Made by a program: the position numbers and the translations under genes | The notes under the pieces: generated by a model | The model's database searches: none | The model's input: the letters and a program-made list of their open reading frames with translations, nothing else | What the model was told of the DNA's origin: nothing | Part shown: in pieces, positions 1-64,000 of the stretch | How positions within the stretch are numbered: the stretch's first letter is position 1 | Layout: every line of letters begins with the position of its first letter | From: Jaapia argillacea MUCL 33604 | Lineage: Eukaryota; Basidiomycota; Agaricomycetes; Jaapiales; Jaapiaceae | DNA: 64,000 nt | Direction: 5' to 3' | Assembly (NCBI GenBank): GCA_000697665.1 | Contig: KL197711.1 | Location: forward strand, 921,142 to 985,141

Positions 1-475
1 TAGTCTTAGACTCGGAGAATGCTTGATGACCACACTCGTGAGCAACGACCCAAAGACCAGTTGCAAACAGTCCAGTTCCGAAGCCATAGAATGCCCAGAG
101 TGCAAGACGAGCGAAGGGATAGAGGGCTGGATGACGGAGGTCCAATACCTCAGGAGTGATGAAGGTGTCGAGGAATGTTGCGGTTTTGTAGATTCCAGCA
201 ATGACGGCAACATCCATAAAGCTAACACGATCGCGAATCAGACGCGTCCGATGGCGGAAGAATGCTGGCCACACTCACATGTACAGCGAAGACCTAAACG
301 CTGACCGCTTGTGACAATGCGCACTTTACAGGAAGATGAGCCTCCAAAACCATATTATACTCTGGAAAGAAACGTACGGAATGGCCGACAACAAGTCCTT
401 GACGGTGAGGTCCGGCACCACAAATGTGTTTTGTTCGACGGTGGTGAAACCGACTTTTGAGGATACGGACGACAT
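1..475 (-). CDS. Delta-12 (omega-6) fatty acid desaturase, 5' part, cut by window edge
   Basis: Membrane desaturase that inserts the delta-12 double bond into oleoyl chains in the ER (family knowledge). Three exons are visible: 475-378, 323-279 and 221-1, with GT/AG borders that keep phase. The N-terminus starts MSSVSSKVGF and carries the family block TVKDLLSAIPAHCHKRSA across the first intron. Exon 3 has a hydrophobic stretch followed by the first histidine box, HECGH, in WVVAHECGHQAFSESK, typical of FAD2-type enzymes. The remaining histidine boxes lie outside the window. The ATG at 475 is chosen because it opens the conserved frame. Delta-12 specificity rather than delta-15 is inferred from overall resemblance. 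Confidence 0.88.
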
Positions 476-1159
476 GACCAGGTCTAACGTCTAATGAGAG
501 AAAGGCAGCCTGGAGATGGGGGGTGGAAGAGCCTGAGGAACACCGTCCTCACATTTCCGACTTTTTATTATGGGGTGACCTGTTCGGCCGTTTCCGTAAA
601 AAGGCCTTGGGGTTGTTCAAGGTGGCACGGTCGCTTGCCATTCCTTTTTCACAGCAACCTGTTATTCGGATTCTCGGATTCTCCGTCCTGGCTTGCTCAT
701 TTTCTCTCCGTCGTTCGACTTGCGATTTTCACAAGCTCTAGGCGCATACAGGCCACCCTTTCCCTCCCTTTTCACTCACCCCACCCTCACATTCTGATCT
801 ATCCTGCTTTCGGTATCCTGTCTTGGTCCCCGCTTTATTCGGAGCAGGTTCATCGCCACACTGGGGTTTGAAAGAGCCTATGTATCAGATATATCAATTG
901 GGGCGATACTATCGACTACCTTCAAGCTTCGCTCTATTCTCGGGCCCACCACACCACATTCTTCTGCGATGGTGGCCCCAGAACGGGGATTCAGATTCAG
1001 ATCGGGACCCTTCTTTTCGTCGTTGGGGTATAGCCTGTGCGATAACATAGATATGAACAATACATGCACGAGCGTCCGTGAAAGCGAAGAGAAAGACTAC
1101 AAAGCGAATCGCAACGAGACGGAAATGAAAGCGCTGTCCGCCACGGTAACCCCCTCAGG
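476..1159. other. Intergenic: desaturase upstream region
   Basis: Region between the desaturase start and the end of the upstream kinase gene, both on the minus strand. It is rich in C/T runs (for example 740-800) and holds short reading frames in several frames with no recognisable protein. It presumably carries the desaturase promoter. No clear TATA box was found. Confidence 0.4.
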
Positions 1160-3092
1160 CTACTGCAAATCCTTCAATCGCATCGCAACTCCCTCCAGAA
1201 ACGCCAGCCCATCCTTAGTCAACGTCCGTCCACTACTCCGATTCGTGATAGCCCCAAATTCAACAACCATCTTCGCCACCTCCCGATTATTCCTCGCAAC
1301 CCCAACATCTCTCTTCAACGCCCCAAGCTTATTCATTTTCACATGCCTCGGTTCGGGTGCTTCTTCTTCTCCATCACCACCCTGCTGATTTCCATTCGCA
1401 CTATTCCTGCCGTTTCGATTTCGGGACGTCCGTAGTGGTACGAGGAACACAGAAGGATCCGCCAGTTGTTTGTGCAGTGCGTCCAAGAACGAGAATCCTT
1501 CCTTTGTCAACGTCCGAGATGTGTGGGCTTTGAGAACTCCGACAAAGTCGGCCACTAGTCGAGCCAGTTCGCGGTTTTCAGCTGCTTTCAAAACATCCGC
1601 TGTTAACTCGAGCAATTGGCGAGCTTTGGGCAGTCGGTCGAACGCTGGGGGTCGCCGATCGCTGGCATCACTACTGCTGATAACAATGACTTCGTCGGCA
1701 GGTGGAGGTGTCTTCTTTGCTGTCTCGTCCTTGGCAGCGTCGTCCTTGGCAGCGTCGTCCTTGGCTTGACGTACAGCATCCTGGACGTTCTTTCGATCAC
1801 CAAGAACAGGCCGGGCATCGAGTCGCAGATTGGCAAGATCGTTGAGGACTTTCTCCATATTCTCTCCGTCCTGGTTTTGTCGGGGTCGAGGGGAGGCTGG
1901 AAGTGGTTGCGGCGTCAGCAGCCGTTGAGGCAGAACCGCCGGCCGTAGCTGCTGCTGGACGGGATGTCAAGAGATTACCCATCGGTGGGGGGCCTGAAGA
2001 ACTCACCACGCGAGGCTCTGGAGGTGGCCAGACAAACTCAGCGCTATTCGGGAAACCGTTCTCCACCGCGAGGGCTTTAAACTCATCAATCCAACGACCA
2101 TAATCTGGACATTCCGCAAACTGCAATCGTCGACAATACCTCAAGAATTCTTCGAATTCAGCAGGCATCCCTCGACAAAGATCTTCTGGTCGGGCAGCCT
2201 TCTTGGCTCGTTTCAGTTTTTCGTGAGCAGCATCGGTTTTGGGGACGCCGTTCCGAGTCCAAGGGAGTCCGCATGGTGTTAGCATATGTATGAACATCAA
2301 GGCAGCGGCCTCTAGGTCGTCACGACGAGATGGGACTGGAATGTCATAATATCATGAGACGCCGAGGGAGATGATCGCGAAATACTGACCCTTGCCCCGA
2401 CAATGAACAGCCACAGAACTGAACCAGTAATTCCCAATGAAATCGCGTTTTGCATTGCTGTCTGGTATGTGTCGTTTGGTATGTGGATCGATGTATCGTT
2501 TCGAAAAACCAAAGTCAATCATATAGATGACCTTCTCGAAAGGCGGCTGGCCAATTACACAGTTCCCGAGTTGGATATCTCGGTGTAGGACACCTCTGGA
2601 GTGCATGAATTCTAGTCTGGATATCTAGGGTGAAAGAAGGTAGGATCCAGATGAGTGGTGCAAGGTTCGATGGTGTTACTAACCACTTGGATCGCTATTG
2701 AGCAGACACTTCGGAGGTCCATCATCTGCTTCCCACTCTTCCTGAATAGGCTGTCCAAGCTAGCGCCGAGAAAGTCGATGACAAGGTAGTCCCATGGTCC
2801 TTCCACACCAGAAGCCCAGAGGGTCGGCATTCCTACGCCGCCTTGCAATGCTGGATAGATGTGTCGTTCATAGCGATTTGTAGGGCAGTCAGAGTCAATG
2901 GGTTGTATCTTCAGGGCCACCACTTGGTTGGTGTAGATGTTGGTTGCTCGAAATATAGATCCTAGGAAGTTCGTTGGACTTTCTGGATCGATGTACACGA
3001 TGTGACAACTCACCAGAGAACCCGGCACCAAGCGCCTCTCCTAGCAGCCAATTGCCGATCCGATGTGGAAAAACGGGCCATTTGTCAGACAT
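1160..3092 (-). CDS. Casein kinase 1-like protein kinase with repeated C-terminal domain
   Basis: Five exons (3092-3014, 2961-2684, 2624-2390, 2335-2007, 1870-1160) join in phase to about 543 residues. Kinase features of the CK1 family are visible: glycine-rich loop LGAGFSGSIFRA, VALKIQ lysine, catalytic loop HRDIQLGN, DFGFSKRY, and the CK1 signature RRDDLEA followed by LRYCRRLQF. In HRDIQLGN the usual lysine after HRD (HRDIKxxN) is glutamine, although the Asp and Asn are kept. After the kinase domain comes a low-complexity AKDDAAKDD repeat (15-bp DNA repeat near 1730-1765), then two related modules of about 55 residues. Each ends in a similar block (SRTLTKEGFSFLDAL and GRTLTKDGLAFLEGV). The last intron (2006-1871) is 136 nt, longer than its neighbours, so the C-terminal domain could belong to an alternative transcript. 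Activity as a kinase is inferred, not certain. Confidence 0.85.
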
Positions 3093-3625
3093 AGTGTGTT
3101 TTGTAGATTGGTCGGTAGGAACACGCGATATAGGATGTCCAGCAGAATTTGATGGAGCACAGATTTGTTGGATATAATAGTTGGGCAAGAATAGAGGCTT
3201 CAGAGCATGTACAGCAGGGTAGGCGCAGGAGGATATCGCAACAGAATTGAGAGCGAAAGTGCAGACTGAAGTGTGTTTACGAAACGAGGTTCATGTTCGA
3301 GCGCAAGGCACGTTCACGCGTTTGCCTCACGATCACGTGTTTGACAGGATCTATCACATGATCGTATCGCGTTTGTAGCCTGGAGACAACTTAGCTGGAA
3401 GAAAAACAAACAAGGAATTCGAAGCACGATACTGTCCAGTACCGAACATGACTTTCATTGAATTCGTGAGGTCTTGAGGCCATGGGCCTCGTCTAACCGC
3501 AAAGCTCTAGGGTCGTCGTTATGCAAAGGATTTTAAGTACACCAGTAAGTACAGATCAAAGTCCACTCATATTGTACAACAGGGATGCGATTCCAAGCCT
3601 CTATAATATGGGGAACGAGAGCGGT
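3093..3625. other. Intergenic, kinase upstream / PDC downstream
   Basis: About 530 bases between the start of the CK1-like gene and the stop of pyruvate decarboxylase. No convincing reading frame. It should hold the CK1-like promoter and the 3' UTR of the PDC gene. Confidence 0.4.
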
Positions 3626-6094
<2,469 letters not shown>

Positions 6095-6160
6095 TGTATG
6101 TGATAAAACTAGTAGAACGTCTGCGATTTGGTGAGGCTCAACGTCAAGATGTAGACTGAT

Positions 6161-6167
6161 TTTATAC
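6161..6167 (-). promoter_or_regulatory. TATA box of pyruvate decarboxylase
   Basis: TATAAAA on the minus strand, 67-73 bases before the ATG at 6094. A strong TATA box suits a highly expressed glycolytic/fermentative gene. Confidence 0.6.
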
Positions 6168-7799
6168 CTTTCTGAATCTAAAGATTCCGCTCAAGCACGG
6201 TCTTCGTGTCCTTGGGAGGAGGGATACAGCGGTATAGCTAGGCAGGTCTCGATCGATCATGGGTGATGACGCAGTGCTATCAGCGGTTCTGGATGATAAA
6301 AGGTCGTCCACAGTCTGGGTCTGACCTATAAAAAGTGTCTCAAAGGGTATCCACTGGCCTCCGCCAACCAGTAGTAAACGAGTGCGCATGCTATCCATCT
6401 CGGAAAATCCAAAGAATTTTTAGCAGGTGGAAGTCGGAGAAATATGACTGGTAAGTCCAACGCGGCCTCGCATTGTGAAGGCCGTGTACCCGCCTGTTTG
6501 TCAGAATAATATCGAATTGTCTGGCCATCCATCCGACGAATGCAATCTCTTGCAATCTTACCGCGTCCGTTGCCGCCTTGAAGCCGCAAAATGAACTGTG
6601 TTTGCAATACGAGAAGCACAAAGGGCTTCAAGAATCCAAGGTGATTTCACAAGTCTTTATACGGGTCGTGTTTGCACAGCGCCTGCTGACCACCAGGTGA
6701 CGTCCTTTGCTGAAAGGTTGCGCGTTCTGCCAGAGTCTACAAGCAAAGATCTGGCAGATATCACCGACTCCCAGTGGAAGATTTCGGCTGTTGCGCCTGG
6801 CGCGGTGGACTGCCACTCCCGCACCGCACATGTCTGCGGCCACATCGACAGCACCAGATAAATTTGATAAAGCGGCAGGTGCCAAGTGACGTTATCGACA
6901 TGCACAGGCGTTGTTATCTGACTTGGGCGAATCTGACGACGGTTGCTCTGGTTGTCTACAACACAACCACAGGCACCCACCCTGACGCTCGTTGACTTGA
7001 TATCCCCAACGGGTATCAGTCATTGAAGGCCCATCAAGTCTCCTTTCTCCTCAGAACCACGCCCTGTTTGCGATGACCAGGTTTCGACCAGCGCGAACTT
7101 CACCGTTACTTATTCCCGTATCCGACATCCGCCAACCCAACAATCAATCTTGACTCGGCGATGGAATCGACCATCATCGCCGCGCCTTGTCGTTCAAAGA
7201 AAGCCTCAACCTGGCCTCGTCTCCTTCGTTTTCCAGGAATCACAAAGACATTAATCGGATGTGAGGACGCCTTTACGACGCCTGCAAGTGAAGAATTGGG
7301 GGTTGTTCCAGAGTGCAGACCGTTGAGATTTGCATCTCGGCGTGATTGTCGTGCAAGCCGCTGTTTCACACATACTTTGTTGTCTGGACAATAATGAAGT
7401 GATGTTTGAGACGCCGGTGTATCCGCAGATTGACGGCTGCACAGGAGATAACGGAACATGTTACCAAAGTCAGTGTTTCCGGTGGGATACATCACAATGC
7501 CCAGATATACGATAACGACATTTTACATCAAGATGAGAGAAAACAAGCAAGGACTAGAGCGCACCGGCGCGAAGGATAACATCGAAAGTCCAGGTCAACT
7601 GTTAATATTCGCACGGCGCGGCGACTTACGACTAATGATACAGAGACAGCAGGGTACGCAGAACAAACGTGTAGATACAAAACTCATGGCGGAAGGGTAG
7701 ATACAATACCAGCTGAAACGATCGACGTTGGTAAGGAGACAGTTCGATAATGGATAGCGAGGTACTCACTGAAACAAGGGAAACAAAGTACCGTCGAGC
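6168..7799. other. Long intergenic region upstream of PDC
   Basis: About 1.6 kb with no gene I can support. Frames of up to about 130 codons exist on both strands (for example 7106-7495 minus), but they overlap each other and show no domain or codon pattern. It follows the 3' end of the F-box gene and precedes the PDC promoter, so upstream regulatory sequence is the simplest reading. Confidence 0.35.
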
Positions 7800-9275
7800 T
7801 CAACTCGTCCGCAAGCGAGATCCAAGGACTTTACCCAGAGCACGTCCATGATGGTGTCGGAAATCCTGGCATCCGACAATCACTACTCGGTTCAAACTAG
7901 CGAATCCATCATGCCTATCCTTGCGCCCCGAAAATGTGACACGTTCCTGTAAAGCTTCGACCACAGCATCTCCCGATAACCTCTGGCAATTGTACAGCTC
8001 CAACTCCTGCAGCTGGGGAAGGCGCAGAGTCTTCGAATCCACATCCTCGCCATCACTATCAGCTGGCTCCTTTTTTGGGTAAGGGGCGAGGAGGTCGATG
8101 ACTTTGTCCGACATGTCCGACGCGACAATACGGAAAACTCTAAGTGAAGTCAACCTATTGAAGCACCAAATGAAATCCTTGGTTCTCATGTCGGCGTAGT
8201 CCATCTGGAGGAGGTTCAGCGGTGGGTTGCACCTCTTGATAAGGCTTCGCAAACCCATCCCCGTCGCATGATCACTCCATGGCGACTGAGAAAAGTCATG
8301 CGCCTCATCCTCGCTGTCTCCCGACTCAGAAAACGTCTCGGGATTGATCCGGAAGTCGACATTGAGATGCTCGAGGTAAAGCTGCTTCAGGGAAGGTGCA
8401 TGAAGGTGGGAGAGGATGAGACGAGTAGAGCATGTGCTCTTGAGTTGGAGGACTCGAAGCTGGGGAAGGAAGACCATCGGTGCATCGTTTTCCAAACGCT
8501 CAGTCTCCTGTGCCCAACTCTCAATGTTGAGAGACTGCAGCTCCGGGAAGGCGGTCAAGAAGGTGAGCAACTCGAGAGGATGAGTTGCGAGGTCCAGGGT
8601 GATCTCGTGAAATATGAGGGTGTCGATAGGGACAGGAGCAATGAGGTGAGGCTGTGGGAGGGCTGTCACCGTTACGTGCATGACGAGGCTTCCGCCCCAT
8701 TCGCGAAGGGTGGGTGTAGTCGGAGGATTGATGGAAGATTCGTCTGTCTCGTCATCTTCTACTGTAACTTCCACTTGATTAACACAGTGTGGCATGAACC
8801 TTTCCATTCCCTCGAACAGCAGAGGGATACTGATATCCTCCTCCCATTTCCCCCTAATCTTGCACGTCCTCCATCTCTTCACATGCTGAAAGAAAGGCGC
8901 GAGGAGAGGTAGCAAGTTATTTCCACTCTCGATGTTGACTTCAACATCAAATGCCAGGGGGTCCGACCGTATTACCCATAGCTCTGCTTGCTTCCGGAGC
9001 GATTCGACCGAACGAGAAGATTCGTCCAGCGAGATTCGCTGCCAGATACAGGGCCATGAGGAGACAACGTCTCGCCAGTACTTGCAGACACGCGAGAGGG
9101 TAATCGGAGCAATGTCAGCTTCGGCTGCATATACTTCGAACGCCTGTGCGAGGATTTCTGGTGGGAGTTGTTCTATGAATGGATGGACGGCGAGGTCGGT
9201 CTTCGGTACGGACAGAGTATCTGCCTCATCGGTGTCAGGATTGCGGTCGGTCGATGCGAGTCTTGTTTGACCCAT
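7800..9275 (-). CDS. F-box protein, single exon
   Basis: A 491-residue intronless frame. Residues about 33-83 form an F-box (IEQLPPEILAQAF, then SRVCKYWRDVVSSWPCIWQ), the module that binds Skp1 in SCF ubiquitin ligases. The rest has spaced leucine-rich segments (for example LPQLRVLQLKST, LPQLQELELYNCQRL) like the irregular LRRs of the large Agaricomycete F-box family, which present substrates for ubiquitination. An acidic patch (PADSDGEDVDS) interrupts the C-terminal repeats. The start ATG at 9275 is the first in frame and lies 284 bases from the divergent eS19 start. Substrate unknown. Confidence 0.88.
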   Translation of the reverse strand: MGQTRLASTDRNPDTDEADTLSVPKTDLAVHPFIEQLPPEILAQAFEVYAAEADIAPITLSRVCKYWRDVVSSWPCIWQRISLDESSRSVESLRKQAELWVIRSDPLAFDVEVNIESGNNLLPLLAPFFQHVKRWRTCKIRGKWEEDISIPLLFEGMERFMPHCVNQVEVTVEDDETDESSINPPTTPTLREWGGSLVMHVTVTALPQPHLIAPVPIDTLIFHEITLDLATHPLELLTFLTAFPELQSLNIESWAQETERLENDAPMVFLPQLRVLQLKSTCSTRLILSHLHAPSLKQLYLEHLNVDFRINPETFSESGDSEDEAHDFSQSPWSDHATGMGLRSLIKRCNPPLNLLQMDYADMRTKDFIWCFNRLTSLRVFRIVASDMSDKVIDLLAPYPKKEPADSDGEDVDSKTLRLPQLQELELYNCQRLSGDAVVEALQERVTFSGRKDRHDGFASLNRVVIVGCQDFRHHHGRALGKVLGSRLRTS

Positions 9276-9559
9276 ATTGCGGGGAATGGAGAAAGTAGGG
9301 TCAAAGTTGGATCAAAGCCTCAGCGCCATGCCGCCACGGGGGGCGAGGACAAGCCTCGTGATCCGATGGACTCGGTGGACCTCAGTTCACAGAATTGGTC
9401 CATGGACTTACAGACTCCTACAGTACTCGGATTAGGCTGACATAAGCCAGAACTGCACAGAAAGTGGCCTCCCGCAAACCTTATTTACTTGATCAACACC
9501 GTTCTCGACGCGCTCGCCGTTCTCGCCGTAAATTCAAGGTAATCCATCCCATACTCAAC

Positions 9560-10140
9560 ATGCCCGGTGTACGAGACGTCAGGTATGTCCACCGCTATTC
9601 TCCAGCTTTACATCCTCAATTAATGCTGCCTCAGCGCGGAGGATTTCATCTCTGCCTATGCTTCCCACCTGAAGCGATCAGGAAAGCTCGAGGTCCCTGT
9701 CTGGGTAGACATCGTCAAAACTGGCTCATTCAAGGAGCTCGCACCCTATGACCCTGATTGGTACTACGTACGGGCAGGTTCGCTCTCCTTTTCTTCGTTT
9801 CTAGCATTTGCGAGAATGCTGATGTCGGATCCCAGCGGCCGTTGCACGACACATCTACCTACGCAAAGATGTCGGTATCGGTGCACTGACAAAACTCCAC
9901 GGTGGTCGCCACGGGCGAGGCAACCGCCCCTCCCACCACGCCGATTGCTCCGCTTCCGTCCAACGCAAAGTGTGCCAGTCCCTCGAGAAGATCGGTGTTT
10001 TGGAGCAGACTGATAATGGTGGACGGAGAATCAGCCAAGATGGCATGCGGGATTTGGACCGGATTGCCACCGCTGTTGTCGAGGCTGCGAAGGAGGACGA
10101 GGAGGATGAGGAGGAAGAGGAAGAGGAGGAGGAAGAGTAA
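9560..10140 (+). CDS. RPS19: 40S ribosomal protein eS19
   Basis: Structural protein of the small ribosomal subunit, needed for maturation of the 18S rRNA 3' side (family knowledge). Three exons (9560-9582, 9635-9777, 9836-10140) give 156 residues. The conserved order is seen: [88 protein letters not shown] and [15 protein letters not shown]. The protein ends in a long acidic run of Glu/Asp coded by a purine-rich GAG/GAA tract, longer than in yeast. The very short first exon (23 nt) is typical of ribosomal protein genes. It is divergent from the F-box gene, so the 284-bp gap must hold both promoters. Confidence 0.95.
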
Positions 10141-10474
10141 ATCTCTTGTTTGCCAACCATCCACTTGACTATTGGGCAGATTGATATCGCATGCTTCACC
10201 ATTATCTCTACACGGTATGAACCATGCATCCCCCAAAATATGGCTTACTTGCTCTTGGTTGTTTGTTCTGCCCTCCTCCATCTCAAGAACGTGGGCTCCA
10301 ATGTTTGTGGGTTGGAATACAATGGTCATACAACAAACTATCATGCCGCACAACGGCCTATTAACCACAGGTATTATCTACAAAGGGGGGATAAGTCTAC
10401 CGGTACAAAACAAGTCTGCAACTTCATCACGAGGCAAGCCGTCATTCCGTTCACGATGAGGGCAACACGACCCG

Positions 10475-13400
10475 TCATTTGGTGTATATCTGGGCGAAAA
10501 TGGCATTTGGGCAAGGGGAAGTTGGCCGCTCCTTCTGTTCTTTCTGTTCCTTCTGTTCTTTCTGTTCCTTCTGTTCCTTCTGTTCCTTCTGTTCCTTCTG
10601 GAAGGACTGACTCCTCGCCGCTGCTCGAGGGAGGTACGTGTAGATTGAGTATATCGCGGAGTCCACGCCGTTCTCCTGCAACCATCGTGAGAACGACTGG
10701 AGGACGAGAGCAGAGGCAAAACACTCACCAATCGGATGCGGTCTCCAACGCGAACAGCCTTCTCTTTCATAACCCTGGAGTAAAAGATTGGTGACAACCA
10801 ATGAGATGAAGATGCAAGGGAACTTACCGATCTGTCGTGGCTTTTTTCAACGCCTCTGCGAGCTCACTCGAACGGAGACTAGGCACTCGCATGCCTGCCT
10901 GGACAATAGACGGGTGTTAGGAAATGCATCATAAAAGAGATCGATTGGTCGTACCCCAAGTTTCTGCACCCTGGAAGCCCAGAAAAATTGATCGCTACGA
11001 ATCGTACGAATGATGAGTTGAACTCGCAGAAAAACTGAACAATAGAGACGACATACCCAAACCAAGGCTTGATCAAAGTGGGAATGCCAGCTTCGTCACG
11101 GTTACAGATCAGTCAAGGGCAACGAAGGAGAGAATGAAACACGCTACCTCTAAGACTGGCGCCCGTAGTTCCAGCTCCTCCATGGTGGAGGGCCGCGTCA
11201 ATTCGTGGAAATAGCCAACTACATCAACGAGGTGAATCGGAGCCACAAACGATATCCAGCAACCGACTCACTCGTGAGGAATTTTTTCCACCTGAGAGAG
11301 ACTGTTGAATGAATCTTGAACACACAACAGGCAAGACACGGCGACATACCATGTAACACTCCTCTGGTATCTCAGGCTCAAGTTCTTCTGGTTTACTCAT
11401 CCTCGCGGACCATCCTTTCGAGATGATCGCCCGGACATCACCTAACATAGCCAGCATAAGTCTGCGCCAGATCGACAAAAAGTGACATGACGCACTCAGC
11501 AAGACGGCCTTGATGATCTTCTTTGTGATGGCTTGGGGATTGGGAACGGTGATGCTGCCAAATCCAATGTAGACGATAGGTTTCCCATCGGTGCGCGCCT
11601 TCTCCATCCATTTGATAAGGGTGGGAGGGGCACTCCATCCTATGTCTGGGTTATCGAGGAACCAACTGCATTAAAGACTTAAGGGCTGGTCAGGGAACAG
11701 CACGGACCACCACTCACTAGCCCGACACGATCGTTGTATCACTCCAATCGAGAGGTTTAGGTACAACAGCCTGTGGCGGACTATTCAAAACAATACCGTG
11801 GTTGACTGTGGACACTTGCTCACCGCCGAAAAGTTGTAGATGAAGGGTATTTTGGATTGAGGTGTGTGTCCCATCTCGATGTTTTCGAGCTTCAGATGCT
11901 CCCGTCGCCATCGATTGACTTGTGAGGCGGTAGCACGCCAGAGAACGTTGTCGAATAGGACATAACTATACAAAATCATGTCAGTGATTCAAATGGTCAA
12001 TCCATCGCACCACTCACGAAGCACGATTGAAGTTGGGAGACTCGACTGGAGGACTCAAAAACGCGTGCGGAAACGCCGCCGTCCTAAGATGGAGATCAGC
12101 CTCTGTCGTTGACTGTGAAGAGCATGTGATACGCACTTTGTCCAGGGCATTGTGAACGTCCGGAAGTACGGAATGCCTGCATCCGTGGTAAGGGTACGTC
12201 TGCGTGAATTATTCAAGTGGGTACTAACCCAGTGCTTCCGAAATATGCACGCCAGCCATGGCAGAGGGGCTCTCCAGGAGAACGTCTGCATCCTTGCACT
12301 GCTCCCAAGCATCGACGAGAACTGAAAAGTGAGTGGGCCAGAGAAGTATGAACAAAAGGCGTGGTGCGCACGTTCATCGAGCCATCCACGGAACTACAGA
12401 AGGTGGCGACGCCGTCAGCATAGGAGGACGAATCATTCGAAAGCACGGGCTCACATTGGCTAAACTCTCCTTAAAGAACTGAGGCGAAAACATCTACATT
12501 GCATGACGTCAAAAGACGTTTACAATACTCAAGGCAATTGATCATCACCTTGTTTTCAACACTCAGCTTCATGAGCGCCCCTGGATCTCCACCAGCTGTG
12601 CGATGCGCAAGTCCAAATCCTTCGATCCATCCTTTGTACTCTTCATGTGTGACGACAGTGACGCGATGTCCTTCCCTTTGCAGACCTAAGCCAAGTGCGA
12701 TGTACGGCTGAACATCGCCACGAGACCCAATGGTGAGGCAAACGAAATGCTTCGAAGCAAGATATCCTAGGCTTCGCTGGGGAAGGTTTATGGCCTTGGG
12801 TAGACACAGCCGCTCGTTCGGTGCCAGGGAAACATGTCGACGGAGCGCGTTCGGTGTGGTCCGGGACAATGGGGCAAGAACTGAAGAGGCGCTCCTACTC
12901 GAGGACTTCGATTGTGTTCTAGAGTCGGAGGATGGTGTCGACGGTGGTGAATCAAATAGAATCTTTGATCGACTCTGCACAGCAGCATTAACCCGCCTCA
13001 CCACTTCATCTCTGGTGTCTTTTGATCGGAAGTCAAACTTGAGATCGGAGTGGCCTTCAACTTCCAAAATCATGGACCACTTTCCCAATAGCAAGGTCGT
13101 CAACGGCTGTGCGGCGCGCACCGTCTGAATGGGAAGGCGATATCTCATGTCGTGGCACGTAAAAGATTTGCTCCAAAACCCGACGTGATGAGCAGTGAGA
13201 ACAAAGTAGCCAGAAGCACAAACACTGCGGTAAATGCGTGCTCTGACGACTATCAGACACAAATTTGATCAGCTGGAATCAAAGGACGGGGAAGGAATTT
13301 GGACTTACGCCATAGTTCCTCGTCTGGCTGGAGTCCCAACGCATCACGTACCGCTTGCTCCTTGCTGTTCTGAACTGCCAACGGGTCGCCGTTGCTCTTT

Positions 13401-14895
13401 CGCCGTTCAAGAACGCTGAGAGGGCCAAAATCGACAACAACGTTGGGGGCGCGACCCTCTGAAGCTTCAGCCTGAGGGTGAGCTTTGGCCAGGTCGATAT
13501 ATTCTCCCAGACGATCCCAACTTTCATCTGGCTGTACGATGGCTATCTTAATCCGTAAGGGTCCCGATTCCGGCTCGCTGACATAGGAGTCCGTCTCTTC
13601 CTCTTCCTGGCGATCGTAAAGGTCTTGGAGGGCTGTTTCCGAATAGGACGCCACATCAAGGGTCAAGATATGCGCGAAATTGAGGTGTATGTCGATGGCA
13701 TATTTTGTGATGCTATGCAGTGGTACACTAATGCGAACTCCGGTTTCATCGGTGTCAGTTTGTCTCAAGGCGGACTCTCGACTGTGTCGATAGAGAAATA
13801 TCGCGCCTGTATGTGACGGGATTAGCTAGTTTGATCTCAATACATGGCGAGTTACTGACCTTGTAACTCGCGCCTCCACTCGCAGGTGGCTTCGAACGTG
13901 TCAAACTCCACGGAATGTTGTATCACACCTTCGGGAGTATCGACAGATGTCGTTATGGTTTTCGGGTGCTCGCGATCCAAAGGTAGAACAGACGAGATGG
14001 AAGCCACTAGATACAAATGATTGAGCGCATTAATCGACCAAAGCTAAAACTTCACTTACGCAAAATACATCGCAGCGGTCGGATACGATCCTCCTCACGA
14101 CTTGAAGGGAAGATGCTGATCATATCGTGCGACAACTCCATCCATACCTTACGCTTCTTGTGCCAACCTTTTCGATGAATTAGAGTCGATCCAGATTTGA
14201 TAACTTGGTCCGACGGGTGAAGGTCTGGTCTTGTAGCCAATAGGGAGGCGTGAAAGACCAAACGGTGGGACGTTAGGTGCGCGACACCCTACATTGATCA
14301 AAAACGAGTCAGCACAGGAGGCCTCACAGGATATCGGGTTTCTCACCAGAATGGCGACATCTTGAATATACACACTATCCGACTCTGAAAGAAGAGTTTC
14401 CTCCCCCTTGGGCGCGAGAGGCCCAAACTCGTCAACGAGAAGTTGGATAATCTCCTGAGGGGTTAACTTCCAGGATTCTTCCTGTAGGATTTTCGTGGCG
14501 TCAACGTCGGCCAAACCAGCCTCTGTGATGGCATCCTCGGATACTTCACTCGACTCGTACGAATCTGGCTCTGTGGAAAATGTCCCGAAGCCCTCCTCAT
14601 CTGGTGTCCAGTTATTCACAGAAAGCTGTGCGAGGCGTCCTGAGACCGCTTGGTCGACTTTGTCGAGATCGCAGGCGACAAGGTCGACATAACCCTTCAT
14701 CGACTCGGCACCATCCACGTCAATGTGATCCAAGCGCCCATTAAGAAGCTGGTCGTATTTTCCTGCATCGTTGAAGATGCTGAAAACGGAAGGCTCGTCC
14801 GTTGGGGATCCTGAGGAATCATCATCGGAACTGGGGCTTGGGTCACGACGCCGAGAGCGAAATAGAATCCTCGAAGCTTTAGCGGCTGCGTTCAT
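10475..14895 (-). CDS. ATG26: Sterol 3-beta-glucosyltransferase, Atg26/UGT51 type
   Basis: Transfers glucose from UDP-glucose to sterols. In some fungi it acts in pexophagy. The gene has a dozen or more short introns. Domains in order: a disordered acidic N-terminus with [21 protein letters not shown] domain ([10 protein letters not shown]); PH domain ([20 protein letters not shown]); a second GRAM ([18 protein letters not shown]); then the GT1 domain opening [15 protein letters not shown], with [10 protein letters not shown], the UDP-binding block containing [11 protein letters not shown], and [13 protein letters not shown]. The C-terminus is odd: after the usual end of the family the frame runs into about eight KEQ/QKE units coded by a 9-bp repeat (about 10530-10600) and a short tail. 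The ATG at 14895 opens the N-terminal frame. Exon borders were not all worked out. Confidence 0.92.
10528..10604. repeat. 9-bp minisatellite coding (KEQ)n at the end of the Atg26-like gene
   Basis: Eight or so near-perfect units of TTCTGTTCC/TTCTGTTCT on the plus strand. On the coding (minus) strand they keep frame and give a highly charged KEQ tract. All units are multiples of three, so copy-number change would not break the frame. Confidence 0.8.
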
Positions 14896-15766
14896 TGCAG
14901 TGATAGAGTTCCGAGAGAGAGAAGAAACATGCCCTTGGTCGCGAGTTTATAATCTCTGGCCGAAGATCACCGTGACTGGATAAGATGCTAGTTTCAAATC
15001 GCGCTGACATACCGAGGGAGATACGCGTCCTTGACGTCACGCGTCGGCAACACCTCAGTTCCAGCACAGGAATTCACAAACGTGGATCTGGAGGTTTTCT
15101 GTTCCGTTTTTGTGGCTAGATATGCTACTTTCTCCATCTCCAATCGCCCTGCAGCACATTCCGAGGACCCTCAATATGCTACCCGTTCACCCCGAAGGAC
15201 GCTGCATCTTTTGGTTGGGCGAGGATGACGAATCGGGCGACGTGTCGCCCGAACACGCCCCGCTCTCCCAATATTTGATGACCAAGGAGCTTTAACCATC
15301 CAAGGCGTAGTGTCTGAGAGTTTGCACCGGACGAGTCAGATGCCCGGGTTTCACGACCGGGTCCCATCAACCGAAGTCATCGCTACGTGGGGGCTGGGAG
15401 CGACAGACTTCCTCGAGGTAGCTGGGCAATTCATGAGTGGTCTGTGATAAAAGTCAATCGACAGGTGCAAGGCCAGAGAAACGCAGAAGGGTAGCAGAAT
15501 CAAGTGGCATGGAGTGATGCCCGGAACTTTGATAAACTTGCCAGCGAAACTCCCTCCGTGTAAGCCAACAGTTGTCAGCACTTTCTCGCATGCGAGCGAG
15601 CGGAAGAAACGAGTGAATCAAATGTATTGTAGCAATGTGAAAGGGGAACTAATCTTGGCCTCCACATAAATATATACGAGCAACGACAGATAAGGCAAGA
15701 AATCCTGTACAATATATACTTCCTTCCAAGATGCACCACGGAGACACGTTCCGATTACCACCACCT
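14896..15766. other. Intergenic, upstream of the Atg26-like gene
   Basis: About 870 bases between the Atg26-like start and the stop of the DUF6533-type gene. Small frames exist (15031-15228 plus, 15351-15581 minus) but none has domain support. It is AT-richer near 15650-15720, which probably represents the 3' end of the upstream gene. Confidence 0.35.
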
Positions 15767-17253
15767 CTACTTCGCTGCGCGCTCGAATGAGTCATACTCC
15801 ACCTCTGTGTTGACAGTGATCTTGACCCCAGGCTCGAATGCCACCTCCTTGGTGTCGTTCATGCTGCTCTTGGTATCGATGGCGGGGTCAACCCAGTCTC
15901 CACCCTTGTCGGCGCCGGCTCGCATGTCGTCAATCGTGTAGGTTTGAGCGCCAACGCGGGAGCCGATTTGAAAAGTATGGTTGACGGCAGGGGTTGTGCG
16001 CGAGAGAACGTGGGTGGTGCCATGAGAAGTAGAACCAGTGGCAGCAGATGACGAAGCACCAGAGAAGGAACCTCCCTGGGCGAGAGTGCCACGGACGCCA
16101 AGGATAATGCGGAGAGTCATGGAGGTTGTCAAAACAGCGGCCATGCTTGATTCGAAATGTTAGTAGGGCTCTTCTTCCTCAGGGGACTCACGTACCTAGT
16201 GACAATGGTCTTGATGGGATCCTCAATTCCGGTTGGCTTCGCGATGAACCAGAACAGCATGTTGACCATGTTGACAATCCAGATAGCCTGCGGATAACTC
16301 AGTAATCAAGTGAAAGAAAGAAATGTATCGACGTACGCCATAGAGATTGAGGCCATCCCTGAGCATCAACTTCCATGGGCTCATGGGTTTCTGTTGAAGA
16401 GATTGCAGAGAACGATTGATAGCGAGTCCAAACTATGGTAGCTACGGTTCAGCGTACATCCCGGACTCGGAGATGCAAAGACGCTCACCGATACAGTGTA
16501 AAGGAGAGTGGGGGCAACCCAATAAAGCCCGACCCAGTTCGACTTGGGACCAGCAATGCAGCCTTGACCAACGTCAAGTGGGACAGCTGGTGGGCCCTGA
16601 GTGAATCAAATGCCCAAATCGGGAGGAATGAGAACACTGACAGCGGTAGAAGCCACAGCAAATGGCGGTAATGACGACCTGAAGGGCCAGGATACCCCCC
16701 ATGCCGAAGAGGATAGGTCGGCTCTTCTCATAGATACCATGAATACGGATAACATGGACGGCTGATGCGCTAGTAAGTATCGTGACAAACCAGAATAGCA
16801 ACAAAACCCACGAACCAGAGCAGACCGCAAGAAGAATTGCCGTGCAGATGGGCTCGAATAAGTAAAACTTCTCGCATTGCTGCCGACAAATTGGACTTCA
16901 GGGAGGACAGTCAACAAACGACATGGTTTCACTCACGCTTTGCGACCATTTGGTGTCAAAGAATGCGACACCTGCATCACCGCCGCCAAGTCAGTGCCAG
17001 GGCGAAGTGGTGGGCGATAGAAGTTCTACTTACCAACGATGATGAACTCGATAGGCATAAACACCCTCAAGAAGTGGAAGAAAATCTTCAATAGAGGCCA
17101 TTCCTGAGTTTTCATGAGGCGCCAGGTCCTGGGAGAGAGCACCAGTGTGTCCCATGCCGCCACAGTGAGCGTGCACACGAAAAAGTACTTGTGGGCGGAC
17201 AGATGAGGTGGCAACCTCAGAGACGGCGGGAGTGCGTCGATGATAGAGGACAT
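15767..17253 (-). CDS. DUF6533-type seven-TM membrane protein
   Basis: Multi-exon gene with about six hydrophobic helices in the order seen in the large Agaricomycete DUF6533 family: HLSAHKYFFVCTLTVAAWDT; an ICTAILLAVCSGSWVLLLFW helix; the ILALQVVITAICCGFYR helix; LYWVAPTLLYTVSFGLAINR; IWIVNMVNMLFWFIAKP; and VLTTSMTLRIILGVRGTL. The LRIILGVRG end of the last helix matches the family's conserved boundary. The soluble tail (TSSMNDTKEVAFE and around) is polar. The ATG at 17253 (MSSIIDALPPSL) is preferred. An in-frame ATG at 17400 would add 49 residues that look non-conserved. Function of the family is unknown. Confidence 0.75.
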
Positions 17254-17860
17254 GATGGAAGTAACAACGAGAGGTTGCACAAGTGCGAACCGACTAACGT
17301 GTGCAAGTATGGGACTTTGATGAGACTCTCCCACAGAACGGTCGATGATGGCTTTTTGAATTACCGCGGCGCTAATTAGCTTCCGACGGTTCAATGACAA
17401 TCCGAACAGCCTGCGATGGACTCAAACGGGTGTCTCCCGATCTCGTCAGTTCGAAACAGCCCGAGAATCAAGGAGATTGTCGTGCTCTTCGTCGTGCTTC
17501 AGTCAAAGTTACTTATAAAAACAGATAAGAAACTGATTATTCTCTGACACTAGACAGCATGCGGTATGGACAAGATGAAAACAAGTGATGTACAATGGGC
17601 GGAAATAATGCGTAGAAAACACTTGAACTGAGCATAGCAGAAAACGAAAACGAGAGTTCATAGCCAGAGCAATGGTGGACGACAATGCAGATGGGATGGG
17701 CAGCAAGCTGCTCGGGTTGTGAAACAGAGTCTAGGCAAAATTTGATACATAGAGTCTTGCATAGGGCGTACAGTGGAGTCGCTTTGGTGGACTTTAAGGG
17801 AATGAATGTCGAATAGAGTCCGCAGAGGGGTGGGCCGCATGGCCTATCAAAACAATACGA
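17254..17860. other. Intergenic between DUF6533-type gene and Mps1 kinase gene
   Basis: About 600 bases, AT-rich from 17510 to 17600. No supported gene. It carries the promoter of the DUF6533-type gene and the 3' UTR of the kinase gene. Confidence 0.35.
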
Positions 17861-20800
17861 TCATGGACCAAGCGATTTGAGTTCGGCGACAAGACGCTAG
17901 CAAAATGTATTGTTAGCAAATTTCATGACAATCGCGAGAACGTAACATACCTCTGCCTCTCTTAACAAATCTTCAGGGTCCATCTCATCAGGATGACTTC
18001 TTCCCAATTTAATTCCGTATTGAAGTAGCTGGCGCATATAGTAGGGATTGATAACCGCCTCATCAGGACCTGGTCCTTGTTGTGCAGGAGGATCAGCTGC
18101 TAGGCATCGCGAGTCAGGAAGGCGCTATTAATCATCGAGTTTGTGTTACTTACGATCTTTCATCGCTAGCCAGGGATGATCCAAAAGTTCTGGAATGGCT
18201 GCCCGCTCTTTGGGATTTCGAACCAGACAACTCCTCATACTCGCGATTACCCTCTTCGGAACAGGCTTTGTCAGGTGGTCAAGCTTTTTCGGAGGTGTCG
18301 ACGACCCCTCGCTGGTACGCGATGGGATAGATGGGGTCGAGTTTTCCGGGAATTCGATGACGTGTGCTGAATCAGGGATCGCCTTCATCTTCTGGATCAT
18401 CGAGAGATGGTGGAAGGGGGGATGGCCGTAGACCATTTGGTAGAGGATGCAGCCCAATGACCACACATCACTGGGCCTGCCAACTTTTAGACGACGCATG
18501 CCCTCTGGAACCTCGATCGCCTCGGGGCTCATATAGTTCACTGTGCCGATCTGAGAGCATGTCAGTCTATGACTCTGAAATACACACATATATATGCTAA
18601 CCTGGTGGTCTCGCTGAATATTAGTCGTGTCGTTTGCTATCGCATTCGCAATACCGAAGTCGATCAACTTCAGTTGCCCGCGGACGAGGACGAAGTTTGC
18701 GGGCTTGAGGTCGGAATGCACAATTTTTTCTTCGTGAATGACATGCACGGCTTCTAACATCTGTGGTTCCGAGTTAACAGGACGTTCACGAAGCAGTAAT
18801 GGCTATCGCCCAACCTGTTGCCAATAGTATACAATCCAAGCCATATTCATGGGCTTCTTCTGCTGCTCCTGCAGCAGGCGCGCAAAGTCTGGAGGAGCAG
18901 AATGATTAGGCTCAGGGGACGGATCGGCGTGGATGTAAACTACGCACCAATCTCTCCGCACTCCATGACCAACATCAAATGGCCTTTTGAGCCGCCAGAT
19001 CCCGCCTTCACCTCGCTGTCAAGCAGCCTAATAATCCGACTATTCCCTTCCAACCTCTTCAACAACGCAATCTCATTCATATAACCTCTCATCGTGTCGG
19101 CGTCCGTTTGATCCAATGATACTCGTTTGATGGCATGTATCTCGTTAGAACCACTCATAACACGGTACACCCTCGAAGAACCACCCTTTCCAATCAAGTC
19201 TAACCGTGCATACGCCTTTTTATTGACCTGCGAAAGGAAACGTCAGCTTTGGCAACGGTGAAAGGGGTAAGCTACACACAATCATATTCCGCGGTCGTAC
19301 GTCGTTTGCAGCGACTGTTGAAGCAGAGGGAACGGATGAAGGTCGTGGGGGCGCTGGGGCAGGAGCAGCCTGCTGTACCGATAGAGCTGGCCGGGAGGAT
19401 TTCTTGGCAAAGCCCACTTCTAACCCATCATCATCTCCCCCCGAGTCCCTGCTATTCCCGTTGTCCCCTGAAGCCCAGGTTTTCCCAACGCCCTTCGCTG
19501 TAGAGGATGGAGGCGGTGCTAGCATCCCACTAGTCGTCGGAGGTTCAGGGGCCGTTGGACTGCGTCGATGCCGAGCTGCTGCTCCTGCAGCAGCTGTGAC
19601 ACTGCGTGCCGAAGGAGACAATCGAGGTGGTAGTTCCACAGCCGTCGGGGAGCCTGAAGCTGTTTGAGGAGGTACAGACCGCAAAGTGTCGGAGTCCTTC
19701 CGTTGGTGGGTGTATAAAGGACGGAGGTTCGCATTCGAGCTTTTATGTGTCGGCGACGGAGATTGTCTTTCTGCTCGCATAGCTGCTCGTCCTAGCAGAT
19801 GAAGGGTTCGTCCCAAACTTGAAGATATGGGAAAAAATTAATACTCACGTTCGGCTTCAGCTGCTACCGCCGCTGCATCTTCAGCTTGTCGACGAAGGTA
19901 GTCTACAATGAACACATCAGACACGATGATGAAGGAGATAAATGATACAGGTCGTGGGCAAGGGCCACAGCATGTATCTGACGTAAAAACTCACCTGCCT
20001 CCTCTTGAGCAAGTCTTTCTTGTCTCATCTTTTCTTCCAATGTCACTCGCCGCGCACCTCCATTGGTGCTGTGGCCGAGACTTGAGCCTGGCCTCGCAGG
20101 TTGCAAGTATTGAGGCGGATTCACTGGGATATACTGATTGTCAGGTGCTAAGGAGGTGGTGTCAGTATAGAGACGGGGACGTAGAAGAGTGTGTGTACCG
20201 ATCGCATCACTCAAACTAGCTGATCGTCTCGGACGGATGCTTGTAGACACTGCCAAGGTAGTCGTTGTAGGAAGGTCCGCATAACTCCTCCCTCGACCAA
20301 AACTATTCGGATTGTAGTCGGATGGTGTTTCTGAGAGTTATGAAGTCAATATCTGTAATACAATACACCAAAATATTGCGGAATGAAACAGGCGACACTG
20401 TCTATGCAGGTATCAAGGCAATGAGCAGAATATGAAACACACCTCCATCTGTGTCGTCGCCCCCTTGAGTCACTAGCTGGGTATCTCCGCCTTCATCTTC
20501 GGAGATCTTCTCGAAGCCCATACCAGTCGCATACTTGTTCCCTATCCATGATCGACTGGTCGTCCGGGATATGGGAGCCTTCCGCGCGTAGAGGTCTCTC
20601 TGTGGAACTGGGACAACGTCTGCCAAGGGACGCTGCTGCGAACTAGATCCTGTTGCCACGCTGGAGGATCGAGTTCCCGTTGCAGAAGTCGGTCGATCAC
20701 CAGACGAGCCTGAAGCTTGACGAGATATTAGTGGTGGTGACGCACGTCGTCCCTCATCGCCACTCGAGGATGCCTGTATGTTCATCAAATTCTCCTTCTC

Positions 20801-21445
20801 TTCCAACTTCCTCCTTTCAAGCTCCTCCAATTCAGTGCGATTCCTCTCCTCCGATTCGCGATGTTGTTCGAGTGTTATGCGTTGTGCGGGGGCGAGTTTA
20901 CGAGCCGTACTTCGAGTGGCGGATGACAGTTGACCTACAGTGGGGCGAAGAACCGAAGCACTGGGTGTCGCAGCGTTCATGATAGCGGGGCCTGAAGCGA
21001 CGCGTTGGAAAGATCGAACGGTTCCGGCGCCATTGACCACAGAGGGCGGCTGAGGTGCGCTGCTCGAAATGAACGCGCTTTCCGAACGAGATAGAGAATC
21101 TCGACGTGCTGGCGAGTTCAAGGATATTGTACCTGCGCCTGATGATATCTCAATCGCCGAAGGAGGCGGCGACGGCCGTTGCTCTACTTTGTCGTGGTCC
21201 AGAGGCGTGGGAGGAGACGACTGGCCTGATTTATGGGAGCCCTTGGAGACGCGAACGTAGTTGCCAGCAGAGTCAAACTCATAGTCAAATGAGAGTTCGA
21301 AGACCGAAGAATCGTCTGAAGATGCTAATGAGGGAGGTCGTCGCGTATTTGAAGACGAGCCTGCGTTGCTTGAAGGTGGTGTTATCGGTGGTGAAAGTCG
21401 AGGAATGGAGGACATTTGGCCAGTCGACGAGGCTGTCGCGAGCAT
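17861..21445 (-). CDS. MPS1: Mps1/TTK-type dual-specificity protein kinase
   Basis: Spindle-assembly-checkpoint and spindle-pole-duplication kinase acting at kinetochores (family knowledge). The N-terminal ~450 residues are Ser/Pro-rich and probably disordered. The kinase domain starts at [14 protein letters not shown] (near 19195) and shows HAIKRVSL, the hinge [10 protein letters not shown], catalytic loop [12 protein letters not shown] (HSD instead of HRD, as is typical of Mps1), [10 protein letters not shown], and the activation segment [12 protein letters not shown], then [16 protein letters not shown]. The tail ends about [11 protein letters not shown] at 17861. Several short introns split the gene. 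The ATG at 21445 ([11 protein letters not shown]) is the upstream choice. An in-frame ATG ten codons later is possible. Confidence 0.88.
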
Positions 21446-21716
21446 TTGAGTGATACAGCGCGACGAGAAGAAAATGTAGTCTCCTGCAAATACTTGAAGG
21501 AAGAGACTTGGTAAGAGGCGACACGGAACTATTTCTTTGTTGGTTGGATTTCTGAACATGCGGCAAATCACAACGCGTGCAGCACGTGATCGTATTTGTA
21601 GGTACGTAATTATTATCTCGCTAATTTCACCTTATTTTCTCTTGTGCCGAGGACAAAACATATGTGCATTTCCCCCTTCCAAATCCCAGAAAGATGTGAT
21701 GCGCAATAAGTTCTCC

Positions 21717-23264
21717 TCAAAGCTTCGCCTTTGCCTGCACTCTCAGCTTCGATAGACCGTCAATGATCTCCTCTGCATCTCTCTCTATCGCACTCAACAA
21801 CTCCTCACACGTGGGTATGTCCTTGATCAATCCCATCACGATCCCAGCAGTCCAAATACCATAGTCTGGGTCACCGTTTTCATAAACCACACGGCCCCTC
21901 ACGCCGGACACGAGGTCGCGCACATCTTCAAATTTGGCTCCACCAGGTCGGCGCTCAATTTCGACCACCTTTGTCGATATCTTGTTCTTGAAGACTCTTG
22001 CTGTGTTGTGGAGAGTCCGGAATATATGGACTGTGTCCGCCTCCGTGGAAGCGACAATCTTCTCTTTGATGGCTTGATGGATAGGACTGTCACAATGTTA
22101 GAAGATGATGGTGAAATGGGTGAGCCTATATCTATCATTCACTGACCTCTCGACAGTGCACATGAATCGTGTCCCTTAACCAAAATGTCAGTCGTTGGAC
22201 CGGAGAGGCGGTACTATAGGACTTACCCATATTCACGCCCTGAGATGGAAAACAGAGGATGTTAGGTTCCTGGCTTTAAGTCTGAAGTCTGTCCATCACT
22301 CACTGCGGCGCCCAAAGCTAAAGCAGCTGCCAAACCTCGACCATCCGCAAACCCTCCGGATGCAATATACGGGACATCAAGCTCTTGAGCGGCCCGCGCC
22401 AACTGATGATCGAGGTCAATGATTCAGCGACCGGTGCCATAGATTGTGAAATCATCTTACAAGAACGATCCCGCCGATGTCTTCCTCCCCGGGGTGACCG
22501 GCACCTACGAATGAGATTATCAACTGGCGTTCCCTAACACTGAACGAGGAACTCACATTCAAACCCGTCGATACTCAAGACGTCTGCCCCCATACGGGCA
22601 GCCGACTGAGAAGTGGGTCGGTTGTGGGGTTCGCCATCTCAAGCAGTGAGACTGTCCATACCTTTGCATGCCGTATAGTCGTACACTTGTGAAGCACAAT
22701 GCATCCATTCGACTTGAGGTATTGCACGAGCTGCTTCGCTGCAATCACAGTAACTACTAAGCTATCGGGTAGGAATTGTGCCACTCACGGTTATTGCCAG
22801 CAGTCTCAAAGATCTTCACGCCCTCTTCCACCGCAACTCTAGCATATCCCGCATAGTCCGGAGGATTGATGCTGGGCAGCAGCGTGATATTGACACCAAA
22901 GGGGTATGTCGTGAGTTTCCGTGTTTCGCGGATAGCTAGACGCAGGGCTTCAGGGGAAGGCTGCGTCAACGCAGTGAGGATACCTGGATTTGATATGAGA
23001 TCCTGATGAGTTTCGAAGATACTACGACGAACCTAGTCCTCCAGCGTTGGACACGGCTGCCGCCAGTTTAGGGACTCCAACCCTATCGCGTCAGGTCAGA
23101 ACCCTCATCAATTCGCTCATGATCTCGGACAAACCATTGCATTCCACCTTGCACCACGGGCCTATGGAACATGTATGTTACTTCATGGAAAGATTATTGC
23201 ATAGGGGAGACCGTGCATACACTCGGATATTCAAGAGTCTCGTCAGCGTCGTCGAAAGTGGCAT
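21717..23264 (-). CDS. Nitronate monooxygenase (2-nitropropane dioxygenase family)
   Basis: FMN enzyme that oxidises alkyl nitronates such as propionate-3-nitronate. Many small exons. The first (from the ATG at 23264) reads MPLSTTLTRLLNIRV and splices in phase to PVVQGGMQWVGVPKLAAA, the family's N-terminal signature. Later exons give FGVNITLLPS, a glycine-rich FMN-phosphate site (ADVLSIDGFECAGHPGEED), the catalytic His region (FECAGHPG), PYIASGGFADGRGLAAALAL and GTRFMCTVES. The protein ends in KLRVQAKAKL. Length of about 350 residues fits fungal members. The precise substrate cannot be told from sequence. Confidence 0.9.
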
Positions 23265-23666
23265 CTTGGTTTGATTACAGGGGTATTTTTGCGCTAGGGA
23301 CACAAGTATGGATCAAGGGGGTCAGAGGTCCAAGGACAGGCAGAGGAGGGTTATAACAGAACAGGGAACATCGACTCGGACGTGAAGTTGTCTTGCATTT
23401 CAGCGAGTTCGGATGCCATGTGATTGTGGCCACCACAGAACCCGAGCCGATCAGGAAAGGCAACCTGACCTGGCATCACTTAGTTCACTGCTATTGACCC
23501 TCGTCCAACCTTGTGGACACGAAGTACTAGTCTTTCATACAAAAAATCCAACACATTACATAGATAGGGCGTCAAATACAGTTTACAGATACAGAAAACT
23601 TGTTTCTTGGGATCAATACAAACCACCCACAACAAGCAAGCCAAGGTGGTTCAGATCGCTTGGGAC
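23265..23666. other. Intergenic between NMO and peroxiredoxin
   Basis: About 400 bases. No gene supported. It holds the promoter of the nitronate monooxygenase and the 3' UTR of the peroxiredoxin. Confidence 0.35.
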
Positions 23667-24464
23667 TTATATCGCACTAGTATGTGAGCCGGCGACGACC
23701 TGCGGTTCTGGAGCGGTGGTGGTTTCAGTTGGAGGCGGAGGAGATGATGGCACTCCAGTTTGGTCCTCGGTTTGGAGCTTCTCGAGCCACTTGGTGACGA
23801 ACTTGGAATGAGCGCCATAGTTCACCGTTGTATCCAGTACATCACTGTAAATTAAGGCATAGCATTAGACATGCTCGAGAGTAAGACAATGAACTCTACG
23901 TACCGAACGATGCCCTTCTTGTCCACGACAACGGTGATACGAGCGTCGACGAAGCCAAATAGTCCTTTACCTACGTGGAATGCTTTACGAGCTTCACCCT
24001 TCTCATCACTAAGAACAGGATACTGTGCACACATGAGGCTAAGTATTGAGGTGGACAATCCACCAGATCACTAAACTCACTGTCAGTTTGTGCTGCTCGA
24101 CGAACTTCTTCTGCTCCGCGACGGAATCAGCGCTGATCCCGATGAGCTCCAATTTATCAGTCTTGAAGACATCCTTCTCTACATCAGATTCAGCGCCTAG
24201 AATTGACTGTGAATATCCGGTCAACGCACCAGCTACTGCATCTCTGAACTGACAAGCCTCCTTCGTACAGCCGTACGATCCTGTTTTACGATCAGTTCGC
24301 AACCGAATGACCTCAAGAGAATCCTATAAGCACATACCTGACTTGGGGTAGAAGAATATTGCGGCTGGTACACCTTTGGCACCTGGGGTGAAAGTGTACG
24401 TCTCGCCATTGGCGTCGGGGAGACTCAGCTGGGGGGCGAGTTTATCGACGAGGCTCTTCGTCAT
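23667..24464 (-). CDS. Peroxiredoxin, PrxQ/BCP-type (AhpC-TSA family)
   Basis: Thiol peroxidase. Exons read MTKSLVDKLAPQLSLP, then GVPAAIFFYPKSGSYGCTKE with peroxidatic and resolving cysteines in the GCTKEACQF (CX4C) motif typical of the PrxQ/Dot5 type, then LIGISADSVAEQKKF, LTYPVLSDEKGEARKAF, DARITVVVDKKGIVR, and DVLDTTVNYGAHSKFV. A Pro/Thr-rich tail (SSPPPPTETTTAPEP) follows the fold, longer than in most homologues. The ATG at 24464 sits 81 bases behind a TATAAATA box. Probably cytosolic or nuclear, since no targeting peptide is seen. Confidence 0.9.
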
Positions 24465-24544
24465 GGTTCAGGTGAGGATGAGAGTGACTTGTTTTTAGAC
24501 TGTCTGCGAGATTGGATGGTGCCATGACTTCAAAGGATCGCGTG

Positions 24545-24552
24545 TATTTATA
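24545..24552 (-). promoter_or_regulatory. TATA box of the peroxiredoxin gene
   Basis: TATAAATA on the minus strand, about 80 bases before the ATG at 24464, in the usual fungal spacing range. Confidence 0.55.
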
Positions 24553-25994
24553 CGGTAGAAATGGCAACAAGTAAGCCCACTTCCTCTTCCATTTCGCACG
24601 AGGACATCGACGTCACCTTCAAGGCGAGAGGCATCTGTCCCTCCTCAACGTTCAATACCTCTTCGCCCTGGCTGATCTACTCTGGCCTCGTCCTTCGCAC
24701 CGACTGTCAATGGGCCCGCGGGATGTCATACAATGACGAAGTCGCCTGCCTCTGATCCTGGCCTATCCTTCTGAACATACATTCTGACAAGGTTCAGGCC
24801 CCAGCTTGGCATTGAGTTGAAGCGGCCAGTGGGACGAGGAGCAATCCAGATGGGTCCCGTTCAGATAGATGTCAGGTACCGCACCTTCTGTGCTGATTGC
24901 TCTAACTCCCGACTTACTCGCGTTCACTTATCCTCAGAAGTACTATGAGTTGTGTCAATCGGTTCGAAGGCGGTATTCAAGCTCACTGGTCAAGAATTTC
25001 GAGTGACTGGTATCACCACGTATTTTCGCCCGGTCCTGAAACGGGTTCTGAAAAGTGTAGTATGCCTAGCTGACCGACGAGTTTAGTCGAACAGCAGACG
25101 CCAAAACGATTTGGCTGCGATGTGTGAGCGCCATTTCTATTCTACGGTGTCGGCTCCCAATGCACCCCTCGGTGTTTGTGATATCGCTGGACAAGACTGG
25201 CGTCAATAATCACAATGGTTGGACGTCGGTTCCCGAAGTTCATCGCAAATTCCATCCATCTTTGAAGATCGACTCATTCAGTATCTCCGTGAGCATCCAT
25301 GGTAGTTGGTGGTCGATTTTATTATCTAATTTCCCCTGGAACAGATCGTAAACTGGACTTCATGATGAGCAAAAAGTCGGTGGGGTTGGGAGGGTTCAAC
25401 GCCACATGGAGCTTCATCATGATGCCTCATGATGGGCCCTCTCCCGACCAGATATTGTTCCAAAGGATCGATCGTGATTAGGTTGGCTCTGTTCGATTAT
25501 CAGTATCATGATATGCCATCCAGCTGGCCCTAGTCTGATTCAAATCAAGACCATCAACGCATGATGTTTACTTGCTTCCACCTGGATATGCGTGACCGTT
25601 CGCAGCTACGAATATCTTGGGTGTACGCAGAAGGTGCGCCTCGATCCTATCTCCCTGGACTCCAACTCACTCCAGCAATAATACGTAGGGGACCCAAGCT
25701 TTCGACCAAAACTCACGATAGAAACCAGAGGATCATTTGCCGGTCGTCGAGGTAACGCATGCTATGTCGAATATGGATTCAAAGAATATAAAGGTGGGGC
25801 CGGGGGTTCAGTGCTTCACCATGCCCGACCATGTCGGCGTTCGAGAGTGTGGGTTCGAACAACCCAGGGGGTTGGCTTGACGAGACTTTGTAGAGTGGAT
25901 GATTTCATCTAATCACAACCTTCTTCTCTTACGATACTTATGAATTACAAGGCACCGGGTTTACCAAAGGCCTTTACTCGGGACCCATGAAGGT

Positions 25995-26000
25995 TATAAA
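25995..26000 (+). promoter_or_regulatory. Possible TATA box in the gene-poor region
   Basis: TATAAA followed by a roughly 150-base C/T-rich stretch (26030-26160), a pattern common before basidiomycete start sites. No confident gene follows, so this is only a hint. Confidence 0.2.
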
Positions 26001-26344
26001 GTCTTTACCCATTTTGAACCCTTGCTCTTCTCCCGTCGTCCCCAAGTACTCTGAGGCTCTGACCTCTCCACCAATTGAATCCCTTCATTTTTCTTATCAC
26101 TCCATTGATCTCTCGCTGGCTTTCTCATCGTTTCGTTATTGTTCTTGTTTCACCCTGAGGTCTTCTCACGGAGCTCCTCGTCCTTCTGGTGAATCTGGCG
26201 GCCATCGACTCTATAACCTTCGAACAACTTTAAAACAAAATTGGCTCCATTGGAGGCTTCTAGTCGAGGAACTGGATGTTGATCCTCCGTCTTGACTCGG
26301 AGGTCTTCCATTGTTGTTTTCGCAGAAACGTCCACATCAGAGCA

Positions 26345-26497
26345 ATGATGACTATCCGCGGGCTAACTGCGTTTGTCTGTCGCTTGTGGACCTATGTAGC
26401 AGGTCTCGTCGTAAAGTTGGGATTCGGAATCTGTCACTGGGTTTACCGTCTTGTTGGAATCATTTCAACCCAACACAAGCCGTACGCATGGAGGTAG
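26345..26497 (+). CDS. Possible small hydrophobic protein (50 aa), low confidence
   Basis: Short frame starting MMTIRGLTAFVCRLW and containing one long hydrophobic helix (VAGLVVKLGFGICHWVYRLV). It lies 345 bases behind a TATAAA (25995) and a pyrimidine-rich leader, which is why it is listed. There is no homology that I recognise. It could be the first exon of a longer gene or chance. Confidence 0.15.
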   Translation: MMTIRGLTAFVCRLWTYVAGLVVKLGFGICHWVYRLVGIISTQHKPYAWR

Positions 26498-27712
26498 AGG
26501 TCCATTCTGGGACTACCGGGATGGAGATTATCTTCCAAAGCTGTGCTCGTACAATTGAGGTCGCTTCGTGACGAGGGTTCGCTAGATGTATTGCAGAAGA
26601 CCTTCAATATGTTGCTCCGTTTCGTCATTTCTTGGGAATGCGGAGGGACTTTATGTCCGACATCAAGAGCTTCCAGAAATATGGATAATCCCCCAGAGAC
26701 ATGTCGCTTCAAGATCGCAATGAGTACGACATCAGTGCCGCAATCGCTCCGAGTCGCTGATGATCTACTAGCAGAACAGTGAAGAAAAGTTGGGCGCAGA
26801 CATCGTACACGTACTGATGAGGTGATAGTTTCGCTACTTTTGATTGATTTGGCGACCGACTCGCTCTTGTACCGAAAGGAACCTCACTGAGGGTCTGGAA
26901 ATGCCGACATCGGAGGGAGGTGATTGACATTGTTGACAATGGCTGGGAGATCCAGCGTGTCCTCTGTCCCTCCGCCGCTCTCGAGCCAAGCATGTTTGAA
27001 AAAAAAGGTAGCGGGATGGCGAAACCGAGGAGGCGGCCGGTGCCAATGGAGATGGAGAACCACGAAAAAGTCGGGGGAATGGATTCACGAGGTTTCGTGA
27101 GGCTGATGAGATGATACCGAGATGTGTGGGAGAGTAAAGTCGGTGATTGGTTCTGGGCGGCGGGAGAAGGTTGGGATGAGGTGTTTGTAGTGGAAGTTAC
27201 GTGGATTGCTGATTCCACTCTTCCACCGCGGAGTGGCGTTGATTGGCGCGTTGGTGATAACGTGGAGGGTATAAGATACTCGTGATCCTGTAGCCAGGCA
27301 CGACATCGAGGAGCATGTAAATACAACACCCGCACAGTCAAATAATGTGAGGATATGTGCATTTCAGGTTGCACAACATCATGGTACATACTGCGCAGTC
27401 AGAAGCGTCACGGAGGCATCAGCGAGCACGGAGCTGGGGACCAGAAAAGAACCCGGACCGGCGGGAGAGGTGTCGTTAGGCGCGGGAACGTAAGTCGGCA
27501 CGGAGCCGATAAATTGACGACACGTGGGTTCTAAACCGAACAGAACAGTTGATTGCCCTGTTTAGACTTATTCGATTCACTGGCAGCAACGGTGTCGTTG
27601 ATGCCTCGAATTTACCAATTTAACGGAGAGCTATGGGTCCCAACACGTTTGCCTTGTCTCCTTGCCGTCGCTTTCTTGTCTGTCGATTTCCGTTTGTGAT
27701 ACAAGGCCGGGT

Positions 27713-30411
27713 ATGCATCCTCAGAGATCCGACTGGCGACACCACCCACAGCCAAAGCCCATCTATCTATCTCTGAAAGCCCTCTTCACTTTCCCCGTTC
27801 GGCTATGCAATCCCCCGCCTGCTGTAGGCAAAGTCAGGTCGCTTGGGGTCACCCCGGTCTTTGAGGTCAAACTCGAGGATGTTCTCAACCGTAGACATCT
27901 TCCCCCCCTTGGTCTCAAGGATTTCGAAGAGTGGCTTCTCTTCGCGGAGAACTCGCCAGAAAATTTGTGCGCTCCCATCAGTTCCCCTCTTGATGGGCCC
28001 ATCTGACTTGAGAATGCAGGTACTTTGTTCTCTGGTTAAAAGAGTACACCAAGAGATATAACGAGTGGATAGCTCAGAGCAAGGGCAAGTTCAAGCCGAC
28101 CCACTCAAACTCTTACTCCATCCCCTCCGTTTCCTCAGAGGATGAGTGCCACGATGAATTCGAGTACCATGTCTCCCCGGCTCCGGCTCCCCCCTCAGCC
28201 GCCCTCTCCCTTTTCTACCAACGGGCCAAACAGACCTTTCTCACCCCGAACGCAGAATACGAACTCCAGGTAGCTTCAGATATCCTGGCTCCGTTCCACA
28301 CTACGTCGTCCCCCTCCACTCCCAAAGTCCCTGCTTTCGGCTCCTCTGCACCACTGACATCAGCAACTTCTAACGGCGCGTACTCGCACCCTGATCCAGC
28401 AGTTTTTGCTGAGCTGTCCTATTTCGCCCATAAGGCTCTCAAGGAGTCTCTGGACAGGTTCGTCAAGGCCGCGTACTCGAACGTTGGCAGCAGCAGGGCA
28501 TATTGTGGCACGGCTGCAGGCGGCGTCCTTGCGCTGGGTGGCTTTTTTCCCGTTCTCCTTGTTAGTTTCTTGCATGACTGGACTCGGTGGGCCAGGCTGG
28601 CTTCCCTGCCCGCGTTGTGGGCCAGCTTAACCATCGTCGTTACCAGTTTACAAGGGGTAAGTTCAACCGCTTTAAATATTTCTTCGCCATGATTGACGTT
28701 TCTGCCTGCTTATCAGCTGTGTATCATGATATACCTTTTCGGTGACTTCCGCCAGCTGCGGAAATTCGAGCTCGCCCGTCCGGCAATCTCCAAGCCTCAA
28801 GGACGTCAGCAGCAATCCCAGTCACTGACTGTCGCCGGCGGAGGCTGCGTCAACGAGTGTTGTCAGCATAGAGGGCAGGACAGGCGCTCATCCGTTCATC
28901 AAGCTCTGTCAACCGTCCAAGGGTTCTTTTCCACGTCTTCAAGGTCGAGGAACAGTTCCGTATGCACAGCGGTCGCTTCTCCGGTGGCCCCCCTGACGAA
29001 GCCTCCCGCTGCAAAGATAGCTAAGGCGGCCGAGCCCCTTCGGACGCCGCTGTCGCCTCCACCAGGTACTGGTGGTAATTCCCGTGCATCTTCTCGCACG
29101 GTTGGCTTGGCAGACGAGGAAGAGACCGTCAGAGGCTCGCCGCTCTCGCCAAAATTGAAACTCGAGGTCCCCTTCCCCTCCGCCCCTGAGGTGGCTGTGA
29201 CCGTCGATTCATCCGTCAATCGTGGACGACCTCCCCTCCATTCGCATACTGCGTCTTCCTCGTCCACATTTACCAGCTCCTCTTCCAGCTCACACGAGCG
29301 CGATGGAGATCGACCACCCAGTGGAGACTTATCCTACCCTCGTATCCATGTCTCTCAAGCATTCTGTGACGACGAAGAGTGTAACCCTGTCCCAGCTGAT
29401 GGACCATCTCCCAATTCCCCTTACCTCACCTACGTGAGGAAAGGAAGTGTCCTGGGTTGGGGAGAGTGTGGTCGTTGTGAGGGTACGAACGGTGGGAGGG
29501 TTTGGTTGGACGAACTTGAAGGTTTTGGTGCCACCGCTGGGTTCATCAGTGCTTGGGATGAAGAGGAACTTGACACCGGCTCAACAATATCTGGACACTC
29601 TCAAAGTAGCCTGGGTTCGAGGAAGAGTGCTGAGAGTGAATTCGCCTGTGGCGGCGAGTCCGAGGATGTGTGGAATCAACTGCCAGTCGTCGAGAATGGC
29701 GATGGTGGCAAGGCGGAAAAGTGTTCGACTGAACGCGGTGGTGCGACCATGCGGAAGAGGCAGAAACACAAGCTTGATATCTTCGACTTCGATGAACTGC
29801 CTCCTCGATTTGCGACCAAGGGAGGGAAACACCCGTATGCTTATCCAACACCCGTTGAGGATGTCGGGATCAGGATCGAGAAGGAGTTGGTCGTTGATAG
29901 CGGCATTGTTGCTGTCGGAAACATGGACGGACGCAGGCCCAAACCAACCTACGTGGAGGGGAATGATGAGACTGAAAGTGGCATGAAGGGAGTGGTCGGC
30001 AGACTGCAACATTGGTGCGTCGACCGCACTGGGCTGAAAAAGAAACTCTTCAAAGACGACGTCGAGCTCGAGACCAAACCCGCCACGATCGCTCGTTCTG
30101 CCCCGGAGCCCATCCCTGCCAAGCCTTCCACCGCCAACTCTACCCACTCGCATCAAACTTTCAACTCTCAATACACTCACCAATTGCCCCACTCCCTCCA
30201 CCTACGCTCCCGCTCCCAGCCGGAGCCCAATCCATCCAAGAGATGGAAAGCTTTGAGAGCCGTACCGACTTTCAAAACCCCCCTGACAAAGATCTGGAGT
30301 CCGGTTATCACCAGGGCTCAGTGGGAAATCGTCACGAGGAGCGGTTTGACTGCTTTCCTGGCCTGTTTGGTGATCGGGGCTGTGCTAATCGCGATACCAG
30401 GGAGGTGGTGA
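27713..30411 (+). CDS. RGS-domain membrane protein, Rax1-like
   Basis: Regulator-of-G-protein-signalling protein with membrane helices. Three exons are supported: one ending at 27966, 28020-28656, and 28717-30411. The RGS domain starts at KLEDVLNRRHLPPLGLKDFE and continues ENLYFVLWLKEYTKRYNEW across the first intron, then FYQRAKQTFLTPNAEYEL and HKALKESLDRFVKAAYSN. Two or three helices follow (GGVLALGGFFPVLLVSFL, LPALWASLTIVVTSLQG, CIMIYLFGDFRQLRKFELAR), then about 450 residues of low-complexity, acidic and Ser-rich sequence, and a last helix (TAFLACLVIGAVLIAIPGRW) at the very C-terminus. RGS plus C-terminal helices resembles yeast Rax1, a bud-site protein, but the long linker differs. The start is uncertain: the ATG at 27713 is in frame, but an upstream exon is possible. 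Confidence 0.78.
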
Positions 30412-30823
30412 AGTGTCCGGTATGTTGTTGTTCCCGGACTATCTCGTAGATCTTGTTTCGGTGTGTTTTCCTGTATCAGTGTATGGTCGTCGCTCTTTGC
30501 AATCCTCTAATCCCTTCGCTTGTCATTCCACTCGTTCTCGTTGTCCTGTTGTCGTAAAACAGTTGCCTTTCATTTCATTCCCTACATGTTCCCTGTAATA
30601 TTCGCGTCGTTGAGCTAGCTCCCCATAATGTTGTATGTATCCGGTGCGGTTGCATCGCCCTCTTCTGCATCCCCTGTTCTCTCGTTTTAGTATATACTTA
30701 TTTCAAATCTATTCGTGTATTACGGACAATGGTGCTTGTGGAATGGGAACGCAAGGATGTGGGTTGCTGAACAGTGGCATAGAATCAATTATGGATCGTA
30801 GCTTCGTCAAGTAATGTGGGGGA
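30412..30823. other. 3' region of the RGS gene
   Basis: T-rich sequence after the RGS stop codon with several TGT/TTTCA-type stretches, probably 3' UTR and terminator. No gene. Confidence 0.35.
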
Positions 30824-30832
30824 CTTCAATGG
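30824..30832 (+). repeat. Left target-site duplication of the MITE
   Basis: CTTCAATGG, identical to the sequence at 31510-31518. Confidence 0.8.
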
Positions 30833-31509
30833 GGATAATTCTATTTGGAAACCCTGCTCATAGCTGAAACCCCCGTGAGAAACTGATAAAACATCACGCT
30901 TCGGGGCGCTACGCAGGTCAGACACTCCGTAGACCTCGACGCGAGCTGAGCCCGTGGTATTTGGGAAGCCGGGGAACACGAGCATTTGCCAGGCCCGCTC
31001 ATCGTTGATGGCGACGAGGAAGGCATGTTCAGCATGCTACTCGATTCGTTGACATTTGTTAACTGCTTTGAAACGAATGGGGCACCGTTGGTGACCCATC
31101 TCGGGTCCAACCAATTGCCCATAGCTGCTGAAACGGTGGGAAGTGGCTGCCCCCGCTGTTGCGGACAACGGCAAGATGAGTTTATTCTCCCGCAACAAGC
31201 ATACCCTGCATATGGTAATCTTATGGCCATGCATGGCCAGAAAAGTTTTTATTTGATATCTGCTTTGCTGCCTTGCGGATGAACTCGAAAGCACCCATTG
31301 CCACCGTCGGCAACGATAAGCACCAACTGTGAATGGGCATTGGACATTGAAGGCGAGATCAGAGCGCGAAAACACTTCGCGAAGTCATCCACAAAGTCCA
31401 CCGATGAGTCCACGGAGTCCCGATGAGGCTCGGTCACACAGAGTCACGCTTACAACGCAAGATCATGCTCAGAAACCCCCATGAACAGGGTTTCCAAATA
31501 GAATTATCC
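30833..31509. mobile_element. Non-autonomous DNA transposon (MULE-like MITE)
   Basis: A 677-bp element bounded by terminal inverted repeats. The left end GGATAATTCTATTTGGAAAC (30833) is matched exactly by the inverted right end, GTTTCCAAATAGAATTATCC (to 31509). The similarity runs about 29 bases with one mismatch. The element is flanked by the 9-bp direct repeat CTTCAATGG at 30824-30832 and 31510-31518, which reads as a target-site duplication. Nine bases and G-starting ends fit Mutator-like elements, while hAT would give 8. It contains no transposase. A second copy of the C-rich motif GAAACCCCC lies just inside each end. It sits between the RGS and Pom34-like genes, away from coding sequence. 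Confidence 0.82.
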
Positions 31510-31518
31510 CTTCAATGG
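31510..31518 (+). repeat. Right target-site duplication of the MITE
   Basis: CTTCAATGG, identical to the sequence at 30824-30832. Confidence 0.8.
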
Positions 31519-31629
31519 AACACTCTCCAAACATATCGATGAAAACAAACTAATAATAGCAAAGCGATGAAACCAATAAAACATGTGGTGCGCATCCATA
31601 GTCAACAAAGGGAATATCATTTCCTTCTT

Positions 31630-32475
31630 TCACGACTCTTCGTCATCATCGTCTGAATCCTGCGCAGACAGTCTCATCAAAAGAGACCCGTCAAAGGCAC
31701 CTGGGAAGCGAAAGGTATCGTAAGGACGAATCGGTCGGGCGACAAGGTATGCTACTTACGACCAACCGAGGTAGAGTGCTTCCCCCGGTATGCAGCCAAT
31801 GACGAAGAGAGGGGAGGCATAGGCGAAGGGGAAGATGGGAGGGACATAGAAGATGAGTTTAAGGAGGTATTGAAAGGCGATGGAGAAGGGAACGTGTATT
31901 GAACTGTTCGTGAAGGGGTGGATAAAGGCGATGGAGGGTAAGACGAGGTTGAAGCCGAGAAGGGCTTTTGTTGTTGAGGCGAGCTCTAAATGTATATTAG
32001 ACATCAGTTCTCCTTGTAGATATGGAGAAGCTGTACTTGGGGGGAGAGGACTTTGAATCGTCTTTGTGCAGGGGTGGTAGCAGGAGATTTGATAGTTTTT
32101 GCGGGGGATGGTAGGGGAGGAAGTGGGGCTCTAGGGTACTTTAGGGCATATGCACCCTGAAGAATGTTCAATCCCAACACTCCGATGACCATGACCTCTG
32201 TTGAGACATGAATCCTTGTTCAAGACTGCAAAGTGAAGGCAAGACTCACCCGAGGCACACATCGTCCGCCTCCATTGGTTCGGATCCGTTTCCGGTTGAC
32301 TCCAAAGTACTTTGAGACATGCGATGGGGGAGTAAAATAGGGGGAGGAGGCTTGTCACGAGCAAGACAGTGAGAAGGGCAAATGCACTGTTTCGAACACG
32401 GACAAGGGCTTCACTCCGCGAGGGTTTAAGCCAGTCCGTGAGATGGGATTTTGAGCGGGGAAACGGGGCAGCCAT
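31630..32475 (-). CDS. POM34: Nucleoporin Pom34-like membrane protein
   Basis: Small nuclear-pore membrane protein. The ATG at 32475 opens MAAPFPRSKSHLTDWLKPSR. A first helix (FALLTVLLVTSLLPLFYSPI) and a second (VMVIGVLGLNILQGAYAL) are separated by a short loop. After the helices comes a Pro/Ser-rich segment with RRFKVLSPQ joined by a splice to SSPQQQKPFSASTSSYPPSP and STPSRTVQYTFP, a pattern I recognise from fungal Pom34 proteins. The last exon ends LLMRLSAQDSDDDDEES at 31630. Four exons are seen. Pom34 binds Pom152 and Ndc1 in the yeast pore (family knowledge). No enzymatic role is expected. Confidence 0.78.
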
Positions 32476-32928
32476 TCTTCACGTCCAGTTTATGTTTGAG
32501 GTCTGGTAGATGAGCAAAAGTTAGTAATTGTCGTCTTGTCGTAAAATTTGTTGGCGTGGTTGGCGTTGTGGTCTCTGGCAATCGGCAGGTTGGCATCCGT
32601 GACATCTCAGCACATGTTTGTGACAGACGTGACAAAAGCCCCTCAACCATGATCATGCTCCAAACGTTGTCTATTCCAAGGGCAAGTTCACACCACGCAT
32701 TTCCTACTTCGATATGTTCACGGGGACTCGTGCGGGAATCGGAATTCGATTAATAGTCCACCGAGATGATCCTGTCACCAAACAACCTGAATCGGAGTCT
32801 CACGCTTTTCGAGGATACTTTGAAGGAGGGTAATTTGACAGACTTATCTCTTTTTAACGATCTCACCATAGTAAGTCATATCACTTGCTACCATCTTGAC
32901 TCTGGCTGAGCTTCCCGCTTTCACAGAC
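32476..32928. other. Divergent intergenic region, Pom34-like / MBL-fold gene
   Basis: About 450 bases shared as upstream region by two divergent genes. No gene supported and no obvious TATA box. Confidence 0.35.
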
Positions 32929-33792
32929 ATGAGCTTACCACCACCATATGGGGACCAGGCGTACTGCTATGTCTCAGCGCTCGAAGCCGGCCATCTCGAT
33001 ATCCCGTGTCACCTCGTCATCACAGATGTGCCGAAAGATGAGGTGAACCCAGCCCCGATTATTGCGTTTATCTTGCACCATAGCAAGACCAACGCCAACT
33101 TTCTCGTCGATCTCGGTATACGTCGGGACTTGGAGAGCTACCCACCAGCGGTTAGGGAGCACATTCGAGATGCCCCCGTTCCTGTACGGATCTCCCAAGA
33201 TGTTGTTCAGTCACTCGAGAAAGGAGGGTTACTTCCTTCGCAAATCACCGATATATGCCTGACCCACGTTCATTGGGATCACGTCGGCGACCCTAATCCA
33301 TTCACAAACGCAACATTCCTTGTTGGGGAGGAATCACGCTCTCTTTTCGACCCCGGATATCCTGCCGATCCCAAGTCAGCGTTCGCAGCTGATCTTCTTC
33401 CCTTGGATCGAACCAAATTCCTATCCAAGGAGACATGGGCACCATTGGGCCCCTTTCCCCACGCACTCGACTTTTTTGGAGACGGCAGTCTCTATATTGT
33501 CGATGCTCCAGGTCACTTGCCAGGACACGTCAATATCTTGGCACGCACATCATCCGATGGGGGGTGGATCTACCTTGCGGGAGACAGCGCACATGACTGG
33601 CGGCTTCTCAGAGGTGAAGCCAAAATTTCGGGCTCACACGTTGATCCCCACGTCGCTGGGCAACATATCGAACGCATAAAGGCGTTGATGGAGATACCAC
33701 GAGTTCGTGTGGTGTTGGCACATGATACCCCTTGGTACACGGATAATCGGGATGGACCTGCATATTGGCCCGGACATATTGAATCGCTCTAG
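32929..33792 (+). CDS. Metallo-beta-lactamase-fold hydrolase, lactonase-like (copy 1)
   Basis: Intronless frame of 287 residues from the ATG at 32929 (MSLPPPYGDQAYCYVSALEA). It shows the metal-binding motif HVHWDHVGD, downstream histidine in DAPGHLPGHVN, the bridging aspartate in LAGDSAHD, and a final metal histidine in VVLAHDTPWY. The fold is the one used by quorum-quenching AHL lactonases, and fungi have intracellular relatives. The natural substrate here is unknown. A paralogue lies at 39852-40721 on the other strand. Being intronless in an intron-rich neighbourhood, it may derive from a retrocopy or a transferred bacterial gene, but that is inference. Confidence 0.88.
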   Translation: MSLPPPYGDQAYCYVSALEAGHLDIPCHLVITDVPKDEVNPAPIIAFILHHSKTNANFLVDLGIRRDLESYPPAVREHIRDAPVPVRISQDVVQSLEKGGLLPSQITDICLTHVHWDHVGDPNPFTNATFLVGEESRSLFDPGYPADPKSAFAADLLPLDRTKFLSKETWAPLGPFPHALDFFGDGSLYIVDAPGHLPGHVNILARTSSDGGWIYLAGDSAHDWRLLRGEAKISGSHVDPHVAGQHIERIKALMEIPRVRVVLAHDTPWYTDNRDGPAYWPGHIESL

Positions 33793-33923
33793 GGACTCCA
33801 GAGTCGTTGGATGTAAACGATGTACAGTACAGAGCATGCATTTTGACTGTCCGTGTGGTATTAGAACATTCCGATGTATAGGTATGTAGTCCAAGTGGTC
33901 CAGATTTTCCTCGCCAAACCCAC

Positions 33924-35461
33924 TCAACCCAGCTTCACTTTCTGCCGCAACGCAGATTCTTTTTGCATCGCCCTGACGTCCCGGATATTTTCGGGGTGTG
34001 TAACCCACACTCCATCATCACCCTTTTCTCCCCAATGGAACGTATGCATCGTGTCAACCTCAAAGCCCTCCGTCCACTTCTGCCGCACGAAAGCGGCATT
34101 GAATGGAGGATACCATATCCACCACTGATTTCCCAAATAAACCTATCAGATTCGTCATGGAAGGGACTCTAGCGTGGCGACTTACATGATCAACGAAAAG
34201 GATGGGCTCCGTTGGTGGAGCGACAAGGTGCACCGCTGTAGGAGTTGCAATCTCCAAAAAACAATCCGTCTCCAAAAACAAGCCGAGTACGTCAAGAAAC
34301 TCATCTCGATATCGACCAGGTATGTATATGGTGTCGGCTGAGCCCCCAACCAATCGTGTCTCACCATTGGTGTATCCATTAGCCATTCGTTCCCTCATGT
34401 AGATGGGAACTTTACGGAATGCCTTCATACAGACACCAAGGCCAACATGTGGGTCACTAAGAAAAGCAATGGAAAATAAGCAGACCAGATGCATGGACAT
34501 TTGAGCTCGAGCATACGTACCCCCACCTGATAATGGGAGCGGTTGGGCTCAGTAGAGGAATTTCTTCGAGAGCAGGGTTACGCACCACCAATCAGGCCCC
34601 CACCCCCTCCAAGTTTCCGTCCAATCGACTTCCGGATCAGGAGACACATTCAATGGAGGCGGATGTCGAGTCTTATTCCCATTCTCCTCCTCATCCCCAA
34701 GAGCAGGATTGTACACATACTGAGCCCATGGCGAATGATACCAGAAGAGGTCTTGGTCAAATTGTTGGAGGCGTGGGATATTAAGTAGTGTATCAAAGGG
34801 TGCCCAAAGGTAGCCCTTGTAGCAGGGGTGAGCGGAGAGAGCCGTATAAAGCATGTGGTGAGCCATCTTGCGGGTGACAAATAATGAGCTGGGGGAGAAT
34901 GGGGTAGAATGGGAATATATCGCACCCGACCTGCCATTTTGTAATTTTTGTGATCGGTGAGGTTTTCATCGGATTGATATGAATCGACCAGGACATCATA
35001 AGAATGGGCGAAACCCTTGTCTTCCCGACTAGCGGGACCAATGAAAATTATCTGTTAATATGGTCAGCAAGAAGGTCAAGACGGTGTCGAATGAGCAAAG
35101 CCCAGCCACGATTTCTGAAGTTACATACATTAGGAAACCATTCCCCATAAACCTCCCTATAGGAATCCAAATTCCCGTTGTACCTCGCATGACTGAAAAA
35201 TACGATCAAAAGAACGTCATCAAATTCATGGTAAGTTCTCGTGTTGCTCCGAGAATCTGGCAGTGGCAAAGGCGGGCGACGACATTCGGCTTGATGAGAA
35301 AGCAGGAGAGATGATAGTGATGAAAACGATGGGTGAGAAGGGGTTGATGAGGTGATTCGACGAATGAAATGACCGGGGAAGGCCAAAGCCAGGTAAATTA
35401 GTATGGCAGAGAAGGTCAAAGCACCGATGGAGCGCCGGGCTTGCTCATGGATGTGCTTCAT
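33924..35461 (-). CDS. Single-TM luminal protein, possible glycosyltransferase; may be fused to the transporter upstream
   Basis: Five or so exons. The ATG at 35461 gives MKHIHEQARRSIGALTFSAI, a membrane helix near residues 14-33, then a Pro-rich stem and a globular domain: DDVLLIVFFSHARYNGNLDS, EVYGEWFPN, then by splicing IIFIGPASREDKGFAHSYDV and KNYKMAGRMAHHMLY, FDTLLNIPRLQQFDQDLFWY, WRGWGPDWW, LVGGSADTIYIPGRYRDEFL, ETDCFLEIATP, and WWIWYPPFNAAFVRQKW. These blocks look conserved in Agaricomycetes, but I cannot name the family. The type II topology and tryptophan-rich pattern suggest a Golgi or secretory-pathway glycosyltransferase (inference). Its ATG lies only 12 bp after the transporter stop, and an in-phase intron could join both into one protein. 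Confidence 0.7.
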
Positions 35462-35473
35462 GACGAGGTGTGT

Positions 35474-37064
35474 TCAGTGACTTTGTATGGTACGATGGCA
35501 ATCCCTGACACCTACGGAAGCCTTAGTAGAGTGATGACCCTCCTCTTCTGTGCCGTCCTCTGGCAGAGATCCTGAAAGGGACTCGCCACTGGCTCGAGTT
35601 AGGTAACTTGCAGCCGCAGCAATCACGACCAAACACCCAGAAACGAGACCAAGAGGATGATTGTGCGAGGATATTGCTATTGAGGCAATGAAGAGGGAAG
35701 CACCCAAGGAGCGTGTGACGCCTTCCATCACCGCGTCATAATCTGATGTATGGTTAGATCATAGGACGACTCGATGAAAATAGTCAAAGAATGAAGGGAA
35801 CATACGACAGATCATCCACAGCCCAAGGATATCAAACACAGCTCGGATGAGAGGAAGAATAAGTGATGAGATGTTAAATCCCGAATGTGGAAATGGTCGA
35901 GAACCCCCAGAACTAGATATATGTCCCAGAAGAGACCCGGTAGTGTGAAAAATGAGGCTGAACGTGAAGAAGACGATATTGATAGCGTTGAATACGGAGA
36001 GAGACTTTCGTGCATTGCGTGATTTATAAAGCTGACGAGCAGAGGATGAGAGAAGGCGAAACTAAAGATCTTGTGAGTGTGACCTACGTGATCGATGAGT
36101 ACAAAGATCAGAGAGCGAAACAATGCAAACGCAGTCAGAGTGTACAGGGATGAAGATCCCGGGGTCTTGTCAGAGGGGAGGATCGTGCTCTATGGGTGAA
36201 ATAGATTGGAGTGGTTGTTGTTGAAACGTTAAGTTCCCTTACTTTGATTATGAATAAACCGCAGAGCTACAGTATAGTTGAATCCGCAAATTGATGTGGT
36301 AAGTGCCGAGAAAGCTTACCTGCAGTGCGACGGCCTGCCATTGGGCAATGCAGAACGACCTCATAAGGAAACAATGCAGCGCTACCATAGAGAGTAGGGC
36401 TCCAAGAGAAACGACGAAGAAAGGCAATAAAGGATCAGACTCGACTTGGGTGATCGAAAGCTGAGAGAACAAATGTAAGTCCTAAACGCGAATCAATTCA
36501 GCACACGACCCGCTCACGAGTTGATCATAATACGCCTGGACGATCGCAATGGCCCCCATCAAAACAATGGTACCCTTGCCTAGAGAAGGGATTGTAGTCG
36601 TCTCAACGCGCTCACTGCCATCCCGCTGCATTGTTGGTCGAAGGTCACTCAGAGGTTGCTCCTCGTCGCTGCTCCCAGGCCTTGACTGCGGTTGCACATT
36701 CCCCCAGGGATGATACGCAACACTGATTCCAAGCTTGACTGCCTCGACTATGGCTGAACCACCAGGAGTACGTGGAACACCAGCATTAACGGCATTGTTG
36801 TCAATGACGTGTAGGAAAACAAAGATAGCCTGGCACAGAATAAGTTGAAGGTATGTTTGATTGAGAGAAAATGAGTACCACTGGAAACCAGGGTGGAAAT
36901 TGTAGGGCTTTCAGGCGTGCAATATTGCCAGGCCATGGGCGGGGCATCGAAACGAGGAATCGACCGGCTGATGGTTGCGCCCGACGTTGCCATCCCTGGA
37001 ACTCACCATCATGACGTGAACTTTGCGCCATCAATTCGCTCCGATTTGGGATGTCGGTTGCCAT
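35474..37064 (-). CDS. Nucleotide-sugar transporter, SLC35A-like
   Basis: Golgi/ER antiporter family. The ATG at 37064 (MATDIPNRSELMAQSSRHDG) leads to PGNIARLKALQFPPWFP, a 52-nt intron, then AIFVFLHVIDNNAVNAGVP and SAIVEAVKLGISVAY, the second-helix motif seen in SLC35A as AEVLKLL. Later exons give GKGTIVLMGAIAIVQAYYDQ, SLGALLSMVALHCFLMRSF, IAQWQAVALQLCGLFIIKST, a VYKSRNARKSLSVFNAINI segment, and the C-terminal YDAVMEGVTRSLGASLF with SSHNHPLGLVSGCLVVIAAA, matching the tail of this family. About ten helices. The substrate (UDP-galactose, UDP-GlcNAc or other) cannot be told. It starts just 89 bases after the DAHP synthase stop and ends 12 bases before the next gene, an unusually tight block. N-terminal exon choice is moderately certain. 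Confidence 0.75.
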
Positions 37065-37153
37065 ATTTGGGATCCTAACCTCGCCGCACAATAATAATAC
37101 AACGCATATCGAAGTGAATGATAAGTACATGTTATTTTTACATCTTCGAGCCA

Positions 37154-38589
<1,436 letters not shown>

Positions 38590-39248
38590 GGAGGCGTAGG
38601 TATGATTCCAAGCTATGGTAGCGTTTTTGTGAGTGGTGAGTCAATTGAGAGAAAGTGACGGGGAATGAAGGACTTCAACGATTTGTGAGGGATTTTATGA
38701 CGGCGATTGACTCACTACTTGACATCTTTTGATTTGTAGCGGTGATTTTTCGGTCTGGAGCCTGGGTACCGGTTGGTGTCAAAGAACGTGCAACTTGAGA
38801 TTTTCTGGGAGATGTGTGGAGGTCGGTCGGTGGCACTTGCCGATTGAGGCGCTGTGGCGCTTCATTTCATTGTGGCGTTGGCTCAGGAATACTCATTGGG
38901 GCACGCAGTTTTGACGGAACCGTCATAAAACGATGGGCGATGGATACTCTTGGACGAACGCCGTGTCCCCCCCGAAACCTGGTAGGTCAGTTTTCACGGG
39001 ACTTTGTTGCACGTTTGAAGTGGACTTGGCCGGCCGAGGAGGCAAAGAAGCGTCAAGTCCCAAAAATGGCAACGGCGCCACGCGATGACCACGCGTCCTG
39101 GAATTCTCACCAAAAATCTGCCACCAAACCTTTCCAAAGGCGCGATAGCTTCATTCGCCAGCACCAAGTCTCCGTTGTCCTCCTGTTCTGATATATCCCA
39201 CTAGCTTCACCTCCTTTTGTCCTCTCCCAACTAGTCGCATTCTTAGCC
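38590..39248. other. Divergent promoter region, DAHP synthase / TIM9
   Basis: About 660 bases upstream of two divergent genes. No gene or clear regulatory motif was identified. A CT-rich stretch just before the TIM9 ATG (39180-39245) looks like its leader. Confidence 0.35.
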
Positions 39249-39705
39249 ATGGACTTTTCCCAATTCAACTCCGCCGAGCAGGCTCATATTTCAAAAGTCA
39301 TCGAGAAGAAGCAGGTGCGTTTGTGTGGACACTGGCTGGGCACATATCCTTCAGTGCTAATGAGATTCTCGTGTGGCTAGATGCAGGACTTTATGCGGAT
39401 GTACTCGAACCTCGTGGATCGATGCTTCAACGCGTGTTGCAATGACTTCACATCCAAGGCCCTCGGCTCCAAAGAAGTCAGTGTTCCGCCCCGCCCTTCG
39501 AGTCTATTTTGATCCTGAGACTATTTCTTGTGCAGGAGCAATGCGTATTGAACTGCACGGACAAATTCCTGAAGCATTCGGAACGGGTGGGAGCACGGTT
39601 TGCTGAGCAAAACGCAGGTGTGTTCGCATTCCTCCCACCTTTCATACTCGTGATCTCTGACGATATATTCGCGCTGTAGACATGATGAATGCCCAAGGAC
39701 AATAG
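39249..39705 (+). CDS. TIM9: Mitochondrial import inner membrane chaperone Tim9
   Basis: Small Tim chaperone of the intermembrane space that guides carrier proteins to the TIM22 complex as a Tim9-Tim10 hexamer. Four exons (39249-39314, 39381-39476, 39536-39617, 39680-39705) give 89 residues: [20 protein letters not shown], then [20 protein letters not shown] with the first CX3C, and [20 protein letters not shown] with the second. All intron borders keep phase. The size is exactly that of the family. Confidence 0.95.
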
Positions 39706-39851
39706 GATACGCACGGACTACGTTACATACTGCTAATTCTCCCTTGTTTTTCATGCACTACTTGGCGAATATCACACGACCTCTCACTTTGCGAAAATGT
39801 GACCTCCCGTCTCCCACACTGACATACTCCATACCCTAGACTCTACAATGC

Positions 39852-40721
39852 CTACAACGAAGGGATCTTCCCAGGCCAAAAGGCACTCCCGCCCTTGTTC
39901 TCCGAGTACCAACCTGCATCATGGGCCAGCATCACTCTCACTTTCTCATTCTCCTGGACCAATTTCCGTATCCTCCCCGCATGTTCCTCGGCAGCTTGCG
40001 TATCCCGATGCGACCCCTCTACCATCTGCGCTTCCCCGCTCAAAAGCCGCCGGTCCACCATACTATCCGCAGCGAGGTAGATCCAGCCTCCATCAGCTGA
40101 GGTCCGAGCGAGGACATTAATATGTCCAGGAAGGTGGCCCGGCGCGTCGATGATGTACAGACTGCCATCACCGTAAAAGTCAAGTGCGCGGGGGAACGGA
40201 CCTAAGGGAGGCCAAGATGCCGGAGAGAGGAATCGGGTTCGGTGAGCGGGCAGGAGGTTGGAGTCGAACCCTGAATCGGGGTCGTCAGGATATCCTGGGT
40301 TGAAAAGGGTACGACTCTCGACCCCGGTGAGGAAAGTCGCGTTGGGGAATTGGGAAGGATCTCCTGCGTGATCCCAATGACAGTGCGAGAGACATACGGT
40401 GGTCACCTCTGAAGGAGGTAAACCGCCTTTCTCCAAGAATGCTGGGACATCTATAGCGATTTTGGAGAAGAAGGGTCCGTTTCGGATCCTTTCGAGAACG
40501 ATGCGGGGGTATTTTTCGACGTCGTGACGGATCCCGAGATCGAAGACAAAGTTGGCTTTGGTTTGGAAGTGTTGGATGATGAATGCTAGTGCTGGTGCGG
40601 TTACGATTTCGTCTTCTTTGACTCTGGTGATGAAGAAGTGGAGGGGGATGTCGACTTGACCACCCTCCAGTGCGGATACATTGCAGAATGCTTGGTTTGC
40701 AACGGGGGGAGGCAGCGACAT
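39852..40721 (-). CDS. Metallo-beta-lactamase-fold hydrolase, lactonase-like (copy 2)
   Basis: Second intronless copy, 289 residues from the ATG at 40721 (MSLPPPVANQAFCNVSALEG). Same motif order: HCHWDHAGDP, DAPGHLPGHIN, WIYLAADSMVDRR, VMLAHDAGWY. The Gly of the LAGD motif in copy 1 is Ala here (LAAD), but the aspartate is kept. By eye about 60% of residues match copy 1, with conserved termini (MSLPPP and the final PSL/ESL). The pair lies in inverted orientation, 6 kb apart with unrelated genes between. The 5' flank does not look conserved. Both may act on lactones or similar esters. No signal peptide, so intracellular. Confidence 0.88.
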   Translation of the reverse strand: MSLPPPVANQAFCNVSALEGGQVDIPLHFFITRVKEDEIVTAPALAFIIQHFQTKANFVFDLGIRHDVEKYPRIVLERIRNGPFFSKIAIDVPAFLEKGGLPPSEVTTVCLSHCHWDHAGDPSQFPNATFLTGVESRTLFNPGYPDDPDSGFDSNLLPAHRTRFLSPASWPPLGPFPRALDFYGDGSLYIIDAPGHLPGHINVLARTSADGGWIYLAADSMVDRRLLSGEAQMVEGSHRDTQAAEEHAGRIRKLVQENEKVRVMLAHDAGWYSENKGGSAFWPGKIPSL

Positions 40722-41452
40722 CGTTGGACAAAAGTAACGAATGCCTTGGTAAACCTCGGTTATGACGATATCGATCTTATCTCATAGTGATCTCACCTTA
40801 TCAGGGGGCTATTATTGACTGCACATATGATGAATTTCTGACCTATCATTTTTATCCTCCACCATATGCTCCATGATCAAGCTATCAAGAGCCATGGACG
40901 AGTCTTGAGATGAGCAATTTCGACGTACAAGCAAGTGGCTATGGATGCAGATGGCTTGCAGCCGAGTGAGCGTGTCCCCCGATGGGTGGAGCCCACGGGA
41001 ACCATCTGGCGGCTTCGAAACTGCTCGACATGCGAAGAATCCCAATATGGTGCGTCGACTACCAAACTGAGCAGTGTCTTCGTGTTTTGATCCGCCACCT
41101 CTAGACCCCCGCAATATTAAGGGCCCAAAGGCTTCACAACCCTGCTACCAGCTATCCGTACTGCGTATATTCTGTGACCGGTGACCATGCGCACCCTGTG
41201 GGAGGATAGGTTCTCGCTATTCGGATGGGATTGTCGCTGTCCTGAAAGTTTGGGCGAGGAGGAGCCAAGATATACGCCAAGTTCTTCGGTGGTGCATCAC
41301 TGGGAAGGTCGTCTCGACCGAGGAAGCCATGGAACACCGACGATCGCAAATAGGAGGCACCCTCGAAATCTCCCAAAATCACAGGCCATTTGTTCGTTGA
41401 TTGGACGCGTCGACGTGTTGTCTATCTTTGTTTGCGCCGCCAACCAGAGTAG
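40722..41452. other. Intergenic
   Basis: About 730 bases between two divergent genes, with no supported gene. Scattered short frames on both strands only. Confidence 0.35.
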
Positions 41453-41459
41453 TATATAA
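41453..41459 (+). promoter_or_regulatory. TATA box of the multi-TM family gene, copy 1
   Basis: TATATAA, 62-68 bases before the ATG at 41521. The related gene at 53043 has TATATTA (52976-52982) at nearly the same distance. Confidence 0.5.
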
Positions 41460-41520
41460 CATGCCCAAAGCTGATCTGCTTCTCCACACAGTTGCATATC
41501 GATTATTCAACACCCCCAGC

Positions 41521-44500
41521 ATGTTCACCCAGTCACAGCTTCACAACTTCTTGCCTTTTAGGCTATCACTCATGTTCTCCATCATTAAAATGGTCCTGAC
41601 TCCTCGTCTTGATTCCCTCCCCGATACAGTCGTTGTCATCTATACATGCCTTGCAGCGTTCCCCGATCTAGTGGTGTTCCTCGCGACGAGCACATCACCA
41701 CTCAGCCCTTCCTCTACCTCGGACCTGGTCTTCATCGACCCTTCGGTGTCAATTCCTCTGTTCACCGTCGTGATCTTCACCATTCTGGCATTCTTCCATG
41801 TCTTCGCTCGCTCAACGTCAACCCGCGGTTCTATGTGGGCTCGAGTCATTTTCTGGATTGTCACTTTGGTGTTCGTTTTTGGCATATGGAGATGGTTCCC
41901 TTCAGATCCATTGTCGGTCCTGAAGTGCCTTTTCGACACCTCAAATTGGGATACAGCTCGGGAGATTGCCTCGTACTATTTCGATCCGCTAGCCACCATG
42001 CTGGAACATGTGGCTTGTGATCGGGATATCCTCGACGGAGAATGGAATCAGGGCCCGGTAACCTCGCTCCTGCGATTGTCATTACAGGTCAGTTGTCCTC
42101 ACTGGTTTCTCCATCATCTCAGGTCTCACATTTTCCTTTCCACCTAATCAGGGGATGCGCGAACCCAGTCTATGGATATCAACGGCGAGTCCAAATAATT
42201 CGTCTGTCTCTCATGTTAGCTAACATGCCCTGTTCTCTAGATTACTCGACTCGGCGACAGTTATGTCCTTGGGCAATTTCTTCAACACGGACAAGCATTC
42301 ACCGCCCTGCGAGTGGGAATTTGGTCATCGATCGTCAGAGTCTCCCCCACCGCTCGTCATCCCGACACAATCACCCTGTTCTTGTCACGAGCCGTTCAGT
42401 TTGGCCAGGACACATGCAAGCTCCCCGTCCCAGCAGATCTGCTATTGACGGAGCTGAAGCATACCCTGTTGTCCTCACTGGTGAGTGTTTAAGACAGTGT
42501 TAATGTCACACAATGAATAACAACGTTTCTGCGACAGTCCGCTCATACCACCTCCCTGGACCTATGGTTCACCTTCAAAGCGTTAACACAATTCGCAATC
42601 GGTCTTCACGCCAGCATCCTTTCTCGGGTTGTCTACAGGCGGATCAGTCAGAAGCGCCCAGTTTCCATCACTCGTTGCCTCGAATTCTGGCCTTCGTTGT
42701 TGATCGTGGTTCTTTTGTGTATCCTGGAGTACATGCTTAACCAACCGACAAATCAGAAGGGCGTCACCACAGATCGTACCAATGCCAATCCGCGGGCTTG
42801 GAGCCCAATTCTAGCTTGGACAAGCTATGAACCGGTTTTCGGCGGCGACTGTCTGTCCCTTTCACGGATCGGTGGTTATGTTTATGGGCTGTTCGTGGCT
42901 GTACTCGCCGTCGTTCAGAACGAGGTGGACCTCTCAAACTCGATCGCGGTGAGTTCCCACATTGTCTCTTCAACTCGCTTTCTAATATTTCCCCTCTTTC
43001 CAGCGACTGTTCGCCATCACACCTGAAGAATCGGAACAAGTCCTTGGGCCCGTTGCTCATATTGTGAGGGTTCCATTCCGGTGGACTCTCGTATCAGTAA
43101 CTAACCTTTACCAGCCTAATTGGATCAAGGATGAATTCCTCGCCATCGGTTTCTTCTATCTCGCCTACAAACTTCTCCATAGTACATTGCTACTCGTCAA
43201 GTCCTCGATCTTCCGAACAGAACCTCACAATGGTATCCCCTTCGATTTGTATCCGGACCATCCCCACCGTCGACGTCGCCACGGTTTTCCTCTTCTTCTC
43301 TTAACATTACTAGCGCTCTACGGTACCAGCAGAATCACCCCACCGATTAGGAGTATATTGTCTACAGAGAGCCTCAGCTTAGCGGTAAGTCTCCCCCAGT
43401 GCTTCTCCCCATTGAATTTGAGCTCATTTGTATTCTTCCCCGTCCTAGATCTGGCTGCGCTCATGGAAGTCTGTGTGTCCACCAACCTGGGAGTATATGT
43501 TCTATCAGGCTGGCCACCTGACGAGCATAGACTTCTGGGGATGGTTGAGGGAGAGTGCGTTCCGAGTGTCGTCGGTAAGTAATGGTTCGATTCTTCCACT
43601 AATAGCCCCGGCGACTGATGCGTCTCACTGGTTAGGACGATCTCGTCAAGGTTCTTGCGCAGTTAGCTTCTGCAGAAGTTTTAACGTCGCTCGTGATAAC
43701 ACTCGTTATACTCCCCAGCATCTGCACGTTTGCTGCCGTCCTACGATGGGCAAACTACGCACCTCACAACCATAATGCGACTACTTTGGGTGATCTAGGC
43801 GGGAAAGAAATCATTCTTCAAGTCGTCGAACCTACCGAATCAAGGACTCGGCAACCACTGCGCATAACGAAACTATACGAGTCAAATTTCCCACAAAACC
43901 CGTTGGACGCCTGTTCAACATCCCCGGCGCGCCCGGCCTCTTTTACATCTCACATTACTATAACTCCTAATGCCCCTGTTGAACAAGAATTTGTCGACGA
44001 AGAAGACAGTCTGTTCCCCTCAGGATCCGGAGTTGGGACTCCCCATCTGGCCCTACGACCTCCATTGGCTGTCTGTATCATAGCTCGGAAGATCCACATT
44101 TCAGGGGACCTGCAGCGTCTGGAGGTATGTCGATTTCCTATCCTTATTGTCAATCGCTGACAATTTCGTTCATCTCAGACATCTTCAGCAATCTGGACAT
44201 CGTTTTCGCGGTCTGCCGATCACCGTTCGCTCGCGATATTCTTTGGTATGATCTGGAGATCGGTGGCAGCTGCCAGCCTCCGAACATTTATGGATCCTCC
44301 CACTCTGCGCTCTGTCGATGGTCTCTCCGGCTTGTTCGTCTCAATACTCCCGGTCAATTCACGACTTCCCAAGTTCCCGGGTGTTTTCAAGCCTTGCGAC
44401 TTATCCTTAATCCGACGCAACCCACATATACCCGTCGTTGTCGCTCCCATGATATGGAAACCAACCATCGGGCCAGGCGTTCGAACTCCAAGCTCCACTT

Positions 44501-45738
44501 CTCCATTGGCATGGATGATCCTTCCCAAGTCCCAATTGGTGTCCTCAAGGCGAAATGATCTCACTCGGACAATCACTAGCGGTTTCGTGGCTTCTGACAT
44601 CTGTGCTCTGGATTGTTTTCACCTGGAACATATCTCTCCTTTGAATCGAACTCCTGTGCTTTTCGGTCGTTCCTCGGCCGCCACCTCATACTCTTGGCTT
44701 CCTCAAGAATTCCTTCCACCCTTCGTACACCATCGTAACCGGTGGGCCGTCATCTCCTGCATACCACGAAAGTCATCCATGGCGGTGGCCTCTTATTCTC
44801 CCTGCACCTTGCTCGCGCGTAACCTCGGAATCAGTGAACTCTTGCCATGTTTCTCCTGGTGGTCGATCGAGTGGCGACGACTACCCTTTTCCCAAACTAT
44901 CCTTCTCCGGATTCGTCGCGAAACCTGGCATCTCCGGCGAGACTGCTTCTACGTACACGCTCAAACATCGGTCGTCACATTTCACTGGAAACGTCGAAGT
45001 GCCATTCTTGTTGTTGTCCCAGAATGCATCATGGACGTCATAACCTCCCCTCTGCCTTGTCCCCTTCCGGCTCGCACCGTCGTTCCCAACTTCGCGCCTT
45101 TTCTCCTTTTGTCCTCTCCATTTTCACGGATCCTCGTGTTTGACTTCCTACCTCCGTCATCCGTCTCCAATCGTACACCTTCCCGTCACAAGGCTCCTCG
45201 ACACATCGCTGCTATGTGCCGGCCCTTGCGTCACTCTGAGTCGCCTCCCAGTCACGAGAACAAAGATGATATGCCACTCGAAGACGACAATGCGGAACCT
45301 CCCATGCGATTTGGCGATCTCTCCCTTGATGCCGGATGGGAGCTACTCTACGACCTGGTCTCACCACCCCCTCCCCTCGAGATGCTCTCAGACCACATCC
45401 TCTCCAACGCGCCGTCAAGGGTGACTCTCGATCCATGTTTTTGGCAAGACATCCCGGAGGAAGTTTTCCTTCAGGTCGCATCGCTCCCGGACTGCACCAA
45501 CGAAGAAAAGAACCGAATTCTCACAGAGTACAGGTCGTCCTTGCAAGCGCCAATCGGTCAGCAGTCAGAAGGTTGCCTGGGGATGGCGTTACTGGATGCA
45601 ACCACGAGTCAAGTCACGGATTTCACCCCTTCACCGCCCATACCTCTATCCAAGCACCCACATCACAACCACACCTCAAGGTTCATGAGTCTATTTTCCC
45701 GATCTTCGAAAAGGAATGCATCTACTCCTCCATCTTAA
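41521..45738 (+). CDS. Unrecognised multi-TM membrane protein, family copy 1
   Basis: Long multi-exon gene of no family I know. Start ATG at 41521: MFTQSQLHNFLPFRLSLMFS, a long first exon with helices (FTVVIFTILAFFHVFARSTS, IFWIVTLVFVFGIWRWFPSD). Later exons add ALRVGIWSSIVRVSP, LTQFAIGLHASILSRVVYRR, FWPSLLIVVLLCILEYML, GLFVAVLAVVQNEVDLSNSI, GFPLLLLTLLALYGTSRIT and SLVITLVILPSICTFAAVLR, so at least eight helices in all, then a soluble Pro/Ser-rich tail. It is clearly related to the gene at 53043. From about 44.5 to 45.2 kb more than one frame carries protein-like sequence (a helix SLAVSWLLTSVLWIVFTW in one frame, a long open frame in another), so either an intron was missed or the copy is partly decayed. 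End taken at the stop near 45738. Confidence 0.55.
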
Positions 45739-45856
45739 TTATTTATCGCATTGTCCACACCACTAGGGTTATGAGTCTATTTCCCCGGTCTTCCACAAGG
45801 AATTCAATTTTTACCATCATCATGATTTATCGAACATACTTCCCCATCATTCCACA
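45685..45856 (+). repeat. Imperfect 86-bp tandem duplication at the 3' end of copy 1
   Basis: ATGAGTCTATTTTCCCGATC at 45685 recurs as ATGAGTCTATTTCCCCGGTC at 45771, and the following sequence stays alignable. The first unit contains the end of the coding frame, and the second lies after its stop codon. Confidence 0.6.
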
Positions 45857-46108
45857 GATATTACAGTCCCTCGTGTCTTTCCTTCACAAGTATACCATCA
45901 CTCATCTTTGTAAGTATACCCTCTCTCGTCTTTGTATTTCTATATTTCTGTATCTTGTATCTCGCCGTTTAGAACGCACAAACAAACATGATAATCATAT
46001 CCCTTCTAAAAGCTCTGATCCGGAGACGGATGGGGCACCATACAGACACTTATATATTACACGCCCCAGTAAGGTATCTCAATCAGCACATAGAAGACAT
46101 GGATGAGA

Positions 46109-47274
46109 TCACAAGGTTTTGTCGAACCATGCCACGGTTTGCTCAAAGGCCCTCTCGAAACTCTCCTTCACTTCAGGGATCTCCAGATTTGGCCTTGCAG
46201 CGAAACCATGGACGGTGCCTGCATACAGTCATCAATTTGATATGTACATGTGTAAATATTCAGCGTGACGCACCCGCGTAGTCGACGAACTCATAGTCAA
46301 CGTAGTCAGGTTTACCCTTACGGGCAGCGAAGACTTCCTCTGAAGCCTTGCGCAGGGCAGGACCAAAGCTCATATCCTCTGAAGGTAGATGTCAGTAGAT
46401 AGACAAGCATTGAGTTCTGGACAATCAACCTTCTGCGCAAGCCCAAGACGCGGGGATCTGCGAAACCATACTGGTTAGCAATGGTGTAAGAGGCAGGAGT
46501 ATGTATTTACCGTGATAGCCCGAATCTCTTCAACACTAGTACCACCGGGATGTGCCAGCACCACACTGTTGAAGAGCCCTTTGGATCCGAGTCTGATACC
46601 CACGGAAGCTCCAAAGCAATACCTATCGAAAGGCAGCTCAACATCGCGGACCCAAGTGGTGGACGAAGGGTATACCCACCCGACAGCTCCAACTTTCTCA
46701 TACTTCTTCTCCTCTTGAATTTGTTTCATGAACTACTTGGCATTTCATGTTAGCTCTGGTGAAGGGCCAAGAGACCTGACGGGAAGATAACTTACATTCG
46801 TGACTCGAGCATCGACGACCGAAGCCCTGTTCGCGTAGAACTTTGGAATGGCTGGTAACATCAACCCAACCAGCCTCAATTTGTTCATGAAACTGATCCC
46901 TCCAGACCCAGCCTTGTCGGGCATTATCCCTGTCAAGTCATCGACACCGAGCGTGGGCCTGCCTGGTGCGAAATTATCACTATGAGTACCAATGTCGGGT
47001 AGACAAAGATTAGCCAAAAGAGCTCACCATTGAACATATCGGGGACCCAAACATCACATCCCAACCTCTTCGAGAAATTGTCGGCCATAATCTTACAGTT
47101 CTTGAGCGGAAGTCCGAACACATCTGTGAGTAAGATGATTGCCCGGGATTTGGAGGTTTCTGTTGAAGGAGCAGGGCGGAAGTACGCGGTGAGACCTGCG
47201 ACTTGGAGTTCTTGACCCTCAGGCTCTCCAGGTAGGATATAGCCTTTTGTGCAATTCTCGCAGCTCACGCTCAT
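46109..47274 (-). CDS. Dienelactone hydrolase family protein
   Basis: Alpha/beta hydrolase of the dienelactone-hydrolase type, about seven exons. From the ATG at 47274: MSVSCENCTKGYILPGEPEG, LTAYFRP, AIILLTDVFGLPLKNCKIMA, GCDVWVPDMFN; then RLVGLMLPAIPKFYANR; the nucleophile motif GYCFGASVG with cysteine as nucleophile (instead of serine); VVLAHPGGTSVEE; and GTVHGFAARPN with the catalytic histidine, then AFEQTVAWFDKTL. The Cys-Asp-His triad fits the family, which cleaves cyclic ester intermediates of aromatic breakdown. The real substrate in fungi is mostly unknown. N-terminal Cys-rich SCENCTKGY is common in fungal members. Confidence 0.9.
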
Positions 47275-47589
47275 GATGGGGAGACGAGATAGCAGGTAAG
47301 AAACGGGGAGTGAGGGGGAGAAGGAAGGGGTGCTAAAGATATAGCGTTGGAGTTGCGGTTGCCGCGAAGAAACGCAAGCCTCGCCGACTCGCGATAGGCT
47401 CGCGCATTACATCGAAGTGGTTGGTCAGAAGAAGCGGCGAGATCATCCACAAGCAGCGATGGACTCGCAAAGTGGTGAGTCATTTCTGATCAGTCATTCA
47501 GAGATAGATGGGCGCTTAATTCGCAGAGTTTAAAACGTTCCGCGGAGGACGAGGAGGCCCCAACCATAATGATCATACAGCCTAACACT

Positions 47590-49221
47590 CTAGTTCTTCT
47601 GTAGTATCCAAGCATTGTTCCGGCGAGTAGCGACAACCACACCTCCTTTAATAGTGGTACGCTCCCATCCTGGGTTCAAAGCAACACTGTGTAGCGTATC
47701 ATTACCATGCAAAATCAAAAAATCTGCCGTGTCTCCCACTTGCGGGATAAGACGTCGCGATACGACCGCCTCACCGATCACACGCTTTGATGCCAAAGTC
47801 ACCGCATCCTGTCAACCGAAGAACATAAGCCTTCAGATCTCCATACCAGGACGGGCCACAGGGAAACCATACCACCAGGATCTCAGCATCAGCCACTGTC
47901 CCCGCCTGATAGACAGCAACTCCAAGAGGACAAAGGCTCAACGGATCTACACTCCCCTGAGGCGTAAATGCATTATCCACATTGTTCACGGATAATGCAA
48001 AATTCACGTCTTTCCCGTATTCCCGGACCAAGCGAGGAAGGCGAAGTGTCCCTCGTCTGGGCGCAAGGCCAGGCGGGTTAGTCGAGTCGTCCTCGCGACC
48101 CATCATGTAGAGGTCACTTTGTGGAAGGGCGACAAAGGAGATGGGGAGGTTTTCCGAGGCTATCAAGGAGACGAGTGAGAACCATTCCGATTGTGTGAAG
48201 AGGGATAGGCGGGTTGCGTGTCCAATCGTAACATGTCTGCGCCTTCCGCTCCTCCCTGGCATATCATGCACCCATCGCCGTTGTCGCAGCTGCTCAATGA
48301 CATAATGGATTAATGGTTTGGAAGAAGGATTGAGATTGTAGTCAAGGTGAAAGTCGACGTGAAGGTTGAATGCTTCTGCGAGATCCAAAATATGGTTGAT
48401 GTTCTGCTTGGATTGGTGCAAGCTGGGTTCGACATAAGGTGCTGAACCAATCGCGGAGATTGAAGGATGTGATGCTGCTCTTTCCAGGAGCGATAGGTTA
48501 TCTGAGGGTGTGGGAGAACCGGGGACATAGAGGGGGTCTTGAGCGAAGACTACGGTGACAGTGAGTTAGATGAGTTGACAGGAACGCGTGGAAGGTATAA
48601 GGTTACCAGCAATTTGTACATCGCAGATATCTTTAAAGTCATATTTGAGCTTGAGGCCGACGTCTAGACAGGTAGAATCGACGGTTCTGTCGACCTCAAC
48701 ATGGGCTCGCATGGATGTGACTCCGCACTGGACACTCTCGCGAATTAACCTTGATCCCCGAGCGTATAGATCGTCTTGATAGTAGCGGAAACATGCCTTG
48801 GCTTTCGAGGTGACTTGCAGAGCTTCCTTGAAATCGCTTTGAGGACGATGAGTGTTTGTTTTTGGAGATAATAAGACGAAATTACCCAGTCACAAGGGCG
48901 TCGCACTTTTCCAAGAGGAAACATTTGTCAAGATGGATATGAGAGTGACAGAGCCTGTTTTACGGTCATGAATATTCGGTTTCGATTTCATGGCATTTAC
49001 TCTGCGACGTACGAGGGAAGTAGGATACCTCGGCCACCTGTATCAATTACTTGCATACCAGGTGCCTCCGGAAGGGGGGCGTCGTCGCTGCTTTCCCGGA
49101 TATCTGAAACTCTGCCTGAGTTGCAGAAGACATCGTACAGGCGATGTGGATAGGCTGAGACTTTGGAGGGTAAGTGAATCCGACGGATGATGAGACCCGC
49201 TGTCGCAGATTGTACTTCCAT
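47590..49221 (-). CDS. Amidohydrolase, cytosine-deaminase-like
   Basis: Metal-dependent hydrolase with a TIM-barrel fold. Visible: TGGRGILLPS, then by splicing LCHSHIHLDKCFLLEKCD with the HxH metal site of the cytosine-deaminase/CodA branch; LIRESVQCGVTSMRAHVEVD; DICDVQIAVFAQDPLY; NHILDLAEAFNLHVDFHLDY; RRRHVTIGHATRLSLF with the conserved GHA; LPISFVALPQSDLYMMGRED; and SVNNVDNAFTPQGSVDPL. The C-terminal beta-domain reads VGDTADFLILHGNDTLHSV. Several short introns. The start is uncertain: the ATG at 49221 (MEVQSATAGLIIRRIHLPSK) looks best, but in-frame ATGs at 49269 and 49329 exist. Cytosine deamination versus other amide substrates cannot be decided. Confidence 0.85.
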
Positions 49222-49492
49222 CTGGCCTGGATCAGAGCCAATTGTCAGCAGGCCATACGGTTGATTCATGAGGAAAAGACGAACAAGTTCGTCGCGACCA
49301 TACACCCTGCGATATCGTATCGCAAACATCGCAGGGCTAAAGTTAGAATAACTTGACGAGTTTAGCGAGCCTGAGATCAGCAACCTGAGCGCACAGCCAC
49401 AAGCGTCGCGTTTCGTTCGCTCTCTCTGGAGTGCCTTCATCATCTCTTTTTTCCCCTCCATCTTTCTCCTCTCTCTCTGTCTCTTGCGAAGT

Positions 49493-49500
49493 TATATATT
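49493..49500 (+). promoter_or_regulatory. TATA box of the GT90 gene
   Basis: TATATATT about 95-100 bases before the ATG at 49595, following a C/T-rich stretch. Confidence 0.45.
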
Positions 49501-49594
49501 TTGTTCAAAGACCAACTACAATAACTGCTAGCGTCTCGTCCCTGAAATACGCGATCGCCAGTAGGCTCGGCAACCCATCAACCTCAACTTGAAC

Positions 49595-51786
49595 ATGCTT
49601 GGCAGCTTCGGGAAGAAGGATGGACCTTACCATCGGCGCTCAAGATCCACAATGGCGGCTCCGGATACACGCAACTCTTTTGGACGCAAGAGACGTGCTT
49701 TTCTTCTGGCGGTCGTTTTCGGTTTGACAGTCCTACTTGGTCTATTCTTCAAGAACTTGGTCGAAATCTTCTTGACCGACATCGCATCCCGTGCTGCTCG
49801 TTCATCTTCTGCTAGAACAACTCATGTTTCGTCACAACAAGAGGCTGTCGGACCTGTCTACACCAAAGCTACCCAACCCCACGAGTTCGCTTCCAACGGT
49901 TTGCTCGTTGTCAACCCGGAAGGGCGCCATCCTATCTTGGATCTCATCGAGCGTGCCGAGTCTGACTGGGATGAAAAACTAAAGCGTGCAAGCAAGAGCT
50001 TTGATGAAGCTGTCCTGGAGTATAAGCGTCGATACGGGCGGGCGCCGCCAAAGGGATTCGATCATTGGTACGTGTCCATACCCTGATTTCCCTGCAAAGT
50101 ACCAACTATATGCACCTTTATTTTATAGGTGGGAGTACGTCCAAGAGCATAACGTTCAACTTCCTGACGAATACGACCAAATCTTTCTGGATCTCGAACC
50201 TTTCTGGGGCGTCAAACCTGCTGACCTCCACGCACTCATGGGAACACACTTGGAAAACACGACTGAAAGTTATACCGTCGTCAAGTCGGAGGGAAACCCT
50301 GAACTCATGGTTCTCGCTGGTTCTCTGCGAGAAGATCAACGTCAAGGGCACTTGGAGACTGCGTACCTCTGGATCGACCTGCTCAACGAAGTTCAACATC
50401 ACTTGCCTCCCTTCAAAGCTGTTTTCTCCCCAAGAGACAATCCCAGAACCTTTGGCGATCAGCGCATCAAGTCTATGGCAACAACTGCTGCCGCGGAAAA
50501 GCGGCGTGAGTTGATATCATCACACCTCCACTTGTTGCTTGATCTTAGAGTTGAATATAGATATCGATATCCACAACCTTCCCCCTGCTCAGAGACTCGG
50601 TTGGAGGGCGGCTTGCAAACTCTCCTCTCCCTCTGCCAAACTACCCATCAACTTTGCCTACCCGCCCCACCCCAACCCCCACAAGACCTTTATCCACAAC
50701 CACCGCCTAGCAATGGACCCCTGTCTCCACCCCATTATCTTCCATACCCACGGCCAGTTCCTCTCCAAAGGTACTGGACCAATGCCATCGGAAACCAACG
50801 AGCTTTTCCTGCCGATCTTCGCATATAGTTCCACCTTGCTACATTCAGACTTACGACTCACCAGTATGCATGGATTTGTGGACGACATTATACCGAGGAG
50901 CGATGACCCAGCTTGGGAGCACAAGACTGATGAGAGGCTCTCGTGGAGAGGCACCAATACTGGGATCTTTCACAGCGACCTGTATCGGTGGAAGTCGGCG
51001 CAACGCGCTAGATTGGTGGCCTTTGCAGATGATTTGGTGGGCAACTTAACGGTGTTAACGTCGCCATCGGAGGAAGGCGTTGATGCACCCGTTGGTGAGG
51101 GTATGACGATTCGGAAGGCGCTGGTTAAACCGGCCATGCTGGACGTGGCGTTCGCCGGAACGCCGTTGGGATGTGATCCTCCCACTTGCGATAAGTTGCG
51201 AGAAATGTTTGATTGGCATGCGGCGCAGAGTTTCAAAGCTGCTGGGAAGCACAAGTACGTTCTTGACGTGAGTTTCGATCGATATTCATACCGCGACTTG
51301 TTGCTAATGGAATGTTTAGATGGATGGTAACGGATGGTCCAGTCGCTTCAAGCGTTCCATCACGTCGAACGCCCTCATTTTCAAAGCTACAGTATATCCA
51401 GAGTGGTTCGTTTCGTCTCCCCGCTTTTCTGTATTCAATGGTCCTCATCTTTGAATGTCAGGTTCACCGATCGCATCATCCCTTGGCTCCACTATGTCCC
51501 AGTCCAAATGGACCTCTCAGACTTGCATGATTCTCTCATCTTCTTCCGTGGAAATTTGAACGGTCAGGGCGCTCACGACGATCTCGCGAAAAGGATTGCT
51601 AGTGCTGGGCGAACTTGGAGTAAAACACTTTGGAGGAGAGAGGATATGGCTGCGTATATGTTTCGGTAAGTTTATCTAGCTTCGTTCCCTTGGGAAGACG
51701 AGAAGCTAATTCGTTGTGAAAGGTTATTCCTGGAGTATGCGAGGGTGACGAGTCTTGACAGAGAGGCGTTGACACTCAAGGTTTAA
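49595..51786 (+). CDS. CAP10-domain glycosyltransferase (GT90)
   Basis: Type II Golgi membrane protein. The ATG at 49595 gives MLGSFGKKDGPYHRRSRSTM, a helix (AFLLAVVFGLTVLLGLFF) near residues 35-55, and a stem. Exon borders include 50067/50129 and a later 60-nt intron before 51320. Conserved CAP10 blocks: APPKGFDHWWEYVQEHNVQL, DEYDQIFLDLEPFWGVKP, SWRGTNTGIFHS, REMFDWHAAQSFKAAGKHKY, VLDMDGNGWSSRFKRSITSN, ATVYPEWFTDRIIPWLHYVP, VQMDLSDLHDSLIFF and WRREDMAAYMFRLFLEYARV. In Cryptococcus, CAP10-family proteins act in capsule polysaccharide xylosylation. Here the acceptor is unknown. The gene ends at TAA 51786, just before a long palindrome. Confidence 0.92.
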
Positions 51787-51864
51787 TGAGACTTTTTCTT
51801 TCGATTTTACTTGTCCTGTATACACCGATGTGTGTTTGAACGTAGACCTGTTCCTACCGTCACT

Positions 51865-52457
51865 GCAGACGGGTGAGGATAAACCCTCCTGGCATATTGT
51901 TGACATAGCCATCCAAATTTGATGAAGATATACATGCCTGTGGCGCGTGAACGCAGCCAATTGTACTTATAGTTTACTTATACCGATGAGTATTCCCGTG
52001 TGCCTCAGCCACATGGCGGAATTTAACTATGTTTCAAAATATACCACTTGCCTGTGTCGAAAGGACGTATTATAAAAATAACCCTAAGGATATGGCCCAA
52101 GGACCAAGCCATGCAGTATTTTTTGAATATGTCAGTGTGCTACTGATCTCCCCTCGCTGCTAATGGTCCTGCTACTTGCACGGTACGGATATATTCAAAA
52201 AATACTGCATGGCTTGGTCCCTGGGCCATATCCTTAGGGTTATTTTTATAATATATCCTTTCGACACAGGCAAGTGGTATATTTTGAGATATAGTTTAAA
52301 TTCCGCCATGTGGCTGAGGCACGCCGGAATACTCATCGGTATAAGTAAACTATAAGTACAATTGGCTGCATTCACGCGCCACAGGCATGTATATCTTCAT
52401 CAAATTTGGATGGCTATGTCAACAATATGCCAGGGGGGTTTATCCTCACCCGCCTGC
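51865..52457. repeat. Long near-perfect palindrome (hairpin or foldback MITE)
   Basis: Two inverted arms, about 51865-52131 and 52190-52457, each about 267 bases, with a spacer of roughly 58 bases. By eye the arms differ at only about ten positions, over 95% identity. Matching examples: CATATTGTTGACATAGCCAT in the left arm and its complement near 52420, and AACCCTAAGGATATGGCCCA against 52225-52250. It begins 79 bases after the GT90 stop, with no open frame and no transposase. No target-site duplication was found at the edges. A foldback MITE is the simplest reading. Transcribed with the GT90 3' region it would form a very long double-stranded RNA. Confidence 0.85.
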
Positions 52458-52975
52458 GGTGCGTCCAAGTATTGTTCTCTCCAAATCCGAATCGACGTTG
52501 CGATCCCAACTCAACTCACGTGAAACGACGCGTCGAGACGAGCCGCCCTGCCTGTCAGTGTCAGGCGGCCTTTTGAATCACCTCAACTCCTCTTCCAGCT
52601 TGGACAGCTTGAACTCTGATATGGACACACCATCACCTTACTGAGTGGGAAGTTCGGAATTCTGTTTTTTTTGTCCACTGGAGCTTCCCAACCTTCGAAG
52701 TTGCTTTTCTTTCATGGAATCACATCCAAATCCGACATATCCACAAGTGGTGGGACATTTGTCCAAATTGCCAGCGGTCAGAGTCAGCATTGCATTGACT
52801 TGGTGGAACTTTGAGCTAGGGGAGCTCAACGTCTCTGCTGTATCTTTGCGAATTCTCCCTCGGCGAAAATGAGTGAGTGTACCAACCTTGAAACTAGTTC
52901 TGTACCACAGGATTTTGATTCGATCTACTTGACCAGCCCCCCAACTTCCAAGAGATTCCTGTCAGCCAACCCGAC

Positions 52976-52982
52976 TATATTA
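52976..52982 (+). promoter_or_regulatory. TATA box of the multi-TM family gene, copy 2
   Basis: TATATTA, 61-67 bases before the ATG at 53043, matching the spacing at copy 1. Confidence 0.4.
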
Positions 52983-53042
52983 TGTGGGCTACTTCGTTCG
53001 CTCAACCCAGTTGCACCCCATCGTTCGACTACCACAACCACC

Positions 53043-56000
53043 ATGAACAACTTCCAACAAATTCTTCACCTCTTCCCTTTCAGGGTGTCTCTCATCCTCT
53101 CCCTCATACAACTCGCAGTCACTCCCAACGATGTCTTCGATGCAATGCCCGATGAAGTCTTCGTCGTCAGCTTGCAACCCACGAGTACGGAGGTCCTTCC
53201 ACCCTCCGCCACTTTGGAGCGCATCATGGTCGAGTATACGGGTTTCTCGCCTGTCGCCGCTGTTTGGTTCTTTGTCCTGTTGGGATTTCTTCAGATCGTT
53301 GCTCGTGTTTCCAGACGAGCGCGACTTTTCCTGTGGGCGTTGACCTCAGCCGTGCTGATAGGTGGAGGTGGTTCGAGTATGAACCCAGTTTTCCTAATCC
53401 AATTTGTCCAATCAGCCTCGCTAGGGACGCAAGATATGGTGTCGTTCTACCTGAACCCAGCCATCAAGTTCCTCGAGCAGAATGCTCCCATCTCATTGGT
53501 GAACATCGGGAGGGTGAGTACCTTCTCGCCCACCATACCACTCGGACTGATCAGTTTCGAATCCCCTCAGGCTTGTATCAGCGTTTGGTCGCACTCGTTA
53601 GCCTCCTTGCATGCCGAACTCTGGCAGACTGGCCACCTGTCGGGAGGAAGTATGCCTGGTTTGCTGCGATGCTGCCGTTCAGCACATGCGATGTTCATCT
53701 CATTGGTAAGTTCGACTTCCCTTCTAGAGCACTCGGTCACTTATTTGCTCATCTTTGTTTTGCAGTGCACCCGACTCGCCTCCATATCCACGTTGGAGGT
53801 ACTGGGCGCGCTCAGTGACGCTTGCGTGGCGATGCTCGCCGTTATCATCTGTTGGGCAGTCATCCAATATATTAGCAGAATAGGTTCTACAAGGACACAT
53901 CGCCACTGGTGCTTCATCGCAACTTCCGTTCTCATAGTTGCTACTGCCATACAGTTTTTCGTGAGTGGTATTCGGTTGCCACTTTTATCCTCGCATGATT
54001 TGACGACCAGTCCCAGCTCATTCCAGAGGCCGACGGATGCTTGCGTTCAATCATCGCATCAATTTCGAACCGTGCGCCGAGTCTCACCGTCTCATTCTCG
54101 GTACATTTCTCCGACATCCATCCTGTGCGAGCGCTTATCCCGTGTACACAGAATCATCGCATCGAAGTTAACTTCACGTCCGCTGTCTGCGCCATCTCCA
54201 TTATCAAGCTCATCACCGGTTGCTTCCGTTTTGCCAAGTCCTTATTCACCAGGATCGATGGTCGTCAAAAGGCCAGCGCGATCAGAGGTATCAACTCGGA
54301 ACAACTTTCTCATAGCCGTGGACAATCCGCTGTTAGTTCCCATATATGGGATCACACGACATTGGTTGAGCTCCCCCGGTTTGCGGTCGCACATCATCTC
54401 GGTAACCGCGATGCTTTTACAATCCGTTTCCCGTTACTTATGCTCAACTTATATCTTGCCTCAGACCACGAGAACACTCTCGTTGGTGGCGGTACTGCGA
54501 CCTCAAAATTCTCTGCCTCCCACTCCGGCGGCCCAAACCCGCTCACTCGTAGCGTCACCCGCATTGTGACCAATTCAACCAACTTTTCCAAATTCGAACA
54601 ATTCTTACGCCTGACAATCACGGTGAGCGCCGTCGTGTTTCCCCTCCAGTTACATGCCTCTGATCGGTTTCTCCTCCTAGGTTCTCACTGCAACATGTGA
54701 GCTGGTATGCACCTCCGTACGCTCGAAGTTTTGTCGGATTGGCCACCCGACTAGCAGAGACGTATTGGACCGGTTGCACCAGACGTGGATGGACCTGCAG
54801 CTCACCTCCATGACAGTAAGTAAATCCTTTCCAAGTTGCTTTCAATGTAATTGACTGGTCTGTGTGCATCTCCAGGACCACCTCATTGACATGGTCTGCG
54901 GCGGATTCCGAAGCGTGGAGGTGCCGATAGGTCTACCTGCCGTTCCGCAGCCGACATGGACTCCCTGGTCTCTCCTTGTGAAAATCACATCTCTTCTGAT
55001 TATCTCCTGGGCAATTGTTTGCGCCACGAACGCCCCGTCTCTTGCATTTTTGGTGTGTTCTACTTCCTCTCAATCTGATCCCAAATCTGATAAATCCCGA
55101 CAGCGCGCTGTGATCTCTGGCAAGCTTATCCTCACTGTCGGGTTCTTCTGGGCCTACAAATATCACGGTCGCCTGCCTTTCCTTGTATCTTCTTCCGAAA
55201 AGGACAATCTCCCCGGTGGTTTACTCGACAGTGCCTCCTTCTGCTCAGACGTATTCCCTGTTCATTGTCGTGAAACCTCGCTCGATTCGGGGACAATATT
55301 CACCCTACCGAGATCGGAGTCGAGCCTGGACCTGTGGATTAAAACAATCGTGCAGAACGCCGCCGCCGACAAGTCCAATTTGCCTCCATCGGCAGACGCA
55401 TCTGTCGAGTATGTGGTTCTACCGACACAACCTGAATCTGGGGTCAGCCACCATCAGCGAAGTCTTTCTGACATACCTCGTTCCTCACGCTTGAACCACT
55501 CTCTCGTCGGATCACTACTCCCTGATAGCTCCTCATCCTCACGGCCAAGGTTATCCCGTAGTCTCAGCCTGGTCGACATTTTTTCTCCAAGGCAGGGTTT
55601 CGTCGATGCTAAATTCAAGTTGTACGGTAACAAACGGGCTAAGCTCGCCTCTGACGCCGACATGACCCCGAGCTTTGCCAACTTCCCTTCCTCGGCTTGT
55701 CTCCTACCACCCAAGACAGGATCCTCCACTGCTGTTTCTGTCGTATCTTCTGTAGGCCGAGCGCCTGGGCGACCTACCACTCCTGTCGATCTTGAGAAAT
55801 CCTTCGATCTGAGCGAAGGGCGCAGCCTCCCTGGTGACGAGTCATCTCTTGGGTTTTCACGCCTCAGAGCGGATCTTCAGCAACTAGACGACGAACGAAG
55901 GCAAATCTCGCAGATGGAACGCAAGGCTCTTCGCTCGGCTGACCACAGGATACGTCGTGTACGGCGAGACATCAACGAGGGAGTGGAAGCCCTCCGAGAT

Positions 56001-56819
56001 GTCAAGCTCGGTATCGATGTCCTGGTTGCCCGCTGCTCGGACCTTGCAGCGCCCCCTCTTGCTGAGTTGCCATACCCTTTCAATTCGACCACGTCCGTGA
56101 AGAGTCTTGCGTCTCTCCCAGCCGAATCCTCTGGCTACCTGGAAGCATGCCAGGTGAACTACGATGTCGCTGCCATGGATCACTCCACTGTCGACACGTT
56201 CGCTTCGACCTCGGCATCGACGCCATCTTCTCGCAGCTTATGTTCTCCTTACCCTTCATCCCTTGATCTCACAAGCAATGAGCCAAGTGATGTCTCGGAC
56301 GATCTCCTTTCCGAGTTAGCGATGCTCCGTGCTGGCCTTCGCGACATGAATCATTCCAGGGATCGAGCTTCTCGGGTCGCCGCAAAGGAACGACGAGCAA
56401 TCGGCCGGCATCTCAAATCCATCCGCAAGGGCATTGAAGAAGGCGGAGAGATAGCCAAGGAGGTTAGGGAGTCGGCGAGAGCGGCCGAGTTGTTGCACCT
56501 TCAAGAACTTGAAGAGGCACTCGAAGACGTCCTGCCTGCGAAGCCGTCCTTCCTTTGGCTATGCGATGAGCCTCTCCGAGCCCTGGATCCGTCCACGGAC
56601 TTGGTGTTTACCCTGAGCGACTTGGCCACTTCTTCCTCAACCTTCTTCCTCGACGCTATCGACTCTCCGCCACCCGATCTTCCTCCCCCAGTCGTGGAAG
56701 TCGTCTCTCCCTCTGAGTCTGACAGCCAGATGGATATGTCATTTAAGTCTGCCGAGTTCGTTGCTTCGTCCTCCTCGTGCGCAATACCTGGTCATGCATA
56801 TACAGGACCAGTGCTGTGA
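53043..56819 (+). CDS. Unrecognised multi-TM plus coiled-coil protein, family copy 2
   Basis: Multi-exon gene. From the ATG at 53043: MNNFQQILHLFPFRVSLILS, matching the start of copy 1 (NFLPFRLSLMFS), then AAVWFFVLLGFLQIVARVSR, ARLFLWALTSAVLIGGGGSS, an intron at about 53515, ISTLEVLGALSDACVAMLAV, and WCFIATSVLIVATAIQFF. The last long exon (about 54880-56819) has a helix WSLLVKITSLLIISWAIVCA and another, GKLILTVGFFWAYKYHGRLP, then a soluble part with two charged coiled-coil regions (about 55860-56030, RLRADLQQLDDERRQISQME; and 56300-56530, KERRAIGRHLKSIRKGIEEG). It ends SSSSCAIPGHAYTGPVL. No known domain. Topology suggests a membrane channel- or scaffold-like protein, but function is unknown. 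Middle exons (53.5-54.9 kb) are less certain. Confidence 0.6.
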
Positions 56820-57105
56820 CCTCTCTCTTCTCACGTGAGCAGGCATTGTCTCTATCCCTATCAACTGTTTCTCATACTTTACGCCATAGGTCTGTTATCG
56901 TACTGGCTCGCCCTTCCCTTCCCTTTGACCCCTTCCTTCAGCCTGTTCCTATCTCGCCGACGGTTTGATGATTCCGACTCAATGTGCTACTTCTCTCTCA
57001 TCATAAACACGCTTTCGGATCTAATATTCGAATCGTGATCCCTCATTCTGCATGTCCTGCTTTGTTCCTTTGAAAACATCCCCCCAACCTAGATAGATAC
57101 GCTCC
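55775..57105 (+). repeat. Inverted duplication, arm 1
   Basis: Spans the coiled-coil part of copy 2 plus about 285 bases of 3' flank. It matches, in reverse, 62674-64000, including non-coding sequence such as GAATCGTGATCCCTCATTCT near 57031. The arms are estimated by eye at about 85% identity. The inner border lies near 57105. The outer border is not visible because arm 2 runs off the window. Confidence 0.8.
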
Positions 57106-57350
57106 ACATAGAAACTTGTATCGTCTTATCCTTGGCAAGCCAAGAGGTCGTTATTTTGCTTATGATGATCAGTTCATCGCGAAACTTATCAAAGAGAATT
57201 GGAAATAACAAAGATCAGCCTCAAAAATGCCTTCAGTGAGGATCTCTTTTGTTCGAGACGCTAATCATACAAACCTGCTGAGATATGAGTGACGCTCGAA
57301 AAGACAGTGAGGGACATCACTGACAACCAAAGTACAAAGGGCCAAATTGT

Positions 57351-59451
57351 TCACATCTCGTCGTCTTCATCTTCCTCATCGCTGTCAACAAACATACCCT
57401 CGTTCTCCTCATCCTCATCCCCTGGAATCGGATACGGTCCCCACCTCCTCGTCCCCTCCAACCCAAACATCTCCCTAACCAACCCGAACTCCAAATCATT
57501 CTTACACCTAACCGACCCCCTCCACTCCCTCGCACATTCACGAGGCCCTCCCTCTTCCCAATCCTCTTCAAAAGTCCTATCCCATTCCCCATCGCCAAGA
57601 GGGCTCTGTTCCCTCGCAGAATGGGTCATACAATCCAGAGCATAAATCGGGTCGCCGCCATGTGAGATGAAAAATCTGAGTTGTTGGGAGGCGAAACGGT
57701 CTGCTTGGCCTCCGTAGATGAATGAAGCGAGGTGGGCACTGATGTTACGGACAGTTGGAATAGGTAAAGCGTCGAGGAGAGGGGAAGGGAAGGGAGTGCG
57801 TCCGAGGATGTCTGATATTGCTTTGAACTGGAGACGATAGCCCTCGTAGAAGGTTTTGAAAATTTGGTCGCGGGCTGGGGATCGGACATAAGGGAGTATC
57901 ATATCAATGCTCGCTTCCTCCAGAGAGAGAGGTTGACGAGGAGTAAACATGGTGAGCTCCATGCTTGTCGAATCATACATCATATCAGCTTGAGCTATAG
58001 CACCTATCAGGCTTCCTCGACAAGAGCAAAGGGGGGACGAAAAACTACCCACCTTTCAAACGCCACCTCATCCTCGGACTCAGCCAGCCTTCAACACATT
58101 GTCCATAACTACATCCCCACCTCCACATCTTCACGCAATCTTCCTCGCCCAACCCATCCGCAACCTTTCCCATTGCTTTCTTCAGCAAATACTTCTTCCT
58201 TAAATCATCCTGTCTAAAACCGTCCCACTTCCCCATCAATGTCTCACACAACTCTCTGTCAGTCCTCATCCCAGCAGCAAGCGCCTCTAGGGGTGCTAAC
58301 CCATCAGCGTTATCCCGCCTCTCACACCCTCCATTCTCACCCGCACCCAACTCCAACAGGGTCCTCACAGCGAATGAAGTACCGTTACATGCAGCGAGGA
58401 AGAGAGGGGTGACACCATGCGCGTCTCGGGAGTGTAAGAGGGAAGGCTTGGCAGCGACCAGAGCGCGAATGGTGGTTTCTACGGTACATTCTTTGTCGGA
58501 GACGACGATGGAGTGAAGAGGGTACTTTAGGGCTTGGCGGAGTTTCTCGCGCGTTTGGGTGGCTCCGTAATCCATGAAGGAGCCTGGAGGGCCCGTTGCT
58601 TCGCTCCCTGCCTCGTCGTCGTCTTCTTCAGCTTTTGGGAGCTCGAAGTTTGACTTGGTCCCAACATCTTGATCGGCTGGGAAAGTGTGAGAGGGATGGC
58701 TAGGATCAAGGGCGTAGGCTAAGAAGTCTGTACGGCCTACGCGCCGAAAATCGTTCTGCAAAAACGATCGTCGTCAGCAAATCCCTAGGGAGGCGAATAC
58801 GGAGGGATTTCACCTTGTGGAAGAAATTAGTCAAGTGATCGAACGCGTCGGCCCAACGTTGCTTGCTCTCTTGACTATGTTGACCTGTAGCCCTAAACTC
58901 GGCCAAGTCGAGTGGATCACGGGAAGGAGAGGGCCAACAGAAGATAAATCCGCTCTGTTTGACATGATCTACGGACAGGAGTTGTTGGAAGGTCCATGTA
59001 CCAATTCCTTGACCCCTGAGCTGAATTTTCGTAACTTTAGCGTCGGAAAAAAAAAAATTTTCAAGGGAAATCTCACATCCTTGTCCACTTCCAGCTCGGA
59101 AAGGTAAACGATTGACCTCTGGTCGACCTCTCTTCCCCAAATACCGGTGCCGTTGTGGTACTGATTCTCAATGAGCCAAGGCCTCAAGAAGCCATTCTTG
59201 TCAAACAACGTGGCCGAAAATTCATGCAACTCTTGGGACTCCTCATCCATGACCTCCAAAAATCTACCCCTCATAAATTCGCGACGGATATGCAGTGCCG
59301 ATAAAGAAGCGACTTGGGCATGATGATTTGGGTGTTTGACCGTTATTTCGATGCGAGTCAGATGTCGGGGGTAAGAGTAGTGCGGTTTTACTTTGATAGA
59401 AACTTTGAGTTCGGAGATGGGAGTTGGTGAGGTTGTTGGTGCGGAGGACAT
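57351..59451 (-). CDS. Ankyrin-repeat protein
   Basis: Multi-exon gene. The ATG at 59451 gives MSSAPTTSPTPISELKVSIK and a beta-rich N-terminal part (HLTRIEITVKHPNHHAQVAS, GREVDQRSIVYLSELEVDKD), then GIGTWTFQQLLSVDHVKQSG, SKQRWADAFDHLTNFFHK, and NDFRRVGRTDFLAYALDPSH. Ankyrin-type repeats follow: TTIRALVAAKPSLLHSRDAH with GVTPLFLAACNGTSFAVRTL and LLELGAGENGG, then NADGLAPLEALAAGM. The last exon is helical (ARDQIFKTFYEGYRLQFKAI, FASQQLRFFISHGGDPIYAL) and ends in a very acidic tail (VDSDEEDEDDEM). Probably a protein-binding adaptor. Partner and role unknown. It sits inside the loop of the inverted duplication. Confidence 0.75.
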
Positions 59452-59931
59452 GGTGGAAGAGAGGATGGGGTAGATAGGCGTATTGAAAGGTTTAAATGGG
59501 CATAGTGTCGGCTTCGATCGTGGCTTGCAATTCATTCGGAGAGCAGATCAGCCTGAGCCGAAATGTGGATGATTTCATGGCGAATGTAGAATGGATCGAG
59601 CGGTTCGTATGACCCAGCATCAACAACGCTCAAGATAAACTTGAAGTCAACCTCCAAGAATCAAGAATGCGTTGATCGTGACCGTGACAAGGGAGTGACA
59701 TTACTTCGGACCGATATGTCCGCGTCGATCAGTGATCGGCGGGTGTTCAGATGCCGAGATGCCGTCTATTGTCTTCCGTGTATCTTTCTTTCGACATTTT
59801 ATTGTCCAAAAACATTGAGAAATACGGACCGCACAGGACATTGTCGAGACTATGGACATGTCAACTATGGACATGTCATCCGTTGCTATCATCCGTCGGT
59901 CTCTGTGAGTTCGCATTGTTGTCCCTCCTCC

Positions 59932-59937
59932 TATAAG
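59932..59937 (+). promoter_or_regulatory. Possible TATA box of the GH71 gene
   Basis: TATAAG about 125 bases before the ATG at 60062, after a C/T-rich tract. The leader between them is pyrimidine-rich. Confidence 0.35.
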
Positions 59938-60061
59938 ACTTTGTCTTTTCACATCGACCTTCCTTGTCCCCGACACCCCCTTTCATTTCTCTTGCCTGAG
60001 GCACTCTTCGTCGCTAGTCGACACAAACGTTCATTCTACGACAACCCTCATTTATCCCACG

Positions 60062-62251
60062 ATGTTCTCCCTCACACTCGCTCTTTTGTTGGTTCTGGTC
60101 ACCATCGCTAATGCTCTCCCTGTAAAAGTTACTCGGCCTGGCGCTGAGATCTACAACAACTATCCGATGATAAACCTTAACGCCAGGCGTCCAGACGCAG
60201 CGCTTGTAATGCCGCTCTCTGTGAACTTGCCATTGCCTACTGGGGCACCTTCTTCTGCTCTTCCGTCCACATCCTCGACCTCCACTTCACCTTCGAGCGC
60301 CACATCTTCACCCAGCTCGACACCTTCAAGTTCATCCAGTGCAGCTTCCTCCAGCGCCGCATCCGCATCTTCTCCTTCTCAACCCTCTTCCGCAACCACC
60401 TCCACCTCCACCCCTTCAGCAACCCCGTCCCCTCCCCCATCGTCCGGTTCCCCCAAATATGTCGTAGCCCACCACATGGTCGGCAACACCTTCCCCTACA
60501 CCCTATCCAACTGGGCAGCCGATATCGCACTCGCTCACTCTAGCGGTATCGATGGGTTCGCTCTGAATGTCGGAAGTGACTCTTGGCAACCTGCCCGAGT
60601 AGCCGATGCGTAAGTCCTCCCAGTTTATGTCTCCAGACTGTCACAATTAACCTGAGCTCTTTTTTTTTTGACCGATAGATATCAAGCTGCTCTTCAATCA
60701 GGTTTAGACTTCAAACTCTTCCTTTCCTTCGACATGAGGTTCGTCTCCCCTCCCTTATCCTCTCCGCTTCCCCACTAAAATTCTCACCCCATCAGCTCCC
60801 TCCCCTGCGCCTCCCCCAACGACGCCCAAACCCTCCGCACTTACATCACAACCTACTCCTCCCACCCTAACCAACTCAAAATGTCCTCCCGCACCTTCGC
60901 CTCTACATTCGCAGGCGAATCATGTGCATTCGGTCAAGGATCCGTCCCAACTGGATGGTCAAGTCAATTCACACAACACCCAGAGCTAACCGGCGCCAAC
61001 GCCGTTTACTTCGCACCCAGTTTCTTTGTCGATCCTGGTACCTTTGGGACCTTTGCAGATGTTATGGATGGGGATTTTAACGTCAGTGTTGCCTGTTCCG
61101 TTTTCCGTTCAAGCGTAATACTAACTTGTTTGTGCTTTGTTTAGTTCAACTCTGGCTGGCCCATTGACCTAACTGCTTCATCCGCTCAATCTTTAATCGC
61201 GAACCTTAGCGCGAACCTTAACGACCTCGACCAAGCAGCCACTCAAGTTATTGGAAAAGTCATCGGAACAACCGATACTGATACCCAACATCTTAATGCC
61301 CTCGCTGCCATGCCCTCTACGAGCGATGGAGAGAAGAGAGCATACGTAGCTGCTGTCAGCCCTTGGTTCTTCACACATTACAGCCCCCAGACTTTTCATA
61401 AGAACGTCAGTGGTTCTTCCTCCTCCCCCCACTCGCATCGTGGAACTGATGGATTTTTGGACAGTTCATCTATATGGCGGACTCACATTTGTACCCGACG
61501 AGATGGGAGTCGTTGGTTAATATTAGGGATCAAGTTGATATCGTGGAAATCGTCACCTGGAATGACTATGGTACATCATCGATCTCTCTTTTCGCCCTCT
61601 CAATAAAATCTGATCGCGTCTGCCTTCCTTTCAGGTGAATCACACTACATCGGTCCCATCGAAGGTGCTCAGCCAAATAGCCAAGCATGGGTTGACGGAC
61701 TCAACCACACCGGTATGCCTCTCATTCCTAATTCGAATTTCTATACTCCTTTCTAAAAACATACTTTCCAGGATGGTTGGACATGACAAATTACTACGCA
61801 ACCGCCTTCAAGACTGGTTCCTTCCCCACCATAACAGAAGACAAGATATACCTCTGGGCACGCACACATCCCAAAGACGCAAACGTCGCAGACCCAGTTG
61901 GTAAACCAACCAATTTCGAACTCGTAAGTCCATCCTTCTCTTCCTCCTCTCTATTGAACAACTCTTAACCGTTGGCCGATCGCATCATAGACCCAGGACA
62001 CACTATGGGCCGTAGTCCAAACAACAGCTCCATCCACAGTAACACTCTCAACATCTCCTACCACCTCCCAAACTTTCTCCGTCCCCTCGGGTGTCTCGAA
62101 ACTCTCCATGCCTCTCACGCCGGGAGGAAATATGAAGGGCGTCATCACGAGGAACGGCGCGGATGTGGTGGATTTGGAGCCTGAGGGATATGTGTTTGAT
62201 GCGAACCCTACAAGTTACAACTTTAACGCTTTCGTGGCGTATTCGGGGTGA
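60062..62251 (+). CDS. Secreted alpha-1,3-glucanase, GH71 (mutanase type)
   Basis: Endo-alpha-1,3-glucanase that hydrolyses fungal cell-wall alpha-glucan. Signal peptide MFSLTLALLLVLVTIANA, then a propeptide-like region and a long Ser/Thr/Pro linker (codons about 60240-60450), unusual in that it precedes the catalytic domain. GH71 blocks: KYVVAHHMVGNTFPYTLSNW, AADIALAHSSGIDGFALNVG, FKLFLSFDMSSLPCASPNDA, RTFASTFAGESCAFGQ, GANAVYFAPSFFVDPGTFGT, AYVAAVSPWFFTHYSPQTFH, RWESLVNIRDQVDIVEIVTW, NDYGESHYIGPIEGAQPNSQ. About eight exons with short introns. The catalytic Asp/Glu residues lie in the EIVTWNDYGESHY and GFALNVGSD regions (inferred). The C-terminal beta-domain ends YNFNAFVAYSG. It may act in wall remodelling or on other fungi. 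Confidence 0.92.
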
Positions 62252-62673
62252 GAGCTGGCCCTGTGATCGGGTAGTGGTCGGGTTGTTGGCTGCTGGGGAG
62301 ATGAAGAGTCTATCGTTATTCCTATCCGTAATTCGCATACGTTGTTGTGATATTGTGCTCGCCTAGATGGCTCTGTATTATCATTGTTGTATTTCATAGA
62401 GATCTGTATCCATAGCTCCAGTCGTGAACGGAATTTGTTGTTATTCTGTGAAGACACAAATGTTATGGTGTCCTTCAGAACAGTGTTAGTCGAGATCCTG
62501 GGATGAATTTCCTGTCTCTTCGAGTCTGCAGTCTGCGGCCTTTCACATAAGCTCCCTCGAACAGTGGTAAGGTTCAACAACAGACTCAGTCTGGTGATGA
62601 ATGTGGAGGAAAATGGTAATCTCTTGGTTTGCAAGACAGTACAAGTCGCACAAATTATATATCTCTGCAACGC
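62252..62673. other. 3' region of the GH71 gene
   Basis: About 420 bases after the GH71 stop codon with no gene. It ends at the inner border of the inverted duplication's second arm. Confidence 0.35.
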
Positions 62674-64000
62674 GGACCGTATCTATCTAGCTTGGGATGT
62701 TGTCGAAGGGACAAATGAGGACATGCAGAATGAGGGATCACGATTCGAATATTATATCCGAAAGCGTGTTTATGATGGGAGAGAAGTAGCACATTGAGTC
62801 AAAGTCATGAAGCTGCCGGCGAGATGGGAACGAACTGAAGGAAGGGATCAAAGGGAAAGGAAAGGCGAGCCAGTAGGATAACAGGCCTAGGCACAAAGGA
62901 TGAGGAAGGGCTGATAGAGATAGAGACAATGTTGCTCACATGAGAAGAAAAAGATCATAGAACTGGTCCTATATAGTCATGACCACGTATGGCGCATGAG
63001 GATGAGGAAGCAACGAACTCGGCAGACTCGAATGATATGTCGATCTGGCTGTCTGACTCAGAGGGAGAGACGACTTCCACGACTGGGAGAGGAGGATCGG
63101 CTGGCAGAGAGACAGTGGCGTTAAGCGCGAAGATCGAGCAAGAGGAGGCCAAGTGGCTGATGGTAAACACCGAGTTTGTTGAAAGTTCCTGCGCTCGGAG
63201 AGATTCGTCACATAGCCAAAGGAAGGCCGGTTTCACAGGCTGGACGTCCTCGAGTGCCTCTTCAAGTTCTTGAAGGTGCAATAACTCGGTCGCTCTCGCC
63301 GATTCCCTAACCTCCTTAGCTATCTCTCGGCCTTCTTCAATGCCCTTGCGAATGAATTCGAGATGCCGGCCGATTGCTCGTCGCTCCTTTGCGGCGATCC
63401 GAGAAGCTCGATCCCTGGAATGATTCATGTCGAGAAGGCCAGCACGGAGCATCGCTAACTCGGAAAGGAGATCGTCCGAAACATCACTTGGCCCATTGCT
63501 TGCAAGATCGACGGATGAGAGGCAAGGAGAACATAAGCTGCGAGAAGATGGTGTCGATGTCGATGTCGAAGCGAAGGTGTCGACAGTGGAGTCACCCATG
63601 GCATGCACACCGTAGTTCATCTGCCAAGCTTCCAGGTAATCAGGGGAGTCGGATCGGAGGGACGTGAGACTCTTCACGGTCGTGGACGAATCGAAAGGGC
63701 ATGGCAACTCAGCAAGAGCGGGCGCTGCAAGGTCCGAGCAGCGGGCAACCAGGACATCGATACCGAGCTTGACATCTCGGAGGGCTTCCACTCCCTCGTT
63801 GATGTCTCGCCGGACGCGACGTATCCTGTGGTCAGCCGAGCGAAGAGCCTTGCGTTCCTTCTCTGAGATTTGCCTCCGTTCGTCGTGTAGTTGCTGAAGA
63901 TCCGCTCTGAGGCCTGAAAACCCAAGAGATGATTCGTCACCAGGTAGGCTAGGCCCTTCGCCAAGATCGAAGGATTTCTCAAGGTCGACAGGAGTGGTGG
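62674..64000 (-). repeat. Inverted duplication, arm 2 (runs off the window)
   Basis: Reverse complement of 55775-57105. The 3' flank (62674-62954) and the coding part both match. The inner border is near 62674 (GACCGTATCTATCT against AGATAGATACG at 57091). The loop between the arms is about 5.6 kb and holds the ankyrin and GH71 genes. Confidence 0.8.
62955..64000 (-). CDS. Multi-TM family gene, copy 3, C-terminal part only
   Basis: An open frame continues to the window edge, so only the coiled-coil C-terminal part is seen. It ends SSSSCAIRGHDYIGPVL and matches the same part of copy 2: the coiled coil (SDVSDDLLSELAMLRAGL, KERRAIGRHLEFIRKGIEEG, EIAKEVRESARATELLHLQE) is nearly unchanged, while linkers such as LRSDSPDYLEAWQMNYG differ more. 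The protein stays open and coiled-coil positions are conserved, which suggests selection for function rather than decay. The membrane part, if present, lies beyond 64000. Confidence 0.7.
   Translation of the reverse strand, partial: TTPVDLEKSFDLGEGPSLPGDESSLGFSGLRADLQQLHDERRQISEKERKALRSADHRIRRVRRDINEGVEALRDVKLGIDVLVARCSDLAAPALAELPCPFDSSTTVKSLTSLRSDSPDYLEAWQMNYGVHAMGDSTVDTFASTSTSTPSSRSLCSPCLSSVDLASNGPSDVSDDLLSELAMLRAGLLDMNHSRDRASRIAAKERRAIGRHLEFIRKGIEEGREIAKEVRESARATELLHLQELEEALEDVQPVKPAFLWLCDESLRAQELSTNSVFTISHLASSCSIFALNATVSLPADPPLPVVEVVSPSESDSQIDISFESAEFVASSSSCAIRGHDYIGPVL

What the first reader, a model, noticed from the sequence alone, without database searches (positions are those of the whole stretch)
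33924..37064. Nucleotide-sugar transporter possibly fused to a luminal glycosyltransferase-like protein
The transporter's TGA (35474-35476) and the next ATG (35461) are separated by 12 bases, too few for a terminator and a promoter. A 60-nt intron with a GTAGGT donor at 35515 and an AAG acceptor ending at 35456 removes the stop and joins both frames in phase. The fusion would give ten transporter helices with a cytosolic C-terminus, then one more helix that puts the glycosyltransferase-like domain in the lumen, right where the imported sugar arrives. The alternative is a bicistronic transcript. The AAG acceptor and imperfect branch point make this uncertain.
Basis: partly seen in the sequence, partly recalled or inferred. 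Interest (0 to 1): 0.75.

Follow-up and report, generated by a model that had tools for sequence, protein, structure and literature searches.

The report
Fungal transporter-like gene joined to neighbour?
In a fungal genome two membrane-protein reading frames lie in the same frame with only one stop codon and twelve bases between them; they may be one two-part protein joined by a weak intron or two proteins made from one stretch of RNA, and sequence alone cannot decide which.

Summary
A 60-nt GTAGGT...AAG intron (35515-35456) would join them in phase. It is weak: only 5 of 150 predicted window introns score as low, while 5.0% of 3000 random coding positions offer an equally good bridging intron, so splice signals are neutral. 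The short gap is poor evidence of separate genes: 8 of 150 predicted introns mimic it, and two other short-gap pairs that I tested (kinase, GH71) are single genes. Against fusion, the break falls between two complete-looking proteins. I put splice fusion at 0.47 and separate proteins at 0.43. The downstream protein matches no family searched, so 'glycosyltransferase' is unproven. No relatives of it were found, and no fungal genomes were searchable. Long cDNA reads or fungal relatives would decide.

The parts
35474..37012 (-). ORF 1: multi-helix membrane protein, 376 aa; exons 37012-37007 (uncertain), 36880-36518, 36460-36320, 36266-36243, 36189-36088, 36031-35806, 35742-35474
   Evidence: self-trained gene finder, translation of the joined exons; 8 hydrophobic segments
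33924..35461 (-). ORF 2: 405-aa type II membrane protein; exons 35461-35129, 35051-34926, 34866-34586, 34526-34521, 34456-34186, 34124-33924
   Evidence: one hydrophobic segment at residues 12-30, Ser/Thr/Pro-rich stem, one DxD (DQD 190)
35456..35515 (-). candidate 60-nt bridging intron GTAGGT...ATGAAG, with CTGA branch-like motif whose A is 18 nt before the last base
   Evidence: score 1.59; 5 of 150 predicted introns score as low or lower; best of 9 possible bridging introns
35474..35476 (-). TGA stop of ORF 1, inside the candidate intron and inside its branch-like motif
   Evidence: sequence, branch position
35459..35461 (-). ATG of ORF 2, same frame as ORF 1, inside the last six bases of the candidate intron
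   Evidence: sequence; start-context score at quantile 0.11 of 45 predicted starts
34521..34526 (-). 6-nt microexon GTGGGG of ORF 2 (skipping it also keeps the frame)
   Evidence: inferred, not verified
37154..38317 (-). upstream tandem gene: DAHP synthase (PF00793); 141 nt lie between its stop and 37012
32929..33792 (+). convergent downstream gene: metallo-beta-lactamase-fold protein (PF00753)

Best explanation
The two ORFs belong to one transcription unit, and slightly more likely than not the weak 35515-35456 intron is spliced, at least in part of the transcripts, giving one protein of about 766 aa (376 minus 13, plus 405 minus 2; 5' end uncertain). It would have an N-terminal SLC35/DMT-like multi-helix domain, an acidic cytosolic linker (PEDGTEEEGHHSTKAS), one further helix, a Ser/Thr/Pro-rich stem and a luminal domain. 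Shown: frames, phase, available splice sites, hydrophobic pattern. Inferred: one transcript, splicing, topology, Golgi location. What the protein does is a guess: tethering a luminal, possibly sugar-transferring domain to a transporter-like scaffold. Transport of a nucleotide sugar is not established.
For: Both ORFs are in one frame and a 60-nt in-phase GT-AG intron removes the only stop. Stop-then-ATG gaps of 20 nt or less are a common by-product of introns here, 8 of 150. One search lists 7 same-strand neighbouring predictions no more than 60 nt apart, ours included; I joined and scanned two of the other six, chosen because I recognised them by eye, and both are single genes with a missed intron: a kinase (intron 18814-18761, score 2.6; PF00069 spans the join) and a GH71 enzyme (61713-61771, score 6.2; PF03659 spans the join). 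AAG acceptors end 10 of 150 introns. The 39 nt from donor to stop score -1.9 to -2.8 bits as coding (but the undisputed first exon of ORF 2 scores only -1.9 to +2.7 over 327 nt, so this is weak). Published ORFs on one mushroom transcript are on average 364 nt (PMC4503453, passages) or 434 bp (PMC11590231, passages) apart, so 12 nt would be extreme.
Against: Only 5 of 150 predicted introns score as low, and all 11 other introns of the two genes score higher; donor quantile 0.07, acceptor 0.04, branch 0.15. The interior is T-poor, quantile 0.11, and its composition is at quantile 0.15-0.20 of introns. An equally good bridging intron turns up near 5.0% of random codons. The gene finder itself prefers two genes; the two-gene reading leads in 19 of 27 settings, from -2.1 to +4.8 bits. 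ORF 2 has its own ATG, charged tail, anchor and stem, and the break falls between two complete-looking proteins, unlike the two false splits, which cut through domains.
Confidence: 0.47

Rival explanations
1. Two separate proteins from tandem ORFs 12 nt apart, either on one bicistronic mRNA with reinitiation at ATG 35461 or on overlapping transcripts, the second starting inside the last exon of ORF 1.
For: Gene finder call and 19 of 27 settings; complete type II layout of ORF 2; weak bridging intron. Polycistronic transcription involves up to 8% of the transcribed genes in four Agaricomycetes (PMC4503453, abstract, first fifth of the text and passages) and 1272 loci in Ganoderma lingzhi, about 1/3 of them in frame (PMC11590231, passages). 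In an activated yeast strain 80S reinitiation falls as the spacer grows from 10 to 50 bp (PMC11952965, passages).
Against: 12 nt is far below the published mean distances. Leaky scanning is unlikely: ORF 1 holds 16 ATGs, and its 8 out-of-frame ATGs are not depleted (8.8 +/- 1.8 in synonymous shuffles). The start context of ATG 35461 is at quantile 0.11 of 45 predicted starts.
Confidence: 0.43
2. Stop-codon readthrough of the single in-frame TGA gives a minor fused isoform beside the short transporter-like protein.
For: One TGA is the only barrier between the frames.
Against: The context TGA-ACA is not the strong TGA-CTA readthrough context (recalled); predicted RNA structure around the junction is no stronger than shuffles (z 0.05).
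Confidence: 0.03
3. The stop or the short gap is an error or a strain-specific change, or the locus is decaying.
For: No second copy or relative was available to check against.
Against: The other exons of both genes are open with GT-AG introns.
Confidence: 0.07

Closest known systems
SLC35A nucleotide-sugar transporters (mouse 6oh2, maize 6i1r CMP-sialic acid transporters)
   Same: Multi-helix protein; local alignment to 6i1r scores 69 against 37.5 +/- 5.8 for class-preserving shuffles, 1 of 1000 as high; a profile of both solved proteins gives 8.1 bits, 2 of 1000 shuffles as high.
   Different: No PF04142 hit; hhalign gives probability 1% and E 0.055 in a different register; against 6oh2, 53 of 1000 shuffles score as high; the reversed ORF 1 still scores 56 against 6i1r; Lys124 and Lys272 align with Gly and Glu, Lys55 is unaligned, Tyr214 is Phe, Asn210 is kept.
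STELLO / DUF288 Golgi glycosyltransferase-like proteins
   Same: Single N-terminal anchor and C-terminal luminal domain; distantly related proteins reported in nematodes, fungi and molluscs (PMC4906169, passages). The resemblance of ORF 2 to DUF288 is recalled, a lead only.
   Different: No PF03385 or other Pfam hit; ORF 2 has one DxD, DQD 190, not shown to correspond to the DXD motifs of STELLO.
Polycistronic transcripts of Agaricomycetes
   Same: Same-strand neighbouring ORFs in a compact fungal locus.
   Different: 12-nt spacing against means of 364 nt and 434 bp; no transcript evidence here.
Transporter-glycosyltransferase assemblies of the mammalian Golgi
   Same: SLC35A transporters and GlcNAc-transferases form complexes in FRET and BiFC screens (PMC6453868, abstract).
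   Different: There the partners are separate polypeptides.

Membership tests
SLC35A nucleotide-sugar transporters | match to the family profile PF04142 | tested here: not met
   (two models of ORF 1, E up to 5 and 10)
SLC35A nucleotide-sugar transporters | sequence similarity to solved members | tested here: inconclusive
   6i1r: 1 of 1000 shuffles as high; 6oh2: 53 of 1000; reversed ORF 1 scores 56 against 69; hhalign probability 1%; phmmer none
SLC35A nucleotide-sugar transporters | ten transmembrane helices | tested here: inconclusive
   8 segments pass; yardstick 6oh2 gives 6
SLC35A nucleotide-sugar transporters | phosphate-coordinating lysines (Lys124, Lys272 of mouse CST; PMC6508934, passages) | tested here: not met
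   aligned residues Gly143 and Glu294, through a weak alignment
SLC35A nucleotide-sugar transporters | transport of a nucleotide sugar | not testable with these tools
   needs an assay
STELLO / DUF288 | match to PF03385 | tested here: not met
   (whole ORF 2 and two pieces)
STELLO / DUF288 | type II topology with luminal C-terminal domain | tested here: inconclusive
   one hydrophobic segment, residues 12-30; orientation not tested, flanking charges on both sides
STELLO / DUF288 | GT-A fold and sugar transfer | not tested
Agaricomycete polycistronic transcription unit | one RNA covering both ORFs | not testable with these tools
   no RNA data; no genome held

The most novel reading that the evidence does not exclude
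The weak intron is optional and acts as a switch: retained, it ends the transporter-like protein at TGA and leaves ATG 35461 for a separate type II protein; spliced, it removes both codons at once and ties the luminal domain to the transporter-like scaffold. The stop forms the core of the branch-like motif and the start lies in the last six bases of the intron, so one splicing event trades two proteins for one.
Probability: 0.17. Interest if true: 0.65.

Novelty: new member of a known kind. Interest (0 to 1): 0.38.

Why it matters
A transporter-like domain and a luminal enzyme-like domain in one chain would be a covalent form of the transporter-enzyme complexes proposed for the Golgi. If the two stay separate, a 12-nt, same-frame ORF pair in a nuclear genome is a clean natural test of reinitiation in mushrooms. 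In both cases the locus shows how easily a gene finder confuses a weak intron with a gene boundary.

Tried and rejected
Family searches: Pfam and NCBIfam for both proteins, PHROGs for ORF 2 only, PDB sequences for both. Weak matches were dismissed: DUF998 for ORF 1 (E 0.0086-0.011, below its cut-off), an unnamed PHROG for ORF 2 (E 0.051), four PDB chains for ORF 2 (E 0.53-1.5). Relatives by DNA: viral contigs, genome contigs (12, 54), phages and plasmids gave none; these used ORF 2 or pieces of it only, need exact 8-residue matches in the first two collections, and relatives of ORF 1 were not sought this way. Fungal genomes were not searchable. No paralogue of either protein lies in the window.

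A first gene finder trained on too little data found 10 genes and 15 introns and was discarded, though it too split the locus. RNA structure at the junction is no better than shuffles. Leaky scanning was rejected. Two paper searches aimed at transporter-glycosyltransferase fusions found 0 papers holding all their terms, which shows little, as most subscription journals are not held. The class Agaricomycetes was not tested; introns averaging about 60 nt fit a basidiomycete.

Limits: the gene finder was trained on its own predictions in 64 kb, and its 150 introns include wrong ones. The seven short-gap pairs were counted on the predictions listed (at least 240 nt). The two controls were picked because I recognised them; the other four (14149/14123, 29430/29407, 53818/53832, 54889/54891) were not scanned as joined proteins.

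Full report
What is there. On the minus strand, two ORFs follow each other. ORF 1 ends at TGA 35476-35474. ORF 2 starts at ATG 35461, 12 bases on, in the same frame. Upstream lies a DAHP synthase gene (38317-37154), downstream a convergent metallo-beta-lactamase-fold gene. The own genome is not held.

Gene models. A gene finder trained on the window itself (47 predicted genes of at least 300 nt, 150 introns) calls ORF 1 as 7 exons, 37012-35474, 376 aa, and ORF 2 as 6 exons, 35461-33924, 405 aa. ORF 2 contains a possible 6-nt microexon and an intron ending in AAG.

The candidate intron. 35515-35456, 60 nt, GTAGGT...ATGAAG. It is the best of 9 possible bridging introns, and first again in the wider list. 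Its score is 1.59; 5 of 150 predicted introns score as low or lower. Donor, acceptor and branch sit at quantiles 0.07, 0.04 and 0.15. The best branch-like motif is CTGA, formed with the stop codon itself, its A 18 nt before the last base. The interior is T-poor. An equal or better bridging intron is found near 5.0% of 3000 random codons. A real intron this weak is about as rare as a chance one this strong, so I take the signal as neutral. With the two genes left out of training (45 genes, 139 introns), the two-gene reading exceeds the fused reading by -2.1 to +4.8 bits and leads in 19 of 27 settings of model order and priors.

The short gap. Reading through donors of the 150 predicted introns, 89 meet a stop inside the intron, and 8 of the 150 then show an ATG in the downstream frame within 20 nt, 2 of them in the same frame. 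One search lists 7 same-strand neighbouring predictions no more than 60 nt apart, ours included. I recognised two of the other six, joined them and scanned them: a kinase, intron 18814-18761, score 2.6, with PF00069 running across the join; and a GH71 enzyme, intron 61713-61771, score 6.2, with PF03659 across the join. Both are single genes that the finder split wrongly. The other four were not tested. The difference is that these two breaks cut domains, whereas ours falls between two complete-looking proteins.

ORF 1. It matches no transporter family, and hhalign against two solved CMP-sialic acid transporters gives probability 1%, E 0.055. Pairwise, it aligns with the maize protein 6i1r at 69, against 37.5 +/- 5.8 for shuffles that keep residue classes in place, 1 of 1000 as high (0 of 300). 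Against mouse 6oh2 the result is ordinary, 53 of 1000 and 16 of 300. The reversed ORF 1 scores 56 against 6i1r, well above the shuffles, which takes some weight from the match. A profile of the two solved proteins gives 8.1 bits (2.9 for the reverse), with 2 of 1000 shuffles as high. I read this as a possible, very divergent SLC35/DMT-like protein, not a proven member. Through that weak alignment the lysines that coordinate the phosphate (Lys124, Lys272; PMC6508934, passages) become Gly143 and Glu294; Asn210 is kept, Tyr214 is Phe, Lys55 is unaligned.

ORF 2. One hydrophobic segment (residues 12-30), a stretch 31-77 with 45% Ser, Thr and Pro, three N-glycosylation motifs and one DxD. This is the layout of a type II Golgi enzyme, by general knowledge. 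No family or relative was found. A link to DUF288/STELLO is recalled, and Pfam does not support it; PMC4906169 (passages) mentions distant fungal relatives of STELLO.

Translation if separate. ORF 1 holds 16 ATGs, and its 8 out-of-frame ones are not depleted against 8.8 +/- 1.8 in synonymous shuffles, so leaky scanning, the main route reported in green algae (PMC11892635, passages), is unlikely. Reinitiation is possible: in an activated yeast strain it falls as the spacer lengthens (PMC11952965, passages). A separate transcript is possible too. Mushroom polycistronic ORFs lie on average 364 nt or 434 bp apart.

Verdict. One transcription unit is likely, by inference. Fusion by the weak intron (0.47) and separate proteins (0.43) are nearly even; this weighing includes my own judgement on how rare 12-nt gene spacings and two-protein fusions are, and is not a computed posterior.

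Noticed in passing
32929-33792 (+) and 39852-40721 (-): Two paralogous metallo-beta-lactamase-fold genes in opposite orientation (71% identical DNA over about 235 nt) flank the DAHP synthase / ORF 1 / ORF 2 block.
   Followed up: partly
51861-52461: The stretch matches its own reverse complement at 91% over about 600 nt, a long near-palindrome.
   Followed up: no
55776-57105 and 62674-63998: Inverted repeat of 1.3 kb at 88% identity; the ORF 54855-56816 that overlaps one copy has no Pfam match; recent duplication or mobile element.
   Followed up: no
34521-34526: A possible 6-nt exon between two regular introns in ORF 2; skipping it keeps the frame.
   Followed up: partly
17861-21445 (-): Protein kinase gene with a long N-terminal part and a weak 54-nt intron inside the kinase domain.
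   Followed up: partly
60062-62251 (+): Glycoside hydrolase family 71 gene (PF03659, E 1.1e-119 for the joined protein).
   Followed up: partly
35420-35560 (-): The donor side and the bases just before ATG 35461 can pair (AGGUGU with ACACCU), though the fold is no better than shuffles.
   Followed up: partly
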